Part shown: positions 1-64,000 of the stretch, in pieces | Position numbering within the stretch: the first letter of the stretch is position 1 | Layout of the letters: each line of letters begins with the position of its first letter | From: Parasedimentitalea huanghaiensis | Lineage (GTDB): Bacteria > Pseudomonadota > Alphaproteobacteria > Rhodobacterales > Rhodobacteraceae | Direction of reading: 5' to 3' | DNA length: 64,000 nt | Assembly (NCBI RefSeq): GCF_009753675.1 | Contig: NZ_WQLV01000001.1 | Span: forward strand, 682,001 to 746,000 | The notes under the pieces: model-generated | What the model saw: only the letters and a program-made list of their open reading frames with translations | Database searches by the model: none | Told to the model about the DNA's origin: nothing | Translations under genes and position numbers: made by a program

Positions 1-29
1 CAGCAGCGACGGTAGAGCCCGAATTGCAT
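1..29 (-). CDS. Possible start of a truncated gene
   Basis: On the minus strand an ATG at 29 is preceded by AGGAG nine bases upstream, and the frame stays open to the window edge. Only nine codons are visible, so nothing can be said about the product. The interval 30-157 otherwise holds no gene that I can support. Confidence 0.2.
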
Positions 30-157
30 GCTCGCGATCTCCTCTAAACTTTCCACTGCCTACATTACCCAAGAAAACTTGCTTTCATCAAATTCAATTC
101 ACACTGCAGAATCTATCCCACCTTTCAAGAACTACACGTAATAGCTCCTTTGTTGGA

Positions 158-829
158 CTAAGTTGTCCCCCAGTCATCAGCTCGATCCGATGGCTTAGGC
201 CATCTTGATATCTCATCCATGTGCCCTTCAAATAGACCCTTATTTCTCAAAAATTCTATGTGTGTGATGTACCTAGATCGAAACATTCCTTCCAGCGCTT
301 GAAAGTTCGAAACGCGAGAATGAGCAACTGATGCTATAATCAGATCGTGAAAGTTGATAGCCAGATCAACTGCGGAAACATGGAGCTCCACTAGTTGACG
401 AGACGCCCCACCAGCTTGGGCAGCTTCCATCAATTCATCTTTCGATTTTATCAAACTTTCACCTCCCGCTCGCGCATTTAGAGATAGCTCGATCTCTAAG
501 GTAGTTTCTCGACCTTCTCCATTGATGCTGGAAATCGAAATGGGTCGCCGCATGCTTTCGGTGATGTGAAGGTGAATTTCTCGTACCGTGGACTCTAGAT
601 CTGCCCGTTTTTCGCGATCGTTCTGGCGTTTTATTTCCTCAGAGCGATGTCGGATTTCTTGAGAGATAGCATATGCTGAGATTGGTATCGCAATCGCGGT
701 TACCAACGAGGACATGTAACCCGCGAATTTGACAAAATCCGTATCCACCCAAGTATCCGGGTAAGGCAAAAGGTATGCGCTTGCGCCAGCAGCAATTACC
801 GCTACCCCCAAAAACAATACGATTTTCAA
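158..829 (-). CDS. Two-helix membrane protein with charged helical tail
   Basis: I do not recognise the family. The start is chosen at a TTG preceded by a perfect AAGGAG six bases upstream. The frame also extends upstream to another TTG at 913, which overlaps the stop of the HEPN-like gene, but that one lacks a good ribosome site. The 223-residue product has two hydrophobic segments (about residues 3-22 and 33-55), then a strongly charged, probably coiled-coil stretch and a soluble C-terminal domain. It is the last gene of a leftward three-gene operon at the far end of the prophage. A membrane partner next to a HEPN-like protein would suit an exclusion or abortive-infection module, but that is inference from context only. 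Confidence 0.7.
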   Translation of the reverse strand: MKIVLFLGVAVIAAGASAYLLPYPDTWVDTDFVKFAGYMSSLVTAIAIPISAYAISQEIRHRSEEIKRQNDREKRADLESTVREIHLHITESMRRPISISSINGEGRETTLEIELSLNARAGGESLIKSKDELMEAAQAGGASRQLVELHVSAVDLAINFHDLIIASVAHSRVSNFQALEGMFRSRYITHIEFLRNKGLFEGHMDEISRWPKPSDRADDWGTT

Positions 830-909
830 AATTCTCTCCTTAATCGGATTCGGTTCCGAGCCCCGCCCAATCGGTCCAGATCCAAACTGGTCGCACTGGT
901 GGGGTTGTA

Positions 910-1398
910 TCAATCACCCCTATTTTTGTTGACAGGTGAGACGCCACGCAAGTTAAACTTCTTACCACGTTTATCGGCCACGCTTTGACCGACAGCCTTA
1001 AACAAAACACCGGCAAGATCTTGAAGCGCATCGTCTCGCAGACCCCTACGAATACCGCCCATAAAGTATCTATCGCGAGTAAACGTTTCCGTATCTTCTA
1101 TCAGGGTCAACACTTCAAATTGTTCCTCAGAAATTTTTAGCCCCAGCGAACGGCAGCAAGATCCAATAGCGCCAACTTTGTGAGAAAAGGTCCTTCTAAT
1201 CTCGCTTTCCGACATATCCTGTAAGAGCAAATAGGCCTTCAGATACAACTCTATCGCCATGACAAACAACTGACGTCTTGGAAAGGCTGGAAGATAACTA
1301 GTTTTCGTCGCATCCTCCAATAGAAGTCGCAATGCGGAGGTCTCATAGCTGCGCCCAACATTTACATAACCTATTGCTGGATCATGGATATCACCCAT
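910..1398 (-). CDS. HEPN-like domain protein
   Basis: The 162-residue protein has a central helix of the form E-L-Y-L-K-A-Y-L-L-L (about residues 49-58), as seen in HEPN proteins. Just after it comes R-R-T-F-S-H, which fits the R-x4-6-H motif of HEPN ribonucleases. The start has an excellent ribosome site (AGGAG, six bases before ATG). It follows the upstream gene by 12 bp and precedes the membrane-protein gene, so the three are probably cotranscribed. HEPN proteins are often toxins or defence RNases, but many inactive relatives exist. RNase activity here is inferred from one motif. The family call is moderate because the domain was recognised by eye. Confidence 0.6.
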   Translation of the reverse strand: MGDIHDPAIGYVNVGRSYETSALRLLLEDATKTSYLPAFPRRQLFVMAIELYLKAYLLLQDMSESEIRRTFSHKVGAIGSCCRSLGLKISEEQFEVLTLIEDTETFTRDRYFMGGIRRGLRDDALQDLAGVLFKAVGQSVADKRGKKFNLRGVSPVNKNRGD

Positions 1399-1410
1399 AT
1401 CAGGCTCCTT

Positions 1411-1770
1411 TTATGTACCTTCCACACCAGCACCAATAACCTCGGAAACAAGCTCATAGAGAGCTGCAGCGGCATGCTCAGCACTCGGAATATCAAGATT
1501 CTTCAGGGATATAACTTTTGCTGACATCAAGTACTCAGACTGCTTAGTGGCGTAACTGCGATAAATATCAGCAGCCCGGTCACGAACTTCTTCTGCACGA
1601 GCATCTATCCTTGCTTCCAAGGCTGGTTCCAGCGAAATAAAATCGAAATCCACATCCGCCTTTGTCCTTCGTGTCAAACACAAAACATATGGGATTTGTT
1701 CCTTCTGGCAACGTTTGTAATGCAGATCAATTGCTCTCACGTCCGCTTTCGCGGCCTTCAAATATGACAT
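1411..1770 (-). CDS. Hypothetical protein, first gene of HEPN operon
   Basis: I do not recognise this 119-residue soluble protein, which is rich in Ala, Arg and Asp and probably mostly helical in its second half. The ATG at 1770 has AAGGAG ten bases upstream. An in-frame ATG at 1803 with GAGG seven bases upstream is an alternative that adds eleven residues. It is the promoter-proximal gene of the leftward trio and lies divergent from the secreted protein gene at 1918. It could be an antitoxin or regulator for the HEPN-like protein, which is speculation from gene order. Confidence 0.6.
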   Translation of the reverse strand: MSYLKAAKADVRAIDLHYKRCQKEQIPYVLCLTRRTKADVDFDFISLEPALEARIDARAEEVRDRAADIYRSYATKQSEYLMSAKVISLKNLDIPSAEHAAAALYELVSEVIGAGVEGT

Positions 1771-1917
1771 TCTAACAATTCTCCTTAGCTGGACATTCAA
1801 CATCTAACTACCTCAAAACGCACTCAAGTCACTTGATCAAAATCTAAAACAACTACAAATTGCAAGCGCCAGCCTACCGCTTGAAACATTTAGATTGATC
1901 CCGACTAGGAAATATTC

Positions 1918-2295
1918 ATGAAGTTCATTTGTTCGACAACTATTATGACGATGGTACTTGCATCAGTTGCAATCGCAGCACCCGTTGAAATTATCCAATC
2001 CCCCTCAGGGGATAAGCTGGTCTATTCTAAGTGCAAGACAAAGCCAAACAAGTGCATGGCTCAAGCTGCAAAAACATGTAGCGGCCCATATCAAGTAATT
2101 GATAGCGAAAGCCACGCCGGGGGCCTATTTGCAGACTTAATGCCTGGTCCCATCACGTGGTACTCAATGACAGTTCAATGCGGAAAATCGGACGGGGCAT
2201 TTCCAAATTTTCAATTCCGCGGTCAGAGCTACCAACCGCCAAGCTACGTACAGTGCAATACTTATGGTAGCTCTGTAATTTGTCTTGGGAACTAG
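1918..2295 (+). CDS. Small secreted cysteine-containing protein
   Basis: The 125-residue product begins with a clear Sec signal peptide (charged MK, hydrophobic core, cleavage likely after A-I-A-A near residue 21). The mature part has about six cysteines that could form disulfides in the periplasm or outside the cell. AGGAAA lies upstream of the ATG. It stands alone on the plus strand between the leftward late genes and the leftward HEPN operon, the usual position of a phage moron expressed from its own promoter. No family was recognised. Confidence 0.7.
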   Translation: MKFICSTTIMTMVLASVAIAAPVEIIQSPSGDKLVYSKCKTKPNKCMAQAAKTCSGPYQVIDSESHAGGLFADLMPGPITWYSMTVQCGKSDGAFPNFQFRGQSYQPPSYVQCNTYGSSVICLGN

Positions 2296-2314
2296 GCACG
2301 ATAAGAAGGCGAAT

Positions 2315-2809
2315 TTAGGCCACTACCCCCTGCCGTGTCGCCACCTTCGACATGTCAATCAAAGACACACCCGACATAGCCAGGCCGGGCACCTTATCGT
2401 TGACCGTGGTTTCGGCACCCAATCCCATCCACTCCAGCAGCAGCAGCTCCCAGAGGAACCAGCCGTTTTCATCCACCTTGCGGATAAGATCACCGGTCAA
2501 GACCAGATTGACGCTATAGGTCGTATCCATGACCGGCTCCGTGGTCATCTCGCCCTGGGCATTTCTTTCCGCTGGCTCCAGCAGAACAGCAACCGGAAAG
2601 AAGTTTGCATGGGGCACCTCTTCGACCCATTCCCGCAACACACCGTTTTGCGTCTCTTGCCTTACCACCATCAGGTTTTTGGTCAGTGCCGCCGCTTCAA
2701 CATGGGCAGGGCTGGGGGCGTTCAGTGCAAAGCTGACCTGAGTAATTGTGCCGTGTTCGTCCTCGACAACGTCGGCAAAGACCTCAGTTCCTCGAATAGT
2801 ATAGGTCAT
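2315..2809 (-). CDS. Phage hypothetical protein at end of fibre cluster
   Basis: This 164-residue protein is not recognised. It starts four bases inside the end of the fibre/spike gene (ATGA overlap), so it is translationally coupled to it and is the last gene of the late operon. The sequence is acidic, with short beta-prone segments and no signal peptide or membrane helix. Tail-fibre assembly chaperones often occupy this place, but no chaperone motif was seen. Confidence 0.65.
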   Translation of the reverse strand: MTYTIRGTEVFADVVEDEHGTITQVSFALNAPSPAHVEAAALTKNLMVVRQETQNGVLREWVEEVPHANFFPVAVLLEPAERNAQGEMTTEPVMDTTYSVNLVLTGDLIRKVDENGWFLWELLLLEWMGLGAETTVNDKVPGLAMSGVSLIDMSKVATRQGVVA

Positions 2810-4497
2810 GCTACCAACTCCCGCACCAGATCAATTCCAGAGGCACCAAAGCGCAGGTCAAGCTTTGACAGGACAACAGGGCTTTCAGGTGAAATCTCTA
2901 GTGCAGCCCCACCTAGATAGGGGAACCCTGAGACAGCTTTCGATATCGAAAATCCGCCATGTTCAGCGACCGACATGTCAGTATCCGAGTAGGACCCAGC
3001 AATATCAAACGGGACGCCCATGCCCGGTGCCCAGGTTGAGGCGTCACCGCTGTAGGTCAGAACACCGTCAACACCGTGGATCACCACCAAATCACCAGAG
3101 CCGTTGACGCTATCAACCTTAGCCCCAAGTCGGTTCCCGCTATCTCCATAGATCTCCATGAGTGTCAGCGTCGAGAAATTGTTAAGTCTCTCATAGGTCA
3201 TCAAGCCAGCCATATGCACAGTCAGATCTTGGATCACCTCCGGCCCATCCTGTCGCGTGGGCATGTTGACCTCTTTGATGCTGGCCCTAAATGTCGAGGT
3301 TTCCCCACCAGTGAACTGCCGCCCAGATACGTTAGGCGCAACGCCGGTGGCTGTCCAAAGCGTGGCGCGGCCTGTGTCGCCGGGGTTGAGTGTGCCTTGA
3401 TTGTAATCGGTGCCGCCCTCGGAGACGTAAGCACCCATTGCAGGCCCCGCGAGGTGATCCAAAACCACTAGATAGGTCTTGCCAATCTCAGCGACGAAAT
3501 CGCAGTTCGCGCGGGCGGTCCCGGTTGTGTTGACCACATCCACACCGCCCAGCTCAGCATTATAGATCATTGAGCCGCCGATGCTTGATCCGTCATCCCA
3601 TCCCGGCAAGCCAGGCGCAGGTAACGTGGTCAACTCAGGCTCTTGATCATGGTCCACCAAATGGCGTGCCAGGGTCACAGCCGAAAGTGTCAGAACATCC
3701 TTGGCGCGGCTGGTTGCAGCCCCATCGGAAAGAATTGGCGAGGTTGGAACGTGGCCATCCTCAAACTGGAGAAAATACACTGTGATATTCTCACCAGCCA
3801 CGTTGCTGTCTGGCCCAACCCCAACCGACACAACACCGCTAACATTGGCCGTGTAGGTGCAAAAGATCAGATGACCACCGGGCACCGCCAGTTCACGGAT
3901 AACAGTGGCTGTGCCTGCATTCTCAGTTGTGGACGCCAACGCGCCGATAGGTCCTCTGATGTGCGTTTCCGTGCTAGAGAGTTCATGCCGGATCGCAATG
4001 CGGCACCGGCCACTTGTTCCCTCTTTGACGAAGGCCGTGATGCTAGAGGTTTGGCCAGCAACAACAGCCATTTCAGCCGATGGACGCGCTCGGTGCCATG
4101 TCTCGCCATCGGACGTGACCACGACACCAGCGAAGCGGCCCAAGAAGTTATCGGCTGCTGCGGCGAACGAGGCACCAGAGACCCACCAGTCAGTAATGTT
4201 TGCGACCGCCTGCGCAATCTTGTTCGTCCCAGACGGCTCTAGCAGCAATCCAACAGACGTCCACATGCCGTTCAACCATTCATGATGACCATTACGCGGT
4301 ACACCCGGCGCAGCGGTCACTAGATGGCCAAGTGCGTTGATATAGTTGCGACTGCCAGCAGCCTCAAAATCAAACAGATCAAGAATGCCAGGACCAACGC
4401 CACCGACGTAGCGGTCAGCGATGAAATCTGCCATGATTTGAGAGGTGTTGCGGATGGGGTGCATGGGCCTTGTGATACTGACGCCAACGCCGATCAT
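2806..4497 (-). CDS. Phage fibre/spike protein (putative receptor-binding)
   Basis: The 563-residue protein is rich in Gly, Ser, Thr and Val in a pattern typical of beta-structured adhesins and resembles phage head-spike or tail-fibre proteins with carbohydrate-binding-like modules. Residues 1-60 look like an anchoring region, and the middle carries repeated beta-sandwich-like stretches. It starts at a TGATG overlap with the upstream small structural gene and overlaps the next gene by four bases. Its place after the lysis genes and before the prophage end suits a host-specificity determinant. The assignment is by composition and context. Confidence 0.6.
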   Translation of the reverse strand: MIGVGVSITRPMHPIRNTSQIMADFIADRYVGGVGPGILDLFDFEAAGSRNYINALGHLVTAAPGVPRNGHHEWLNGMWTSVGLLLEPSGTNKIAQAVANITDWWVSGASFAAAADNFLGRFAGVVVTSDGETWHRARPSAEMAVVAGQTSSITAFVKEGTSGRCRIAIRHELSSTETHIRGPIGALASTTENAGTATVIRELAVPGGHLIFCTYTANVSGVVSVGVGPDSNVAGENITVYFLQFEDGHVPTSPILSDGAATSRAKDVLTLSAVTLARHLVDHDQEPELTTLPAPGLPGWDDGSSIGGSMIYNAELGGVDVVNTTGTARANCDFVAEIGKTYLVVLDHLAGPAMGAYVSEGGTDYNQGTLNPGDTGRATLWTATGVAPNVSGRQFTGGETSTFRASIKEVNMPTRQDGPEVIQDLTVHMAGLMTYERLNNFSTLTLMEIYGDSGNRLGAKVDSVNGSGDLVVIHGVDGVLTYSGDASTWAPGMGVPFDIAGSYSDTDMSVAEHGGFSISKAVSGFPYLGGAALEISPESPVVLSKLDLRFGASGIDLVRELVA

Positions 4498-4778
4498 CAG
4501 GAGCCTCCCTGAATGTCCGTTGCGGTGGTGCCGGTTGCAAACACGCGACGGACACGACGGGGATAATCCTGCCCCGGTTGAAGGTTCTTCAGAATAGTTG
4601 GCGGGTCTGCTGGATCGTCCTTTTTCATATGCACCGCAACATTGCCTGCACCCCCTACGGTGATAATGCGGGTCATATATTCCAGATCGGCATCGTCGTT
4701 TGGAGTGATATCGAACACACGTTCAATTGGGCTTTCCAAGCCAGCAAATTGGCCTTCTACTTCGTCAATGATTGGCAT
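4497..4778 (-). CDS. Small phage structural protein, unknown
   Basis: The 93-residue product is not recognised. It is acidic at the N terminus and contains a beta-prone G-G-A-G-N-V-A-V stretch, which suggests a small decoration or fibre-base protein. A GGAGA ribosome site precedes the ATG, and the stop overlaps the start of the fibre gene as TGATG. Position between the spanins and the fibre gene supports coexpression with late genes. Confidence 0.6.
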   Translation of the reverse strand: MPIIDEVEGQFAGLESPIERVFDITPNDDADLEYMTRIITVGGAGNVAVHMKKDDPADPPTILKNLQPGQDYPRRVRRVFATGTTATDIQGGS

Positions 4779-4823
4779 GGGGGGTCTCCGACGTTTTGGA
4801 ATTTGGAAATTTGAAGCGGCCGC

Positions 4824-5072
4824 TCAGCGCGGCCCGGTTGGTTTTAGAATTTCAGCAATGGTTTCTAGGCGGTCATTGGCGCAGTGACGCCCGCGCATCT
4901 CAGCGCCCGCAGCATCGATCCACTGCCCTTCAGTGCTTGGTTTTGGCCCGGTGTATCCTGAACAGGGTTGCAGCAGGTCGGGCGGCACTGGGGGTGGTGG
5001 TGGCGTGATAACAACAGGATCACGGCCACAGCCGCTCAGCAGCAGCACGCAGCAAAGGAGACAAAGGCGCAT
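4824..5072 (-). CDS. Rz1-like outer-membrane spanin lipoprotein
   Basis: The ATG at 5072 lies inside the Rz-like gene in another reading frame. The 82-residue product starts with a short lipoprotein signal ending in L-L-S-G-C, so the cysteine at residue 15 would be lipidated. This is followed by a run of prolines (P-P-P-P-P-V-P-P), the hallmark of Rz1 o-spanins. It extends about 200 bp past the end of the Rz-like gene. Together with the inner-membrane spanin it would fuse inner and outer membranes in the final lysis step. The frame is open well upstream, but only this start gives a lipobox. Confidence 0.8.
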   Translation of the reverse strand: MRLCLLCCVLLLSGCGRDPVVITPPPPPVPPDLLQPCSGYTGPKPSTEGQWIDAAGAEMRGRHCANDRLETIAEILKPTGPR

Positions 5073-5328
5073 CGCGGCCCTCCATGGATTGCAGGTCATT
5101 GAGTAAAGCGTCCCACTGGCGGGCGTGATCAGCGGCGCGGGCCAGATACACGCGGTGGACGCGGGCGGATTCAAGCGCCTGCTCTTGGGCGATACGAGCC
5201 GTGGTGATCTCGATTTGCGCTGCAGCAAGCTCCCCCCGCAACTGGGTGCGGTCCTGCACCAGATCGACCAGCCACCAGCCTGCAAGCGCCAGCGCCAGAT
5301 AGGGCAGAAACCGCAGGGCCTGCATCAT
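5020..5328 (-). CDS. Rz-like inner-membrane spanin
   Basis: The 102-residue protein has one N-terminal transmembrane helix (about residues 5-22), then a long charged helix rich in Ala, Glu, Gln and Arg that should form the periplasmic coiled coil of an i-spanin. The start overlaps the lysozyme stop as TGATG. The Rz1-like gene begins within it in another frame, the classical nested spanin arrangement. Sequence conservation of spanins is low, so topology, position and the nested lipoprotein carry the call. Confidence 0.8.
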   Translation of the reverse strand: MMQALRFLPYLALALAGWWLVDLVQDRTQLRGELAAAQIEITTARIAQEQALESARVHRVYLARAADHARQWDALLNDLQSMEGRDAPLSPLLRAAAERLWP

Positions 5329-6074
5329 CAGGTCTCACCGACCATGCAAAGATGGTGCTCCGCCCCCCTGCGATTCACCAAGCCGCGCACAACGCGTCGC
5401 CCAGCCCTGTTCCACCAGGTCAGGGCCTCACAGCCCCCAATGATATCACCGGCGTTCAGGCGGCGTGTGGCTGTGCTGCGCCCTGCCCCGCGTATACCGA
5501 CATTCCAAGCCAGCGACACATAGGCAGCGTCACGCGAGGGTGTCAGCCGCTGCCGTTTGGTTTCAGGTGTAAAATACTTATGCAGGGCGTCACGGTAAGA
5601 GGTTAGCCCGCGCATCAGGTCCGCCTTGCACTGGGCATCACTTCGATAATCGCCCTGCCGCACCCCCTGCGTCTCGCCATAGCAGATAGTCCAAACTGGT
5701 GGTTTAGCGATCCGGTCCAGATAGGCATGGTTTTCCTTGCCTTCCCAGACCATGACATGTGGCACCAGGACCCGCATGGTGGCCTTTTCAGTGGTCTGCG
5801 CCGCTACCTGCGAGGCAAGGATCACTGAACTAAGAACAAGAATCGCAACGACAATGCGCCGCCGGATCGCGCCCTTACTTGTTTGTAGGACCACCCGGCC
5901 AAGGATACCCAAAGCGATGATCCAGATTTGCAGCATCGTCCACATAGCCGGGTTGGTATCCACACCCGTCGCCAGATAGATGGCATCCGGTGCACATGTG
6001 ACAGCAGCAAGGACGTAAAAGGCCAAGGCGGTATAGGATCGCAGAACAATGCCCCGCCAGTTTTTATCAAACAT
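5328..6074 (-). CDS. GH24 lysozyme (endolysin) with N-terminal membrane domain
   Basis: The C-terminal part (about residues 100-248) is a phage lysozyme cutting the glycan strands of peptidoglycan. Catalytic Glu111 sits in W-E-G, followed after eight residues by Asp120 and then Thr129, matching the E-x8-D...T triad of R21/T4-type lysozymes but with three extra residues between D and T. I-C-Y-G-E-T, A-W-N-V-G and the C-terminal N-R-R-G-A-E also fit. The first 95 residues hold about three hydrophobic helices (13-33, 43-63, 73-91), far more than a normal SAR or Sec signal. GGAG lies seven bases before the ATG. The membrane part could act in holin-like export or tethering, which is inference. Confidence 0.88.
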   Translation of the reverse strand: MFDKNWRGIVLRSYTALAFYVLAAVTCAPDAIYLATGVDTNPAMWTMLQIWIIALGILGRVVLQTSKGAIRRRIVVAILVLSSVILASQVAAQTTEKATMRVLVPHVMVWEGKENHAYLDRIAKPPVWTICYGETQGVRQGDYRSDAQCKADLMRGLTSYRDALHKYFTPETKRQRLTPSRDAAYVSLAWNVGIRGAGRSTATRRLNAGDIIGGCEALTWWNRAGRRVVRGLVNRRGAEHHLCMVGET

Positions 6075-6142
6075 TTCAAGTCTCCAATTGGAAAGACCCC
6101 GCCAAAGGCAGGGTGGGTTCAGTTTCAGTTTTTGGGGTTGGT

Positions 6143-6361
6143 TTAGCTCGGCAATTTGCCAGCTAGTTTCGCCTGCAGCTCACGGCGCTGCAGCCGGTAG
6201 GTGGCGACTTTGAACCAAAAATTCACGCCAAACCCGGCCAGCGCCAGGACAAAGCCACCGATGGCCAGCCATTGGGTCAGAGACAATGCCCCTACACCGG
6301 CAATGGCTGCGCCGCTAATGGTCGTGAAATTGGCCAGCCCCTGAAGCTTGCTATCGATCAT
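6143..6361 (-). CDS. HP1-family holin
   Basis: The 72-residue protein has two hydrophobic helices (about residues 11-25 and 28-50) followed by a basic, charged C terminus, resembling the HP1 family of small holins. The start at 6361 overlaps the previous stop as ATGA. It lies directly upstream of the lysozyme and spanin genes, which supports a role as the timing protein that opens the inner membrane at lysis. Confidence 0.75.
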   Translation of the reverse strand: MIDSKLQGLANFTTISGAAIAGVGALSLTQWLAIGGFVLALAGFGVNFWFKVATYRLQRRELQAKLAGKLPS

Positions 6362-6867
6362 GGAGCACCCCCTGCAGCTTTGGCCCATGCTGCCGTGACT
6401 GTGGCAACGCTTAAGTCAACGGCTGGATCAACGGACTTCGCAAAGCCCTCAAACTCACCGATCAGAGCCAGCGTGTTGTTCAGATTAAAAGTGTCTTTGT
6501 TTCGATATCTCGCCAGCAAACCGCGCATATCTTGACTTTCTTCTTCTGGTCGGCCCGCGAGGCTGGCAATCATCCCATCCCAAACCAGATCCCAGTCTTT
6601 GCTGGCTAGGAACCCTTCGAACTCAGACTTTGAAAGATTGGGAAGCTCAGGCTCAAATGGTAAGGCTGGCAAGCCAAGCGTATCAGCAGCCCAAGCCGCG
6701 CGGGCTGAGGGATCCGGCGGCACATCCACAGCGTCAACAATGCTGTGGGTGGCACCTTCTGGTACAAACCGCGCCGCCGCTTCATCTGGGGTCAAACCAC
6801 TGCCTTCAACCAAGGTCATCACAGCAACCGAACCGGCCTCGTCGGCATAGACAATTGATTTTTTCAT
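6358..6867 (-). CDS. Hypothetical protein between tail fibre and holin
   Basis: The 169-residue protein is acidic and Ala-rich, without signal or membrane segments, and I do not recognise it. It follows the fibre gene by four bases and overlaps the holin start by four bases, so it is part of the late operon. Its central proline-rich, helical sequence and position are like those of fibre-assembly or linker proteins of other temperate phages. No function is assigned. Confidence 0.65.
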   Translation of the reverse strand: MKKSIVYADEAGSVAVMTLVEGSGLTPDEAAARFVPEGATHSIVDAVDVPPDPSARAAWAADTLGLPALPFEPELPNLSKSEFEGFLASKDWDLVWDGMIASLAGRPEEESQDMRGLLARYRNKDTFNLNNTLALIGEFEGFAKSVDPAVDLSVATVTAAWAKAAGGAP

Positions 6868-6871
6868 GGGG

Positions 6872-7903
6872 CTACCTCGAAATCAGTACTGTAATGTTGT
6901 CAAAATCCCTGCTCGTGCCTGTTAGATTGGTGGTAAAAAACGAGACAGAACCAACAGCTTTGGTCTCCCCAATTATGTAACCGCGCTCATCGCCGCCTGT
7001 ATCGAAGTCGAACGCACTGATTGAAACGCCATAGTTCGTGTCTGGCTGGTCATCATAAAAGTGGACGGTGTAAGGGCCACTAGGGCTTTCTTTCACAACG
7101 GAGGCGACCCCCTTGCTAGACCGAATTGAAACCGCCCCGGTACCGTTGAAGTTTACCCGCACTGGGAAAACTGTAGACGCTGACTCTTCGACCGGCGCAA
7201 ACAGTGCTTTGCCTTTTTCAAAGGTAACGATACCAAGGGGATCGGTCAGCGCCTCACCTGCGGGCATGACCATCGCCGCCTTGTCGGGGCCATGATAGAG
7301 GCTAACCTGAAGTGCGCCTGTTTCAGTCAAGTCGGCGGTTAGAATGTTACCCTTCTTCTCACTTGCGGTATTTCGAACCTCGACAAGATAGACTTCATTG
7401 TTGACCAGCGTTCGGGCAAGAAAACCTTTGCCGGTTTCTTTGAGATCGAGAAGCGGTGCCCCGTTTTCAATCGTAAGACTGCCGGTCAGCTTGCCACCAG
7501 ATCTGAGCAATCCCAGAGCAGCGATTGCCTCAAGCACCCGCAAGGGGGTCATGAGTTTGGTATCATGCTCCCCGGCTTCCGCCTGGGTCTTGGTTGCCAG
7601 CGACAGACGCTCTGCAGCCACCTTGCCCGCATTCAGATTTGCCGCATCCCGCAGGAACGCAGATGCACCCGTGATGAGACCAGTGGCTGGGTTCACCCGT
7701 AACACCAGGTGATCCACTACACCGTCAAAATACATCAGATCAGTTTGCGTGGCGCTGACCGACTGCGCCCATAGCATTCCCGGCATCGCATAAGCCGGAC
7801 GCTCTGATCCGTTGTGATTTGAATGCAGCGCCTCAAACAACAGCTGGAGATCAGAACCACTCCGTTTTGTTGGGTCGAAGTCTGCAAGCCCGTGCTGGGT
7901 CAT
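6872..7903 (-). CDS. Tail fibre-like protein
   Basis: The 343-residue product follows the tip protein gene. An N-terminal region (about residues 40-115) carries the sort of aspartate/alanine-rich A-G-E-H-D-T-K-L-M-T-P-L-R-V-L-E-A-I segment seen in phage tail-fibre repeats, where each fibre module ends in a motif about target parameters and indices. The C-terminal half is Gly, Ser, Thr and Val rich and beta-prone. It is therefore a likely side or central fibre involved in adsorption. The receptor cannot be read from sequence. Confidence 0.65.
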   Translation of the reverse strand: MTQHGLADFDPTKRSGSDLQLLFEALHSNHNGSERPAYAMPGMLWAQSVSATQTDLMYFDGVVDHLVLRVNPATGLITGASAFLRDAANLNAGKVAAERLSLATKTQAEAGEHDTKLMTPLRVLEAIAALGLLRSGGKLTGSLTIENGAPLLDLKETGKGFLARTLVNNEVYLVEVRNTASEKKGNILTADLTETGALQVSLYHGPDKAAMVMPAGEALTDPLGIVTFEKGKALFAPVEESASTVFPVRVNFNGTGAVSIRSSKGVASVVKESPSGPYTVHFYDDQPDTNYGVSISAFDFDTGGDERGYIIGETKAVGSVSFFTTNLTGTSRDFDNITVLISR

Positions 7904-7930
7904 TTTGCGTCCTCTTCTAGATTTTTGAAT

Positions 7931-10900
7931 TTACTGAAGTCGGCCATAGCCCTTGGCGATGTAATCGAATGTGCAGGCAACGCCCTGCCCCAGATCATCC
8001 AGAAACTGCTGATGGAAACCTGAAGCATTGCCAGCTGTCCGCACAGATCGTGCGCCTACTGGCAGACCTTGCCCATCAACCGCAATCGCTGGCTTACCCA
8101 AAAACGGAGGATCAAAGCTGACCTGCACACCCTCTGCAGGGCAGACGATATCCGCCCCTTCTACAATTCTGTCCGGCACATCGATCGTGACGGTCAGAGC
8201 CTTTAATACAGGCGATGTCGTGACACTTGTTGAGGTGAAGACCACCCGGAACCTGAAGCCTCGCGCCAGATAATCCCCCACCAGAAACCCTGCCCAGTCA
8301 GTCCAGACCGCGCTTTGGTCATTTGGATCCTCGGTAGTGGTCGAGATCTGCAACTGCAGCCCAGCCGGATCAACCTCACTGCCAGACCAGGTCGCGACAT
8401 CAAACCATAAACCCCATTCAGACCAATGCTCCCCAAGATCAAATGCAAACCAATCTAGGGCCGCAGTGACACGGCTGGTCATCACCGCCGACAGGTCGGT
8501 GATCTGAGAGGATGTAAAGGTCGCCTGATAGCTATCCTGTGGGGGCAATCCCTCGGGTAAAAGCTGCAGGCCGCGCGCAGTGCGCGACAGTCCAGCATCG
8601 AGGTCACCGACAAAGTCAGGATGCAGGGCCACCTCTTGCACAACATTGAACCCAACCAGGTCCGCAATCGTTGACAAGATCACGGTGGGGGCTGCGCTAT
8701 AGTCCCCCCAGTGGCCCACAGCCTTGATCAGGTAGCTGCCTGCGAGGGCTGGAACGGCGACAGAGGTGCCCACCACAGCGCGTTCAACGTCCACCGCCTC
8801 ATTCCAGCAGCCAGAGCTTCCAGCAGCGAGGTGTCTGATGGCATAATGTTTGGCGACAGGCCCTAGGCTATCCCAGGTAAGGTGTGCCTGGTCACCAAGG
8901 ACCCGCAGACCAAATCCTTGCACCAGGTCAGGTTTCACCACGGCGGCGTCACGGCTGACCTCTTCCACCACCGCTGCAGACAAAACACCTGCGCCATTCC
9001 TCGAATAGATTTTCAGGGCATAATCTCCAACAAAAGGGAGATCTACGGTCACGGTGTTGCTGGAAACCTCACCTCTGGAAACTTCTGCCCCACTCTCCAG
9101 ATCGAGCAAGACAGCAAGCAGAGAAGAGGTGATGAACCGATCCTGCGCAACAACCTCACCAACCCACTGAACCCTTGCAGGATCAGCCGCCACCTCGATC
9201 ACCGAACCGATGATGCGCGGCGCAGAGGCCAGTAGAGTTTCGCGCGGCACAACTGTCGTGATTGTTGGCACATAGGGTGGAATGGCCCCTTGATCCGCCA
9301 ACAGAACCGCTGGCGCTGCAGGCACGCCCTTGAGCTTGGCCTGCATCTCCTCGCCATGCTGGATCGATGTAATCAGCACTTCCATGCTTTCCTGCGTCAT
9401 TTCCTCAATGGAAACCAAATCACCCAATTTGATGCCCGCCGCATTCACGGTCTCAGCAACAGTCCAGATCCCATCATAGGAGGTCGGTGGATTGGCCCGA
9501 AACACCAGCTCAGTTTCAGACCCCCGGCGCAGGCAAATTCGGTAATCACCCGCTTCTGGCGACAGAAATTCATCAAGGGTAAAGCTGATCAGGTTGCCAC
9601 TGCCATCACTGGTGATCTGGCTAATCCTGCCTGACCCCACACCGATCAGCGGCACATCATGCACCAGGCGCACCTTGTCACCCATGTTGACCCGCAAATG
9701 GTCGAGATCACTGCTCCAGCTGAACTCTTCCGGGCGCAGGATCGCCTGCGCCAGATGATAACGCCCAAGACGCCAGGCATTGCCCCCGGTGGCGTCATTT
9801 TTGGCCAGAACCACACCGCGCAGATCCAGAGTTTCAAATTCACTGGCATTAGACGCATCATAGCCATCGGCATAGGCGACGATTTCGTCCTGCTGCCATT
9901 CCAGCCGCTCAGACAGGCAGCGCACCCGGAACCCATGGATCTCCTTTGGAAAGGTGATCGATCCCTTAAACCCGTAGCTGTTGCGCGGGCTGAACTGCTG
10001 CACCACCGGCCCTGCGCCACCATCACGGATGATCGAGTATTTCAGATCCCGCAGTGTGCGCCGCGCCCGACCCGTGGCGCAGATCATATCCAGCACCTCG
10101 GCCACAGTGGTGGACTGATCAATCACCGCGTCACAGGTCCAGTGCGGTTCTTGCTGCGCCCAATCCAGAAGGTCATCGATCTGAATTCGAGTTTCGCCAA
10201 TGGGCCGGGCCAGCATTGGCCCCATTAGAGACCGCGCATAGATCCACGCCGGATGGCGAACGGGTTGCGGTGCTGACCAGGTCGCGCCGTTCCAGACCGG
10301 GGCCATCTGCAAGGCCACCCCGTTCAAATCCTGCAGCTGACCATTCAGCTGGTCGCTGGCCTTCACCCGGATTGCAACCTCGGCAATATCCGCATGGCTT
10401 GGCAGAGATCCCGATTGCACAGACCGAAGGGCAGTCAGATAGGCATCGTCGCGAACCGTTGTGGCCTCACTGTCTTCAGTTTGACGGGTCACCTCGACAT
10501 CATATTCACCCTCATCCGGCAGCTGGATCGTTTTGGAAAACCGCAGGTTTGCCGTTGAAGCACCACTATGTGTTTCTGTGCCCGCATCGATCCAGTCCAG
10601 ATCCCCAACCCTGCGATATCGGTATCCCACATCAACCGAATGGGTTTGCTTATTGTTGTTACCGTCAAAGGCAACCAGCCCCTGATAGGTCACATCCACC
10701 GTGACAGAGACCGCACGGTCCCGTGTTGTCCGCACCACCGCCACGTCTTGCTCCAGCCCCACCGAAAAATTGTCTTCAGCCACATCATCCGGATAGAGAG
10801 ACATTGCCTCTGTGCCTTGCCGCCAAGCCGTAACCAACGGCGCGAGATCTGGCAAATTCGCCAAGGTCTCGGCCTCATCCACATTGAGGAATTCCAGTTC

Positions 10901-11569
10901 CACGCCTTCAAATTCTGTGATCGGCGTGGTGCCAATGCGCAGTGTTTCCAGAGCAACCGGGCCATAGCCAAAGGTGTAGCGCCCCCGGAAATAGATATTG
11001 TCCGCTTCCCCCTCTGTGTAGCCTCTGGCCGTTTTGGGCGGGAAGATCTGATGGCGCCCCAATACGGTTGGGTAGACCCCATAGCGATTTTCCGCGTTGC
11101 CAGATCCGGTGATCGAGTGATTTGGATCATCCTGCGTTGCACGTCCCGGCGACACAGGGGGCGGGATCAAGGCGTTGATCAAAAGTGAGCCAACAATCGA
11201 AACCGCCGCATAAACTAATGCATAGCCAAGCGTCCCAGAGGCAAACACGGCCCCCGCAACCGCGCCAGCGGCTGAGGGTAAAACTGCCGCCAGCAACAAA
11301 CCGGCCAAAGGACCGTTTACCCTTGGTCCAATCAGCACATGGCTGCCGGAACGCGGGCGCACCCGGTGCCATTGATCCATTGGCACAACGGAAGAATTCG
11401 CCCCGCGGCTGATGGTCACCTGAACCGCGGCCAGAAACCGCGGCTCAATCGCGGCATCGCGCACGATATCTGCAACGCTGGCCCCTTCTTGACGGGTTTG
11501 GGACACAGGCCTCCCCCGCAATGGGTGTTTGTAGGCCGTGGTTTCAAACAGATCAGGACCCATAGACAT
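7931..11569 (-). CDS. J-like tail tip / host specificity protein
   Basis: At 1,212 residues this is the largest protein of the tail-tip module. It has an Ala/Gly/Leu-rich hydrophobic segment in the N-terminal 130 residues, then long beta-rich domains including S-A-V-T-V-D-V-T-type stretches, and C-terminal fibronectin-like segments, as in lambda gpJ relatives. The ATG at 11569 has GGAAGG five bases upstream and overlaps the NlpC/P60 gene by 17 bp. An ATG at 11563 is a less likely start. Order (NlpC/P60 then J) is that of siphovirus tips. It probably makes the central tip that contacts the host receptor. Confidence 0.85.
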   Translation of the reverse strand: MSMGPDLFETTAYKHPLRGRPVSQTRQEGASVADIVRDAAIEPRFLAAVQVTISRGANSSVVPMDQWHRVRPRSGSHVLIGPRVNGPLAGLLLAAVLPSAAGAVAGAVFASGTLGYALVYAAVSIVGSLLINALIPPPVSPGRATQDDPNHSITGSGNAENRYGVYPTVLGRHQIFPPKTARGYTEGEADNIYFRGRYTFGYGPVALETLRIGTTPITEFEGVELEFLNVDEAETLANLPDLAPLVTAWRQGTEAMSLYPDDVAEDNFSVGLEQDVAVVRTTRDRAVSVTVDVTYQGLVAFDGNNNKQTHSVDVGYRYRRVGDLDWIDAGTETHSGASTANLRFSKTIQLPDEGEYDVEVTRQTEDSEATTVRDDAYLTALRSVQSGSLPSHADIAEVAIRVKASDQLNGQLQDLNGVALQMAPVWNGATWSAPQPVRHPAWIYARSLMGPMLARPIGETRIQIDDLLDWAQQEPHWTCDAVIDQSTTVAEVLDMICATGRARRTLRDLKYSIIRDGGAGPVVQQFSPRNSYGFKGSITFPKEIHGFRVRCLSERLEWQQDEIVAYADGYDASNASEFETLDLRGVVLAKNDATGGNAWRLGRYHLAQAILRPEEFSWSSDLDHLRVNMGDKVRLVHDVPLIGVGSGRISQITSDGSGNLISFTLDEFLSPEAGDYRICLRRGSETELVFRANPPTSYDGIWTVAETVNAAGIKLGDLVSIEEMTQESMEVLITSIQHGEEMQAKLKGVPAAPAVLLADQGAIPPYVPTITTVVPRETLLASAPRIIGSVIEVAADPARVQWVGEVVAQDRFITSSLLAVLLDLESGAEVSRGEVSSNTVTVDLPFVGDYALKIYSRNGAGVLSAAVVEEVSRDAAVVKPDLVQGFGLRVLGDQAHLTWDSLGPVAKHYAIRHLAAGSSGCWNEAVDVERAVVGTSVAVPALAGSYLIKAVGHWGDYSAAPTVILSTIADLVGFNVVQEVALHPDFVGDLDAGLSRTARGLQLLPEGLPPQDSYQATFTSSQITDLSAVMTSRVTAALDWFAFDLGEHWSEWGLWFDVATWSGSEVDPAGLQLQISTTTEDPNDQSAVWTDWAGFLVGDYLARGFRFRVVFTSTSVTTSPVLKALTVTIDVPDRIVEGADIVCPAEGVQVSFDPPFLGKPAIAVDGQGLPVGARSVRTAGNASGFHQQFLDDLGQGVACTFDYIAKGYGRLQ

Positions 11570-11933
11570 AGATCCCTTCCAGCCGTGAACCCCAGGCGCT
11601 GCTTTGATAGTCTTCAATCACGCTCTCACCGATCTCACCTGATGCATGCAGCATGAACCGCCCGCCCATGGCATAGCCCACATGAAGAGCCAGCCCTTTC
11701 ACTTTGAACAACAGCGCCGCCCCCTCAACTGCCCGATCCACGCGCCGCCAGTCTGGGCGCGTTTTGGCTGCCAGATTTAACCGGGCTGCAGCGGTCATCG
11801 TGCACAGCGGGTCAAAGAGATCCCGACCATGGCGCACGCGCTGCAGAGCCAAAAACAAACCAAGGCAGTCATAGCTTTCTGGCCCCCTGCCAAGCTCTTG
11901 GTAGGGAATGCCAATCCAACCATCCGACCACAT
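11553..11933 (-). CDS. NlpC/P60-family tail-tip peptidase (gpK-like)
   Basis: The 126-residue protein has the NlpC/P60 cysteine in S-Y-D-C-L-G-L-F near residue 23 and the histidine in L-H-V-G-Y-A near residue 84. These are the expected catalytic pair of a cell-wall peptidase. It is compact, lacking the extra domain of lambda gpK, as is usual in alphaproteobacterial phages. The start overlaps the upstream stop as TGATG. It sits directly before the J-like gene. The enzyme would cleave peptide stems or help tip assembly. Confidence 0.85.
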   Translation of the reverse strand: MWSDGWIGIPYQELGRGPESYDCLGLFLALQRVRHGRDLFDPLCTMTAAARLNLAAKTRPDWRRVDRAVEGAALLFKVKGLALHVGYAMGGRFMLHASGEIGESVIEDYQSSAWGSRLEGIYVYGS

Positions 11934-12406
11934 CAGAACAGTGCCGGCACATTTTGGGGGTTCAGGATCATATGCCCGAATTGGGTTTCCAGAATTGGCT
12001 CCACTCCCATGGTGCCGCGAATGGTGTGCGCGTCATATTCCGCTGCGCGCATCTCAACATCCAAGGGGCCGACCTGCACATCATCCGGAGTGTCAGCCAG
12101 GATCACCACAATCTGCGCTTCAACGATGCCGGTAACCTGCCGCAAAGCCTGCACCAACCGCCGGTCAGTGTTATCTGCAACCCAGTTGATCACTGGCACG
12201 CCTTCCGCCTCTTCGTCAGGCAGGGAAACGCTAAACCCCAGTGGCTGGAATTCCTGCCCCTGATGGGTGATTGGCACAGTATTCGGCACAACGCGGATTG
12301 CTTCAGCCCACCCCGCTTGCGTCAAGGTGATCAGCGGTAGAACAACCTCGCCCGTTTCCTGAGCGTGCATCGCTTCCAGCATTTGCGGCGTCAGATCTGA
12401 CCTCAT
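11933..12406 (-). CDS. Tail-tip assembly protein (gpL-like / DUF1833-type)
   Basis: The 157-residue protein lies between a minor tail protein and the NlpC/P60 peptidase, the slot of the gpL-type tip protein. Sequence features (conserved-looking L-I-T-L-T, G-F-S-V-S-L-P and I-L-N-P-Q-N-V-P segments) resemble DUF1833 phage proteins. The start at 12406 overlaps the previous stop by four bases (ATGA), and its stop overlaps the next start as TGATG. Unlike lambda gpL, no four-cysteine iron-sulfur cluster is visible, so the name is positional. Confidence 0.65.
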   Translation of the reverse strand: MRSDLTPQMLEAMHAQETGEVVLPLITLTQAGWAEAIRVVPNTVPITHQGQEFQPLGFSVSLPDEEAEGVPVINWVADNTDRRLVQALRQVTGIVEAQIVVILADTPDDVQVGPLDVEMRAAEYDAHTIRGTMGVEPILETQFGHMILNPQNVPALF

Positions 12407-12759
12407 GGCAACAGCTCGGCAGCAATTGAGATAGACCACTTTCCACCGCCAACGGGCCGGAATTTCGGCGAGCCGGTAAACCTAAAAGTTGCCTCAACTC
12501 CAAAAAGCGGATCTACCATCAAAAACGACAATGCTCCCCCCGCCAGGTCAACCGCTCGGAAGGCCTTGAACGCAGAGATTTGCTCAACGGTGTAAGAAGG
12601 GTGGAACAAATTATAGCTATCCGGAACCGCTGTAAATCGAGGTCTGGTTTTCTTTGGCCCAGTGGACATAGACGTGCGGATAACGCCGCCTCCAAACTCC
12701 ACTCCGAGGCCTCCAAGCCGATCGAGGCTAGGCAGATTACTGGGAAAGCTTACCGGCAT
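12403..12759 (-). CDS. Minor tail protein (gpM-like position)
   Basis: The 118-residue protein begins one base after the tape-measure stop and overlaps the next gene by ATGA. It has a beta-rich profile, with F-K-A-F-R-A-V-D-L followed by F-R-F-T-G-S-P-K-F and a final I-S-I-A-A-E-L, similar in layout to small distal tail proteins. In siphophages this location holds the gpM/distal tail protein. The assignment is from position and fold-like pattern only. Confidence 0.65.
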   Translation of the reverse strand: MPVSFPSNLPSLDRLGGLGVEFGGGVIRTSMSTGPKKTRPRFTAVPDSYNLFHPSYTVEQISAFKAFRAVDLAGGALSFLMVDPLFGVEATFRFTGSPKFRPVGGGKWSISIAAELLP

Positions 12760-14976
12760 TTAGTACCCCATTGCCTTAGGGCGCAGACCAAAGCGACGGG
12801 ACAGAACCTTATCCTGCTTGCCGCTCTCAAGACTGCGCTTAAGGCTGTTATCGATAAAGACGTCAATTCGGTCCGACCCGGTCTGTTCGGCCTGAACATT
12901 TTCTGAACCCGATGCAGAATGAACCACCACCTGCAGGTTGATCTCTTGAGCCGGGGCTGACCCACCGGAGACCTGCGCATGCACCCCCAATTTGCCGCCG
13001 GACCCGCGCGAGAGTGGTAGAATGGCCTCTGGTCCCGCCTCGCCCATCAGCCCGGTACCGCCCCGTAACGGGAAGTAGGTCGGAGCGGAGACCACCCCAC
13101 CTTTTGCAAATGCACTTACGCGCCCCCCCTGAAACGCATTGCCCTTGGCATTCATTATCACCCCACCACCGCCGGTCAGGCCGCTGAAGATATTGCCCAA
13201 ACCCAACTGCCCGAACACCCCACTGAACGCATCGCTCAGCATCTGATCCAGCAAACGATCCGTTAGACGGCCCAACGCCGCACCAGCGTCTTCTGAACCG
13301 CGAACAATTGAAGAAAACGTTGATCCAAAATCGTCTTCGATGCGCTTCGCAGACTGTTCTAATCGCCGGGCCTTTTCTTCAGCGGTTTCCAACCCAGCGC
13401 CCAGCCCATCAACTTTGCCAGTTGCATTAGAAGACGCGACCCCAAGTGCATCGACACCATCAACAGTGACCTGCAGTGTGCTATTCAAAGCCTCAGCTGT
13501 TTTCACCATGGCCGTGTCGGAGCGCATCACGCGCGTTGCAGTGTCTTTGCGGCGAGACTCGGCGATTTCAAGCGCACGGGTGGCCTCTGCCAGTTCACTC
13601 CGGGCACAAACCAGATCTTCTTGAATGAGACCGGCTTCGTCTTCTCCAAAGAAATTCCCAAACTTCAGCCCGGAATTGATCCCCTCCTGCATCGCCAACT
13701 CAGACTGCAGCAGCGCGACATTGGAAGACGCCGCATCGCGGGCAGCCTTTGCCATGTCGTAATAGTCATTGGCCGCATCAACAGCAGCGGCTCCAGCTCG
13801 GGGGGCTGCGGTTGATTCAAAGACCCCAAGTGCTGCATTCAAAGCCGCCTGCGCTTCCTTGATCTGCTCCAGAGGCTCTTTCACCTTCTCGGCGTTATCG
13901 CGGAACACTAGGAAATAGGCAGCGGTTCCACCGACCAGAGCGGCCAGCATACCCCAAGGCCCAGCGGCGAGCGCTATTGCAGCTGCCATACGGGGGGCCA
14001 ATGTAATAATAAGACCCATCCCCTTTGCCATGCCGCCCAATGCAGTAATCGCTACCGGCAAACTCAGGACCAACAGACCAATTGAGGTAATGGCAGGCCC
14101 AAAAGCAGTGGCCAATCCACCAGCCACAACGATGTTCTTTTTCACTTCCGGAGACAGCGCAGAGAACCAGCGAACTCCATCCTTAATCTGCTCCTTCAGT
14201 GGTTCCATGAATGGAACAATCTCCTTCCCCAGCTCTTCCTTCACATCGCTAATTGCGTTTGAAAGTTGACGCCATTGCCCAAGAGGAGACTGTGCGGCCG
14301 ACGCCGCCTGCCCCTGGAACTGAGTTTCCAACTCCCGCAGGATCAAGGCCTGCGCCGCCGCAACATCGCCGGTTTCCACCAAAGACTTGATGACTTTCTT
14401 TTGATCTTCAGAAAACTGGACGCCGGAGCGGCCTAAGGCAGAGATCCCTTTTATTGGGTCATTCAGAGCCTTGCCCACCAGAATAGACGCGCTCTTCAGA
14501 TCCATCTTCAACAGCGTCGCCATATCCAAGACATTGGTTTGCGCGCGCCGGAACACATCCCCCTGCACCTTTGTGAAGGTGAGCAGAGGCGCAGTCACAT
14601 TACGCAGAATATCCTCATCCCCAAAAGTGGTGACGCCCTGCAATGCAGCAGCCATCCCCTTGAGGTCCTGCGCTGACAGGCGGGCCGCACCACCAGTTGA
14701 GCGGATAGCCTGTGCCACAGTGCGCTCTGCATCCACTTGCTGGTCATACAGCTGCACAGACTGCTTGCCCAAATAGGCCAAAGGTGCCGTCATCGCAGCA
14801 CTTAGCCCGGCTCCAAGGTTGCGCATAGTCCGTCCGGTTCGACGGGCATAGTCATTCACCCCCGCCAGCGCCCCCTTGACCCCCCTCAAATCATTTCGGG
14901 TGCGATCAAAGGCAGCAGCGGTACGGGACTGCGCAGTGATATCGAACTTCAACAGGTCAAGCACTTTGGGCCTCAT
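12760..14976 (-). CDS. Tail tape measure protein
   Basis: The 738-residue protein sets tail length. It has helical, Ala/Gln-rich stretches, several hydrophobic segments in the middle (about residues 270-370), and near the C terminus the tape-measure motif G-E-A-G-P-E-A-I-L-P-L. The ATG at 14976 overlaps the end of the chaperone extension frame by 20 bp. An upstream in-frame start at 15030 lies deeper in that frame and is unlikely. At 738 residues the predicted tail is shorter than that of lambda, whose tape measure is 853 residues. Confidence 0.9.
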   Translation of the reverse strand: MRPKVLDLLKFDITAQSRTAAAFDRTRNDLRGVKGALAGVNDYARRTGRTMRNLGAGLSAAMTAPLAYLGKQSVQLYDQQVDAERTVAQAIRSTGGAARLSAQDLKGMAAALQGVTTFGDEDILRNVTAPLLTFTKVQGDVFRRAQTNVLDMATLLKMDLKSASILVGKALNDPIKGISALGRSGVQFSEDQKKVIKSLVETGDVAAAQALILRELETQFQGQAASAAQSPLGQWRQLSNAISDVKEELGKEIVPFMEPLKEQIKDGVRWFSALSPEVKKNIVVAGGLATAFGPAITSIGLLVLSLPVAITALGGMAKGMGLIITLAPRMAAAIALAAGPWGMLAALVGGTAAYFLVFRDNAEKVKEPLEQIKEAQAALNAALGVFESTAAPRAGAAAVDAANDYYDMAKAARDAASSNVALLQSELAMQEGINSGLKFGNFFGEDEAGLIQEDLVCARSELAEATRALEIAESRRKDTATRVMRSDTAMVKTAEALNSTLQVTVDGVDALGVASSNATGKVDGLGAGLETAEEKARRLEQSAKRIEDDFGSTFSSIVRGSEDAGAALGRLTDRLLDQMLSDAFSGVFGQLGLGNIFSGLTGGGGVIMNAKGNAFQGGRVSAFAKGGVVSAPTYFPLRGGTGLMGEAGPEAILPLSRGSGGKLGVHAQVSGGSAPAQEINLQVVVHSASGSENVQAEQTGSDRIDVFIDNSLKRSLESGKQDKVLSRRFGLRPKAMGY

Positions 14977-15103
14977 CTCGCAAATCAAGGAAAGCGTCGA
15001 GCAGCTCCACCTCGTAGAGGGGAAGATCACTCATTATCTGGTGGGGGTATTTTCCCAAGGCCAGGGCGATCCGACAGACAGCCTGTGCCTGCCGGTCGCC
15101 CAT
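14957..15103 (-). CDS. Tail chaperone extension frame (GT-type, by -1 frameshift)
   Basis: This frame overlaps the end of the upstream chaperone gene and runs to just inside the tape measure gene. A -1 shift at the slippery heptamer 15109-15115 would add 50 residues to the chaperone, giving a gpGT-like long form. The frame also has its own ATG at 15103 overlapping the chaperone stop (TGATG), so separate translation of a 48-residue peptide is possible. Location between tail tube and tape measure is exactly where the frameshifted chaperone pair of long-tailed phages lies. Confidence 0.65.
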   Translation of the reverse strand: MGDRQAQAVCRIALALGKYPHQIMSDLPLYEVELLDAFLDLRDEAQSA

Positions 15104-15594
15104 CAGCCGTTTTTTATCGGCTGCTTTGCCTCATGTGCTGAAACGATCCGCTCAAGGGTGTAAAGCAGGAAGCCAGGTGAAGCCGCATCAACTGCCTTGG
15201 ACAAAACCGGGCTGCCTGCCACCACCTGCTTTAGTGCTTTTTTCAGAACATCTAAATCCAGCGCCGCGAGTTCTTGTTGTGCCGTCTCACCGACCCCGCC
15301 AGAGGCCTCGCCCATAATCCGTGACATGACCGCGAATTCCATTTTATGGAGTTCAGCTTTCACTTCCGGCTCATTGGGAAAGGCAGGGCTGCCATCTGCA
15401 TTCTTTGCCTGATGGACCATGCCAGAAACCATCAGGGCGTGCTCATCCGAAGGGTTTACACCCTGTCGAATTGCCTCATGGTCGGCCAAGGTGAGAGGCG
15501 GAAAATGAAGATCGATGCCATATTCCGAGACGTGAACCTTGACCATTTTCCGCGAATTATGCGCATCGCGTAGCTTTGCTAAGATATCGCTCAT
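15103..15594 (-). CDS. Tail assembly chaperone (gpG-like)
   Basis: The 163-residue, mostly helical and acidic protein lies between the tail tube gene and the tape measure gene, the invariable place of the tail assembly chaperone that coats the tape measure before tube polymerisation. Its last codons contain the slippery sequence, which allows a longer form. The start overlaps the tail tube stop by one base. Sequence identity to lambda gpG is not evident; the call rests on location, composition and the frameshift signal. Confidence 0.8.
   Translation of the reverse strand: MSDILAKLRDAHNSRKMVKVHVSEYGIDLHFPPLTLADHEAIRQGVNPSDEHALMVSGMVHQAKNADGSPAFPNEPEVKAELHKMEFAVMSRIMGEASGGVGETAQQELAALDLDVLKKALKQVVAGSPVLSKAVDAASPGFLLYTLERIVSAHEAKQPIKNG
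15109..15115 (-). promoter_or_regulatory. Programmed -1 frameshift slippery site A-AAA-AAC
   Basis: Read on the minus strand, the zero frame is ATA AAA AAC GGC TGA, so the heptamer A AAA AAC is in the correct X-XXY-YYZ phase and lies one codon before the stop. After slipping back one base the ribosome enters a frame open for 50 codons. This is one of the most efficient known slip sequences and is placed as in other tail-chaperone genes. Confidence 0.75.
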
Positions 15595-15983
15595 CAGGCC
15601 ACCGCCGCGATGCTCAATGCACCCTTGCCTTTGCCCGAATACTCTCGGGTTGCCTCGCCATCATGGCTGCCACCAAGTTTCATAGACAGGATAGACACGG
15701 TGCCGGAGTAGTAAGTTTTGCCGCTACCGTCGCCCTCAGTGTATCCTTCAAAGGTCACCACATCCCCTGCCCGAAGGCTCTGATTGGCACCTGCCATATG
15801 GTCGAGCAGAAAACTCAAGCTGGCAGTCCAGCCTGGGACAGTGGTGTCATGGTCCTGCCAACTATCACCGGCAGCAGTCAGGTCTACATCGCCAACGGTT
15901 TCTTCAATGTCGATCTGTCGAAGGCCGTCAATCACACTGCCGTCGAGTTTCGCCACTGAGTTCTTCAGTGTATGCCGCGCCAT
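15594..15983 (-). CDS. Major tail tube protein
   Basis: The 129-residue protein has the features of a phage tail tube subunit: an early V-A-K-L-D-G segment, a central W-T-A-S-L-S-F-L strand, a T-Y-Y-S-G-T-V stretch and a final G-x-G-A-L-S-I strand. The protein would stack as rings to form the tail tube. It follows the tail terminator gene and precedes the chaperone gene. It is shorter than lambda gpV (246 residues) because it lacks the extra surface domain. Confidence 0.82.
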   Translation of the reverse strand: MARHTLKNSVAKLDGSVIDGLRQIDIEETVGDVDLTAAGDSWQDHDTTVPGWTASLSFLLDHMAGANQSLRAGDVVTFEGYTEGDGSGKTYYSGTVSILSMKLGGSHDGEATREYSGKGKGALSIAAVA

Positions 15984-16008
15984 TTGCGGGCTCCTTTTCT
16001 GTTGAAAA

Positions 16009-16431
16009 TTAGGCTGGCAAACCTTCCGGGGTGAAACGCGCCACCCGGAAAATCATGTTCAGCTTTCCTACCCGGCGCGCTCCGTCGCCAGATATGTCGA
16101 TATCGGTGGTTTCAAGTTGGTGATCACCCGCACCAATCTCTGCCAGAACAGGCAGAACTAACGCCTCAATCTGGACACTGATGTTGTCCAGAGAATCCTC
16201 AAGGTCATCGCCACCCTGACAACGGTATTGAACCGCAACATCCGTGGCGCGCAGAACACTGGTTGCGTCTGCTTTGCGACTGACTTCCCGAGGGGTAAAC
16301 ACCCCAAGTGCAGGCAAGGTTTCTGGATCAATACTGCTGGCCCAAGCTGCCAAAACCGTTAGACCAGAAAACCCCGGCTCTGCGACAACCGCATCCCGAA
16401 CATCTTTGCGCAACTTGCTGCGAGGGTGCAT
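16009..16431 (-). CDS. Tail terminator / minor tail protein U-like
   Basis: The 140-residue protein lies between the head-tail joining genes and the tail tube gene. It starts with a basic helix and K-D-V-R-D-A-V, as is common in gpU-type terminators, and contains the central region with S-V-Q-I-E-A-L-V and a late I-F-R-V-A-R-F strand. This protein would cap the finished tail and join it to the head. The start overlaps the stop of the small upstream gene as TGATG. Confidence 0.75.
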   Translation of the reverse strand: MHPRSKLRKDVRDAVVAEPGFSGLTVLAAWASSIDPETLPALGVFTPREVSRKADATSVLRATDVAVQYRCQGGDDLEDSLDNISVQIEALVLPVLAEIGAGDHQLETTDIDISGDGARRVGKLNMIFRVARFTPEGLPA

Positions 16432-16604
16432 CAGCTTTTAGCCTTGGTCTGCCCGGTTACTGGTTCACCAAAACCGCGCTGCTTATCATCCCGCGCGCCT
16501 TGGTCGGTCGTTTCGTAAGCGTCGCCAGGCTTCAGTGCCTTGCCCGTTGGCGATTGTGTGGCGGTTCGGCTCTGCAGCGCCCGCATCTGCACTTTCTGGG
16601 TCAC
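16431..16604 (-). CDS. Small head-tail region protein with GTG start
   Basis: A 57-residue reading frame begins with GTG overlapping the previous stop as GTGA and ends with a TGATG overlap to the terminator gene. This perfect two-sided coupling argues that it is real. The product is hydrophilic and basic, rich in Gln, Lys, Thr and Gly, and likely disordered. Its function is unknown. It may help head-tail joining, judged only by neighbours. Confidence 0.6.
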   Translation of the reverse strand: MTQKVQMRALQSRTATQSPTGKALKPGDAYETTDQGARDDKQRGFGEPVTGQTKAKS

Positions 16605-16924
16605 AGATCTTCCTCCAGTTCAAAAATTACAAAACCATCATCAGCCGGGCTACCGCCGGGCTGACCATTAAGGACAAGGTATGTCTTGCCGTTTGCCGGA
16701 TCGATCAAACTGCCCCGGACGATCCCAGCAACCTGGTCGGCTGGCACCTTCAGGGTCGGCGCGAGAACCAACACGTCCCGACCATCCTCCCCAGTCACTT
16801 CCACTGGCTCCTCTCGGAACACAGCCTCCAGAGTGTGCTTTTCCCCACCAACCGGCGTATGGGAGACAGAGCTGCCAAGTATGTTAGTCAGCAGCCCTGC
16901 CATTCCGTCGAAGTAAGAAGACAT
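16601..16924 (-). CDS. Head-tail joining protein (gpFII-like)
   Basis: The 107-residue protein opens with F-D-G-M-A-G-L-L, carries a G-E-D-G-R-D-V-L central segment and the G-K-T-Y-L-V-L beta strand, and resembles small phage head-tail attachment proteins. It lies between the capsid cement gene and the tail terminator gene, as expected. It would bind the portal ring to make the connector. It ends by overlapping the next small gene by four bases. Confidence 0.75.
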   Translation of the reverse strand: MSSYFDGMAGLLTNILGSSVSHTPVGGEKHTLEAVFREEPVEVTGEDGRDVLVLAPTLKVPADQVAGIVRGSLIDPANGKTYLVLNGQPGGSPADDGFVIFELEEDL

Positions 16925-16930
16925 CAGCCC

Positions 16931-17263
16931 TTAGCGAACCACACCGTCCAGAAGCACCAGGCTGGTGTCGGACGGATCTGCAGCCGCAACCGACGCAGCA
17001 CCAATCACTGAGTTGCCACTGGTCGCAGTGGTGCAACGCTTGTTGGCATCGTCCCAGTAAATCTTGGCACCCTGCGTCCAGGCCTGCGCACTGGTCTTCA
17101 CCAGATCAAAAACGCCCCGGCGCCTAAGCTGCACCAGCTGACCTGCCAAGGTATCAGTCGAGGCCACGCCAAAGAGCGCCCCAACCTTGCACCCCTCGCC
17201 GGATTTGACATCGTATGGCGCGATAACGGGAATAACCTCGCCGTCATGTTTATGGTTTTTCAT
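16931..17263 (-). CDS. Capsid cement/decoration protein (DUF2190-like)
   Basis: The 110-residue protein matches the layout of DUF2190 capsid cement proteins: an early I-P-V-I-A-P-Y-D-V-x-S-G-E-G stretch, G-A-L-F-G-V-A, then G-A-K-I-Y-W-D-D and a terminal L-L-D-G-V-V. These proteins stabilise the mature capsid from outside. It lies 100 bp after the capsid gene on the same strand. That 100-bp gap is rich in GC and may hold a weak hairpin. Confidence 0.85.
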   Translation of the reverse strand: MKNHKHDGEVIPVIAPYDVKSGEGCKVGALFGVASTDTLAGQLVQLRRRGVFDLVKTSAQAWTQGAKIYWDDANKRCTTATSGNSVIGAASVAAADPSDTSLVLLDGVVR

Positions 17264-17363
17264 GATACATTCCTTTTCAGCCCGCTTTTGCAGGGCCTTG
17301 CTCCAGAAAGACCAAAGGCGGCCAGTGGCCGCCCTTAGGTCAAATCAGTTTGTTCCGCTAAAC

Positions 17364-19745
17364 TCAGGACTGGCCAGGGTTCTTGTACAGCCCGTGATAG
17401 GCCATCGGTGATACCCCAGCGTCCAGACGAACCTTCATTTCCGTGCCGTCAACGCTCCATCCGTCCTGCTGTTCGATGAACGGTTCGCGCATCCCATCCA
17501 GGTAAGCGACTTCGATCGTGTCATGTGAACTTGGATCAGCAAGCAAGAACCAGCTATTTCCGGAAACCCGCGCGTCAAGGATTGGGTCAGCCGCTTTGTA
17601 CACGGTATTAAAGGCTTGCTGACCTTTACCGCCCGAAGTGTCCGGGGCCTTTTCCGAGTTCAATGCCCGCAACACTGCCGCCCGCTGCACATGCCCTGCC
17701 AGCAGGAACCGAGGCGAGATGTTTAGGACAGCGTTTTTGTCCTCAGACTTGCGCGGCTTCTGCTGTGCCATGGCAGTTAAACCCGCATCGATCGTACCTT
17801 CGGACGGCGCAGCACCAGTTTCAGACAGGTTGCCGTGATCCGCGTGGAACAGCGCCTTGCCATCGGACATTGCAGGGTTGCCATTCAGCACCGCAAAGAC
17901 CAATGCACCAACGGTGCGTTTTGATGCGCGCCCCATTTTGCGCGGAATATCAGAAAAGGCATCAAGGTCATCATTGATGACAGCCTGTCGCGAGATCTTA
18001 AACAGCTTGCCGTAGGTGGCCAGCATGATTTCCTCGCTGAAATCACCCATGGTTGCATATGTGAATTCTGCATCTTCATCGACTTCGGCCAGTGCAGGGA
18101 ACATCCCCATGCCGACACGCTTGGTCTTCTTGAAGTCAGTCAATGTGCCCGCGCGAGTGAACTGCTCGAAGCTTTCCGCCGCTTCATTGTAGCCCAACAA
18201 CATGGATTTATGCGCCACATCTGCCAATACATGGCCAAAGTCAGCCGTGGTATGCTGACCGCCCGCCATGCTGGGCACAAACGCCGCTCCAACCATAGAC
18301 ATCGCCCCGCCAATCGGCACAGCCAAACCGCGCGAAGTCAAAGTGTACCTGGCCATTTCACGCAATGACATGGAAGAAAATTCGTTTCGTTTGCCGCCCT
18401 CTAGGCCAACTTTGGCCGAGATCGCTTCGACCATGCCCGCACGGGTTCGCTCTACGCCATCGGTCACCACTCGCGCCGAAGTGTCATTATTACGGATATC
18501 CCCACCGTCTTGACTTTGCGAAGCCATCTTATCGATGATCTGCTCTCCAGCGGCCTCAACTGAGCCACCACCTGAGACCAATTCCTGTGCAAAATCAGCT
18601 GACAGTCCGGCCTTGGCAACCATGCCGGTGATTTTCACCGCTCGATCGGTCGCGGCAGCACCTGCATCTGGCACGGCTGCAACCGGGGTTGTGGCGGCCT
18701 GTTCGGTCACCGGCTGAATAACTTTGTCACTCATGTGACTCTCCTCGTGTTGCTGGGGAACTTTCGCCCCGGATACGCAGCCGGAGCTGCTCAGTGAAAC
18801 GCGGGTGCCTGCATTTGGAATGTTGCCATCCCATGCGCCGGTTTCATTCACCGATGCGACCATCGCATCGAATGCCTTTTTGGGATCTGCCACGCGATCA
18901 GCCAGACCAAGGCGCACGGCCTCAGGTCCATCGAAGCAGCGCGCTTCAGTGCTCAGCGCCGCTGACATGTCGAAACGATCGCCGCGCCCTTCCGCCACAA
19001 GCTGCGCAAGGGAGACGCGCATTTTTTCGCACTGTGTTTGCCACTCAGTCAGAAGTTCCTCAGACAGCGGCTCGATTGAGTTGCCTTCAGCTTTGCGCTG
19101 ACCTGCACGAATAATCGTGACAGTGATGCCCTCTTTATCCAGTTGCCGGGACTGTTCGGCATGCATGGCAATGACACCAATTGAACCACATCCGCCAAAT
19201 TCAGGGACAGTGATCAAATTGGCCTGACTTGCCAGGGCGTAACCTGCGGAATAGGCACTCTCTGCGCAAAAGGCATAGACAGGTTTGAACTGGCGCACTT
19301 CACGGATCTGTGCGGCCAACTCAAAAGCCCCAGCCGCTTCCCCGCCCGGCGTGTCTAGTTCCAGTGCGATCGCTTTGATTTCCGGATCGGCGGCTGCAGC
19401 CGAGATCTGCGCTCGCAATCCTTCATAGCTGGTCAGGCCCGAGGACTGCCCCAGCCAAGCGCCACGTCGCACCAGAGATCCAATCACCTCAATCACTGCA
19501 ACGCCCTGATGATTGAGGTACCCTTTGCGCTCTTGGGTCACATGCGTGACCAACCCGTCATGCAAAATCGATCCGGCTTTTGGGCCAGTGTTGCCGCTGG
19601 CCTGCTCTGCCATTGTGGCACCCAGGTCAACGTGAACCCCCAAAACCCGAGGGCTGAACGCTTCAGCAATGACGCGGGCTTTGCGCTCTTCGATCATCAG
19701 GGGCACGCCAAACATACGCTGCGCGACTTGGGCCATGTTACTCAT
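17364..19745 (-). CDS. Prohead protease-scaffold-major capsid fusion protein
   Basis: One frame codes 793 residues. Residues 1-310 form an S49/SppA-like prohead protease with Ser166 in S-A-Y-S-A-G-Y and Lys218 in G-Q-R-K-A-E, the usual Ser-Lys pair. Residues 338-450 are low-complexity and helical, like a scaffold. Residues 450-793 resemble the Mu gpT-type major capsid protein. The ATG at 19745 has AAGGAAA upstream and overlaps the portal stop by eight bases. An internal start at 18734 has a perfect ribosome site. Protease-capsid fusions are known in some siphophages, so this is unusual but not damage. Confidence 0.9.
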   Translation of the reverse strand: MSNMAQVAQRMFGVPLMIEERKARVIAEAFSPRVLGVHVDLGATMAEQASGNTGPKAGSILHDGLVTHVTQERKGYLNHQGVAVIEVIGSLVRRGAWLGQSSGLTSYEGLRAQISAAAADPEIKAIALELDTPGGEAAGAFELAAQIREVRQFKPVYAFCAESAYSAGYALASQANLITVPEFGGCGSIGVIAMHAEQSRQLDKEGITVTIIRAGQRKAEGNSIEPLSEELLTEWQTQCEKMRVSLAQLVAEGRGDRFDMSAALSTEARCFDGPEAVRLGLADRVADPKKAFDAMVASVNETGAWDGNIPNAGTRVSLSSSGCVSGAKVPQQHEESHMSDKVIQPVTEQAATTPVAAVPDAGAAATDRAVKITGMVAKAGLSADFAQELVSGGGSVEAAGEQIIDKMASQSQDGGDIRNNDTSARVVTDGVERTRAGMVEAISAKVGLEGGKRNEFSSMSLREMARYTLTSRGLAVPIGGAMSMVGAAFVPSMAGGQHTTADFGHVLADVAHKSMLLGYNEAAESFEQFTRAGTLTDFKKTKRVGMGMFPALAEVDEDAEFTYATMGDFSEEIMLATYGKLFKISRQAVINDDLDAFSDIPRKMGRASKRTVGALVFAVLNGNPAMSDGKALFHADHGNLSETGAAPSEGTIDAGLTAMAQQKPRKSEDKNAVLNISPRFLLAGHVQRAAVLRALNSEKAPDTSGGKGQQAFNTVYKAADPILDARVSGNSWFLLADPSSHDTIEVAYLDGMREPFIEQQDGWSVDGTEMKVRLDAGVSPMAYHGLYKNPGQS
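18732..18746 (-). promoter_or_regulatory. Internal ribosome binding site and start within protease-capsid gene
   Basis: On the minus strand GAGGAG is followed after six bases by an in-frame ATG (residue 338 of the fusion). It lies just after the protease domain and before the scaffold-like region. Initiation here would give a 456-residue scaffold-capsid protein without the protease, comparable to the nested scaffold start in lambda gene C but leading into the capsid. Confidence 0.65.
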
Positions 19746-21240
19746 CAGCGGTTTCCTTGCTGTCTGTGTTGGAATGTTGAGCACCGCTGGCGGTTGTTTT
19801 GCGCGGGTCACTGTCAAAAACTGCATCGCTGTCATCAGCGTTTGCATTGTCCTCTTCGATCTCTCGCTGCACACGCGCGGGATCTTCACCCGCCTCGCGA
19901 ATGACGCTTTGCCGCGATGCAAAACCAGAGCGCACCTTTTTGTTTAGAGCAGGATAATCCTTGGTTGGATCAACAACCGGACGGCGCGGTGCAGTCCATT
20001 TCAGGCGGTATTCAGTCGGATCGATCCCAGTCTTGAAGTGAACCGCCTCTTTGAACCAATCCCCAACGCGGGACATCTGTTTTGCGATCATCAATTCCTG
20101 CTGCCAAAAGCTGACAATCGGGTCCTGATCCATGCGGCCCATGCGGCCCGAGGAATAGTTCACGCGGCTGTAATCCCCGGTAAACCCTTCATAGGTCAGC
20201 ATCAAACCTGAGGCGATCAACCGATCGATCAACCGAACAACTGGCTCTGCATCCATGGCGCTTGGTGGTTCATTCCAATCAAGCTCATCACCGGCATCCA
20301 ACTCAAGAATTCCACCGGCTTCAATTTCGGACAGAAAATCAGAGCTATCGCCATCAGGATCATCATCGCTGCCAACCCTGCGCAGAATTCCGGCAAACAT
20401 CGCCGCAACTTCCTGCCGCTTCAGCGTGCCCTGCATGAACTTATGAATATCCATCAGCTCGGGCATTACTGGCGTATACCAGCTAATCCCTCTCTTCTGC
20501 CCTGGGCGATCCACCATAAACGCATGGGCGATATGTTCAGCGGCCACACGCCTCACATTTCCGCCGCCATAGACCGAACCGGGATGCTCTGTGTGCAGGT
20601 GAAAGAACTCACTTTTCCCAGTGGGACCGTATTCAATACCGTCCTCGATCCGCCGCCCATTTGTGCCCTGCCCGGTGTCCCGGTTCGTTGTAAGGTAATC
20701 CGTTTCCAAACATTGGATTTGGAATGGAAGCGGCAGCCCATCTTTTGACCTGCGCAGGCGACGGCGCAGCAGCACCTCCCCCGAGGTCGGGATCGTTTTC
20801 ATAGACAAAGATTGCAGGCCGAACAAAGTAGAATTGCCATCCGCATCAATGGCCGTGGTCAGCAAGTGATCTTCAATCAGACCCTCAATGCGTTTTTTGT
20901 TCTGGCTTGCCTCCGCACTGACCATCTCCACCACCGGGCGTATACCTGCGCCAATTGCATAACCGGAAAACAGATTGTTTGCCCGCACCACACGGGGATT
21001 GTTGCGCAGCATATCGCGGGCAATAAAGGCCAGCGGCATGCGCGCTCCTTGCATTGCCCCCTGTGCATCGCGCCCATTGCGATAGAATTCTTGCGAGCGG
21101 CGACCGCCCCCAACTGGTGCATAACTACCAGCCGATGCCTGCCGATCAACTCGACGCGATCGCAGTAGGTCAAGCTTGGTTCGAGCGATCTCTCGACGCA
21201 GTGCCATTTCTGGAGCCACGTAGGACAGAAAACCACCCAT
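19738..21240 (-). CDS. Portal protein (lambda gpB-type)
   Basis: The 500-residue protein is a lambda-type portal: a basic N terminus, N-N-P-R-V-V-R-A-N-N-L-F, the early A-I-G-A-G-I segment, S-G-E-V-L-L-R-R-R, W-Y-T-P-V-M-P and G-D-Y-S-R-V-N-Y-S-S. It forms the dodecameric ring through which DNA enters the head. The start overlaps the gpW-like stop as TGATG, and its end overlaps the protease start. The C terminus is acidic and low complexity, as is common. Confidence 0.92.
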   Translation of the reverse strand: MGGFLSYVAPEMALRREIARTKLDLLRSRRVDRQASAGSYAPVGGGRRSQEFYRNGRDAQGAMQGARMPLAFIARDMLRNNPRVVRANNLFSGYAIGAGIRPVVEMVSAEASQNKKRIEGLIEDHLLTTAIDADGNSTLFGLQSLSMKTIPTSGEVLLRRRLRRSKDGLPLPFQIQCLETDYLTTNRDTGQGTNGRRIEDGIEYGPTGKSEFFHLHTEHPGSVYGGGNVRRVAAEHIAHAFMVDRPGQKRGISWYTPVMPELMDIHKFMQGTLKRQEVAAMFAGILRRVGSDDDPDGDSSDFLSEIEAGGILELDAGDELDWNEPPSAMDAEPVVRLIDRLIASGLMLTYEGFTGDYSRVNYSSGRMGRMDQDPIVSFWQQELMIAKQMSRVGDWFKEAVHFKTGIDPTEYRLKWTAPRRPVVDPTKDYPALNKKVRSGFASRQSVIREAGEDPARVQREIEEDNANADDSDAVFDSDPRKTTASGAQHSNTDSKETADE

Positions 21241-21443
21241 CAGCGGAACCCCGTGCGGGTTGTCGGGTTGTGTATACGTCTAGAGCCACCCAACGATCCC
21301 AATGCTGTCTTGAGCTTACGTTCAAGCCGAAGCATTTCGTCATAGGTGCGAAAATTGACTTTTTCGCCATTCATTTCAACCGACTGAGCACCCTTGGCAA
21401 TTGCCGATTGCAACCTGTCGAGATCCGCTTGTGTATATGCCAT
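21240..21443 (-). CDS. gpW-like head-tail joining protein
   Basis: The 67-residue protein opens with M-A-Y-T-Q-A-D-L-D-R-L-Q and contains Y-D-E-M-L-R-L-E, strongly resembling lambda gpW. It sits between the terminase large subunit and portal genes, as gpW does. It seals the portal after packaging and gives the platform for tail joining. It overlaps the portal start by one base. Confidence 0.88.
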   Translation of the reverse strand: MAYTQADLDRLQSAIAKGAQSVEMNGEKVNFRTYDEMLRLERKLKTALGSLGGSRRIHNPTTRTGFR

Positions 21444-21444
21444 G

Positions 21445-23580
21445 TCACACTCTCATTTTGCCGACACGCCGCTTGCGCCGCTTCGGTTCTGGGTTTGGTT
21501 GATCCGGGATTTTGGGGATCTTTGCTCCGGGCACCCAATGGGGATTTCCATCGCCCAGAGTTGCCCAGTTTGGTGGCGCTTCCAGATTGATCCGGCGCAG
21601 CCCTTTATGTTCAGCCATCGCTTGAGCCTGGACTGACAAGTCAAAGCTCTCGTTTCGTTTCTGGCCGTGCTTTAAGGCCCAGCCTTTTTCCAGCCGTTCC
21701 TCAGCGCAGAACTCTGCCATATGATCGTCACTCAAAAATTCAGGCAGCGGGAAACTGCGCCGGTCACCAGGCGCGCGCATCAATGCTGCTGCAACAGAAT
21801 CCTTCAGCCGGTCCGTTGCCATATTCAGCAACTTGATCCGGCGGCCTTTGTTCTTCTTATTCGACCGCTCCGGTGCTTCATGCCAGACGCGATCACGCTG
21901 TTTGAAACCACCATGACCACGGGTCAGGAACCAACGGCTCCCCTCTCCCGCCTTCACCCGTTTGCGCCAGAACTCTTCAGCGTTGTCGCTGACACCCGGT
22001 TGACCCTGGAAGTCCACGCCCAAAGCAAGGGCGCGTAGTGCACAATCAGCGCCATCGACCACCCAAAGCATGTGGCCCAGCTCAACCAATACGGCCCAGT
22101 CTCCAGGGTACTTGCCCGGATCTAACTTCCGTTTGGGGATCTCGCCCTCAGTTAAGGGTGGTGGCTGTGTTAAATCGAAGCGGTCAATCACCGTGCGGGT
22201 GCCATCAACACCCCAGCCTGTAGCCTGCACTGTGAAATAGGTGCCCTGAACATCAACCGAAACGGTGATAAATCTGACCCAGGCAGGCGCAACACCACGT
22301 TGCACCAGTTGCTGCTTTTCCTTCAGTGCAGTGACGTTTAAATCGCCGTCATCATCTTCACTGGCCCGCGCATAAGGCAAACCAACTTCTGTGTACATGA
22401 ACCGGCCAAGCGCCAGGTCATCATCCATTTCTTCAACTTCGCGCACCGCATCCAGATATCTGGCAACCATGCTGGACCAGTTGGAAAACGTGGCCGCAGC
22501 CCCATTTAAGGCCCAGCTTGCAATCTCGGAGCCTCGGATCGCCGCATCGCCAAGCGGCACCACAGCGCCACCATGCTCAGCCTCATGAAACCAACCGCCT
22601 CGATCGCGCAATCCAGCCCGGTTGAATTCGTTTCTATGTTGCGCCCCAATCAGACAATGGCAGTGAGGACACTCCATTTCAGCGGTTTCGCCAGCGTCGA
22701 TCGGTGGCAAATCTGCATTGTAGTGCAGCCTGTCAAAGCGCGGTTCGAACAGAATTTCACAGTCGCGACATTCCCAGTACCAGCGCCCCCGTGTGCCACG
22801 GTTATATAGGGGAACAATGCCATGGCGCACTGGCGGCAATTCGTGTGGCGCATCTTTACGCGCGGCCCAGTTCGACTTCTTTACCGGCCATGCCGGCGTA
22901 CTTTCAGCAAACAGAAATCCACGCGACATAAACGTCTTGCAACGCTGCAGCCCCATATCAAAGGCAGACCCTTCCGGCGCATCCTTACGCACCCCAAGTT
23001 CTGGCGGGAAGTGATCGTAATCCGTCATCCCAACAAAGCGGTATTTGGCAGAGGACAACCATTGTGGTGTCGGATAGCCAAGCGTCAGACGCATGCCACG
23101 AAACCGCTTGCGCCCGAATGTATCGTCATCACGCGCACGGCCCAGCCGCTCACGCACTTCAGGGCTGTTCTGGATCACAGTATCCAGCGATTCCTCGACC
23201 CAGCGATCCCGGCTTGGGCGATCCATATGAACCACCAATGCCGGACCCGGATCACAGGTCACCGGATGCAGCGCGGTTGTGATCAGGGCCATCGTTTTGC
23301 CAGACTGCGACGGCCCGACAAAGGCACCCGCGCGATAGATACGCGATTGCGTCGTATCGACCGGCTCCACCATGTAGGGCGTGACCTCGCGGTCGTAGTT
23401 TTGCCAGACGCCTCGGGTCTCCACCCGTACAAACCGCTCAGCTGCTTCGGTTGGTGTTAATCGGCTAGGCGCATCCAGAAGCGGCAGCGAGTCCATCAAC
23501 ATGTCTTGCGCCGAGGCGAACGGCGGCAGAGGCGGCAGGTCGTGAACCTGTCCTAGCGCATAGTCTGAATTTTGAACCAT
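21445..23580 (-). CDS. Terminase large subunit (gpA family)
   Basis: The 711-residue protein packages DNA. The Walker A region is G-P-S-Q-S-G-K-T (about residue 90), in the modified form usual for gpA terminases. A later zinc-like C-R-D-C...C-P-H-C-H-C cluster lies near residues 270-310. The nuclease half includes D-V-Q-G-T-Y-F and later D-F-Q-G-Q. It follows the small subunit by two bases. The gpA type suggests cohesive-end or related packaging, but the ends cannot be read here. Confidence 0.93.
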   Translation of the reverse strand: MVQNSDYALGQVHDLPPLPPFASAQDMLMDSLPLLDAPSRLTPTEAAERFVRVETRGVWQNYDREVTPYMVEPVDTTQSRIYRAGAFVGPSQSGKTMALITTALHPVTCDPGPALVVHMDRPSRDRWVEESLDTVIQNSPEVRERLGRARDDDTFGRKRFRGMRLTLGYPTPQWLSSAKYRFVGMTDYDHFPPELGVRKDAPEGSAFDMGLQRCKTFMSRGFLFAESTPAWPVKKSNWAARKDAPHELPPVRHGIVPLYNRGTRGRWYWECRDCEILFEPRFDRLHYNADLPPIDAGETAEMECPHCHCLIGAQHRNEFNRAGLRDRGGWFHEAEHGGAVVPLGDAAIRGSEIASWALNGAAATFSNWSSMVARYLDAVREVEEMDDDLALGRFMYTEVGLPYARASEDDDGDLNVTALKEKQQLVQRGVAPAWVRFITVSVDVQGTYFTVQATGWGVDGTRTVIDRFDLTQPPPLTEGEIPKRKLDPGKYPGDWAVLVELGHMLWVVDGADCALRALALGVDFQGQPGVSDNAEEFWRKRVKAGEGSRWFLTRGHGGFKQRDRVWHEAPERSNKKNKGRRIKLLNMATDRLKDSVAAALMRAPGDRRSFPLPEFLSDDHMAEFCAEERLEKGWALKHGQKRNESFDLSVQAQAMAEHKGLRRINLEAPPNWATLGDGNPHWVPGAKIPKIPDQPNPEPKRRKRRVGKMRV

Positions 23581-23582
23581 GA

Positions 23583-24236
23583 TCAGGCGTTGCCCTGATC
23601 TCGGTTGTCGGAGAGGTTCACTATTTCAGCAGGCCTAAAACCCGATTCACTAATCTTGTGGCGCGTGTCATCCAGAATTCCATCGCAGAACTTCTGCGCC
23701 TTATCCACCTGGTGCGGACTCAATCCAAATTCCTGTTCAAGCCAATCCGGAAAATTCATAACCGCATTCCGGAAACTGACCAGAACATGGTCAAGAACAG
23801 CCTCAACATGCATGCGACGGACGAGGTCGCCGCGCTGTTCGGCAGCTTTGTTCCGGATAATCATGGCCTCGGACCATTCACGAACTTCCTTTGCTGAAAG
23901 GTTCGCGTTTTCCTGATCCTCATCGTCGTTGATAAACAGCATGGCCTTTTGAGCCGCACTATTCAGTTTTTCAGCACGTTCCTTGGCCTCGCCGCCCTCT
24001 CGCCACTTCCGCCAGGCGTAGCAATGGCTGAACAGAAACTCATAGCTAGTCCCGTTCCCACCGCGCGAATTGACCGGCATACCGGCATCAACCCATTTCG
24101 TGATTGTAACCACTGAAACCGCCATGGCACGAGCCAAGTGGTCACGGTTGAAAGTCTCATCCTCGATCCCATCGGGTAGCGGGTAGAGAGACAGGTCGAG
24201 AACTTCCCCACTTTCCAATTCGATCTGCTCAGACAT
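23583..24236 (-). CDS. Terminase small subunit (Nu1-like)
   Basis: The 217-residue protein has an N-terminal helix-turn-helix-like section (R-D-H-L-A-R-A-M-A-V-S-V-V-T-I-T-K-W-V, then G-M-P-V) as in Nu1-type small terminases, followed by a long helical region. It recognises the packaging site and loads the large subunit, whose gene starts just after its stop. The first 25 residues are acidic. The family call is from the winged-helix motif and location. Confidence 0.85.
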   Translation of the reverse strand: MSEQIELESGEVLDLSLYPLPDGIEDETFNRDHLARAMAVSVVTITKWVDAGMPVNSRGGNGTSYEFLFSHCYAWRKWREGGEAKERAEKLNSAAQKAMLFINDDEDQENANLSAKEVREWSEAMIIRNKAAEQRGDLVRRMHVEAVLDHVLVSFRNAVMNFPDWLEQEFGLSPHQVDKAQKFCDGILDDTRHKISESGFRPAEIVNLSDNRDQGNA

Positions 24237-24367
24237 ACCTTGACCTTCATTTTCCTAAACCGGAACAACAACAACAGAAACCGCAACCCCCCGACAAAAA
24301 ACCAACCCTGCATGAACCGGGGTGCGAATTACCCCCGTGCGGGAAGAGACCAGGAAGGACCCAAACA

Positions 24368-24982
24368 CTATCTTGCAGTGGACAGAGCTTTTCTCACTCC
24401 GTTCACAAACGCTGCCTCAAACCTCTTGCGAGCCACGCGCATTGCAATTGGTCCAAAATTGTACTTCTTGCGGTAGGATGCTCGCGGCTCAAACGACACC
24501 AGCATCTTGAGTGGCCCACGACCCTTACGTCCCGTGCGCTGATAGATCCCACCCGGCAAGTGACCCCGCTGACCACCACTCGCGCTGGTCGCAAAGACAC
24601 CCTTGCGCCGCTTCAGCCGGGACAGTGCACCTTTGGGCAGGTTGCCGTATTTGTTCAATCGCGCGCCAGTTGGAACCACCAGAGCTTTTCTCTTCGGCGT
24701 CCGACGTCCACCCTTGACCTGAAGCTTCAGATACTGGGCCTGCACGGATTTCACACCGATGGTGGCAGTGAGGTTTGTCTTTCTGGCCCGCCGAAAATAG
24801 AGCGCGCGTTTTGTGTAAGGTGTCGGGCGGTCAAAGATCTGCTCAATCGTGCGTTCTTCTGCTTCCTTCACATGCCCCGCTGTTTCATTCAGAGCCAGTG
24901 AGGTTGCATAGGGCAGCTGCTTACGCGCGAGATCAGACAGGACGCGCTCGGCCTCATCAAAATTCGCTTTGATGTTCAGCAC
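24368..24982 (-). CDS. Minor tail protein Z-like protein
   Basis: The 204-residue basic protein contains A-R-K-Q-L-P-Y-A-T-S-L-A-L-N-E-T-A and F-D-R-P-T-P-Y-T-K-R-A-L, which are the signatures of the lambda minor tail protein Z family. GTG at 24982 is chosen because GGAG lies seven bases upstream and the family motif begins soon after. Longer in-frame starts upstream add an unlikely leader. It is the first gene of the late operon, upstream of terminase, rather than among the head-tail genes where gpZ lies in lambda. Confidence 0.75.
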   Translation of the reverse strand: MLNIKANFDEAERVLSDLARKQLPYATSLALNETAGHVKEAEERTIEQIFDRPTPYTKRALYFRRARKTNLTATIGVKSVQAQYLKLQVKGGRRTPKRKALVVPTGARLNKYGNLPKGALSRLKRRKGVFATSASGGQRGHLPGGIYQRTGRKGRGPLKMLVSFEPRASYRKKYNFGPIAMRVARKRFEAAFVNGVRKALSTAR

Positions 24983-25049
24983 GGCAACACTCCGAAACGC
25001 AAAGCGCCCGAGGCAGGAACTCTGCTTCGGGCGCATCAATGGTGACTGC

Positions 25050-25079
25050 AATATGTCAACAGGAGCTGTTTTTTGTCAA
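25050..25079 (-). promoter_or_regulatory. Candidate late promoter
   Basis: On the minus strand TTGACA (25079-25074) is followed by 18 bases and CATATT (25055-25050), close to a sigma-70 type promoter. It lies 68 bp before the first gene of the leftward late operon and no closer promoter-like pair was seen. No operator copy overlaps it, so repression in the lysogen must work by other means if it is the late promoter. Confidence 0.4.
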
Positions 25080-25423
25080 CCCTCCTTTGTTGGACACATC
25101 CTACCAACTCATCTGCTGTGATCGAGCAATGGCGGCACCGAACCCCATTGTGACTAATGCTGCACTGCGCAGAAACTTCTCAATATGGGCGGAGACCTGC
25201 CGTTCGCTACGATTTGCATGAATGGCAGCAATGCGCAGAGAGCGACATTTGCAAAGTCTTGGCTGCTTCCCGATAGCAGACATTCGCGCGGTGCGCAGCG
25301 AGCAACTGGTAGGAGCCCGATCTGACTAAATATCTCGTTGCGGCCAATGTCTGCTATCATAGGTATGAGCTATGTATTAATTGGTTTCTCACAGCAGTGT
25401 ATATCGATGGAAAAGAGAACCGC
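25080..25423. other. Intergenic region upstream of sigma factor gene
   Basis: About 340 bp without a supported gene. It holds one copy of the dispersed 17-bp motif on the minus strand (25194-25210) and a diverged second half near 25284-25310. The remainder is unremarkable sequence between the leftward late promoter and the rightward sigma factor gene. The sigma gene's own promoter is presumably here but no convincing -35/-10 pair was seen. Confidence 0.4.
25194..25210 (-). repeat. Dispersed 17-bp motif, copy 1
   Basis: GTAGCGAACGGCAGGTC on the minus strand. Related copies: 26974-26990, 30966-30982 and 32689-32705 on the plus strand. All lie in gene-free spacers around prophage cargo genes. 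Confidence 0.5.
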
Positions 25424-25966
25424 ATGGACGTTGAAAAAATCTGGTTTGAATACCGTGCGCGTATCAAGGCGTTTTTGCATTCAAGGGTTTCAAATGTTGC
25501 CGATGTCGAGGATTTGCTTCAGGAAATATCCATCAAGACATTTATGGGGATTTCTGCTTTGGATGACCCGTCGAAGGTGCAGTCTTGGCTGTTTCAAACA
25601 GCCCACAGAACGATCATTGACTTCTATAGGAAGAATGGCAGCGCTAAGGACATGCATCCTGATGATCTTTGGTATTCCGAAGATGAGCCGGAAACACGCC
25701 ATGAACTAGAACGATGTGTTGAACCCTTTATCGCCGCGCTTCCGAGTGAAACAGCCCAACTGCTGACTGCAATAGACATCGAAGGACAATCCCAAAAGGA
25801 CTACGCAGCGGCGCATGGGTTGCCATATTCCACACTAAAAACACGTGTCAAAAATGGTAGGAGAGCTTTGCGTTCTGTCTTTGATAACTGCTGCAGGTTC
25901 ACATTAGATTCTCGAGGTAACCTTTCTGAATATCAGTCTAAATCAGATAGTTGTGAAAATTGTTGA
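25424..25966 (+). CDS. SigZ-like ECF sigma factor with cysteine-rich tail
   Basis: The 180-residue protein has sigma region 2 (V-E-D-L-L-Q-E-I-S-I-K and S-W-L-F-Q-T-A-H-R-T-I-I-D-F-Y-R, about residues 25-75) and region 4 (Q-K-D-Y-A-A-A-H-G-L-P-Y-S-T-L-K-T-R-V). The C-terminal 35 residues follow the SigZ pattern: C-C, then D-S-R-G-N, then C-x-x-C at the very end. Such cysteines could bind metal or sense redox state. ATG at 25424 has GAG upstream; an in-frame GTG at 25397 is less likely. It is 70 bp before a glutathione transferase gene, its probable target. The region looks richer in A/T than the phage genes, suggesting separate acquisition. Confidence 0.85.
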   Translation: MDVEKIWFEYRARIKAFLHSRVSNVADVEDLLQEISIKTFMGISALDDPSKVQSWLFQTAHRTIIDFYRKNGSAKDMHPDDLWYSEDEPETRHELERCVEPFIAALPSETAQLLTAIDIEGQSQKDYAAAHGLPYSTLKTRVKNGRRALRSVFDNCCRFTLDSRGNLSEYQSKSDSCENC

Positions 25967-25974
25967 ATTTTCTT

Positions 25975-26001
25975 CCGTCTTTTTGCTTTGGCATCCGTCT
26001 T
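25975..26001 (+). promoter_or_regulatory. Tandem CCGTCTT motif before glutathione transferase gene
   Basis: CCGTCTT occurs twice, 20 bp apart, in the gap between the sigma factor and transferase genes. CGTC is the core of many ECF sigma -10 elements, so one copy could be part of a promoter read by the adjacent SigZ-like protein. Alternatively the pair is a binding site for a regulator contacting one face of the helix. No independent evidence. Confidence 0.35.
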
Positions 26002-26035
26002 ACAGGTTGAACCAACAAAAACGAAGGAAAGACCA

Positions 26036-26746
26036 ATGATCAAAATTATAAGTTTCAAAATTTGCCCATTTGTTCAGCGTGTAACTGCACTGCTTGAGGC
26101 AAAACACCTCCCCTACGAAATCGAGTACATCAACTTGAGCGACAAGCCTCAATGGTTTTTGGATATTTCACCTACTGGTCAGGTGCCGATGCTCGTTACT
26201 GAAAGTGGTACAGCGCTTTTTGAATCCGATGCTATCGTCGAATATATAGATGAAGTTACCGCGCCTCTCGTGGATGTCTCTACACCGGAACAGCGGGCGA
26301 TTGATCGCGCGTGGAGCTATCAAGCCACCAAGCACTACCTTGTTCAGTGTTCCACCATGCAAAGCGCAAACCAAGAAACACTCACTGAACGCAGTGGAAA
26401 GCTGAACAAAGCCTTTGACAAAGCAGAAAAACAATTGGCTGACGGGCCGTTCTTCAATGGTGAAATCCTGGGCAACGTAGACATTGCTTGGTTACCCTTG
26501 TTATATCGTGCGCTTCTCGTTGAGAAACATTCGGGATATGACTTTCTCGCCAATTATCCGAAAGTGAAGGCATGGCAGGAAACAATAGCTAAGACTGGTA
26601 TTGCTGAAAAATCTGTCCCTGCCGACTTTGATGAAGCATTTTCCAACTTTTATCTTGCAGAGAGAACCTTCCTTGGGCGCGGCGCAAACTTCGATGAAGT
26701 TCCGATTGCCAACGCAACGGCCACAGGTGGAGGCTGTTGCGGTTGA
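26036..26746 (+). CDS. Glutathione S-transferase family protein with Cys-Cys-Gly tail
   Basis: The 236-residue protein has the thioredoxin-like N-terminal domain of GSTs (I-C-P-F-V-Q-R near residue 9, S-P-T-G-Q-V-P-M-L around 50, E-S-D-A-I-V-E-Y around 66) and a helical C-terminal domain. The first motif, with a cysteine followed by P-F, resembles omega-type or glutaredoxin-like GSTs in which cysteine is the active residue. It ends in G-G-G-C-C-G, an odd tail. AAGGAAAG precedes the ATG. It probably forms a two-gene unit with the SigZ-like sigma factor and could handle thiol, metal or electrophile stress. Confidence 0.88.
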   Translation: MIKIISFKICPFVQRVTALLEAKHLPYEIEYINLSDKPQWFLDISPTGQVPMLVTESGTALFESDAIVEYIDEVTAPLVDVSTPEQRAIDRAWSYQATKHYLVQCSTMQSANQETLTERSGKLNKAFDKAEKQLADGPFFNGEILGNVDIAWLPLLYRALLVEKHSGYDFLANYPKVKAWQETIAKTGIAEKSVPADFDEAFSNFYLAERTFLGRGANFDEVPIANATATGGGCCG

Positions 26747-26750
26747 CCAA

Positions 26751-26790
26751 ACGTGACCCTATCCAGCCTTTCGGTTGGATAGGGTCACGT
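26751..26790. terminator. Long hairpin after glutathione transferase gene
   Basis: A stem of 18 base pairs (one G-T) with a TTTC loop starts four bases after the transferase stop. There is no T run on the plus side, so it is not a classical Rho-independent terminator. It may stop transcription with help or protect the 3' end. It also lies between converging transcription from left and right. Confidence 0.55.
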
Positions 26791-27066
26791 CCTAAAACTC
26801 AATCCGAAAATTATTGAGCTCACCAAAAATAGACATTCGCGCAAGCTCGTCCAAAAGTAGCGTTGTCCGGCCCAGCGGACCTTTAGTCAACCGAAGTTGA
26901 ATGACTGTTTTTGCCGCTGGGCAAGTTTGAGACCATGACCGCTTGGGGCTGGAAGCCGCCGTTAGACGGGTTTGGCACGAACGGCAGGTCAACGCCGAAA
27001 GCACCAATTGGCCTATCCTGAGTTAAGGTCTGAAGGCCCTCCATAGCCGCCATTGCCCGACCTCCT
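26791..27066. other. Intergenic region with one dispersed motif copy
   Basis: About 275 bp between the transferase hairpin and the end of the leftward replication operon. I see no gene. One diverged copy of the 17-bp motif lies at 26974-26990. The rest, including a GCCGCTGGGCAA segment, looks like degraded non-coding sequence. Confidence 0.4.
26974..26990 (+). repeat. Dispersed 17-bp motif, copy 2
   Basis: GGCACGAACGGCAGGTC; shares CGAACGGCAGGTC exactly with copy 1. In the gap after the glutathione transferase gene. Confidence 0.45.
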
Positions 27067-27720
27067 TTAACCCTCCTTCCATGGCGCTCGTGGTGGCATG
27101 CGATCGGTTACCACATGGGAGGTCATATGGCAGTGGGCTTGGAACACATGGCGCAGCTCCAACAACGCACCAAACCAGGCAAGATAAACCCGACGCGCCG
27201 CAGCCACATCGCGGATCGTATCAACGTAGGTCACCGGGCAGCAACGCATCTCAAGCCGCTGGACCCTACCGCGCCTCAGAACTTCAACGAACCCACACTG
27301 CTCGGTGGCCGAATGCCAGCCATGCTGGTTCTGCTTCCACTCACGGGGAACACATCTGTGCTTGGCGCCAACCATCCAATTGGGGCGCTGCCCGGCGCGG
27401 GCCAACTCGGCAATCTGCAAGGCCATGCGCCGCCCACCATTTACCTCGGGCAACACCGCCAGGGCCGAGGCGACGATATCGGCATCATGGTGTGGATCCG
27501 ATTGGCCACCGCCATCAACCCGACAGCCGAGCCTCTTGCCTTCCATCAGATGCCAAATGCTATCAACACCGGGCCGCGCGCCAGTCTCGCGGGCAATCTC
27601 ATCAAAGTCGAGACTGGCATGCTCACGCTGGAACGCCCATTCAATCAGCTGCAACACTCCAATTTCGCGCTTACCAGTTCGCGGCGCAGCTGGAGCAACC
27701 GGGTGCAAATCACTGCCCAT
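27067..27720 (-). CDS. Phage hypothetical protein, end of leftward early operon
   Basis: The 217-residue protein is not recognised. It has a helical N-terminal region (G-V-L-Q-L-I-E-W-A-F-Q) that could be helix-turn-helix-like, D-F-D-E-I-A-R-E-T-G, and later Cys/Trp-containing stretches (W-N-W-type, C-C-P-V-T-Y). ATG at 27720 has GAGGGA seven bases upstream; an ATG at 27741 overlapping the previous stop is the alternative. As last gene of the early operon it occupies the position of a late-gene regulator in many temperate phages, which is only a suggestion. Confidence 0.6.
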   Translation of the reverse strand: MGSDLHPVAPAAPRTGKREIGVLQLIEWAFQREHASLDFDEIARETGARPGVDSIWHLMEGKRLGCRVDGGGQSDPHHDADIVASALAVLPEVNGGRRMALQIAELARAGQRPNWMVGAKHRCVPREWKQNQHGWHSATEQCGFVEVLRRGRVQRLEMRCCPVTYVDTIRDVAAARRVYLAWFGALLELRHVFQAHCHMTSHVVTDRMPPRAPWKEG

Positions 27721-27740
27721 TTTAAATCCCTCAACACCCA

Positions 27741-28343
27741 TCAAGCCCCACCCTCAGTTTGCGCGAGTTCTGCAATATCTTGGCACCGCTGAATCGCGGC
27801 ACGGCGTTTGTTTCGAAAGGCTTGATCCTCGCGCGATACGTCATCATTGCGAGACAGTTTCATTTCGATATCTTCCAGTCGCCGTTTTGGTCCGTCAGCC
27901 ATGTCTTTGATTTGGGTCTGCGTCCACTTGCCCGGCCACTTACGCTCGCCCATCGGCAGATCACGCAACCAATCCAACAGCTCTGGCGCCCAGCCCTTGC
28001 TAATAGCTTCTTGTCCCAGCGGGGAGGCAAAGATATCGCGAAACAAGGGCGATGGGTCAGATCCCCTGCTCTGCCCTTGATAGCTCCGCGCTTGAAGCAT
28101 GATATCCTTGCCAATCGGAAAACGGTCCCGCCGCGGGCCACCCGCATGACGCATGGCCCATTCGAGCAGCTCAGTCAGGCTTTCAGCACTCATCGAAGCC
28201 AACCCTTGGCGCAACGTGCGCTTCATTTTTTCGAACTGCTCCTTGTTGGTCGTCGTGGGCCTACCCAGACCCAAACCCTCCAAAGGTTCAATAAGGATCT
28301 CTTGCACCTGCTTCTCGCCAGCAACTTGATCATCACTGTTCAT
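27741..28343 (-). CDS. Phage replication-region hypothetical protein
   Basis: The 200-residue protein is hydrophilic and helical, with many Arg, Lys, Asp and Glu and no known motif that I can see. A longer start upstream at 28370 lies within the preceding gene; the ATG at 28343 overlaps that gene by 11 bp. Following the replication-initiator-like gene, it could be a helicase loader or accessory replication protein, but there is no Walker motif, so it is not a DnaB or DnaC type ATPase. Confidence 0.6.
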   Translation of the reverse strand: MNSDDQVAGEKQVQEILIEPLEGLGLGRPTTTNKEQFEKMKRTLRQGLASMSAESLTELLEWAMRHAGGPRRDRFPIGKDIMLQARSYQGQSRGSDPSPLFRDIFASPLGQEAISKGWAPELLDWLRDLPMGERKWPGKWTQTQIKDMADGPKRRLEDIEMKLSRNDDVSREDQAFRNKRRAAIQRCQDIAELAQTEGGA

Positions 28344-28962
28344 TTTTCGCCCTCTGCTCTTTCTCAGCAAAACCGTTGATCGTCGCCTCTTCGATCGAGA
28401 TCATTTTCTCAGCGAGCAAACACTCCTGAACCCTTGCGGAAACAAACTCAGCATTCACCGTACCACCGGCTTTGATGTGGCTTGCAATCTCTTGCGCTTC
28501 TGATCGCTCTTGATGGGTGAAAAATGGCTTTGCTGCCGCCTCGCGCTGGTTAATTACAGGTTCTTTACAGGTTACCTCTCCAGTGGGCTGGAGACGGCTA
28601 CCCCCTGAAATTGGAGACGGGTTGCCCCTCAAATTGGAGTCGGCTCCGTCTCCAGTTTTTGGAGTCGGGGCCTGTGCTTTCGAGGTTCCAAACATCAATA
28701 TGTATCGGGTTGGTTTTTGCTTCTTTGTCTTCCCGTCCCAGCTCTTGTGACGCTTGATCAAGCCCTTTGCCTCGAGTGAGTTCAGAGCATTGTTCAACGT
28801 ACCATTAGACACCGAGCTGGCCTCCCGCAGGTAGGCTTGGGTCGGGAAACACCCCTGCGCGGGATTGTGGCAATCACACAGATGAAACAGCACACGAAAC
28901 TCGCTATGGCCCAGATCAGAGGCAGGGAGGCTAGACAGCCAATTTGTGGCCTTATGGCTCAT
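28333..28962 (-). CDS. Helix-turn-helix protein, probable replication initiator
   Basis: The 209-residue protein has an N-terminal winged-helix domain: F-R-V-L-F-H-L-C-D-C-H, P-T-Q-A-Y-L-R-E-A-S-S-V-S-N-G-T-L-N-N-A-L-N-S-L and G-L-I-K-R, the pattern of HTH_36-type domains in phage replication proteins. The C-terminal half is low complexity. GGGAGAGG precedes the ATG at 28962. Located in the early leftward operon, it is the best candidate for the origin-binding O-like protein. A phage origin might lie within its gene, but no iteron set was clear. Confidence 0.72.
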   Translation of the reverse strand: MSHKATNWLSSLPASDLGHSEFRVLFHLCDCHNPAQGCFPTQAYLREASSVSNGTLNNALNSLEAKGLIKRHKSWDGKTKKQKPTRYILMFGTSKAQAPTPKTGDGADSNLRGNPSPISGGSRLQPTGEVTCKEPVINQREAAAKPFFTHQERSEAQEIASHIKAGGTVNAEFVSARVQECLLAEKMISIEEATINGFAEKEQRAKNEQ

Positions 28963-29142
28963 AGCGCCCTCTCCCTCTTGCTGGAGAAGCCGCCATCCTC
29001 TCCAATAAAAAAGTCTCTCACGCAAAACGGATAATACCTGCTGCACCACTCAACTTTTTGGTGCAGCATCAACACTGTTTGCGCGACAGAGATTCGCCCC
29101 TCTGTCGCGCGACCACAAAGCGACCAAAGGAGAAATCGCACC

Positions 29143-29376
29143 ATGGATTCACAAGAGCTTGCTGACCTGAGGGATCGAGCCGATTGCAACAATTTCATTC
29201 TTGCAATGATTTTGGCCGCAAACGCTCGGAATGTGCCCGCTACTACGGAATTGGTAAGAAGTTTTCTACCTGCACTTCGGGAGAGGTACGGTGAGAGCAA
29301 AATGTTGGATGCCCTCGAAGAGACTACAAGTTTTTCAGACGAACTCTTAGAGATTCTTTCTCCAAATTTGGAGTAG
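29143..29376 (+). CDS. Small helical hypothetical protein
   Basis: The 77-residue protein has an excellent ribosome site (AAAGGAG) before its ATG and is entirely helical and acidic. No family was recognised. It is on the plus strand while all neighbours in the early operon read leftward, so it needs its own promoter in 28963-29142, the gap between it and the divergent replication gene. It overlaps a minus-strand small gene tail-to-tail. Confidence 0.55.
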   Translation: MDSQELADLRDRADCNNFILAMILAANARNVPATTELVRSFLPALRERYGESKMLDALEETTSFSDELLEILSPNLE

Positions 29377-29494
29377 AGCACTGGCGTCTTAGGCCATATC
29401 GCTTCAACAAAGCTTCGTCCAAATGACCGGCTCGAATGGCCTCTTCGATTGCTCGAGCAAACTCGTTCGAGCTGTCTTTGCCTTTCGGGTCCAT
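29324..29494 (-). CDS. Small hypothetical protein, antisense overlap
   Basis: A 56-residue frame begins at an ATG with AGAGG six bases upstream and runs into the 3' end of the plus-strand gene, overlapping it by 53 bp. The N-terminal half is a well-formed amphipathic helical sequence (E-F-A-R-A-I-E-E-A-I-R-A-G-H-L-D-E-A-L-L), which looks like genuine coding sequence. The last ten residues come from the overlap. Its direction matches the early operon. Confidence 0.45.
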   Translation of the reverse strand: MDPKGKDSSNEFARAIEEAIRAGHLDEALLKRYGLRRQCSTPNLEKESLRVRLKNL

Positions 29495-29587
29495 TTTCCA
29501 CCTCTACTATAAGAATTCGATCCCAACAGGACAGAAACGTTGTGGCTAAAACCGTCCACCCACGGCCGTTTTCTGGACGCATGCCGC

Positions 29588-29911
29588 TCACGCCGCCTGC
29601 TCCAGCTCGGCCGCGAAATAGGCGGGGGCGTCGGGGTCGGTCAACATGACCAAAAGGGTGATGTGGCTGGCTGGGGCAGTCACTGCCCCCCACCAATTCA
29701 ACGCGGTCTGGAAACTGACATCGCAAAACAACGCCACCTCGCGCGGGCTGTGGAACCGGGCGCGAAAATACCCTGACCAAAGCGCCGCCGCACTGGTCTT
29801 TAGCGCATAGGGGTCTAACTTGTTTGACCAAGACTTTTGCTCTACCCCGGGCGCATCCTGCACAGATGACACATCGGTATTCACAATCAGGGTTAATCGA
29901 GCGCGGCTCAT
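29588..29911 (-). CDS. Early phage hypothetical protein
   Basis: The 107-residue protein starts four bases inside the end of the Cro-like gene (ATGA), so it is cotranslated with it. It contains F-H-S-P-R-E-V-A-L-F-C-D-V-S-F-Q-T-A-L-N-W-W-G, which has the look of a short helix-turn-helix, and could bind DNA. I do not recognise a family. Expected to be expressed when the CI-like repressor is released. Confidence 0.65.
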   Translation of the reverse strand: MSRARLTLIVNTDVSSVQDAPGVEQKSWSNKLDPYALKTSAAALWSGYFRARFHSPREVALFCDVSFQTALNWWGAVTAPASHITLLVMLTDPDAPAYFAAELEQAA

Positions 29912-30117
29912 GCGGCGCCCTCAGCTATTGGAGCAGGCGCCGGGTTGTCAGCCATGTATTTGCGCAGCCGGTCCGCCACATCCAAAGTGCAACTTTTGCC
30001 ATTTTTCAGACGGTGATAAAGTCGACTGTTACCAACCGCTCGGCTGGTAACAGTCGCCGGAGCGATACCCTTCAAAGAGGCGAAAGTCTCAATCTCCAAG
30101 ATCAAATGTGTTGTCAT
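29908..30117 (-). CDS. Cro-like small repressor
   Basis: The 69-residue protein is the first leftward gene opposite the CI-like repressor. A helix-turn-helix is seen in F-A-S-L-K-G-I-A-P-A-T-V-T-S-R-A-V-G-N-S-R-L-Y-H-R-L. Two adjacent ATG codons (30120 and 30117) are possible starts. Its divergent position over three operator copies is that of Cro in lambdoid switches; it likely shuts off cI and then the early genes. Confidence 0.72.
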   Translation of the reverse strand: MTTHLILEIETFASLKGIAPATVTSRAVGNSRLYHRLKNGKSCTLDVADRLRKYMADNPAPAPIAEGAA

Positions 30118-30131
30118 CATGAAGCTAAATA

Positions 30132-30203
30132 GGGAATATTATCCCCAAATTGCAAGGGATAATTGTCTCCTATCCTTAAGTGAGGTAAGGGACTATTGTC
30201 ACC
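30132..30203. promoter_or_regulatory. Three-operator switch region between cro-like and CI-like genes
   Basis: Three 15-bp near-palindromes occur: GGGAATATTATCCCC (30132-30146), GGGATAATTGTCTCC (30156-30170) and GGGACTATTGTCACC (30189-30203). The middle one sits between TTGCAA (30150-30155) and TATCCT (30171-30176) on the plus strand, as an operator inside the cI promoter. Half-site consensus is GGGA with its complement TCNCC. The same operator recurs at 32872 and 32900. Confidence 0.75.
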
Positions 30204-30205
30204 AC

Positions 30206-30835
30206 ATGCCTTTAACCTTCAAAGAAGCGCTCAACGGAGCAATGAATGCATCAGGACTTTCGATGCGGAAACTGGCTGAAAAGGCTGAAGTTTCTTATGA
30301 GCAACTCAAGAAGATCAATCAGGGCAAAACACAAAGCACCAATGCTGAGGATGCTCTGCGCATTGCTGCCGCTATAGGAATACCGCTTGAGAGTTTCATG
30401 GCAGGGGAATTCGAAGGACGTCCCACAATTGCGATAGCTGGCAAAGTCGGCGCTGGCGCCCAAGTCCCTGTATTTGACGCTTATGAGAAAGGCGACGGCC
30501 CGCAAATTGAGTGCCCGCCTGGCCTATCCTCACATGGTATTGTAGCGGTCGAAATTGAGGGCGACAGCATGGAACCCATCTACTCAGCCGGGGATCTGCT
30601 GTTCTACACCCGCAATGGCCATGACGCCGTGCTGACTGACGACATTGGTTATCGCTGCGTCTGTGAAGACGCCGATGGAATGGGCTGGGTCAAACAGATT
30701 AAACCCGGCGATGAACCCGGTCTGTTCCACCTAATCTCATTAAACCCCGGTGCAAACAACATGTGGAATATCCGGCTCAAGTGGGCCGCACGGGTTCGCC
30801 TCCATTGGCCTGCGGAACTTGCCAAGAAAACCTAA
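30206..30835 (+). CDS. CI-like repressor with S24 peptidase domain
   Basis: The 209-residue protein has an N-terminal helix-turn-helix (M-R-K-L-A-E-K-A-E-V-S-Y-E-Q-L-K-K-I, about residues 18-35) and a C-terminal LexA/CI peptidase domain: Ser in G-D-S-M-E-P-I-Y-S-A-G-D and a downstream V-K-Q-I with the lysine, plus an A-G pair near residue 80 suited to self-cleavage. It would keep the prophage silent and be removed after DNA damage via RecA. ATG at 30206 is used because the HTH starts soon after; a longer in-frame start at 30119 would run through the operators. Confidence 0.88.
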   Translation: MPLTFKEALNGAMNASGLSMRKLAEKAEVSYEQLKKINQGKTQSTNAEDALRIAAAIGIPLESFMAGEFEGRPTIAIAGKVGAGAQVPVFDAYEKGDGPQIECPPGLSSHGIVAVEIEGDSMEPIYSAGDLLFYTRNGHDAVLTDDIGYRCVCEDADGMGWVKQIKPGDEPGLFHLISLNPGANNMWNIRLKWAARVRLHWPAELAKKT

Positions 30836-30965
30836 CCCAACAACCTTACATTACGGGCATCCACGAAATTCACTCGTCACATCATACAGAATGTCTATTT
30901 CACCGGGCGACCGCTATGCGCAGTTATTGACCTTTGCAAAGTCGGCCCCCAGGATGCGCCGACAT

Positions 30966-30982
30966 GTAGCGAACGGCTGCTC
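30966..30982 (+). repeat. Dispersed 17-bp motif, copy 3
   Basis: GTAGCGAACGGCTGCTC; shares GTAGCGAACGGC with copy 1. Lies in the spacer between the convergent repressor and ClpP-like genes. Confidence 0.45.
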
Positions 30983-31072
30983 TTTGGATCGTCTTTCAAA
31001 AAATCTAGGGTCTCTGGAAGGGGACTGGTTCAGCAGTTTGAAGCCAATGGCTCGCTGACAGCCCTGACGCGA

Positions 31073-32428
31073 TTAGTCGGCCATGCAGAAGGTCGCGATA
31101 TCGGACTTGATGCAAGCACTGCTTAGCACCGCGAACGCGCCCGGGCTGTCGAACATAGGCTCGGCTGGACGCCCGTTCAGGGTGAGATTTCCATCAATGG
31201 ACGCAACTTCGAATTGGCCCTCAGGCACATCAATAATCCACTGCAAGCGTTCAGAAAAATCCAACTTTCGGGTTCGACTAAAGGTAACTTGGCAAGTCCG
31301 AGGTGTACTATGCTGCCCTTCGGTCAGAGCGCAGAGTCTTTCGCCGAACGCGTCGGGCTTCGGCGCTTCCAGAAGGAGCATCCAGTGTTTTACAACCAAT
31401 TCCCCTGAAGACCCTGCACCATAGCTTGCAATCTGAAGCGAGCCCCAAAATTCTGATTCGGCGGACACTTCGCCGGTGCAGCCAAATCCGCCTTCATCAA
31501 AAACCCCAAACTCGAATTTGATCACATCATCGTCGAATTCATTTGGGCCACGTTTGAAAGACCGAAAAGTCTCGTCATATTTGGGGAAGCCTTCCCAAAG
31601 AGACGCGACGCCGGGGGACTGGTCATCTCTGACAAGTTGCGCGCCGTTCAGCGCGAGATAGCACAGGTGGCGCACATGACCGCGTGTCAGAGTTGTCGGC
31701 ATCCGGGCGCTGTCGATGTTCAGCGGTTTGATATTGTATTCTTGGAGTGCTGCTGTTCCTTGTAGATAAGCCATGTCTTCGGGCTCTGTAAGCAACATTT
31801 GCGTCAGCAAGGTCGGATGTATTCCCCAGTCGGACGCGTTTCGCATCAGCAGTCCGATGGCGGCTACAGCGATCTTGAAGGCCTTATCGACCGTGCCTTT
31901 GTCATAAACACCGTCGGCAACTGAGAGGGACGGCGCATGAAAGCCGAGACGGCCATCTTTATGGAGGTACCTGTCGGGGAAACGCCCGTGCTGGCCTTCG
32001 CTGACTTGTCCAGCCATGAACAGGATCGCACAAGCGCTTTCACAGGTATCACCCGCGGCCACGACGGTGGCGAGGTTACGCAAGGGCAGGATTGCGTCGC
32101 GCTCAATGACATCCTCGGGTCCACGCAGGAATTCCGCTATCCGCACCGCTTCGGCCAGGGATCCGCCGGAGGAAGACAGGCAGAGGCGCGGGCGCTTTTG
32201 GCCTGAGGGGCTATCCACCAACCCAATTGGAGTCAGTTTGAGTTTGGAGAGTTGTGTGCGGGCAAAGAGTTTGAGCGCGTCAAGGTCGCCTGTTTTGACC
32301 ATGCCGCTCATTTTGAAGGTGCAACCTTGCTGGTCGTTCGGTGTCAGGGTGAATTCGGCGGCCCAAACAATCGGGGCACTGAGAAGGAAAACCGCGAGGG
32401 CTTGCATAACACGGGGCAATAATAGCAT
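31073..32428 (-). CDS. Periplasmic ClpP/crotonase-like protein (COG3904-like)
   Basis: The 451-residue protein has a Sec signal peptide (about residues 1-23). After it comes a ClpP-like core: L-S-S-S-G-G-S-L-A-E-A (oxyanion loop), then C-E-S-A-C-A-I-L-F-M-A-G with the probable nucleophile serine, and L-G-F-H-A with the probable histidine. Such predicted periplasmic proteins are common in Rhodobacteraceae; protease activity is unproven. The C-terminal 200 residues are of unknown fold, with several cysteines. AAAGG precedes the ATG at 32428. It lies alone, leftward, between cI and the int operon, so it is a lysogeny-time cargo gene. Confidence 0.78.
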   Translation of the reverse strand: MLLLPRVMQALAVFLLSAPIVWAAEFTLTPNDQQGCTFKMSGMVKTGDLDALKLFARTQLSKLKLTPIGLVDSPSGQKRPRLCLSSSGGSLAEAVRIAEFLRGPEDVIERDAILPLRNLATVVAAGDTCESACAILFMAGQVSEGQHGRFPDRYLHKDGRLGFHAPSLSVADGVYDKGTVDKAFKIAVAAIGLLMRNASDWGIHPTLLTQMLLTEPEDMAYLQGTAALQEYNIKPLNIDSARMPTTLTRGHVRHLCYLALNGAQLVRDDQSPGVASLWEGFPKYDETFRSFKRGPNEFDDDVIKFEFGVFDEGGFGCTGEVSAESEFWGSLQIASYGAGSSGELVVKHWMLLLEAPKPDAFGERLCALTEGQHSTPRTCQVTFSRTRKLDFSERLQWIIDVPEGQFEVASIDGNLTLNGRPAEPMFDSPGAFAVLSSACIKSDIATFCMAD

Positions 32429-32871
32429 GGTGAAAACCTTTGGATTATTTGATGCGTGAATAGCCATGAGGGTTGGCGACAATTCACTCGAGGTCAAGAT
32501 TGGACTTCTGACATCTGCCAAGAGTCTTGATGGTGCAGTTCCGTACCTCTGAGTAGAGGGCTCGAAATCTAGGAAAGAGCGGCATCAAAGGCCGGGTCAA
32601 AAAATCTTTCGATTTGAGCGAAAGCAGCCTTCCGCGCGATTTGCAGCGACTGCCATTTTGCCCTGCTCAGCGGACCTCTACACAGATCGCAGCGAACGGC
32701 GGCTCACCGCCCTTAGTGCCCCATATGCCGCGTCATGCTTCACCTGACACGAATGTCTTAGAAGGGCTGGCAGCGGCCACCCTTAATTCCGACAAAGGGC
32801 ACTAAAGGCAGTTTGCCAAGGTGCAACAAATTTTGCAGATCAAATAGTGGGCAATAAACGCCTTCCAACTG
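32429..32871. other. Intergenic region between cargo gene and int operon promoter
   Basis: About 440 bp without a gene I can support. It includes one plus-strand copy of the dispersed 17-bp motif at 32689-32705 and probably the promoter of the leftward cargo gene. No conserved reading frame, tRNA or strong hairpin was seen. Confidence 0.4.
32689..32705 (+). repeat. Dispersed 17-bp motif, copy 4
   Basis: GCAGCGAACGGCGGCTC; shares AGCGAACGGC and the end GCTC with copy 3. In the spacer upstream of the int operon promoter. Confidence 0.45.
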
Positions 32872-32922
32872 GGGATATTTATCCCTATTATTATTGACAG
32901 GGATTTTTGTCCCCTATATCAA
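32872..32922 (+). promoter_or_regulatory. CI-type operators inside the rightward int/xis operon promoter
   Basis: Two operator copies, GGGATATTTATCCCT (32872-32886) and GGGATTTTTGTCCCC (32900-32914), flank and fill a promoter with TTGACA at 32894-32899 and TATATC (32915-32920) or TATCAA (32917-32922) as -10. The second operator lies exactly between -35 and -10, so bound repressor must block RNA polymerase. This ties the rightward int/xis operon to the same repressor as the cI-cro switch. Confidence 0.75.
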
Positions 32923-32949
32923 TTCTCACATCAACCGATGGAGGATTGA

Positions 32950-33219
32950 ATGAACGACATCTTTAACACCGCCCGCCACATCGTCGGCACACCACAGGAT
33001 CACTTACACGACACCCATCTGTTTTCCGCTGCTTGGGCCACAATGAAGGCCGCGCGCGGACAGGGGTTTGACCCACAGCGCCTACACCCGCAACACCTGA
33101 TCGGCCACCCTGCCCCAGATCCGGAACCACTCGACCGGACTCTGATCCGGGTCGGCGAAACCGTGCGCAGCTATGCCGCCAAACAGGGGTACAGGATCCA
33201 GCGCCGCCATGCCGCGTGA
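32950..33219 (+). CDS. Hypothetical protein, first gene of rightward operon
   Basis: The 89-residue protein has a GGAGGATT ribosome site and starts 28 bases after the repressor-controlled promoter. It is basic and rich in His, Arg and Pro, with a likely helical end (V-R-S-Y-A-A-K-Q-G-Y). No family was recognised. Being first in the operon that ends with xis-like and int genes, it is probably made early at induction. A possible 35-residue frame overlaps its end (33209-33316) but was not accepted. Confidence 0.6.
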   Translation: MNDIFNTARHIVGTPQDHLHDTHLFSAAWATMKAARGQGFDPQRLHPQHLIGHPAPDPEPLDRTLIRVGETVRSYAAKQGYRIQRRHAA

Positions 33220-33316
33220 TCTGACACAGCGCGCGCCTTTGGCTACTGCCACACACACGCCGCCCCGCCAGACCCGCCAACAGGCCAGCCAGCGGGCACC
33301 CCCGCTCCACACATAA

Positions 33317-33435
33317 GAAAGGCGACCAGCATCCGGAGGACGTCGCTGGTCACAACCTTTCAGAATTCCGCGCAGCCTCCCACATGCGCGGAGTAGTGCG
33401 GGTGGGTCAGTCCTCCTCCAAAGTTCCCCACCCGC
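33317..33435 (+). other. Two hairpins in a gene-free stretch of the int operon
   Basis: Within the 320 bp after the first gene, two stem-loops are seen. The first is formed by GAAAGG...CCTTTC enclosing GACCAGC...GCTGGTC (33317-33361), and the second by GCGGGTGGG...CCCACCCGC (33398-33435) with CCTCCTCC in its loop. They could be terminators without T runs, an untranslated leader element or a small RNA. Confidence 0.35.
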
Positions 33436-33538
33436 GCATCAACCAACACCGGCGTGCCGCGGCACGTCACAGGGGGAGCGCTTTTTCACTCACGGAATTT
33501 CCCTGTCGCGCCCCCGCCAATCCAACAAAAGAAGCCAA

Positions 33539-33820
33539 GTGGACGCCATAGAGATGCAAATGGAAGTCGTAAAATGTACAGCGCCTACTGCTGTACAAAC
33601 GCAGCGCAAAACCAGCTGCAACGAACCAATCCGCGCAGAGCCATTTGGCCTCGCAGCAGCATGGCTACACTTCGCAAACCAACTGGAAGTCCGACGCCTA
33701 GCAAAACTTCACATGCGCATTGAACGCAAGAAAGTCGCCCTGTCCGAACTCATAGGACAACGGCAGACCATCATGAACCGATGCATCAAACGGATGCGCC
33801 GAGCCAGAGGAAGGAACTGA
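33539..33820 (+). CDS. Small basic hypothetical protein
   Basis: The 93-residue protein is helical and strongly basic at its C terminus (R-R-A-R-G-R-N), suggesting nucleic-acid binding. The start is uncertain: GTG at 33539 or ATG at 33554 or 33560; none has a strong ribosome site. It lies in the rightward early operon 56 bp before the ASCH-type gene. No family was recognised. Confidence 0.5.
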   Translation: MDAIEMQMEVVKCTAPTAVQTQRKTSCNEPIRAEPFGLAAAWLHFANQLEVRRLAKLHMRIERKKVALSELIGQRQTIMNRCIKRMRRARGRN

Positions 33821-33875
33821 TTTCTCTCATTGGCCCACCACATGTGGCCAGCGACGGAAACCAGGAGGACACAAC

Positions 33876-34229
33876 ATGCCCCGGAATATTTCTTTTGCCA
33901 TGACCACCGAGCAGGTACGCAATCAGACCAAAGACATCACCCGGTGCTTTGGTTGGTGGTTCTTGAAGCAAGGCGACAGGGTTTGGGTCGTTGAGAAATC
34001 TATGGGCATTCCGGCAGGTGAAACTATCAAGCGGATCTGCATGATCGAGATCGTCTCAACACGAGCCGAGCCGTTAAATGAGATCACAGCACGAGCCTGC
34101 ACTCGCGAAGGTTTTCCGAACTATACTCCCGAGGGATTTGTACAAATGCTGGTGGATCACTTCGGCATTGCCCCCACCAAAGAATGCAACCGGATCGAAT
34201 TTCGGTATATTTCTGATGGAGGCGCTTAA
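33876..34229 (+). CDS. ASCH-domain-like phage protein
   Basis: The 117-residue protein has the look of a phage ASCH/PUA-like domain: R-N-I-S-F-A-M-T at the start, G-W-W-F-L-K-x-G-D-R-V, E-K-x-M-G, R-I/I-E-I-V-S-T-R-A-E-P-L, and E-G-F-P-x-x-T-P-x-x-F-V. ASCH proteins bind or process RNA or modified nucleotides. GGAGG lies upstream, and its stop overlaps the next start (TAATG). The role in the phage is unknown. Confidence 0.75.
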   Translation: MPRNISFAMTTEQVRNQTKDITRCFGWWFLKQGDRVWVVEKSMGIPAGETIKRICMIEIVSTRAEPLNEITARACTREGFPNYTPEGFVQMLVDHFGIAPTKECNRIEFRYISDGGA

Positions 34230-34435
34230 TGGGAAAGCTAACACCTTTAGCCGTTGGCGAAAGAAACGCAGCCAAGTTGATGGATATGACCCTACCCGAG
34301 TTCAAATCTTTGGTTAAGTGTGGCTCTCTTCCTGCCCCTGTCCAAATTGCCCAAGGGCCACAGCGTTGGCGTGTTGCAGATTTGGACGCCATCTTGAATG
34401 GTGAAGCCATGAACAGTGAGCAAATCACATGGTAA
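34229..34435 (+). CDS. AlpA-like helix-turn-helix protein, probable excisionase
   Basis: The 68-residue protein carries a winged-helix motif: G-E-R-N-A-A-K-L-M-D-M-T-L-P-E-F-K-S-L-V and then a P-Q-R-W-R-V-A-D-L-D wing/tail typical of AlpA/MerR-like phage regulators. Its gene overlaps the integrase gene by seven bases, so it is the likely recombination directionality factor (Xis). It is repressed together with integrase by the CI-like protein. Confidence 0.75.
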   Translation: MGKLTPLAVGERNAAKLMDMTLPEFKSLVKCGSLPAPVQIAQGPQRWRVADLDAILNGEAMNSEQITW

Positions 34436-35430
34436 AGAAACTCAACCGACGATATGTCACGACGAAAACGACCAAAGGCCGAACCTACTACTATTTTCGC
34501 CAGGGCGAAAAATACATTCGCCTGCCAGACAATCCCGACAGCCCTGAGTTTGACCAAGAATATTGGGCCATACGCTCAGGCAAAAAACAGCAGCAACCCA
34601 AAACCACATTCGACGCTCTGATCCAAAGCTATTATCAAAGCCCCATTTTCACAAAGAAAGCTGCAGGAACCAAAAAAGAATACCGACGCATTTTGGAGTT
34701 GATTAGGGAGAAAAACGGCAAGGCTGATTTCACCAAACTGCGCCGCCGAGACGTGATTGCCGCACGAGATCGCTATGCTGATACCTGGAGCAAGGCAAAC
34801 GATATGGTCGCCTTGCTGTCGATCCTCGCAAAGCATGCGATCGATCTGGAGTGGACTACGCACAACCCTGCCAGCGGCGTTGAGAAGCTAACTGGTGGTG
34901 AGTATGAGCCATGGCCCGAAGCTAAGCTGAGAGCATTCGAACGATATTGCCGGGATGAGAAACATGAATGGGAATTGACTGCATTCATGCTGGGAATTGG
35001 AACCGGCCAACGCATAGGTGACATCGTTTGCATGGAATGGTCACACTACGACGGCGAGTTCATTTCGGTTGTTCAAGAGAAGACCAAAAAGCGGTTATGG
35101 GTCGCATGCCCTGAGTTCCTGAAAACTTACCTCGATGCGCTCCCCAGAAAGGGGAAGTTCCTAATCACTAAATCCCTTAGCAAGGGAATAGCAAAGAAGA
35201 CAATTCAGGAGCGTGTTCTAAAAATCCGCCGTATTATTGGCGCCGAGAAATACGTCATTCATGGATGGCGATATTCTGCAGCGGTTGCACTGGCCGAATC
35301 TGGATGTAGCGACAGTGAGATCCAAGCGGTCACAGGCCACAAAACCTTAGACATGGTGAAGAAGTATCGCGCCCAAGCAAATCAGAAGCGCCTGTCCCAG
35401 TCCGCACAAGCCCGCCGGACCAGAACATGA
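34429..35430 (+). CDS. Tyrosine integrase
   Basis: The 333-residue protein has the expected parts: an N-terminal arm-binding region, a core-binding SAM-like domain (about residues 60-150) and a catalytic domain with Arg in G-Q-R-I-G-D, H-G-W-R, G-H-K-T and the tyrosine nucleophile in V-K-K-Y near residue 316. It would recombine at the 3' end of the adjacent tRNA-Leu gene. Expression is coupled to the xis-like gene and to the repressor-controlled promoter at 32.9 kb. Confidence 0.95.
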   Translation: MVKKLNRRYVTTKTTKGRTYYYFRQGEKYIRLPDNPDSPEFDQEYWAIRSGKKQQQPKTTFDALIQSYYQSPIFTKKAAGTKKEYRRILELIREKNGKADFTKLRRRDVIAARDRYADTWSKANDMVALLSILAKHAIDLEWTTHNPASGVEKLTGGEYEPWPEAKLRAFERYCRDEKHEWELTAFMLGIGTGQRIGDIVCMEWSHYDGEFISVVQEKTKKRLWVACPEFLKTYLDALPRKGKFLITKSLSKGIAKKTIQERVLKIRRIIGAEKYVIHGWRYSAAVALAESGCSDSEIQAVTGHKTLDMVKKYRAQANQKRLSQSAQARRTRT

Positions 35431-35464
35431 ACAGAACATGAAAGTGGGAAACAAAGTGGGAAAC
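35421..35464. repeat. Two tandem repeat pairs between integrase gene and tRNA
   Basis: CAGAACATGAA occurs twice back to back (35421-35431, 35432-35442), followed at once by AAAGTGGGAAAC twice (35441-35452, 35453-35464). AAAGTGG recurs at 35521-35527 at the tRNA 3' end. Tandem direct repeats beside an attachment site are typical of integrase arm-type or excisionase binding sites. Confidence 0.6.
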
Positions 35465-35524
35465 TTTGATTTCACCTCACGAAAAACCAACTGGGTAATC
35501 GTGATTTTCTCTTTAAAATCAAAG

Positions 35525-35609
35525 TGGTGCGGGTGAAGGGACTCGAACCCCCACGCCTCGCGGCGCCAGAACCTAAATCTGGTGCGTCTACCAATTCCGC
35601 CACACCCGC
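35525..35609 (-). tRNA. tRNA-Leu (anticodon UAG)
   Basis: An 85-nt tRNA reads leftward. The acceptor stem GCGGGTG pairs with CACCCGC, the anticodon arm is CCAGA-TTTAGGT-TCTGG with UAG at the anticodon, the T arm contains GTTCGAGTC, a long variable arm is present as in leucine tRNAs, and CCA is encoded. It serves as the prophage attachment site; integration leaves it intact here. Confidence 0.95.
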
Positions 35610-35834
35610 ACTCTACGCTCAGGCTATTTGCCTAGCGTGAGGGGCTGATAGCAAAGCTTTCTCTGGGATGCGAGAGGAAATCTGCACTTCCTGCAAAACA
35701 ATTATGGCAGGGCTGCAACAATTTCTCACATTTTCATAGATTGTTTACCCTTGGCCACAAAAGACCACGACAGCCGCACGGAATTGCCACAATCTGACGG
35801 AAAAAAATACCGAGGCAGACAGAGCGAGAACGCT

Positions 35835-36356
35835 ATGACAACGCAGAGCAATAAGCCTGTGCCGGGTAAGATTCCGGTTAAACATCAAAACCATACATCT
35901 GCGGAGGCTTCACCCTCGGCTGGGTTAATGCGCGATACAATTGTGCTAACGCGCCAAGGTGACGTTGCGGTGCAAGACATCCGAGCAGGTGATCATGTCA
36001 TTACCCGTGGAGCCGGTATGGTGCAGGTGCAATCCATTACCCGGCAGCGAGCTTTACGGCGGGCAATCTCGATCACGGCCGGGTCACTGGGCGACACCCG
36101 CCCCGACTGCGACATTGTTTTGCCAGCTGACCAAAAGGTTTTGATCCGGGATTGGCGGGCGCAGGCGTTGTTTGGTCAGGATCAGGCCCTGGTGGCAGCT
36201 TCGTCGCTGGTCGACGGAGAGTTCATCATCGACCAAGGGATGCAGGTGCTTGAGCTATATACTCTGGAGCTGGGACAGTCCCATGTCATCTATGCTGGAG
36301 GGCTGGAAGTGGCAGGAGCAATCGAGCCCGTTCAAGACCTGCGCCCGGCTGCCTAA
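35835..36356 (+). CDS. Hint-domain protein
   Basis: The 173-residue protein contains a Hint (hedgehog/intein-type) module seen in many Rhodobacteraceae: D-T-I-V-L-T-R-Q-G-D-V-A-V-Q-D-I-R-A-G-D near residues 33-52 and L-P-A-D-Q-K-V-L-I-R-D-W-R-A-Q-A-L-F-G further on. ATG at 35835 is preferred to an upstream in-frame TTG. The usual catalytic cysteine at the start of Hint domains appears missing, so self-splicing is doubtful. It is convergent with nnr, overlapping by four bases. Confidence 0.8.
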   Translation: MTTQSNKPVPGKIPVKHQNHTSAEASPSAGLMRDTIVLTRQGDVAVQDIRAGDHVITRGAGMVQVQSITRQRALRRAISITAGSLGDTRPDCDIVLPADQKVLIRDWRAQALFGQDQALVAASSLVDGEFIIDQGMQVLELYTLELGQSHVIYAGGLEVAGAIEPVQDLRPAA

Positions 36357-37927
36357 AGCCCAAGATCACGGAACACCGCAGGCAGTTGCTCGGCCAGATC
36401 CTCCGCTATCAGGCCGGGACCAAATTTTCGGGCACATTCCACATGCAACCAAGCGCCAGTCTCTGCCGCCGCCATCGGGGGAAACCCGCGCGCCATCAGG
36501 CCGCTGATGAACCCCGCGAGAACATCGCCTGACCCTGCTGTCGCCAGCCAAGGCGCGGCGCGATCATATTGGGCCGAGTTGATCGAACAGCGCCCATCAG
36601 GATCAGCGATCACCGTATCCGGCCCCTTGAAAAGCACCACACATCCTGCACGGGTTGCCGCCTCTCGTGCGGCATCTACTTTGGAGTAAGCCGGGCCGGT
36701 GGTGGCGGGGGCGGCTAGTTTCTCGGCAATATCGGGGAACAATTTAGTGAACTCTCCGCCATGCGGGGTAATCACGCAATCCTTGTGCAAAAGACCAAAG
36801 AGTACATCCGGATTGGCACTAAACCGTGTCAGGGCGTCTGCATCCAGTACCGTTGGTCGGTTTGCCTTTAGCACGGTTAATACCAATGCCTGTGTATCCG
36901 CCCGAACGCCAAGCCCAGGGCCCAAGCAGACAGCATTGAACCGCATGTCTTCCAAGACTTCGGTCAAGCCCAACGCCCCATCGATTTGCTTGAGCATTAC
37001 CGCAGTCAGATTTGCAGCATTTTCCAGCATTGCAGAGCGGGGTGAGCCCAGAGTAACCAACCCTGCCCCAATGCGAAGTGCCCCGCGAGCGGCAAGTCGA
37101 GCGGCGCCGGTGCTGCCGTGAGTACCTGAGAGAACCAGCGCGTGACCGTGGGCGTACTTGTGGTTCACTCCTCTTTTTCCGTGTATGATTGGCGACGCAA
37201 GTTTCACCACACCCTTTTCCTTTGGGAGCATATTGTTGTCCCTTGGAAGCCCGATGTCCTTAACAATAACCTTCCCGCAACTTGCCTCCCCATCAGAAAG
37301 ATAGTGGCCAACTTTCGGACTATGGAAAGTCACTGTTAGTTGGGATTCAAATACGTGATTAGGTAGAGGTGCGGGGAGCCGCTCTTTTGTTCCCTCACGA
37401 AGTACAAAACCGCAGTCAGAACAAACACCAGAAGGAGTATCCACCGCCACCAATCGAGGAAGACCGGCATCTGCATCAAAAACCTCCCATAGCTGATTGT
37501 GAAGATCTCCGATCGGTCGGCTTAGTCCTGTTCCAAACATTGCATCGACATAGACGGAAGCAGTCCAGCCAAGAGGACGCTGAAAGTCCTCGATAGACTG
37601 TACTTCACCCAACTCCACCCACCGCTCATAATTCGCCTTCGCATCCGGCGGCAGTTTGTCAGCATTCCCATACAGAAACACCTCCACCTCCCACTCACGC
37701 TCATTCAGCAATCGCGCAACAACAAAACCGTCACCACCATTGTTGCCAGGTCCACACAAAACAACGGCTTTGCGGTTCCCACTCTGTAGTTCCGGCCATT
37801 CCTCAAAAATAGCCTCAACAACCCCTTGCCCGGCCCGCTCCATCAGCTCTAGCCCGGTCACCTTGCCAGACTCGATTGCAGCCTGTTCAATCGCACGCAT
37901 TTGGGCAGCAGTTAGCAGTTCAGTCAT
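36353..37927 (-). CDS. nnr: Bifunctional NAD(P)H-hydrate repair enzyme
   Basis: The 524-residue protein repairs hydrated NADH and NADPH. Residues 1-220 are the epimerase (YjeF N-terminal) with P-G-N-N-G-G-D-G-F; residues 240-524 are the ADP-dependent dehydratase (carbohydrate-kinase fold), with T-A-G-S-G-D-V-L-A-G near the end. It lies divergent from glnB. The length is typical for the fused bacterial form. Confidence 0.95.
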   Translation of the reverse strand: MTELLTAAQMRAIEQAAIESGKVTGLELMERAGQGVVEAIFEEWPELQSGNRKAVVLCGPGNNGGDGFVVARLLNEREWEVEVFLYGNADKLPPDAKANYERWVELGEVQSIEDFQRPLGWTASVYVDAMFGTGLSRPIGDLHNQLWEVFDADAGLPRLVAVDTPSGVCSDCGFVLREGTKERLPAPLPNHVFESQLTVTFHSPKVGHYLSDGEASCGKVIVKDIGLPRDNNMLPKEKGVVKLASPIIHGKRGVNHKYAHGHALVLSGTHGSTGAARLAARGALRIGAGLVTLGSPRSAMLENAANLTAVMLKQIDGALGLTEVLEDMRFNAVCLGPGLGVRADTQALVLTVLKANRPTVLDADALTRFSANPDVLFGLLHKDCVITPHGGEFTKLFPDIAEKLAAPATTGPAYSKVDAAREAATRAGCVVLFKGPDTVIADPDGRCSINSAQYDRAAPWLATAGSGDVLAGFISGLMARGFPPMAAAETGAWLHVECARKFGPGLIAEDLAEQLPAVFRDLGL

Positions 37928-38084
37928 CTTCAGGCCTCATCGATTCAATTTCGCACATAAATTAGGCGTAGCGCTCTCAAATTAAGCAGGTCATCGCCGA
38001 GCAATTGATGATTTCCCACCTTCGCCACGGTATACATTGCTGTTCCTAATAAGAAGTGTTCTGACCAGCCTCGACAAGCTGTGA

Positions 38085-38435
<351 letters not shown>

Positions 38436-38485
38436 ACCACAGCACTCACATACATAACGACTATCTAATCAGAAGGACCAAGGGA

Positions 38486-39892
38486 ATGAGCGTAGAGGCA
38501 GTTCTCAAGACACTCAAAGACGACGATGTGGCCTATGTCGACATCCGGTTCACAGACATTCGCGGCAAGTTGCAGCATGTGACAGTTGACGTGGATCTGG
38601 TTGATGAAGACTTCCTTGAAGAAGGCTTTATGTTCGACGGTTCCTCCATCGCCGGCTGGAAGTCGATCGAAAATTCAGACATGAAACTGATCGCAGACAC
38701 AACAAGTGCCTATATCGATCCGTTCTATGCCGAGAAAACCCTGTGCATCCACTGCTCGATCGTTGAGCCAGACACTGGCGAAGCTTATGAACGTGACCCA
38801 CGTGGTACAGCACAGAAAGCCGAAGCTTACCTGAAATCCTCGGGCATCGGTGACGTTGCTTATATGGGTCCAGAAGCTGAGTTCTTCCTGTTTGACGATG
38901 TTCGCTTCTCGAACTCGATCAACAAAGTTTCCTACGAAGTTGACGCTTCCGATGCGTCCTGGAACACTGACACCGAGTATGAAATGGGCAACATGGGCCA
39001 CCGCCCTGGCGTCAAGGGTGGCTACTTCCCAGTTAACCCAATCGACGAAGCCCAAGATCTGCGTTCTGAAATGCTGTCGACCATGAAGCGTCTGGGCATG
39101 AAAGTGGACAAGCACCACCACGAGGTTGCGTCTTGTCAGCACGAGCTGGGCCTGATCTTTGACAGCCTGACCAAACAGGCCGACGAGCTGCAGAAATACA
39201 AGTACGTGATCCACAACGTGGCCCACGCATACGGCAAATCAGCTACTTTCATGCCCAAGCCGATCTACGGCGACAACGGCACCGGCATGCACGTGAACAT
39301 GTCGATCTGGAAAGACGGCAAGCCCCTGTTTGCTGGCGACAAATACGCTGATCTGTCGGACGAAGCGATCTATTTCATTGGTGGCATCCTGAAGCATGCC
39401 AAGACCTTGAATGCCTTTACCAACCCAGCGACCAACAGTTACAAGCGCCTCATCCCAGGTTTCGAAGCCCCAGTACTGCGCGCCTATTCGGCTCGCAACC
39501 GGTCGGGTTGTGTACGGATCCCATGGACTGAAAGCCCGAAAGCCAAGCGCGTCGAAGCTCGTTTCCCGGATCCGGCCGCCAACCCTTACCTGTGCTTCGC
39601 CGCATTGCTGATGGCTGGCCTGGACGGCATCAAGAACAAGATCAATCCTGGCGAAGCCATGGACAAGAACTTGTACGACCTGCCTGCTGAAGAACTGGCT
39701 GATATCCCAACCGTTTGTGGCTCGCTGCGCGAGGCGCTGGAATGCTTGGCGGACGACCATGACTTCCTGTTGCAGGGCGACGTGTTCACCAAAGACCAGA
39801 TCGACGGCTACATCGCACTGAAGATGGAAGAAGTTGAACTGTTCGAACACACCCCACACCCGGTTGAGTTCGGTATGTACTACAGCTGCTAA
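38486..39892 (+). CDS. glnA: Glutamine synthetase type I
   Basis: The 468-residue enzyme makes glutamine from glutamate, ammonia and ATP. Motifs include [26 protein letters not shown] and the adenylylation tyrosine in N-L-Y-D-L-P. Length matches the GSI-beta type that is regulated by adenylylation. It is cotranscribed with glnB. A terminator hairpin follows. Confidence 0.98.
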
Positions 39893-39933
39893 GCTAAACG
39901 GTGCGTGCAAGCACGCACCCTACACAGATATCC

Positions 39934-39963
39934 GGGCGTCCCAATTGGGGCGCCCTTTTGTTG
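39934..39963 (+). terminator. Rho-independent terminator after glnA
   Basis: A nine-base-pair stem GGGCGTCCC/GGGGCGCCC with an AATT loop is followed by TTTTGTTG. A second perfect hairpin, GGTGCGTGC-AA-GCACGCACC (39900-39919), lies between the stop codon and the terminator and may be a further processing or pausing structure. Confidence 0.85.
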
Positions 39964-40035
39964 TTTATTTACCCCTTGCCCCGGCCGCCTCACGGCTGTA
40001 TCCCCGCGCGTTCCCTCACTTGACTGGAGACCATC

Positions 40036-41286
40036 ATGAGCGCGCCCAACACCCTCGGCATCGACTTTGGAACGTCAAATTCCGCCGCTGGTATTGCGGT
40101 AAACGGAAAACCTTGGCTGGTAGAGCTGGAACCCGGGCAGACCACTTTGCCCACGGCCGTCTTCTTTGAGGAACAGCCACGCAGAATGCGTATTGGAGCC
40201 AGCGCGACAAGTGCACTGATTTCCGGCGAGGAAGGCCGGTTCATGCGGGCGCTGAAGAGCCTGTTGGGAACGCCATTGCTGCGCGAAGAGCGACGAATCA
40301 ATGGCGAGCGGATCGATTTCATCGAGATCATTGCCCGCTTTCTGCGCGAAGTGAAATCGCGGGCCGAAGCAGCGACCTACCAAGAATTCACCCATGCCCT
40401 CTCTGGGCGACCGGTGCGGTTTCACAGCAGCGACGAGGCCCGCAATGCCCAGGCCGAGGTTGATCTGCGAGATTGCTATCTGGCAGCCGGTTTTCAAGAT
40501 GTGAGGTTCATGTTTGAACCGGAAGCTGCAGCGCGGGCGACAACACCCGACGACGGGATCGGACTGATCGTTGATATTGGTGGCGGTACTTCCGATTTTT
40601 CACTTTTCAGTCAGAAAGACACCGGAGAAACGGAAATTCTGGCCAGTTATGGTGTGCGTATCGGGGGCACTGATTTTGACCGTCGCCTGAGCATCGATCA
40701 CGTGATGCCATTGCTGGGTCGTGGCAGCGCAATCCGCAATGCCTTTGGTGCAGGTACCCTGCCCGCACCGGCCAAGATCTTTAATGACCTGGCAACCTGG
40801 CAGATGATTCAGTTCTTGTATGCCGCTGACAGTCGTCACAAAGCAAAAGACTTGGCCCGAAATGCGGCCGAACCCGAAAAACTGGCACGTCTTGTTACTG
40901 TGCTGGAAGATGAATTGGGACATGATGTTGCTTTTGCTGTCGAGTCCGGAAAAATTCAAAGCAATCAACCCGATCACCCTGCCCCGCGCATTGATCTAAA
41001 GGAGCTGGAGCGCGGCCTAATGGTCCCCTTAAGCGCCGAGGTTTTGCAGGATTCACTGCACGAACAAGTCGCCGAGATCGCCGTTGGCGCACAGGAGACC
41101 CTAAAACTAGGCCGGATTGACGCTGCACAGGTTGACAGAATTGTTCTTGTTGGTGGCTCATCCTTGATGGCCGTGGTGGAGCAACAAATGCGTCAACTAT
41201 GCCCCGACGCCAAAGTTCTGAAGGCCAATGCCATGACCGCAGTTGCTGATGGGTTGGCAATTTCGGCAGCAACAGCCTTTGACTGA
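40036..41286 (+). CDS. yegD: Hsp70-family protein (YegD-like)
   Basis: The 416-residue protein has the actin-like ATPase fold of Hsp70: G-I-D-F-G-T-S-N-S at the start, a phosphate-2 motif V-D-I-G-G-G-T-S-D-F near residue 180, and L-V-G-G-S-S-L near the end. It lacks the substrate-binding domain of DnaK, as YegD proteins do (E. coli YegD is about 450 residues). Its substrates are unknown. It stands alone between glnA and the transglycosylase gene. Confidence 0.88.
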   Translation: MSAPNTLGIDFGTSNSAAGIAVNGKPWLVELEPGQTTLPTAVFFEEQPRRMRIGASATSALISGEEGRFMRALKSLLGTPLLREERRINGERIDFIEIIARFLREVKSRAEAATYQEFTHALSGRPVRFHSSDEARNAQAEVDLRDCYLAAGFQDVRFMFEPEAAARATTPDDGIGLIVDIGGGTSDFSLFSQKDTGETEILASYGVRIGGTDFDRRLSIDHVMPLLGRGSAIRNAFGAGTLPAPAKIFNDLATWQMIQFLYAADSRHKAKDLARNAAEPEKLARLVTVLEDELGHDVAFAVESGKIQSNQPDHPAPRIDLKELERGLMVPLSAEVLQDSLHEQVAEIAVGAQETLKLGRIDAAQVDRIVLVGGSSLMAVVEQQMRQLCPDAKVLKANAMTAVADGLAISAATAFD

Positions 41287-41368
41287 CGCAGCAGCTAATC
41301 ATATTTCGGGTGGTTTTTCAGGCTTCAGGCACTAGGCTCAGTTAAGTTCATTAGTGAAAGACTGTATT

Positions 41369-42163
41369 ATGCGTTTGCCCCTGTTATCCGCCTTGTTTTG
41401 TGCCTGCCTGTCTGCCCCGGTTATTGCGGCCCCCTGTGGCAATACCTCCGCCGGGTTTGCCGCCTGGAAAAATGATTTTGCCTCTGAAGCCAAACGCGCT
41501 GGAGTAAAAAAACCAGGGCTGCAGGCGTTGGCAAACGCTCAATATGCCAGTCGGACAATCTCGGCTGATCGCAACCAGAAAAGCTTCCGCTACACGCTAG
41601 AGAAGTTTATGGAAATCCGCGGCTCCTCCACCATTGTTGCGCAGGGCCGTCGACGCAAGGCGCGCAACCCTGAGTTCTACGCGGCACTGGAACGTAAATA
41701 TGGTGTGCCAGCCGGTGTGCTTATTGCCATTCACGGCATGGAGACCGCCTTTGGTCACTTTATGGGCGACAGTCAGATCGTCCCGGCAATTACCACCCTG
41801 GCCTATGACTGCCGGCGTTCAGAGTTTTTTGTTCCCCACGCCATTGGCGCACTCAAGCTGGTTGATCAGGGCGCAATCACACCAGCAACCCGTGGCGCCA
41901 AACACGGCGAACTTGGCCATACGCAGTTTCTACCTGGTAACGCTCTGAAATATGGGGTCGACTGGGGCGGGGATGGTCGCGTTGATTTCTACGATATGGC
42001 AGATGCTTTGGCGTCGACCGCCAACTACCTTCGCAAAAAGGGCTGGAAAAAAGGAAAAGGGTACCAACCTGGTGAGCTCAACTATACAGTTTTGAAGGAA
42101 TGGAATGCAGCGACGGTCTATCAACAGTCACTGGCTATCATGGGCGCCGGGATCGACCGCTAA
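41369..42163 (+). CDS. Lytic murein transglycosylase (MltB/SLT_2 type)
   Basis: The 264-residue protein begins with a signal peptide (residues 1-20) and then follows the MltB-like transglycosylase pattern. The catalytic glutamate is in G-M-E-T-A-F-G, followed by F-V-P-H-A-I-G-A-L and G-H-T-Q-F-L-P. It would cleave peptidoglycan in the periplasm with 1,6-anhydro product. It is shorter than E. coli MltB. ATG at 41369 is used because it starts the signal peptide; an upstream GTG at 41354 adds five residues. Confidence 0.9.
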   Translation: MRLPLLSALFCACLSAPVIAAPCGNTSAGFAAWKNDFASEAKRAGVKKPGLQALANAQYASRTISADRNQKSFRYTLEKFMEIRGSSTIVAQGRRRKARNPEFYAALERKYGVPAGVLIAIHGMETAFGHFMGDSQIVPAITTLAYDCRRSEFFVPHAIGALKLVDQGAITPATRGAKHGELGHTQFLPGNALKYGVDWGGDGRVDFYDMADALASTANYLRKKGWKKGKGYQPGELNYTVLKEWNAATVYQQSLAIMGAGIDR

Positions 42164-42537
42164 ATCCTTATACTTCAGATTTATGCCGTTTGCTTATGAC
42201 CCTGTTAAACCGGGCGAAAATTTGCGCACTTGCGGATTGCCCACATTCGGCCGGAAAAGACTGTTCAGCCTGACGCAATAAACAATCATTCCTTCTAGGC
42301 GTGATTGTAACGGCTTTGGCAGCAATGTGGCCAGTATCTGCCAACATTCAGCCGCAATTCCAACTCAAAGAACATCGAACTTCGTGCAACTAATTGAAAT
42401 TTATTCAATTTTTCACTACTCCATCAAGGCTCCATATTGAAAACAATCTTTTAGTATTTCCGGCTATCCCGCCTCACTTTCAGCATCTTCAACCGATATT
42501 GTTTCCTAAGAAGAAACCCGAGCGGAGGATCCTGACG
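42164..42537. other. Intergenic region, no gene seen
   Basis: About 370 bp between the transglycosylase gene and the hypothetical gene at 42538. The frame of that gene remains open upstream to a TTG at 42394, but the upstream part lacks coding character and a better start exists. It is AT-richer than the flanks and probably carries the promoter. Confidence 0.4.
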
Positions 42538-43212
42538 GTGGCCCATACAACCAAGTTTCATGGTGGTCTAACTTATTACGGACTACCCGGCAGTGCACTT
42601 GCAAAATGCAGCTGCACCATTGCCGACACGCTGGAAGAATACGGCCACTCGGTAGATCAGTTTAGCGCCCACGACAGCGACGTGATTGCACTGGCATGTG
42701 ATCAATATCGTCTAGTCTTGCGCTTGGATGACCAACCCAGCGACATTCAGGCAGGCAAAGTTCGGGCTGGGCCGCAGCGCGTGGTCATTTCATTGCAGCC
42801 CAATTTTCCCAAACACTGCGACGCGGAATTGAGCGAAATGCTTATGGCGATTATGCTGTATCGGTTGGTAAATTTGCTGGGGGCTGAACATATCGAATGG
42901 ATGACCCCAAGTGCCAGACTCACTCGCAAACAGTTTCTTGGTGTCTTTGCCAAAATCCGCCCCATGCAAACTCCGCAGCCGATCTCGGCAAACGAACGCT
43001 TTGCACCTATCGAACAAACTGCTGAAGAACTGGATCAGCATTGTTCGGCGATGCAAAATGTCTCTGTTGTGCCGGCGACCAAAGCGGATCCGTCTCAACG
43101 TTTTGCATCATGGGCCGGAATACTCATGCGCAGTTCAGAATTTCGCTTTGTCACACGTGTTGCACCACTGACGGCCTGCGCTGTTCTATTGCAAAGCTCG
43201 GGTGTCATCTAA
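42538..43212 (+). CDS. Hypothetical roseobacter protein
   Basis: The 224-residue protein is not recognised. GTG at 42538 is chosen as start because GGAGG lies nine bases upstream. It has an alpha/beta appearance (Y-R-L-V-L-R-L-D-D-Q-P near residue 60, E-M-L-M-A-I-M-L-Y-R-L-V-N), with no signal peptide; the C-terminal 40 residues are more hydrophobic. It stands alone between the transglycosylase and DUF3445 genes. Confidence 0.6.
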   Translation: MAHTTKFHGGLTYYGLPGSALAKCSCTIADTLEEYGHSVDQFSAHDSDVIALACDQYRLVLRLDDQPSDIQAGKVRAGPQRVVISLQPNFPKHCDAELSEMLMAIMLYRLVNLLGAEHIEWMTPSARLTRKQFLGVFAKIRPMQTPQPISANERFAPIEQTAEELDQHCSAMQNVSVVPATKADPSQRFASWAGILMRSSEFRFVTRVAPLTACAVLLQSSGVI

Positions 43213-43256
43213 GACTACAGGCCTTTGTGAACACCACTCAAAGGCCCTACATCCAT

Positions 43257-44003
43257 TTATTGCTTTGCCCACTGCGCAAACACATTGGCACGCGTCAGCA
43301 CATGAGTGTGGATACAAAACACCACGGCACGGCTTTCTGGCAGGCGTAAAATCATCTGTTTTTCGCTACGCATATAACCCGCCTCAGCTTCATCTACTTT
43401 ATCCCGTGGCTGGTGCTGGCTGCGCGGTTGGAACAGGCTTGGGTCGTGGTACCACAAGCTATTAAACCGCCACAGCGGCCGCCCCACCTGAACCCCGTCA
43501 AACAACCGCTGCACCCGCTTCCCTATGCCAACGTCATATTCAGCTACGGTTTGGTGTATCCCTATCAGTGGTTTTAAATATTTTTCAGACAGGGTCCAAC
43601 TCGCCGGAAAACACAACACCGCCCCTGTCATCACATGTTCATCGCCCTGTTTTTCGAGAATACAGAAATCCTGCTGGGTGATACGTCCCAAGGTTCCAAG
43701 TGGATCTTCCCAATCCAACTCAATCCCGCTCTCGTCTAACCGCTGAAGCTGGTCTCCTCGGTGCTGCGGGTAAAGGTGCTCCAAAACCAGATGCAACAAC
43801 TCCTGCGCTGCGGGCATCGCCTGCTCATCCAACATCAACACCTGATCCCGGTGATGGGCCAGTAACCGGTCCCGTTCCTTCATCTGGGCAGAAAAGGCAT
43901 CATCAGGCAGCAGCCAATCCTGCGGCGCAAGCGGCTGAATCCCCGGCAGCGCCTTTGAGCTGAGTGGATTATAGGGAATTTGGGTTTGCAAAATCGTGGT
44001 CAT
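43257..44003 (-). CDS. DUF3445 (heme-dependent oxidative N-demethylase alpha-like) protein
   Basis: The 248-residue protein resembles the DUF3445/HODM alpha-subunit family, with an early P-Y-N-P-L segment, Q-D-F-C-I-L and F-P-A-S-W-T-L-S-E-K, then I-H-Q-T-V-A-E-Y and W-R-F-N-S-L-W, and a late R-S-E-K-Q-M-I-L-R-L-P stretch. Some members oxidatively demethylate amines with heme; the substrate here is unknown. The start at 44003 is preferred to 44018. It is divergent from dddP. Confidence 0.82.
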   Translation of the reverse strand: MTTILQTQIPYNPLSSKALPGIQPLAPQDWLLPDDAFSAQMKERDRLLAHHRDQVLMLDEQAMPAAQELLHLVLEHLYPQHRGDQLQRLDESGIELDWEDPLGTLGRITQQDFCILEKQGDEHVMTGAVLCFPASWTLSEKYLKPLIGIHQTVAEYDVGIGKRVQRLFDGVQVGRPLWRFNSLWYHDPSLFQPRSQHQPRDKVDEAEAGYMRSEKQMILRLPESRAVVFCIHTHVLTRANVFAQWAKQ

Positions 44004-44184
44004 GCTTCTGCATAACATTCCCAGCCCTGAATGCCAGCACTCCCACGCCAGGCTGGTAAGCTGTCACCACTTTCGTCCGAAGATGTGAGAGCCAAAAACG
44101 ACCACTGCAATCGTCGCATTCAGCGCGGAATCACCCGTCGCATGGTTTCAGACTAGACAGGACTGTGCAGAAAGGAAGCCCACC

Positions 44185-45525
44185 ATGACCGAGCACTACC
44201 GCGACACGCGAAAAATTGACCCCAACCGCGGTGCGCAGCTGGGCGATGGCAGCCCGAATGACAACAACAGAATAGAAATTGGCCCAACACAGCTTGCACT
44301 GACTGAATGGCAGGCAGCGGGGTTGCAATTGCCAGACCTGGAGCAAATGCGCAGGTTTCGGTGGCAACGGCTCACTCAGGCAATTAAGGACCGTGGTTAT
44401 GGTGGGTTGCTGATGTTCGATCCTTTGAACATTCGCTATGCAACTGACAGCACCAACATGCAGCTGTGGAATACCCATAATCCGTTTCGGGCAGTTCTGC
44501 TGTGCGCCGATGGTTACATGGTGATCTGGGATTACAAGAATTCACCCTTTTTATCGACATTTAATCCACTGGTACGCGAACAAAGATCCGGTGCTGATTT
44601 GTTCTATTTCGATCGCGGCGACAAGGTGGATGTGGCGGCAGATGTCTTTGCCAACGAAGTACGCCAACTGATGCACAAACATGCTGGCGACAACAAGCGT
44701 TTGGCGGTGGACAAGATCATGCTTCACGGGCTGCGTAGCCTGGAGGCGCAGGGTTTTGAGATCATGGAAGGTGAAGAAGTCACCGAAAAAACCCGCGCCA
44801 TCAAAGGAAAGGATGAAATCCTCGCCATGCGCTGCGCACATCATGCGTGTGATGTCGCAGTGGGGGAAATGGAGTATTTTGCCCGAGCTAATGTCGGGGA
44901 TGGAAAGACGTCAGAGGATGACATCTGGGCGGTCTTGCATGCTGAAAACATACGTCGCGGTGGGGAATGGATTGAAACCCGACTGCTGGCCTCGGGCCAA
45001 CGGACCAACCCCTGGTTTCAGGAATGCGGCCCACGGATCACTCAACAAAATGAGATCATTTCCTTTGATACAGATCTGATAGGTTCATATGGCATTTGCA
45101 TCGACATTTCGCGCAGTTGGTGGATCGGTGATCAGAAGCCGCGTGCGGATATGATCTATGCCATGCGCCATGCCCATGACCACATCATGACCAATATGGA
45201 GATGCTGCGCCCCGGCGTGATGATCCCCGAACTGACAGCCAATGCACATCGGTTGGATGACAAGTTCCAAGCGCAAAAATATGGGTGCCTGATGCACGGC
45301 GTGGGACTATGTGATGAATGGCCACTGGTCGCCTATCCGGATAAGGCAGTACCGGGGGCCTACGACTATCCGCTGGAACCCGGTATGGTCCTATGTGTAG
45401 AGGCCTGTGTTGGCGAGGTTGGTGGCGATTTTTCGATCAAACTGGAAGATCAGGTACTAATCACCGAGGATGGATATGAAAATCTGACCCGATATCCCTT
45501 TGATAGCAAATTGATGGGAGAATAG
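44185..45525 (+). CDS. dddP: DMSP lyase DddP
   Basis: The 446-residue enzyme cleaves dimethylsulfoniopropionate to dimethylsulfide and acrylate. It has the M24 peptidase-like fold without peptidase function. The metal-binding residues known from structural work on the Ruegeria enzyme fall at identical numbers: Asp295, Asp297, Asp307, His371, Glu406, Glu421, with Asp377 (C-D-E-W context) as catalytic base. Length and order match known roseobacter DddP closely. It stands in its own unit, divergent from the DUF3445 gene, and a marine habitat is implied. Confidence 0.95.
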   Translation: MTEHYRDTRKIDPNRGAQLGDGSPNDNNRIEIGPTQLALTEWQAAGLQLPDLEQMRRFRWQRLTQAIKDRGYGGLLMFDPLNIRYATDSTNMQLWNTHNPFRAVLLCADGYMVIWDYKNSPFLSTFNPLVREQRSGADLFYFDRGDKVDVAADVFANEVRQLMHKHAGDNKRLAVDKIMLHGLRSLEAQGFEIMEGEEVTEKTRAIKGKDEILAMRCAHHACDVAVGEMEYFARANVGDGKTSEDDIWAVLHAENIRRGGEWIETRLLASGQRTNPWFQECGPRITQQNEIISFDTDLIGSYGICIDISRSWWIGDQKPRADMIYAMRHAHDHIMTNMEMLRPGVMIPELTANAHRLDDKFQAQKYGCLMHGVGLCDEWPLVAYPDKAVPGAYDYPLEPGMVLCVEACVGEVGGDFSIKLEDQVLITEDGYENLTRYPFDSKLMGE

Positions 45526-45576
45526 GCCTACATAGTAACTTCCGATCCTTGGCCCTTTCGTTGGGAGGGACGAGAT

Positions 45577-46137
45577 CTACAAAGGAGCGTCAGCAGCGCT
45601 GCCCAGAAACAGATTAAGCTTTTCACGCAGGACCAACACACTCGGCGCATCGGTCACGTCCTCTAACCGATCAACCGGCACCCAGGCCAATGCATGAGAT
45701 TCAATGCTGGCCTTGGCTTCGCCTACTTCAGCCCGGAACAAATACCGGACATCGTAATGAAGGTGTGCGCAGTCCCTAGCTGTTTCGGGGATCTGATGAA
45801 TATCGACATCAAACACAGATCGTGACAATGCGCCTATGCGGGTTAAGCCACTTTCTTCGTAAGCTTCTTTCAGCGCAACAAACGGGACGTCGGCAACCCC
45901 ATCGCAATGGCCACCCAGCTGCAACCAGCGATCCAGCTTTGCATGGTGCGTCAACAATACTGATTTGAAATCCTTTGACAGAACAAACGCCGATCCGGTG
46001 ACATGCCCGGTTGTCGCGTCACGTTCGAACGCTCGCGGTTCGTTGGCACAAAAACTATGTAACCTCTGCCACATCTCCCGGTCGTGTCTATCGCTCGGGA
46101 GATAGCGACCAATCCCTGAAATTTCTTGCCCGACCAT
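45577..46137 (-). CDS. Nudix hydrolase
   Basis: The 186-residue protein has a Nudix box variant: G-G-H-C-D-G-V-A-D, then A-L-K-E-A-Y-E-E-S-G-L near residues 77-98, fitting G-x5-E-x7-R-E-U-x-E-E-x-G-U with D for the first E and K for the first R. The catalytic E-E pair is present. It should hydrolyse a nucleoside diphosphate linked to another group. ATG at 46137 (M-V-G-Q-E-I) is chosen over a start six codons upstream. It is convergent with dddP. Confidence 0.85.
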   Translation of the reverse strand: MVGQEISGIGRYLPSDRHDREMWQRLHSFCANEPRAFERDATTGHVTGSAFVLSKDFKSVLLTHHAKLDRWLQLGGHCDGVADVPFVALKEAYEESGLTRIGALSRSVFDVDIHQIPETARDCAHLHYDVRYLFRAEVGEAKASIESHALAWVPVDRLEDVTDAPSVLVLREKLNLFLGSAADAPL

Positions 46138-46233
46138 AAACCACAATCCTGCCAATTAAACAGAAACAAGTTAGAGAACCTTAGCTCTATTATCCATAGA
46201 TCGTTCCAAAGCCCGGTACTCTGAGACAGAGTA

Positions 46234-47235
46234 CTATTCCAGTAATGTTTTTGTCTCATAGGGCTTTAACACCGGATGGCAGAGACTACCAAAACTGGAC
46301 AAATCCGTCACAATTTCAGGAAACAGCTGACAGATTTCACCTCTCGCTGCGCCGGACAAGGCTGTTTGGGCCATTTCTGCCGGCATCAAGGTTTCACACT
46401 CCACCCCGTTGGCCCAGACCGTGTGATGGCCCGCTAGCAGAATGTGAAAATACTCAACGCTTTCACCATCATTCACCTGGCAAATGTTATGGTCATTTTG
46501 CAAGGAAATGGCGGGGACCAGCACCTCCGGCTCTCCAAACAACATCTCGGTGCGCCAGTTTTTCAACAAAACCCGATGCTGAGGCGACAACATTAATTCT
46601 CCAACCGGAGTACCTGGTGCAAGACTGTTAGGCGCAAACCGGATTGGGCGAAGTTCTGGATGATTACGCAATTCGCGGCCGTCCAACGCAGCACTTCCTA
46701 TCCATTGTATAGGACGGCATTTGCCATCTCCGCAAAATACTTGGTCACCACGCTCCAATAGCTCAACAGCCAATTCTCCACCCGCGGTTAGAATCCGACT
46801 ACCACGCACAAAACAGACCACCACACTTGCCACGCCGGTTCCGTTTGCGGAGTCGACATCAATTGACACCGAATGCGACTGGCCATCAGATCCTGTATAG
46901 TCAAATGTCCAGACATTGCCGACGTTTGAGTAGTTGTCAAAGCCGGTGAACACAAAACAATCGCCCGGATCCATGCTTTTGACTGTCATTGAAAAGTCGT
47001 CATCGAATCCGGACAGGTCGATATGAAACTCATCATCGCCTCCCGGTCCTGCACCGGCCTCAGTTGGAGCTCCTTTGCCCCAACGTTCATAGACATAGTT
47101 ACCAGAAAGGTCACCACCATCTTCAATAGTGACAATCTGATTGTCGTCCTTATCACCCGAGATCAGATCCGTACCCTCGATCTTATCGCCGGTGACATCC
47201 ACTCCCAGCGTGACGGTCAGAACCTCTATTCCCAT
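46234..47235 (-). CDS. Hint-domain protein with beta-rich N terminus
   Basis: The 333-residue protein has a Gly/Asp-rich, beta-prone N-terminal region (residues 1-130), then a Hint module starting at C-F-V-R-G-S-R-I-L-T near 139, with L-L-E-R-G-D-Q-V, L-S-P-Q-H-R-V-L-L and H-T-V-W-A-N-G-V-E. The early cysteine and the H-R pair are kept, unlike the 35.8-kb homologue. Such proteins are often secreted and may process themselves. It overlaps the upstream kinase-like gene by 10 bp and was probably acquired with it. ATG at 47235 (M-G-I-E-V) is chosen over 47280. Confidence 0.85.
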   Translation of the reverse strand: MGIEVLTVTLGVDVTGDKIEGTDLISGDKDDNQIVTIEDGGDLSGNYVYERWGKGAPTEAGAGPGGDDEFHIDLSGFDDDFSMTVKSMDPGDCFVFTGFDNYSNVGNVWTFDYTGSDGQSHSVSIDVDSANGTGVASVVVCFVRGSRILTAGGELAVELLERGDQVFCGDGKCRPIQWIGSAALDGRELRNHPELRPIRFAPNSLAPGTPVGELMLSPQHRVLLKNWRTEMLFGEPEVLVPAISLQNDHNICQVNDGESVEYFHILLAGHHTVWANGVECETLMPAEMAQTALSGAARGEICQLFPEIVTDLSSFGSLCHPVLKPYETKTLLE

Positions 47236-48083
47236 GGTTGAGCCTCTCGCTCTGGCTGGCTTGCAACTGCTCGTGCACAAAACAAAATGCGCGCAATTGA
47301 ATTCAACTCATCGACAATCAGGGCACCGCAATGAGAGCGAGCGAACCCCGCAGAATAGGCCTCTAAAACCTCATTGCTCTTCGCTGGGAACCGTTCAATC
47401 AACGCACCAAATCCGTTGATGTAATCCCAGCCGCGTGGACGCATCCTCGACTGTTCAAAATCACAGCCAAGTAGAGCCCCATTCTGAGTTTGCAGATAGT
47501 TGTGTAGTGCTGGGTCATTGCGCGACAGGACTCGCCCACACAACGGTATTCCAGACAAAACTGATTTTGCTTCAACGATCTGTGAAAGGGCCACGCCGGT
47601 TTTAAACTTTGAGAGATAGCCAAACCAGTTGCCGCTTGCCAATTCAGCGGGGGCCGCAGCATCAAACGCCGCCAACCATGCGCCAATCCTAAAAGCGGTG
47701 TGGCTTGGTTCTGCGTCCAGTAGAGACTTCGTTTCCACCCACTCTGTAAGAATAAATTTCAATTCGTCCGAGTATGCCAGAAGGCCAGGAACCAGACCGC
47801 TGTCCAACATGCTATGAAGCGACATTTTCTCCCGGAAAAATGCAGCCGGTCCATCGGGCCCGTCAAACAGTTTCAAAAAACCGAGTTTCCCGTCGACATT
47901 CAACTTCAAACACAGTGAACGTGAGCTTGCCTTGACCAACTCAAATTTAACATTCCGGTCGTTTGTCTGTCCGGTTAAAGTTTCTGCGATTTGTGAAAAA
48001 CAAAACCCCAGCTGGTGTCGCAAACGGTCCTTCCAGTCTGCGTTGTAGAGTGTACCTGTCGCATCAGGGTTGTCGTCCAACAT
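47226..48083 (-). CDS. APH-fold kinase-like protein with altered catalytic loop
   Basis: The 285-residue protein has the aminoglycoside phosphotransferase layout: N-lobe with F-L-K-L-F-D-G-P, then I-L-T-E-W-V-E, and C-lobe with L-S-R-N-D-P-A-L-H-N-Y-L (about residues 187-198) and G-C-D-F-E-Q. Standard APH enzymes have H-G-D-x-x-x-x-N; here an R-N replaces H-G, while D and N are kept. Substrate unknown. The overlap with the Hint gene implies one transcript. Resistance function is not implied. Confidence 0.72.
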   Translation of the reverse strand: MLDDNPDATGTLYNADWKDRLRHQLGFCFSQIAETLTGQTNDRNVKFELVKASSRSLCLKLNVDGKLGFLKLFDGPDGPAAFFREKMSLHSMLDSGLVPGLLAYSDELKFILTEWVETKSLLDAEPSHTAFRIGAWLAAFDAAAPAELASGNWFGYLSKFKTGVALSQIVEAKSVLSGIPLCGRVLSRNDPALHNYLQTQNGALLGCDFEQSRMRPRGWDYINGFGALIERFPAKSNEVLEAYSAGFARSHCGALIVDELNSIARILFCARAVASQPEREAQPWE

Positions 48084-48363
48084 ATTTAGATTCCATCAAC
48101 TAGTTAACATAAACGAACTCTGGCACGCCCGGAAACACGATCCGCCCACATCACCTTCAATTTCATCAAGTATATTTTGTGTAAAAACTGATCAAATTTG
48201 TTTCGGCAATTTTCTGAAAATTTTAGGAACCCACTCGCAAGGTAAGATGCACAGTTTGCTTCGCCGGGATAGCTTCACCATCGCGTGAGCAATGTTCCAT
48301 AGATCTTGTCCTGCTGCCGTTGCGTGCTCACTCTTGCATCAGCAACAATCAAAGGCTTCCGCT

Positions 48364-49593
48364 ATGCCCGCAGAGCACATCACATTTCCCGGACACGCAG
48401 GCACCCCACTGGCCGCACGGCTGGACCTTCCTAGCGGTCCAGTTCTGGCAACTGCTCTTTTTGCCCATTGTTTTACCTGTTCCAAGGACATCCCGGCTGC
48501 GCGGCGCATTGCGGCAAGGCTTGCGTCAATGGGAATTGCAGTTCTTCGCTTTGATTTCACTGGCTTGGGACATTCCGAAGGCGAGTTTTCGAATACGTCG
48601 TTTTCCTCCAACGTCGCGGACCTGAACGCAGCAGCCCAGTATCTGGCAAGCCGTGGCATGGCCCCTGATCTACTGATTGGCCATTCCTTAGGTGGTGCAG
48701 CTGTCCTGCGCGCAAGGGCTGGAATTCCGTCTGTCAAAGGGGTCGTCACTCTCGGCGCCCCCTTTGATCCAGGACATGTCGCCCATAATTTTGAAGACGC
48801 CTTGCCAGAAATCGCAGCCCATGGATCAGCGCAGGTCAACCTGGGGGGGCGCCCCTTCACCATCTCCAGAGAGTTTGTAGAGGACATTCAGGCGGAAACT
48901 TTGCTGCCAGCAATTTCTGAGCTGCATGCTGCGTTATTGGTTCTGCACGCGCCACAAGATGCGATTGTTGGAATTGAAAATGCAGCACAGATCTTCACCA
49001 CAGCCAAACATCCCAAAAGCTTTGTTACCCTGGATGATGCCGACCACCTGATCAGCCGCGCCCAGGATGCAGAATATGCTGCAAGTGTCATCGCAGCCTG
49101 GGCAGGCAGATACATCGACCTCGCCCCCCCTGCACCACCACCCGGCGCGCCCGAGGGCGTTCTCCGCGTCACCGAATCCAGCCCGGATGGCTACCTCCAA
49201 GACATCCAATCTGGTCCGGATCATCACGCCTATGCCGATGAACCCTTGGCCTATGGTGGCAGCAACCTGGGAATGTCGCCCTATGGGTTTGTTTCCGCAG
49301 GACTGGGCGCGTGTACGTCAATGACCCTTCGCATGTATGCCCGTCGCAAGGGCTGGCCCTTGCTTGGAATCGATGTTGAGATCAGCCACGACAAAGTACA
49401 TGCTCAGGATGCAACCACGGGCAATCCGTCCCGCATCGACCAGTTCACGCGAAAGATCTACTTGCAAGGGGATTTAAGCACAGACCAGCGACACCGCCTG
49501 CTGGAGATCGCTGACAAATGCCCTGTTCACCGCACGCTGGAACATGGCGCAAGAGTGGTTACGCTGTTGCAGGACACTGCCACACAAAGCTGA
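48364..49593 (+). CDS. Alpha/beta hydrolase-OsmC fusion protein
   Basis: The 409-residue protein has two domains. Residues 1-255 are an alpha/beta hydrolase with the nucleophile serine in G-H-S-L-G-G near residue 105. Residues 270-409 are an OsmC-like peroxidase with the two cysteines in L-G-A-C-T-S and K-C-P-V-H-R. It might hydrolyse and reduce organic (ester or fatty) peroxides. The fused form is known in several proteobacteria. ATG at 48364 begins the hydrolase; an upstream frame adds a leader without coding character. Confidence 0.9.
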   Translation: MPAEHITFPGHAGTPLAARLDLPSGPVLATALFAHCFTCSKDIPAARRIAARLASMGIAVLRFDFTGLGHSEGEFSNTSFSSNVADLNAAAQYLASRGMAPDLLIGHSLGGAAVLRARAGIPSVKGVVTLGAPFDPGHVAHNFEDALPEIAAHGSAQVNLGGRPFTISREFVEDIQAETLLPAISELHAALLVLHAPQDAIVGIENAAQIFTTAKHPKSFVTLDDADHLISRAQDAEYAASVIAAWAGRYIDLAPPAPPPGAPEGVLRVTESSPDGYLQDIQSGPDHHAYADEPLAYGGSNLGMSPYGFVSAGLGACTSMTLRMYARRKGWPLLGIDVEISHDKVHAQDATTGNPSRIDQFTRKIYLQGDLSTDQRHRLLEIADKCPVHRTLEHGARVVTLLQDTATQS

Positions 49594-49668
49594 TTTCAAC
49601 TCTTCTGAGCGTTCCCCTCCCGCTTGTATGCACCGCGCTGCAAGCGGGGCGGGAGCCCTTCACAACGC

Positions 49669-49971
49669 TTAGCGGCGTGGCATTGGCCGGGCAACCGGCG
49701 GGCGGTGGATTGGAGGTCGCGCCACCGGCGGACGTGCGATTGGCGGACGCGCAATCGGATGTTCTGGTCGCGGCGGGCGCTCAATCGGGTGCTCTGGTCT
49801 GGGCGGCTTGGGAGGACGTGGATATCCGTTGTAGTAATCATTCCACAGCATTCCGTCATAATACACGCCACCGCTATAGGTCGCATTAGGATCACAGGCA
49901 GACAGGCTCAGCGTGCCAAGACCTAAGAACGCGACAAGCAGAATTTTTCGGGAGGGCAAATTGATCATCAT
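49669..49971 (-). CDS. Proline-rich lipoprotein
   Basis: The 100-residue protein has a lipoprotein signal ending in L-S-A-C near residue 26, then a short Tyr/Gly-rich section and about 50 residues of repeats built on R-P-P and H-P-I/A-R-P-P. The tail is probably extended and might span the periplasm or bind the wall. AAGGGAAAC precedes the start. The repeat array is at risk of length variation by slippage. It follows the periplasmic protein gene with a nine-base gap or less, likely one operon. Confidence 0.75.
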   Translation of the reverse strand: MMINLPSRKILLVAFLGLGTLSLSACDPNATYSGGVYYDGMLWNDYYNGYPRPPKPPRPEHPIERPPRPEHPIARPPIARPPVARPPIHRPPVARPMPRR

Positions 49972-49979
49972 GTTTCCCT

Positions 49980-50546
49980 TCACCGAATGGCCCGGAACGA
50001 CGCAAAGACGGCGTTCACATCAGACACCAGATCCGGGTTAACCCCGGCCTCCATTACCACCACCGAAATAGCGACGCGATTACGAGGCAAAACGACCACT
50101 ACTGCTGTAAAACCAACAGCCCGTCCGTCTCGCCGACCAGATCCAGTAATTCGCGCAGCTGGCAAGCCATCTACGGTAATCCGTTTGCGCTCTTCAACCT
50201 CGGTGTCCTGAACAAGAAACGGCCCCACTCCGCGCAGGTATTCTAACGCAGACTCATAATTAGAAACGCCATGCGGGGAAATAAACCCTAGCCACACCCC
50301 GGTATCAGCAACGGGTTTCAGTCCAATTACACGGTTGATCAAACGGGCTTCATCTGCGTCAGGCGGTGTCAGGTTTCTTTCCCCCCCTGCCCGCACAGTC
50401 CAGAAGTCGGGCGCTGAAAACCGGAACAATGCGCGGTCCCCATCCATATATGTGACGGGCATTTCCGCCAAGGCCAGCGAAGGCAGCAAGGACAGAGTTG
50501 TAAACATCGCTCCAACAGCCAATGTTTTTCGGAGTCGTCTTAGCAT
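49980..50546 (-). CDS. Periplasmic protein, unknown
   Basis: The 188-residue protein has a signal peptide of about 26 residues (L-P-S-L-A-L-A) and a mature beta-rich domain with F-R-F-S-A-P-D-F-W, L-G-F-I-S-P-H-G and V-V-V-L-P-R-N-R-V-A-I-S. It resembles exported proteins of roseobacters of unknown role. ATG at 50546 has GGAG upstream. It is upstream of and probably coexpressed with the proline-rich lipoprotein gene. Confidence 0.65.
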   Translation of the reverse strand: MLRRLRKTLAVGAMFTTLSLLPSLALAEMPVTYMDGDRALFRFSAPDFWTVRAGGERNLTPPDADEARLINRVIGLKPVADTGVWLGFISPHGVSNYESALEYLRGVGPFLVQDTEVEERKRITVDGLPAARITGSGRRDGRAVGFTAVVVVLPRNRVAISVVVMEAGVNPDLVSDVNAVFASFRAIR

Positions 50547-50827
50547 ACCTGCATCTCCTAAAATTTTTGAGGTCACGGTTCGATACATCCGTGGAAAATA
50601 CAATGTAGTAAAAGATAGATCGGCTTGTATGGAAAGGCGCAATTGTCACATCCACCTACAATTCGTCCTGCCCGGCTGCGAACGAAATGCCTGAAGTTTG
50701 TGCATCTTGCGCACCGCTGGGTCTTTGTACTGGGCAATATGTCCCATCAAGCCCCTGTCTACCTTGTTGTTTTGCCCCACCTGATCTAAGAGGCGCGCAT
50801 CCCGTCCTATTATAAAGGTCCTGGCCT

Positions 50828-52132
50828 ATGATCCCTCGCTACTCCCGCCCCGACATGGTTGCCATCTGGTCTCCGGAAAGCAAATTCCGCATTTGGTACG
50901 AGATCGAGGCACATGCCTGCGAAGCCATGGCCAATATCGGTGTCATCCCTCGCGAAAACGCTGATGCTGTTTGGAAAGCCAAGGACGTTGAGTTTGACGT
51001 TGCACGCATCGACGAGATCGAAGCCATCACCAAACATGACGTCATCGCATTCCTGACCCACCTCGCCGAACATGTCGGCAGCGACGAAGCCCGTTTCGTA
51101 CATCAGGGCATGACCTCTTCGGACGTTCTGGACACCTGCCTGAACGTGCAGCTGGTGCGCTCAGCTGACATCCTAATCAAAGACATGGACGGCCTGCTGA
51201 CAGCCCTGAAGCGCCGCGCAATCGAGCACAAAGACACCGTCCGCGTTGGCCGCAGCCACGGCATCCACGCCGAGCCCACCACCATGGGCCTGACCTTTGC
51301 CCGGTTCTATGCAGAAATGGACCGCAATCTGGCGCGCCTGAAACTGGCCCGTGAAGAAGTCGCAACCGGCGCAATCTCCGGCGCAGTGGGCACATTCGCC
51401 AATATCGACCCAGCGATTGAAGAACATGTTTGCGAGCAGCTGGGCCTGAGCCCCGAGCCGATTTCCACCCAGGTGATCCCACGCGATCGTCACGCGATGT
51501 TCTTTGCCACCCTTGGCGTGATTTCCTCTTCGATCGAAAATGTCGCGACTGAAATCCGCCACATGCAGCGCACCGAAGTGCTGGAAGGTGCGGAATTCTT
51601 CTCGATGGGCCAAAAAGGCTCTTCCGCGATGCCACACAAAAAGAACCCGGTTCTGACTGAAAACCTCACCGGTCTGGCGCGTCTGGTACGTTCTGCAGTT
51701 GTACCGGCACTGGAAAACGTCGCCCTGTGGCACGAGCGCGATATCTCACACTCGTCAGTCGAACGCGCGATTGGCCCAGACGCCTGTGTGACCCTGGACT
51801 TTGCTTTGGCGCGCCTGACCGGCGTGATCGACAAGATGCTGGTCTACCCCCAGAACATGCTGGACAACATGAACAAGTTCCCCGGTCTGGTGATGAGCCA
51901 GCGGGTGCTTCTGGCGCTGACGCAGGCCGGTGTGTCGCGCGAAGACGCCTATTCCATGGTGCAGCGCAACGCACTGAAAGTCTGGGAAGAACGTCTAGAC
52001 TTCCGCGAGCTGCTGCTGGCGGATGCCGACGTGGTTGCTGCGCTTGGCGAAGACGGTGTCAACGAGAAGTTCGACATGGGCTATCATACAAAACACGTTG
52101 ATACGATTTTTGCACGTGTCTTCAAAGACTAA
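50828..52132 (+). CDS. purB: Adenylosuccinate lyase
   Basis: The 434-residue enzyme acts twice in purine synthesis, releasing fumarate from SAICAR and adenylosuccinate. Motifs include T-S-S-D-V-L-D-T near residue 97, H-G-I-H-A-E-P-T and the signature G-S-S-A-M-P-H-K-K-N-P. Codon choice is strongly biased toward C/G at third positions, as in highly expressed host genes. A terminator follows directly. Confidence 0.97.
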   Translation: MIPRYSRPDMVAIWSPESKFRIWYEIEAHACEAMANIGVIPRENADAVWKAKDVEFDVARIDEIEAITKHDVIAFLTHLAEHVGSDEARFVHQGMTSSDVLDTCLNVQLVRSADILIKDMDGLLTALKRRAIEHKDTVRVGRSHGIHAEPTTMGLTFARFYAEMDRNLARLKLAREEVATGAISGAVGTFANIDPAIEEHVCEQLGLSPEPISTQVIPRDRHAMFFATLGVISSSIENVATEIRHMQRTEVLEGAEFFSMGQKGSSAMPHKKNPVLTENLTGLARLVRSAVVPALENVALWHERDISHSSVERAIGPDACVTLDFALARLTGVIDKMLVYPQNMLDNMNKFPGLVMSQRVLLALTQAGVSREDAYSMVQRNALKVWEERLDFRELLLADADVVAALGEDGVNEKFDMGYHTKHVDTIFARVFKD

Positions 52133-52139
52133 CGATATG

Positions 52140-52162
52140 GGCCCGGGCAACCGGGCCTTTTT
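52140..52162 (+). terminator. Rho-independent terminator after purB
   Basis: Seven-base-pair stem GGCCCGG/CCGGGCC with GCAA loop followed by TTTTT, eight bases after the purB stop codon. Confidence 0.9.
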
Positions 52163-52220
52163 CAACCTCGTTTAACCGTCGATCATATTTTCGCCATATC
52201 GGGTGCGTATTGGATCGCAC

Positions 52221-53192
52221 ATGGTCAATTTATGTAATTACGACGAAACACTCATTTCAAAATTCATTCATGAATTCAAAGAGTCGCTGCATTCATCGCC
52301 CGAATTGGGATATTCATGCATCTATAGGTCAAGCACCTTTCCAAAGTCGCGGCAAGTATTTGGAACCACGACTGAAGATGGCCGCACCTTCGCCATCAAA
52401 ATAGACACTGAGAACGACAATGGTCGGCTTGAAAAAGAGTTTGGTGTTCTGAAGGAGCTTTTTCCCTACTTTCAGGAAAAAGAGCAAACCCAAGTCATCA
52501 AACCAATTTACCTGTCTCCCGGTGGCCAATTCCATGTTACGGAGTTTGTTGACCACAAAACCGCCATGCAGGTAATCTACTCGTCCAAAGTTCATACTCA
52601 AGCCGGGCAAGCCTACAGGAGGGCTGGTCAATGGCTACATGAGCTTCACAGCTTCAAACACGCGCGCAGGGATCGCTTTTGGTTTGATTGGATGTTTGAA
52701 GAGATTGATGCCATTTTATGCACGGCTATACCTCAGGCCTCCGCCTCTGAGTACCGCCCCTATCTGGAACAGATGCACCGGGACGCAATCCAACTTGGAA
52801 ACTGCGAAGATACTGTCGTTTTTTCGCATGGTGATTTTCATTGTGACAACCTTATCCTGGGACGTGGTGTAACCTATGGTCTCGACTTCACAGAGGTTTC
52901 TGAGAAACTCGCCGTTTACGACATTGTGGATTTTTTGAAGGCGGATGTTTTTCGGGTTGGCACAGCAGACGAAATAGACCGAAGCGGTATCCTAACCCAC
53001 AATAAAGACATGTTCTTTCGTAAGTACCGTCATCCGGTCAACCATGACATTCTTGACTTTTGCATCCGTGGCAGATTGCTCATCGACTGGTTAAAAGTTT
53101 CAAAGGATCACTACGCACGCAGTTCTTTTCTACGTAAGAAATTTGCATGCCTTGGTGACAGACTCAGTTTGGCATTTTGTTCTTCGATCTAA
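52221..53192 (+). CDS. APH-family phosphotransferase
   Basis: The 323-residue protein has an APH/choline-kinase type fold. The catalytic loop is S-H-G-D-F-H-C-D-N-L-I-L near residue 210, with a metal-binding G-L-D-F-T-E soon after, both intact. The N-lobe has F-A-I-K-I-D-T. Substrate is unknown. It differs from the 47-kb kinase-like protein, which has a changed loop. ATG at 52221 is preferred; an in-frame GTG is at 52203. It looks AT-richer than purB and may have been acquired. Confidence 0.82.
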   Translation: MVNLCNYDETLISKFIHEFKESLHSSPELGYSCIYRSSTFPKSRQVFGTTTEDGRTFAIKIDTENDNGRLEKEFGVLKELFPYFQEKEQTQVIKPIYLSPGGQFHVTEFVDHKTAMQVIYSSKVHTQAGQAYRRAGQWLHELHSFKHARRDRFWFDWMFEEIDAILCTAIPQASASEYRPYLEQMHRDAIQLGNCEDTVVFSHGDFHCDNLILGRGVTYGLDFTEVSEKLAVYDIVDFLKADVFRVGTADEIDRSGILTHNKDMFFRKYRHPVNHDILDFCIRGRLLIDWLKVSKDHYARSSFLRKKFACLGDRLSLAFCSSI

Positions 53193-53336
53193 AAATCCGA
53201 ATTAGCCCGAGCAGCTTTACCTGCGAGCTTTCCGGTTTCGGCCAGTTCCAGCCTATTGTAGCTGCTTTAGCTTCCGGTTTTGGTGATCCTCAACTTTGCG
53301 ACTATAATTGTAGAGTTGCCATTGTGGAGACCCGTC

Positions 53337-53492
53337 ATGCGTTTCAGAATTGTTTTCATTGCCATTGTCCTGACCTTGCCGGCCAGCATCGCGCTGGCCT
53401 GTTCACAACACAGTCAGCAAACCCAATCCTGTTCAGCTGGGACGGTTTGGGATAGCGACATGCAGAAATGCACGAAACAGGTGTCTGGCTAG
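53337..53492 (+). CDS. Small secreted protein with C-x12-C hairpin
   Basis: The 51-residue product has a signal peptide ending near A-L-A at residue 20 and a mature peptide of about 30 residues with C-S-A-G-T-V-W-D-S-D-M-Q-K-C. Two cysteines 12 residues apart, with V-W-D between them, are repeated in the next gene. It may be a disulfide-closed hairpin in the periplasm. The function is unknown. Confidence 0.65.
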   Translation: MRFRIVFIAIVLTLPASIALACSQHSQQTQSCSAGTVWDSDMQKCTKQVSG

Positions 53493-53600
53493 CCCCAGTT
53501 CAACAAGATGTGACGTGTTGGTCCGGTATTTGTGATTTCGCAATTTTGGCAAATACGAATAGCCTTCTGTTCTAATCCTTTTTGCAACTGGACTTTATAC

Positions 53601-54131
53601 ATGCGCGCGCTTCTTATTTGTCTGATTTGTTTTCCCGGTCTCTCCCTCGCTGCAGGTGGTGATGATCGCGGTGCCCCCAAACCAACCCCCACCACTACGA
53701 CCTGCAATGGTGTGAAGGTTTGGGATGAGAAAAAGAAGCGCTGTGTCCGGCCCAAACAATCATCCTTGGAAACCGAAGGCCTGTACGGCGCTGTACGTGA
53801 GCTGGCCTATGCTGGACGCTATTCAGACGCACAGGGTGTACTGTTGGCGATGGCTGATCAGACGGACGACAGGGTGTTGACCTATTGGGGGTTTACCCAT
53901 CGCAAGCTGGGTAACATTGAACTCGCTAATGCCTTTTATCAGCAGGCTATTGCACAGAATCCCAACAATTTTCTAGCACGCTCTTACATGGGTCAGGGGT
54001 TTGTTGACGATGGGCAATATGCCCAGGCACTGGCGCAATGGAAAGAAATTCGCGCCCGAGGTGGAACCGGCGCCTGGCCTGAGGTCTCACTGCGCCGTGC
54101 TTTGGAAACGGGCCAAAGTTTCAGCTACTGA
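53601..54131 (+). CDS. Secreted TPR protein with C-x12-C hairpin
   Basis: The 176-residue protein has a signal peptide (about residues 1-18), a low-complexity P/T-rich linker, the motif C-N-G-V-K-V-W-D-E-K-K-K-R-C and then about 100 residues of tetratricopeptide-like helices (R-E-L-A-Y-A-G-R-Y-S-D-A, N-I-E-L-A-N-A-F-Y-Q-Q-A, G-Q-Y-A-Q-A-L-A-Q-W). It probably acts as a periplasmic scaffold. ATG at 53601 starts the signal peptide. It is downstream of the small paralogous secreted gene. Confidence 0.72.
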   Translation: MRALLICLICFPGLSLAAGGDDRGAPKPTPTTTTCNGVKVWDEKKKRCVRPKQSSLETEGLYGAVRELAYAGRYSDAQGVLLAMADQTDDRVLTYWGFTHRKLGNIELANAFYQQAIAQNPNNFLARSYMGQGFVDDGQYAQALAQWKEIRARGGTGAWPEVSLRRALETGQSFSY

Positions 54132-54207
54132 CTTCAGATTTTCTTTACGGCTCTTGGCGTAACCTGCTTAGGAACCGAAGAAGAATCTTTATGGTAGGGG
54201 CGCAAGA

Positions 54208-55317
54208 ATGCAGAACGATTTGGCCTTGGCGTTACCGCCGACATCAGCACTGGACACCATGGGCGGCTTTGACGCCATGGCACCAGCACCTTCAACGAGC
54301 AACCTAAATAGCAAAGCCAAAGCCGCCATTGTGGTTCGGCTTTTGCTGAACGAAGGCGCGGACATTCCAATTGAGGAGTTGTCTGACGAAATGCAGGCCT
54401 CTTTGACCCAGCAAATGGGCAAAATGGGTCTGGTTGATCGTGACACGCTCCATTCAGTGGCCAATGAATTTGCCGAAATGCTGGATAACGTCGGCCTGTC
54501 TTTCCCCAATGGTTTGGCGGGTGCGCTGACCGCAATGGAGGGCAAGATCAGCCGCCAGACGGAACGTCGCCTGCGTAAGGAGGCCGGTGTCCGACAGTTT
54601 GGCAACCCGTGGGAACGCTTGCGCGCCCTACCCGCAGAAGATTTGGCTGAGCTTGCTGAAGCCGAAAGCACCGAGGTGGCTGCTGTCATGTTGTCCAAGC
54701 TGGACACAGCAAAGGCTGCAGAAATGCTGGTTCACCTGCCCGGTCCCGTTGCGAGACGGATCACATTTGCTGTTCGACAGACTGGCGCAGTAACCCCAGA
54801 CACAGTTGACCGCATCGGCTTGTCACTGGCGGCCCAGATAGAAGCACGCCCGGAAATTGCATTTGACGAGACGCCTGGCGAACGTATTGGAGCCATCTTA
54901 ACCCAATCCCTTGCCGCCAAGCGAGAAGAAGTGCTGACGGCGCTGGACGAAGAAGATCAAGAATTCGCTTCGGATGTTCGCAAATCCATCTTTACTTTTG
55001 CTCTTATCTACAAGCGGGTCAGCATGATCGACGTACCACGGATCGTTCGTTTGGTTCCGCAGCCTGATCTTGTCACGGCCTTTACTTATGCCTTTGCTGT
55101 CGGCGAAGACGAAAAAGAAAGCGCCGAGTTCATTCTTGCCAATATGTCGAGCCGCATGGCCAATAACATCCGCGACGAGATTGTCGAAAAGGGCAAGGTC
55201 AAGGATTCGGTGGGTGAAGCCGCAATGGCCTCAGTGGTCAACGTAATGCGCGAGCTGGTTCAATCTGGCGAAATGGAACTACGCGTCGTGGAAGAGGAAG
55301 AGGACGAAGCTGCATAA
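54208..55317 (+). CDS. fliG: FliG-like flagellar motor switch protein
   Basis: The 369-residue protein has a C-terminal FliG-like torque domain: D-V-R-K-S-I-F-T-F, R-I-V-R-L-V-P and F-I-L-A-N-M-S-S-R-M-A near residues 245-320, with the preceding helical domains also of FliG style. An N-terminal 35-residue extension is low complexity. No other flagellar gene lies nearby, so it is a stand-alone copy. It may be the normal roseobacter fliG or an extra, diverged paralog. Confidence 0.8.
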   Translation: MQNDLALALPPTSALDTMGGFDAMAPAPSTSNLNSKAKAAIVVRLLLNEGADIPIEELSDEMQASLTQQMGKMGLVDRDTLHSVANEFAEMLDNVGLSFPNGLAGALTAMEGKISRQTERRLRKEAGVRQFGNPWERLRALPAEDLAELAEAESTEVAAVMLSKLDTAKAAEMLVHLPGPVARRITFAVRQTGAVTPDTVDRIGLSLAAQIEARPEIAFDETPGERIGAILTQSLAAKREEVLTALDEEDQEFASDVRKSIFTFALIYKRVSMIDVPRIVRLVPQPDLVTAFTYAFAVGEDEKESAEFILANMSSRMANNIRDEIVEKGKVKDSVGEAAMASVVNVMRELVQSGEMELRVVEEEEDEAA

Positions 55318-55434
55318 GTGCATTTTGCAGCCTAGTTGATCTATTAGATGGACGGGTAGCTTGTACCAGCAAGTGGTGCAGATTAAGATCCTGATTGCTA
55401 AACTTGTCGCAACTCTGCAGGCCCGTCTCCTTCT

Positions 55435-56358
55435 ATGCCAATTGACCCAAGCAAACTGTCGCGGTTGTCACGCGCCAAGTACCGCGCAAGCAATCTATTT
55501 TTACGCACGGTAATTGGCGGAATTGGCTTCGTGCCTTATCGGTGGCGGGTACCAGGAATGGGCTGGTTGGTCAGTACACTGGCCCCCTTAGTTGGCTTTG
55601 ATAAACGCGTACGGGCCAACCTAAAATTGACCTGCCCTGAGCTCTCTGATACCGAGATTACCCGATTGTGCCGCGAAGTAAGCAACAATGCCGGCCGCAC
55701 CTTAATCGAGCTATATGCTGGTAAGCCGTTTTTGGAGCGCGCGCATGCAGCCCCTATATCCGGGCCCGGACTAAAGACACTGGAGGCCGCGCGCGCGGAA
55801 GGTCGCCCAGTGATATTGGTCACCGGTCATTTTGGAAATTACGACGCTGCGCGTACGAACCTGATTGGCCGGGGCCACAAAATGGGGGCGCTTTACCGTC
55901 GCATGGCCAACCCTTATTTTAATGAACACTACGTGCGTTCCATTGAACGAATTGGCAAGCCGATGTTCGAACAGGGCCGTCGCGGTATGATGGAAATGGT
56001 ACGCCACCTGAAAGCTGGCGGTATTATTGCCATCGTCGCTGACCTACATTCCCATGGCGGAAAGAACATTGATTTTTTCGGCAAACCCGCTGTGACCTCT
56101 GTTGTACCAGCCGAACTCGCGCTGAAGTACAATGCAGCCATGATCCCGATCTATGCCACCCGCCAAGAAAACGGTTTGGATTTTGAAATCACAGTGCATA
56201 AAGAGATACCGCATACTGATGCTGTAACGATGACACAGGCGGTTTGCACCGATCTGGAAGCCCTTATCCGCCGAAATATGGGGCAGTGGTTTTGGATTCA
56301 CCGGCGCTGGAAACCCTTCGGACCTCAAAAGAGCTCTAAAGAAAACGTTTCCGACTGA
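55435..56358 (+). CDS. LpxL/HtrB-family lysophospholipid acyltransferase
   Basis: The 307-residue protein has an N-terminal membrane-seeking region, the H-x4-D catalytic motif as G-H-F-G-N-Y-D near residue 126, and the late Q-W-F-W-I-H-R-R-W-K motif of lipid A late acyltransferases. It would add secondary acyl chains to lipid A or act on a related acyl acceptor at the inner membrane. It is convergent with the DUF1223 gene. Confidence 0.85.
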   Translation: MPIDPSKLSRLSRAKYRASNLFLRTVIGGIGFVPYRWRVPGMGWLVSTLAPLVGFDKRVRANLKLTCPELSDTEITRLCREVSNNAGRTLIELYAGKPFLERAHAAPISGPGLKTLEAARAEGRPVILVTGHFGNYDAARTNLIGRGHKMGALYRRMANPYFNEHYVRSIERIGKPMFEQGRRGMMEMVRHLKAGGIIAIVADLHSHGGKNIDFFGKPAVTSVVPAELALKYNAAMIPIYATRQENGLDFEITVHKEIPHTDAVTMTQAVCTDLEALIRRNMGQWFWIHRRWKPFGPQKSSKENVSD

Positions 56359-56368
56359 CGCAGCAATT

Positions 56369-57070
56369 CTACTCTATACGAGCGGCTGCCAAAATTGCTC
56401 CATAGGTCCCGCGCTGAACCAAAACCGCGGCGGGTTGAATGCCGACAAATGGTACTTTTAGGCTCAACGCATCCTGCCCGTTCCAGGTGGTAATTTGCTG
56501 CCAATCCTCAACGACATTGGCGTATTCAAACCGGCTACCAGAGAGTTCGCCGCGTGTGATTTCAATCGTCTTTACAGGATCAAAGCGGACCAGCTGTACC
56601 GTCAGTTGCTCTACTGGCATGGTCGCAAGTGGCTGCAACCTCAGTAGAAAGGCACCTTCAGCCCGCTTAACATCAAGCCGCACTAATGGCGCTACTTGCT
56701 GATGTTTGGCAATAACTTCAGCAAGTTCCATTGCATCGGCGCCAACCACATCGTCCTGTCCCATGATGACCATTTGAGGGGTGTAGATCATTTTACGTCC
56801 CCCCGCATGCGCATACCCCTTTTGTCGTTGGGTATGAACAGGTCTGGCAAATTGATCAGCCCAGCCAATGTAGTCCCAATAATCCACGTGCAACGCAAGA
56901 GGCAACACGTCCTCTCGTTCGGTCAACCGGTGCAACAAACGATCTGCAGGTGGACAGGATGAACAGCCCTGCGAAGTAAACAGTTCAACCACCACCGGCC
57001 CTGATTGAGCTATGGCCGGCACCGGCAGCCCAATACAGATTGCGGCAACAATGGTTTTCCAGACGCGCAT
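56369..57070 (-). CDS. DUF1223 exported thioredoxin-like protein
   Basis: The 233-residue protein has a signal peptide of about 21 residues, then V-V-V-E-L-F-T-S-Q-G-C-S-S-C-P-P near residues 26-41, a C-x-x-C motif in a thioredoxin-like fold, and H-V-D-Y-W-D-Y-I-G-W. DUF1223 members are predicted secreted thiol proteins. Partners unknown. It lies divergent from acnA. Confidence 0.85.
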   Translation of the reverse strand: MRVWKTIVAAICIGLPVPAIAQSGPVVVELFTSQGCSSCPPADRLLHRLTEREDVLPLALHVDYWDYIGWADQFARPVHTQRQKGYAHAGGRKMIYTPQMVIMGQDDVVGADAMELAEVIAKHQQVAPLVRLDVKRAEGAFLLRLQPLATMPVEQLTVQLVRFDPVKTIEITRGELSGSRFEYANVVEDWQQITTWNGQDALSLKVPFVGIQPAAVLVQRGTYGAILAAARIE

Positions 57071-57304
57071 TAGTGATCTTTCTTCTTGCTCTGCGAATCT
57101 GATCTATATCCCTAGTCGCAGCAATGCCAATCAATCATTCTTGAGAGCTAGGTGAGTTTCTAGTGACTGGACAACCCCACAAATTGTATACCATGGAATA
57201 CAAAGGAACCTCTTGTAGCGTTTCAACCCTTGAACGCGAGGCCCTCATGTTGCAAACAACTCACAGCGAATTCCCTCTTTCCACATCCCAAAGGGAGGCC
57301 ACCC

Positions 57305-59992
57305 ATGCCTATCACTGTCGGACAGGACACCGCCAAGACACGCAAAGAACTAAGCGTTAACGGCAAGAGCATTTCTTACTACTCAATCCCCGCCGCCACC
57401 GAGGCCGGTTTGGGTGATTTTTCAAACCTGCCTGCAGCCCTGAAAGTGGTGCTGGAGAACATGCTGCGTTTCGAAGACGATGGCTTCTCGGTTTCGGTTG
57501 ATGATATCAAGGCCTTTGCGGAATGGGGCGCCAATGGTGGCAAGAACCCTCGTGAAATTGCCTACCGCCCTGCCCGCGTGCTGATGCAGGATTTCACCGG
57601 CGTTCCGGCTGTTGTTGACCTGGCCGCCATGCGTGACGGCATCAAGGCGCTCGGTGGAGACCCGCAGAAAATCAACCCACTGGCTCCAGTCGATCTGGTC
57701 ATCGACCACTCTGTGATGATCGACGAATTTGGCAATCCGCGCGCGTTCCAGATGAACGTCGACCGCGAGTATGAGCGCAACATGGAGCGTTACCAGTTCC
57801 TGAAGTGGGGCCAAGGTGCGTTTAACAACTTCCGTGTTGTGCCTCCGGGAACTGGCATCTGTCACCAGGTAAACGTCGAATATCTGGCCAAGACCGTCTG
57901 GTCTGACACCGATCAAAATGGCCATGAAGTTGCCTATCCAGACACTCTGGTTGGTACCGACAGCCACACCACCATGGTCAACGGTATGGCCGTTCTGGGC
58001 TGGGGTGTTGGCGGTATCGAAGCCGAAGCAGCAATGCTGGGTCAGCCGATCTCGATGCTGATCCCCGAGGTTGTTGGCTTTGAGCTGACTGGTTCGATGG
58101 TCGAAGGCACCACCGGCACCGATCTGGTGTTGAAAGTCGTCGAATTGCTGCGTGAAAAAGGCGTGGTTGGCAAATTTGTAGAATTCTACGGCGAAGGTCT
58201 GGATCGTCTGCCGCTGGCGGACCGTGCTACCATTGCCAACATGGCCCCTGAGTATGGCGCCACCTGTGGTTTCTTCCCAATCGATAACGAAACCCTGCGG
58301 TACCTGCGCAACACCGGTCGCGACGAAGATCGCGTTGGCCTGGTCGAAGCCTATGCCAAAGCAAACGGGTTCTGGCGTGGTGCAGACTATGCGCCGATCT
58401 ATACCGACACAATGTCCCTGGACATGGGCACAATTGTTCCGGCGATCTCCGGTCCCAAGCGCCCACAGGACTATGTTGCACTCTGCAATGCCAAGGATGC
58501 CTTCCGCAAAGAAATGGAAGAGACCTTCAAGCGCCCCATGGGCAAAGAAGTCGCCGTCAAAGGCGAAGACTACACCTTGGACAGCGGCAAGGTAGTGATC
58601 GCTTCGATTACATCCTGTACCAACACATCGAACCCTTACGTCATGATTGGCGCTGGTCTGGTGGCCCGCAAAGCCGCAGCGCTGGGTCTGGACCGCAAGC
58701 CTTGGGTGAAAACCTCGCTGGCACCGGGTTCGCAAGTCGTATCCGCCTATCTGGAAGCCGCAGATCTGCAAAAAGATCTGGACTCGGTTGGTTTCAACCT
58801 TGTGGGCTATGGCTGCACCACCTGTATCGGTAACTCTGGCCCGATCCAGGCTGAACTGTCCGATGCCATCGCTGAGGGTGATCTGGTTGCAACGGCTGTT
58901 CTGTCGGGTAACCGCAATTTTGAGGGTCGTATCAGCCCCGATGTGCGCGCCAACTACCTGGCCTCACCACCGCTGGTAGTCGCCTATGCATTGGCGGGTA
59001 CCATGGACATCAACATCGACACCGATGTGATCGCTCAGGACAAAGACGGCAACGACGTCTACCTGAAAGACATCTGGCCAACCACACAGGAAGTTGCAGA
59101 ACTGGTCGAACAGACCGTCACCCGCGAAGCCTTCCTTGAAAAATACGCCGATGTTTTCAAAGGAGATGACAAGTGGCGCGGCGTAGAGACTACAGATGCC
59201 GAGACCTATGATTGGCCTGCTGCCTCGACCTACATTCAGAACCCACCCTACTTCCAGGGTATGAGCACAGAGCCGGGCACCATCAGCAATATCGAAGGTG
59301 CCAAGGTTCTTGCGGTTCTGGGCGATATGGTCACCACCGACCACATCTCACCTGCCGGTGGCTTCGCAACCACGACACCTGCTGGCGGATATCTGCTAGA
59401 GCGCCAGGTTCAACCCCGTGAGTTCAACTCGTATGGATCGCGTCGCGGCAACCACGAGATCATGATGCGCGGCACTTTCGCCAACATCCGTATCAAGAAC
59501 GAGATGCTGGACGGTGTTGAAGGTGGTTACACTAATGGACCCGACGGCAAACAGGCAGCGATCTATGATGCAGCTATGGCCTATCAGGAGGCAGGCACAC
59601 CGCTGGTGATCTTTGGTGGCGAGCAGTACGGCGCTGGGTCATCCCGTGACTGGGCGGCCAAAGGCACGGCCCTGCTGGGCGTCAAAGCTGTGATCACTGA
59701 AAGCTTTGAGCGTATTCACCGTTCCAACCTCGTTGGCATGGGCGTTATCCCGTTCGAATTTACGGGTGGTGACAGCCGCAAGTCGCTGGGCCTGACCGGA
59801 GAAGAAACCGTTTCGATCACTGGCCTGGATACCATCAAGCCACTGCAGAAAGTTCCATGCTCGATCACTATGGCGGACGGTACGGTGAAAGAAATCACGC
59901 TGAAGTGCCGTATCGATACCGCACCTGAGATTGAGTACATCGAACACGGTGGCGTGCTACACTATGTGCTGCGAAACCTGGCCAAGTCGTAA
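57305..59992 (+). CDS. acnA: Aconitate hydratase A
   Basis: The 895-residue enzyme interconverts citrate and isocitrate in the citric acid cycle. The 4Fe-4S cysteines are in S-C-T-N-T-S-N and [10 protein letters not shown] near residues 435-515, and the swivel domain with G-A-G-S-S-R-D lies near the end. ATG at 57305 has GGGAGG six bases upstream; an in-frame start at 57230 is not likely. Heavily biased codon use fits a highly expressed gene. A terminator follows. Confidence 0.97.
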
Positions 59993-60018
59993 GGCCTAGC
60001 GCCATAATAATGAACTGA

Positions 60019-60050
60019 ACATGCTCCCCAGTCGGGGAGCATGTTTTTTT
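60019..60050 (+). terminator. Rho-independent terminator after acnA
   Basis: An 11-base-pair stem ACATGCTCCCC/GGGGAGCATGT with an AGTC loop continues into a run of T residues, 27 bases after the acnA stop. Confidence 0.93.
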
Positions 60051-60203
60051 ACGTCCATTTTCAGGCTTACTCCTCCAAACAATCAATAGCTGACATCCAA
60101 TTGTGCCTCTCAATCTCTCAACCTACCGATGGTTGCTTGAAAAATATGTATTTATGATACATCATTTTAAACTTAGACGCTTCCAAGACGTAAGGCCCCG
60201 ATA

Positions 60204-60488
60204 ATGAAAGAAGCCGCTGTGGCAATCGTCTATCCAGACCAAGACACATTTGATGCACATGTTACGTCGGTATTGGAGCTATTACCTGGCACGCGCGCCT
60301 TTCCCGGTTGTATTGAGGCCCATGTCGGCGTCAGTACAGAACGTCAGGAAATTGCGATTTTCCACATTTGGGAAAGCCAGCAGTACTTAGATGACTATCT
60401 CGCTTGGCGTGCAGACCGGGGTGATTTGGATGCACGGAGCAAAACAATGCGCCGTGAGCAAAGCTTCAGCACGTTTTCCATACCGTAA
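60204..60488 (+). CDS. Small monooxygenase-like (ABM fold) protein
   Basis: The 94-residue protein has the short ferredoxin-like layout of antibiotic-biosynthesis monooxygenases: a first strand A-V-A-I-V-Y, a P-G-x-x-x-F-P-G-C-I-E-A-H turn, then I-F-H-I-W-E-S-Q-Q-Y-L-D-D-Y-L-A-W-R. W-E-S-x-x-x-L is the typical motif. It might act on a quinone or aromatic compound, without cofactor. It stands alone. Confidence 0.7.
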   Translation: MKEAAVAIVYPDQDTFDAHVTSVLELLPGTRAFPGCIEAHVGVSTERQEIAIFHIWESQQYLDDYLAWRADRGDLDARSKTMRREQSFSTFSIP

Positions 60489-60599
60489 AGCGCACCAAGC
60501 GGATGCATCTTCTATAAGATGTTGAATCCCACATAGCTGCACAACCCTTGTTCAATCGCGAATAATTGCTGCGCCTTTAAACCTGTGCATAGTCACATC

Positions 60600-60938
60600 A
60601 TGAAACAAATCGCAAAAATCTCAGGCTATCACGCCCATGTCTATTTTGATGCTGACAGCGTCGAGAAGGCTCACCAGCTTTGCCAATCTGCAAGCGACCT
60701 GTTTGGAGTTCAAATGGGGCGAGTTCACCAGCGCAATGTTGGACCACATCCCATGTGGTCCTGCCAATTGGGCTGCAGCCCGGACCAGTTTGCAGATGTC
60801 CTACCCTGGCTGGCGCTCAATCGTGACGAGTTGATCGTGTTTGCCCATCCTGAAACCGGCGACCATCTGGCGGACCACCGCGATCATGGGATCTGGCTTG
60901 GCACGGGCCTGGATCTGGATTTGACAATCTTCAGCTAA
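60600..60938 (+). CDS. DOPA 4,5-dioxygenase family protein
   Basis: The 112-residue protein begins with I-S-G-Y-H-A-H-V-Y-F-D, the first metal-ligand region of the DOPA dioxygenase family, followed by G-P-H-P-M-W-S-C and late D-H-x-x-H-G-I-W-L-G. These are the conserved histidine regions. The natural substrate of these short bacterial members is unclear. ATG at 60600 is chosen over 60585. Confidence 0.85.
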   Translation: MKQIAKISGYHAHVYFDADSVEKAHQLCQSASDLFGVQMGRVHQRNVGPHPMWSCQLGCSPDQFADVLPWLALNRDELIVFAHPETGDHLADHRDHGIWLGTGLDLDLTIFS

Positions 60939-61210
60939 GCGCAAAAGGCACACCTCTCACCGCGTCACCATGTTCTAAAAGAATAATCACCCCCCCGTTT
61001 CTAATGGTTGAGCGGTGAACTACCAAGTTTGGGTGACCGCCTCCCGAGTTAACTTTGAAATATTGCCGCCGCTCAATTTTAAGCCTACATTGGAAAACAC
61101 TCTACAACCTTAAGTTTGATTCGGTTGTTTCCCGCTAGTTTTGTTGGCGGGAACGCCAATTTTTGAATGACTCATCAAATTTCAATCATAGATGTAAGGG
61201 GTACTAAATC

Positions 61211-62059
61211 ATGGCAAATGCTGGTGGTGTTACACTCACCTTTGATATGCATCCTAAATGGGAGCATGCCAGTTGGTGGCTGCAACCAAATTTTTACGGC
61301 GGAAAAAACATATTTGATATTCTTGACGATTACGGAGTGCGTGCCACGTTCTTTGTAAGTCAGTTTGATAGAGTCAAAATTGATCCCAAATGGCAAAATG
61401 TTATTGGCCGAGTTATTCGAAGTCATGAAATAGGCGGTCATACCCTAAACCATCCATCGGAGCCGGGATCAGACCCCATCAAATATTTTTACAGCGAAAT
61501 ATACCCTAACTATTTGGACTATCTGGCAATTCGGGCACAACCGGGACACCAACATTGGCCAGCATATTGGAGCAGCTTTGCCTACCCAAATACTCAGGCT
61601 GATGCTGTAACAAATGAGTTCTTGCTAAAGGTTTTCTCACGTTTGCGTGGTGCAAATCCTTCTGATGGAAGCGGCCCAATGTCACCTGCTGAAATCGAAC
61701 GCGCCGGTGTCATCACTGCCGGTTGGTTGGACCGGTTTGCATTCACTCCGCCGATGGGCTCGCCTGCTTGGGAGAATGGTTGGAAAGAATGGGTAAATGA
61801 CACAGCTCGGATCAATGGGTATGTTGTTTTCGCCAGTCACCTACCATCTTGGTATGCGGGAAACCCCGCAGATCCGGTCCCAAAGTACGCCGATCCTTCA
61901 GTGCTACTAAATTTCCTGAGCCATGTGAAATTCCAGACTGACTTGTCGTTTGTGAGTATGTCTCAACTACCGCGAGCAACCCGATCCTCCACAGTTGATT
62001 TACCAGCCGAGCTAAAAGATGGGTTGGATCAGTTGGAAAAATTGAGAAATTTAGTTTAG
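61211..62059 (+). CDS. Divergent NodB-type polysaccharide deacetylase-like protein
   Basis: The 282-residue protein opens with V-T-L-T-F-D-M-H-P-K-W-E-H where NodB enzymes have T-F-D-D-G, so the second aspartate (a metal ligand) is replaced by Met. The second motif is intact as S-H-E-I-G-G-H-T-L-N-H (H-x-x-x-H). F-F-V-S-Q-F and late strands fit the (beta/alpha)-barrel. No signal peptide is visible. It could be a cytoplasmic deacetylase using other ligands or an inactive homolog. It stands alone in AT-rich flanks. Confidence 0.75.
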   Translation: MANAGGVTLTFDMHPKWEHASWWLQPNFYGGKNIFDILDDYGVRATFFVSQFDRVKIDPKWQNVIGRVIRSHEIGGHTLNHPSEPGSDPIKYFYSEIYPNYLDYLAIRAQPGHQHWPAYWSSFAYPNTQADAVTNEFLLKVFSRLRGANPSDGSGPMSPAEIERAGVITAGWLDRFAFTPPMGSPAWENGWKEWVNDTARINGYVVFASHLPSWYAGNPADPVPKYADPSVLLNFLSHVKFQTDLSFVSMSQLPRATRSSTVDLPAELKDGLDQLEKLRNLV

Positions 62060-62166
62060 GTAGACACAGCTGACAACTCTCTAAACATCTAGAATAATTT
62101 CATAAATCCATTTTGGCCCGAAAGGACTTGGGCCAAAACACTTATCGACTCTCTAATTGACGACAA

Positions 62167-62706
62167 CTAGTTTTGACGTGCTCTTTCCAGCGCCGGGCGC
62201 AGTGTTTTCTCTATCACCCGTTCGGTTAGCGGTCCCGCATGGCGTAACAGAATCTTACCATTGCCATCGATCACATAGGTTTCCGGGACACCGTAGACCC
62301 CCCAGTCCAACGCCATACGGCCTTTTTCGTCCCGGCCAATAGCGGTGTAGGGATCTCCCAGCTCATCCAGAAACGATGCCGCATTACCTTGCTGATCTTT
62401 GTAGTTGATCCCGTAGATGTCGATGCCTTCGTCTTGCAGCGCTTGCAGGTTCGGATGTTCAATCCGGCACGGGGCACACCAGCTGGCCCAATAGTTGACG
62501 ATTTTGACCTTACCGTCGCGCAGTGTGGCATCGTCAAACACGGTCTTGCCGACGAACTCTGTCAGCACCACCGGTGGTGCCAACTGGCCAATACGCGCAG
62601 ACGGCAGGCTTTCAGGATCTTCGCGGAACATACCAACCACCGCCAAGCCAATAAATCCGGCAAACACCACAACTGGCACAGCCATCATCGGAGAGATTTT
62701 AGCCAT
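62167..62706 (-). CDS. ccmG: Cytochrome c biogenesis thiol:disulfide protein CcmG/DsbE
   Basis: The 179-residue protein has one N-terminal membrane anchor (about residues 7-26) and a periplasmic thioredoxin domain with W-C-A-P-C near residue 76 and V-P-E-T-Y-V-I-D near 145. It reduces the heme-binding cysteines of apocytochrome c. Its start overlaps the ccmD stop by eight bases. Confidence 0.95.
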   Translation of the reverse strand: MAKISPMMAVPVVVFAGFIGLAVVGMFREDPESLPSARIGQLAPPVVLTEFVGKTVFDDATLRDGKVKIVNYWASWCAPCRIEHPNLQALQDEGIDIYGINYKDQQGNAASFLDELGDPYTAIGRDEKGRMALDWGVYGVPETYVIDGNGKILLRHAGPLTERVIEKTLRPALERARQN

Positions 62707-62857
62707 TGCCCATTACCCGCTTTTCCACTTTGTCCATTTCGGCACGCACACGGCGGCCACGTACCACGCTGATCACAACCAACAACACCAGTAGCGCGAT
62801 CGACGCCACATAGGCAGACAGTACTGTTTCAGCGTATTTCCCCAGATCCGGCATCAT
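62699..62857 (-). CDS. ccmD: Heme exporter protein CcmD
   Basis: A 52-residue protein with a single transmembrane helix (about residues 13-32), preceded by D-L-G-K-Y-A and followed by a basic segment R-G-R-R-V-R-A-E, as in CcmD. It starts at ATG 62857 overlapping the ccmC stop (ATGA), and its stop overlaps the ccmG start. It assists release of heme-loaded CcmE from CcmC. Confidence 0.92.
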   Translation of the reverse strand: MMPDLGKYAETVLSAYVASIALLVLLVVISVVRGRRVRAEMDKVEKRVMGNG

Positions 62858-63606
62858 GCTTCAACCCTTTCCCGAGCCATCAGTGCCTTGATCCGTCGAG
62901 CGCGAATTTCGGTCCCTGTGCGATAAAAAACCAGTGCTACAAACAGCAGCACGAACCCAACAATGCAAAGCATCAAAGGGTAGAAAAAGATGTTGCTGAC
63001 CTTTTCTTCCGTATCCGTTCCAATCACCGCTTCGGCGCGCATGATGGATGCGCCCTGGTGTAACCCTTGGTTCCAGAAGTTCACAGCATAGCGGCTCAAC
63101 AACGCGAACACGCTGCCCACCAGACACAGGAACGAGGTTAGGTCCGCAGCGGTATCAGGGTCTTCTATGGCTTCCCACAAAGCGATGTAGCCAAGGTAGA
63201 ATAGGAACAGGATTAAAAACGAGGTCAGTCTCGGGTCCCAAACCCACCACGTGCCCCACATCGGCTGCCCCCAGATGGCTCCCGTCGCAAGGGCGATCAG
63301 CGTCATGATCATACCAATTGGTGCTGCGGCACGGGCTGCTAAGGCGCTGACATGGTGACGACGCACCAACCAAACCAAGGAGGTCGCTAACATCATCACC
63401 CAGATATTGATCGCCAGCATGGCCGACGGCACATGCAGGTAGATGATTTTTACGGTTGATCCCTGACGATAGTCGTCACCGGTGAAAAAGAAGCCCCAGA
63501 CCAGACCGACGCCGATGCTAATGGCTGCAGCAGCCCATAGGACTGGCAGCACCCGTTCGGTGGTGGTGATGAACTTTTTTGGATTGGCGTATTCCCAGAT
63601 CGACAT
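62854..63606 (-). CDS. ccmC: Heme exporter protein CcmC
   Basis: The 250-residue protein has six hydrophobic helices and the tryptophan-rich heme-handling motif W-G-T-W-W-V-W-D-P-R near residue 120. It moves heme to CcmE in cytochrome c maturation. It lies between ccmB and ccmD on the minus strand, in the order usual for alphaproteobacteria. Confidence 0.96.
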   Translation of the reverse strand: MSIWEYANPKKFITTTERVLPVLWAAAAISIGVGLVWGFFFTGDDYRQGSTVKIIYLHVPSAMLAINIWVMMLATSLVWLVRRHHVSALAARAAAPIGMIMTLIALATGAIWGQPMWGTWWVWDPRLTSFLILFLFYLGYIALWEAIEDPDTAADLTSFLCLVGSVFALLSRYAVNFWNQGLHQGASIMRAEAVIGTDTEEKVSNIFFYPLMLCIVGFVLLFVALVFYRTGTEIRARRIKALMARERVEA

Positions 63607-63653
63607 ATTGGGTCCCTAGCTGTTCCTTGTGGGTTTCTCAAATCACGAATTCT

Positions 63654-64000
63654 CTAGCGCAGGTTTATGCGCAACACGGCGGCGCTGGCAAAAGGCAGCA
63701 GCGCGATGGATGCCGCCGATATTCCTGCGAGCATCAATAGCGGGGTCTGGATCTCCATGCCAACAGCGCCGCGCCGCGCCACCTCGGCACCAAAGATCAG
63801 CGTTGGCAAATACAGCGGCATCACCAGCAACGACATCAACAACCCCCCGCGTTTTAGTCCAACGGTCAGCGCAGCTCCAAAAGTACCAATCACCGACAGG
63901 GCTGGAGTGCCCAACAACAGCGAGATCACCACCCATTTGAACCCACTCACCGGCAGATTCAGTAACACGCCCAAGACCGGTGCAGCCAGCACCAGCGGCA
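63654..64000 (-). CDS. ccmB: Heme exporter protein CcmB (partial, 5' end outside window)
   Basis: The visible C-terminal 115 or so residues are highly hydrophobic with at least three membrane helices, including L-L-L-G-T-P-A-L-S-V-I-G and P-L-Y-L-P-T-L-I-F-G-A, typical of CcmB. It is the membrane subunit paired with the CcmA ATPase. The frame continues past base 64000, so the start and upstream ccmA are not seen. Confidence 0.93.
   Translation of the reverse strand, partial: PLVLAAPVLGVLLNLPVSGFKWVVISLLLGTPALSVIGTFGAALTVGLKRGGLLMSLLVMPLYLPTLIFGAEVARRGAVGMEIQTPLLMLAGISAASIALLPFASAAVLRINLR

What the first reader, a model, noticed from the sequence alone, without database searches (positions are those of the whole stretch)
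17364..19745. Protease-scaffold-capsid fusion with a perfect internal ribosome site
A single 793-codon frame carries an S49 protease (Ser166, Lys218), a scaffold-like stretch and a gpT-type capsid protein. GAGGAG six bases before in-frame ATG 18734 would let ribosomes make a 456-residue scaffold-capsid protein alone. This suggests a dose-control design: little protease fusion and much capsid from one gene, like lambda C/Nu3 but leading into the capsid.
Basis: partly seen in the sequence, partly recalled or inferred. Interest (0 to 1): 0.7.

Follow-up and report, generated by a model that had tools for sequence, protein, structure and literature searches.

The report
Phage protease-capsid gene with internal start
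A virus that appears to be integrated in a bacterial genome makes its head-cutting protease and its shell protein from one gene, and a second translation start inside that gene, kept in most relatives examined, would let it make much shell protein and little protease.

Summary
On the minus strand, window 19745..17364 is one 793-residue frame: S49 protease, disordered linker, helical scaffold, capsid. In-frame ATG 18734 (residue 338) follows GAGGAG by six bases, the best Shine-Dalgarno (SD) of 25 in-frame ATGs scored, and lies in the linker.

Protease-capsid fusions are known; the S49 kind is a rare version (5 of 113 non-redundant fusions). I saw no report that an internal start is general in them. 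The same scaffold-capsid module is fused to three protease types (S14 73, S78-like 35, S49 5), with six type changes on a quick capsid tree. In 104 of 113 genes an SD motif plus in-frame ATG marks the junction (synonymous shuffles: mean 65.8, highest of 200 was 76; out of frame, 11 genes). In 89 of 89 S14 loci with one motif, the codon supplying the SD's AG ends in G. Split lambda-type C genes have it too (34 of 40).

Best reading: a Nu3-type internal start makes capsid in excess, while few full-length subunits carry protease into the shell. Products and ratio are untested.

The parts
17364..19745 (-). protease-scaffold-capsid fusion gene, 793 aa
   Evidence: Pfam S49 at residues 151-296 and Phage_capsid_4 at 488-789
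19753..19758 (-). AAGGAA, weak SD of the full-length start (duplex -5.4 kcal/mol); the start overlaps the portal gene stop
18735..19745 (-). residues 1-337: protease part (SppA fold, about 77-302 in the model) and first part of the linker
19248..19250 (-). Ser166 codon, predicted nucleophile
19092..19094 (-). Lys218 codon, predicted general base
18672..18812 (-). disordered linker, residues 312-358 (pLDDT under 50)
18741..18746 (-). GAGGAG, internal Shine-Dalgarno (duplex -8.9 kcal/mol)
18732..18734 (-). internal ATG, residue 338, proposed start of the 456-aa scaffold-capsid protein
17364..18734 (-). proposed separate 456-aa scaffold-capsid product
18408..18665 (-). helical scaffold-like part, residues 361-446
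   Evidence: helices; matches of separate C-type proteins reach residue ~420
17379..18365 (-). capsid domain, residues 461-789
19738..21240 (-). lambda-family portal gene directly upstream
21445..23580 (-). gpA-type large terminase
16931..17263 (-). cement/decoration protein directly downstream

Best explanation
One mRNA gives two nested products. Ribosomes entering at 19745 (weak SD, overlapping the portal stop) make the 793-residue protease-scaffold-capsid protein. Ribosomes entering at 18734 (strong SD) make a 456-residue scaffold-capsid protein in excess. The full-length form co-assembles through its own capsid domain, which puts a limited number of tethered S49 proteases inside the procapsid. 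After assembly they cut the linker and scaffold, which clears the interior for DNA. Shown by sequence and comparison: domain order, the catalytic pair, the internal SD and ATG, and their conservation across relatives and protease types. Inferred: that both products are made, the excess of the short one, co-assembly, and cleavage.
For: Strongest SD of 25 in-frame ATGs scored, in a disordered linker between folded parts. M338 and E334 invariant in 5 of 5 S49 fusions. SD motif plus in-frame ATG at the junction in 104 of 113 non-redundant fusions, against a synonymous-shuffle mean of 65.8 (sd 4.1, highest of 200 was 76) and a codon-order-shuffle mean of 26.3 (highest 38). By ATG: junction 126 of 313, protease 88 of 814, scaffold and capsid 43 of 1309. 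Out of frame in the same junctions: 18 of 249 and 0 of 12 ATGs, 11 and 0 genes. In S14 genes with the EFxxMP motif, codon -5 is GAG, CAG or AAG in 29 of 29 non-redundant genes and 89 of 89 loci (57, 19, 13); it is the only fully G column of 20 and of 35 E/K/Q columns. The site is present across six protease changes on a quick capsid tree. Split C genes: 34 of 40, shuffle mean 20.0, highest 27; lambda has AGGAGG before C codon 309.
Against: No expression or protein data. 9 of 113 fusions lack the motif in the junction. The first, narrower energy-based test was mixed: at -7.7 kcal/mol S14 21 of 73 against a shuffle mean of 16.1 (highest 26) and S49 2 of 5 against 0.9 (highest 3), though S78 gave 18 of 35 against 8.0 (highest 14). 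The motif and wider window used later were chosen after looking at examples. For the S49 class alone the synonymous shuffle does not exclude chance (5 of 5, mean 3.5, highest 5). In L179 the internal SD is weaker than the N-terminal one (-6.3 against -9.5), and in the window the internal site is more folded than the first start (-16.1 against -10.3 kcal/mol). In the S78 class 25 of 89 protease-region ATGs also carry the motif. Rows are related, so counts are not independent.
Confidence: 0.8

Rival explanations
1. Only the full-length protein is made and the protease cuts itself off; the SD-ATG is a chance by-product of Lys/Glu-rich linker codons.
For: Given the amino acids, shuffled codons still give a motif in a mean of 65.8 of 113 genes, so the linker peptide alone explains part of the signal. 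Processing of heads by such proteases is well established (recalled).
Against: Observed 104 of 113, above all 200 shuffles; out-of-frame sites are rare; codon -5 ends in G in 89 of 89 loci while the residue is E, Q or K; M338 is invariant in the S49 set.
Confidence: 0.1
2. The site is a relic of a formerly separate scaffold or Nu3 start, no longer used after fusion.
For: A like site exists in split C genes.
Against: It persists across diverged fusion lineages with three protease types, with codon-level constraint in the S14 group; a relic should decay.
Confidence: 0.06
3. The internal start is used, but mainly to make a minor free scaffold-capsid product, with the full-length fusion as the bulk form.
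For: The relative strength of the two starts varies; in L179 the first start has the better SD, and in the window the internal site is the more folded.
Against: In 4 of 5 S49 fusions the internal SD is the stronger. A shell made mostly of 793-residue chains would hold one protease per subunit, unlike lambda, where C is minor (recalled).
Confidence: 0.12
4. The SD-like element is a translation pause that helps the protease fold before the capsid is made, not a start.
For: SD-like codons at a domain boundary would fit a pause (inference).
Against: The element is tied to an in-frame ATG at start-codon spacing; ATGs of the other frames in the same junctions rarely have it (18 of 249 and 0 of 12).
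Confidence: 0.03

Closest known systems
Phage lambda C / Nu3 (with E)
   Same: S49 protease with Ser/Lys pair and scaffold in one frame; a strong SD-ATG in the same protease/scaffold junction (lambda gpC codon 309; recalled as the mapped Nu3 start, whereas the record annotates codon 239); portal and large terminase of lambda type alongside
   Different: In lambda the frame stops after the scaffold and the capsid protein E is a separate gene; here the frame runs on into a PF25209 capsid. The pairwise alignment does not put lambda M309 in exactly the column of M338
MD8 gp5 / NCBIfam NF045540 ClpP-like prohead protease-major capsid fusion
   Same: Same scaffold-capsid half; one gene for protease, scaffold and capsid (PMC8508860, passages read)
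   Different: ClpP/S14 protease in place of S49. 'internal' and 'start codon' do not occur in that paper's text. The window scores 449.2 bits against a 475 cut-off
Fused protease-capsid genes of Paracoccus prophages
   Same: S14-gpT fusions in 17 (34%) of the siphovirus prophages of that study (PMC6536676, passages read)
   Different: S14; no internal start in the passages read
Arthrobacter cluster AM/AU capsid-protease fusion
   Same: Apparent fusion of capsid subunit and maturation protease in one gene (PMC5513430, passages read)
   Different: Relation to this capsid family not tested; no internal start in the passages read
Herpesvirus UL26/UL26.5 (recalled)
   Same: Protease-scaffold with a nested shorter, abundant scaffold product
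   Different: Separate promoter rather than an internal ribosome site; capsid not fused

Membership tests
NCBIfam NF045540 / NF045541 protease-capsid fusion proteins | score above the curated cut-off | tested here: not met
   449.2 of 475 and 407.2 of 525 bits; the N-terminal protease is of another type
Phage_capsid_4 (PF25209) | score above the gathering cut-off | tested here: met
   172 bits against 27
Peptidase family S49 | score above cut-off and Ser/Lys pair | tested here: met
   77.8 against 24.9 bits; S166 and K218 invariant; SppA structures as top fold matches. Catalysis not tested
Lambda C/Nu3 system | S49 protease and scaffold in one frame | tested here: met
   (phrog_53, residues 1-413); scaffold role inferred
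Lambda C/Nu3 system | internal SD and start codon for the scaffold | tested here: met
   sequence only; use not tested
Lambda C/Nu3 system | separate capsid gene E | tested here: not met
   the capsid is in the same frame; the search of the own genome found no second homologue of the capsid half at E 0.001
Mu-like gpT capsid (PF10124) | clear family score | tested here: inconclusive
   20.3 against 20.1 bits, residues 567-648 only

The most novel reading that the evidence does not exclude
Internal initiation is a general rule of this whole class of protease-scaffold-capsid fusion genes. It makes the scaffold-capsid part an independently translated module, and so lets phages change the fused protease (S14, S78-like, S49) repeatedly without losing the low-protease, high-capsid ratio. 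The rule reaches E. coli and Pseudomonas phages (mEp213, cdtI, MD8) in which the gene is annotated as one product.
Probability: 0.65. Interest if true: 0.72.

Novelty: new variant of a known kind. Interest (0 to 1): 0.56.

Why it matters
A gene that fuses a protease to every shell subunit poses a dose problem: a shell of hundreds of capsid copies (recalled for lambda) would hold hundreds of proteases. A conserved internal start answers it in sequence terms and turns 'one gene, one fused protein' annotations into a prediction of two products that a lysate of a laboratory coliphage can test. It also offers a reason why one capsid module has been joined to three different proteases.

Tried and rejected
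Rejected: Mu-like gpT as the main label of the capsid (marginal). Rejected: GTG codon 92 with GAGGTG as a rival start; it lies inside the protease domain and Glu86 is not among the invariant columns. The first statistical pass used energy thresholds and an 85-codon junction, which left out the sites of L003 and L100. At -7.7: S14 21 of 73 (mean 16.1, highest 26), S78 18 of 35 (8.0, 14), S49 2 of 5 (0.9, 3). At -6.5: S14 38 of 73 (25.0, 33), S78 24 of 35 (10.3, 16), S49 2 of 5 (1.2, 3); 100 shuffles each. I then widened the window and used 4-base SD motifs after inspecting examples. Two stricter 6-base sets give 91 of 113 against 45.2 (highest 56) and 54 of 113 against 22.8 (highest 30).

Single-sequence scans of viral contigs and genome contigs found nothing; alignment scans did, each capped at the best 80 of about 600 listed stretches, with more existing. 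Four seeming stand-alone capsids were looked at and not used: L342 lies behind transposase-like frames (by eye), L343 runs to the contig end, L345 holds an S78-like frame, and L344 had no protease match. No solved structure of the capsid half was found by sequence. The first run of the codon -5 test on non-redundant genes had no class filter, took in one S78 row and showed 29 of 30 at a shifted column; rerun with the filter it gives 29 of 29.

Rows dropped: of 258 loci then held, 226 had a capsid frame; 10 had no protease class; 212 were classed and complete, and 113 remained after removing rows sharing half or more of their 5-mers: 35 from loci up to L098, 53 from genome contigs, 25 from viral contigs. 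L138 has an odd capsid boundary: kept in the counts with a default junction, dropped from the tree (112 rows). Split C genes: 110 loci with an S49 match; frames running off the 3' end were dropped (5' run-offs were not), leaving 40 non-redundant ones, lambda among them; three of the six misses (L277, L318, L336) end within 30 residues of the protease match. Protease classes come from my own profiles. Pfam was run on 20 fusions: L061, L080 and L104 had no protease hit, and L033, L098 and L139 matched S78 below its cut-off; the other 14 agreed. Loci were taken by similarity to the window protein, its protease part or alignments with them, and the 40 stretches were picked by me from the list; none of it is a random sample. 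On the tree one change rests on a long-branch row (L069), the method was quick and without mixture model.

Full report
What is there. Window 19745..17364 (minus strand) encodes 793 residues. Pfam finds peptidase S49 at residues 151-296 and Phage_capsid_4 at 488-789. PHROGs finds a head maturation protease family at 1-413 and a 'major head and protease protein' family at 338-792. AlphaFold (mean pLDDT 78.9, pTM 0.52, 50-row alignment) gives a protease at about 77-302, a linker at 312-358 with pLDDT under 50, helices at 361-446 and a capsid part from about 461. Foldseek matches SppA first (4kwb, 3rst; best E 3.2e-13), and from rank 21 encapsulin-type shells (2e0z, E 2.3e-7; HK97 fold, recalled). 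Neighbours are a Nu1-like protein (below Pfam's cut-off), gpA terminase, lambda-family portal, cement protein and head-tail attachment protein, so this is a lambda-like head module. Only 1 of 8 genomes of the genus has the gene at E 1e-60.

The internal start. GAGGAG-AGTCAC-ATG puts residue 338 behind the best SD of the 25 in-frame ATGs scored, -8.9 kcal/mol, against -5.4 at the first start. The site lies in the disordered linker. The local mRNA fold is not more open there than at the first start (-16.1 against -10.3).

The S49 fusions. Five distinct ones were found: the window, L003/L101 (Maritimibacter alkaliphilus; the two contigs have the same length), L099 (Rhodobacteraceae MAG), L100 (Ruegeria) and L179 (IMG/VR). 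M338 and E334 are invariant in all five although the linker around them varies, and all five have an SD motif at the junction. The internal SD beats the N-terminal one in four; L179 is the exception (-6.3 against -9.5) (first starts of the relatives picked by me). Of the 80 viral loci fetched with the protease half, L179 was already known as a fusion; the other 79, and 31 more loci tested with them, showed no capsid in the protease frame (0 of 110). The S49 fusion is thus rare next to split C genes.

The family. The scaffold-capsid half occurs behind three protease types. After redundancy removal there are 113 fusions: S14 73, S78-like 35, S49 5. Pfam, run on 20 fusions, agreed in 14; three S78-classed rows had no protease hit and three matched S78 below its cut-off. 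On a quick capsid tree of 112 rows the protease type changes six times (the least possible is two); the S49 rows form one group with support 100 next to S14 rows, and starred branches force at least four changes for S14 and three for S78. One change rests on the long-branch row L069, and stars of a quick tree deserve less trust.

Is the start under selection? With the motif AGGA, GGAG or GAGG at -16 to -5, 104 of 113 genes have an in-frame ATG so marked in the junction. Synonymous shuffling gives 65.8 (sd 4.1, highest 76), shuffling of codon order 26.3 (sd 4.3, highest 38), 200 rounds each. By class under synonymous shuffling: S49 5 of 5 (3.5, highest 5), S78 31 of 35 (17.2, highest 24), S14 68 of 73 (45.1, highest 54). 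By ATG: 126 of 313 in the junction, 88 of 814 in the protease, 43 of 1309 in scaffold and capsid. Out of frame in the same junctions: 18 of 249 and 0 of 12. The best-SD in-frame ATG of the gene lies in the junction in 4 of 5 (S49), 21 of 35 (S78) and 31 of 73 (S14) genes, against 0.7, 5.5 and 8.9 expected from the share of ATGs. In the S14 group with the EFxxMP motif the codon five before the Met is GAG, CAG or AAG in 29 of 29 non-redundant genes and in 89 of 89 loci (57, 19 and 13). It is the only fully G column of 20 E/K/Q columns in the first set (mean 0.59) and of 35 in the second (mean 0.50). MD8 (M220), mEp213 (M211) and cdtI (M188) show the site directly.

A control with a known answer. 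In split C genes, 34 of 40 have an SD-ATG at the same junction (shuffle mean 20.0, highest 27). Lambda, one of the 40, has AGGAGG before codon 309 of C. From memory, that is where Nu3 was mapped by protein sequencing; the record puts nu3 at codon 239, where I see no strong SD at the usual spacing. I could not confirm the mapping in the papers held.

Weak points. The sample is by similarity and capped, rows are related, and the motif was fixed after a first look. The first energy-based test was mixed. For the S49 class alone the synonymous shuffle is not decisive. No product has been seen.

What is known. Fusion of protease, scaffold and capsid in one gene is described for MD8-like phages (PMC8508860, passages), of protease and capsid for Paracoccus prophages (PMC6536676, passages), for Arthrobacter AM/AU phages (PMC5513430, passages), and noted for other actinophages (PMC12760985 and PMC9671378, passages). 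PMC3224144 was seen in passages for Nu3. None of these passages describes an internal start in such a fusion, and I saw none in the listings of the ten searches (three returned nothing). The library lacks most subscription journals, so priority is not claimed.

Noticed in passing
L259 (lambda NC_001416 4200-7300), codons 239 and 309 of gene C: The record annotates nu3 at an ATG without a strong SD at the usual spacing (codon 239), while AGGAGG precedes the ATG at codon 309.
   Followed up: partly
L345 (1941-3923 and 3319-3903): A frame with S78-like and capsid matches overlapped by a second frame that carries another capsid match; looks frame-shifted.
   Followed up: no
L342 (2944-3957): Capsid part of a fusion alone, behind transposase-like frames; no protease match was found in the stretch fetched.
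   Followed up: partly
window 35525-35609: tRNA-Leu, the only tRNA gene ARAGORN finds in the window.
   Followed up: no
capsid tree: S14 and S78-like rows stand side by side within one well-supported group (L104, L106, L118, L185; L104 had no Pfam protease hit), which suggests protease exchange in front of one capsid.
   Followed up: partly
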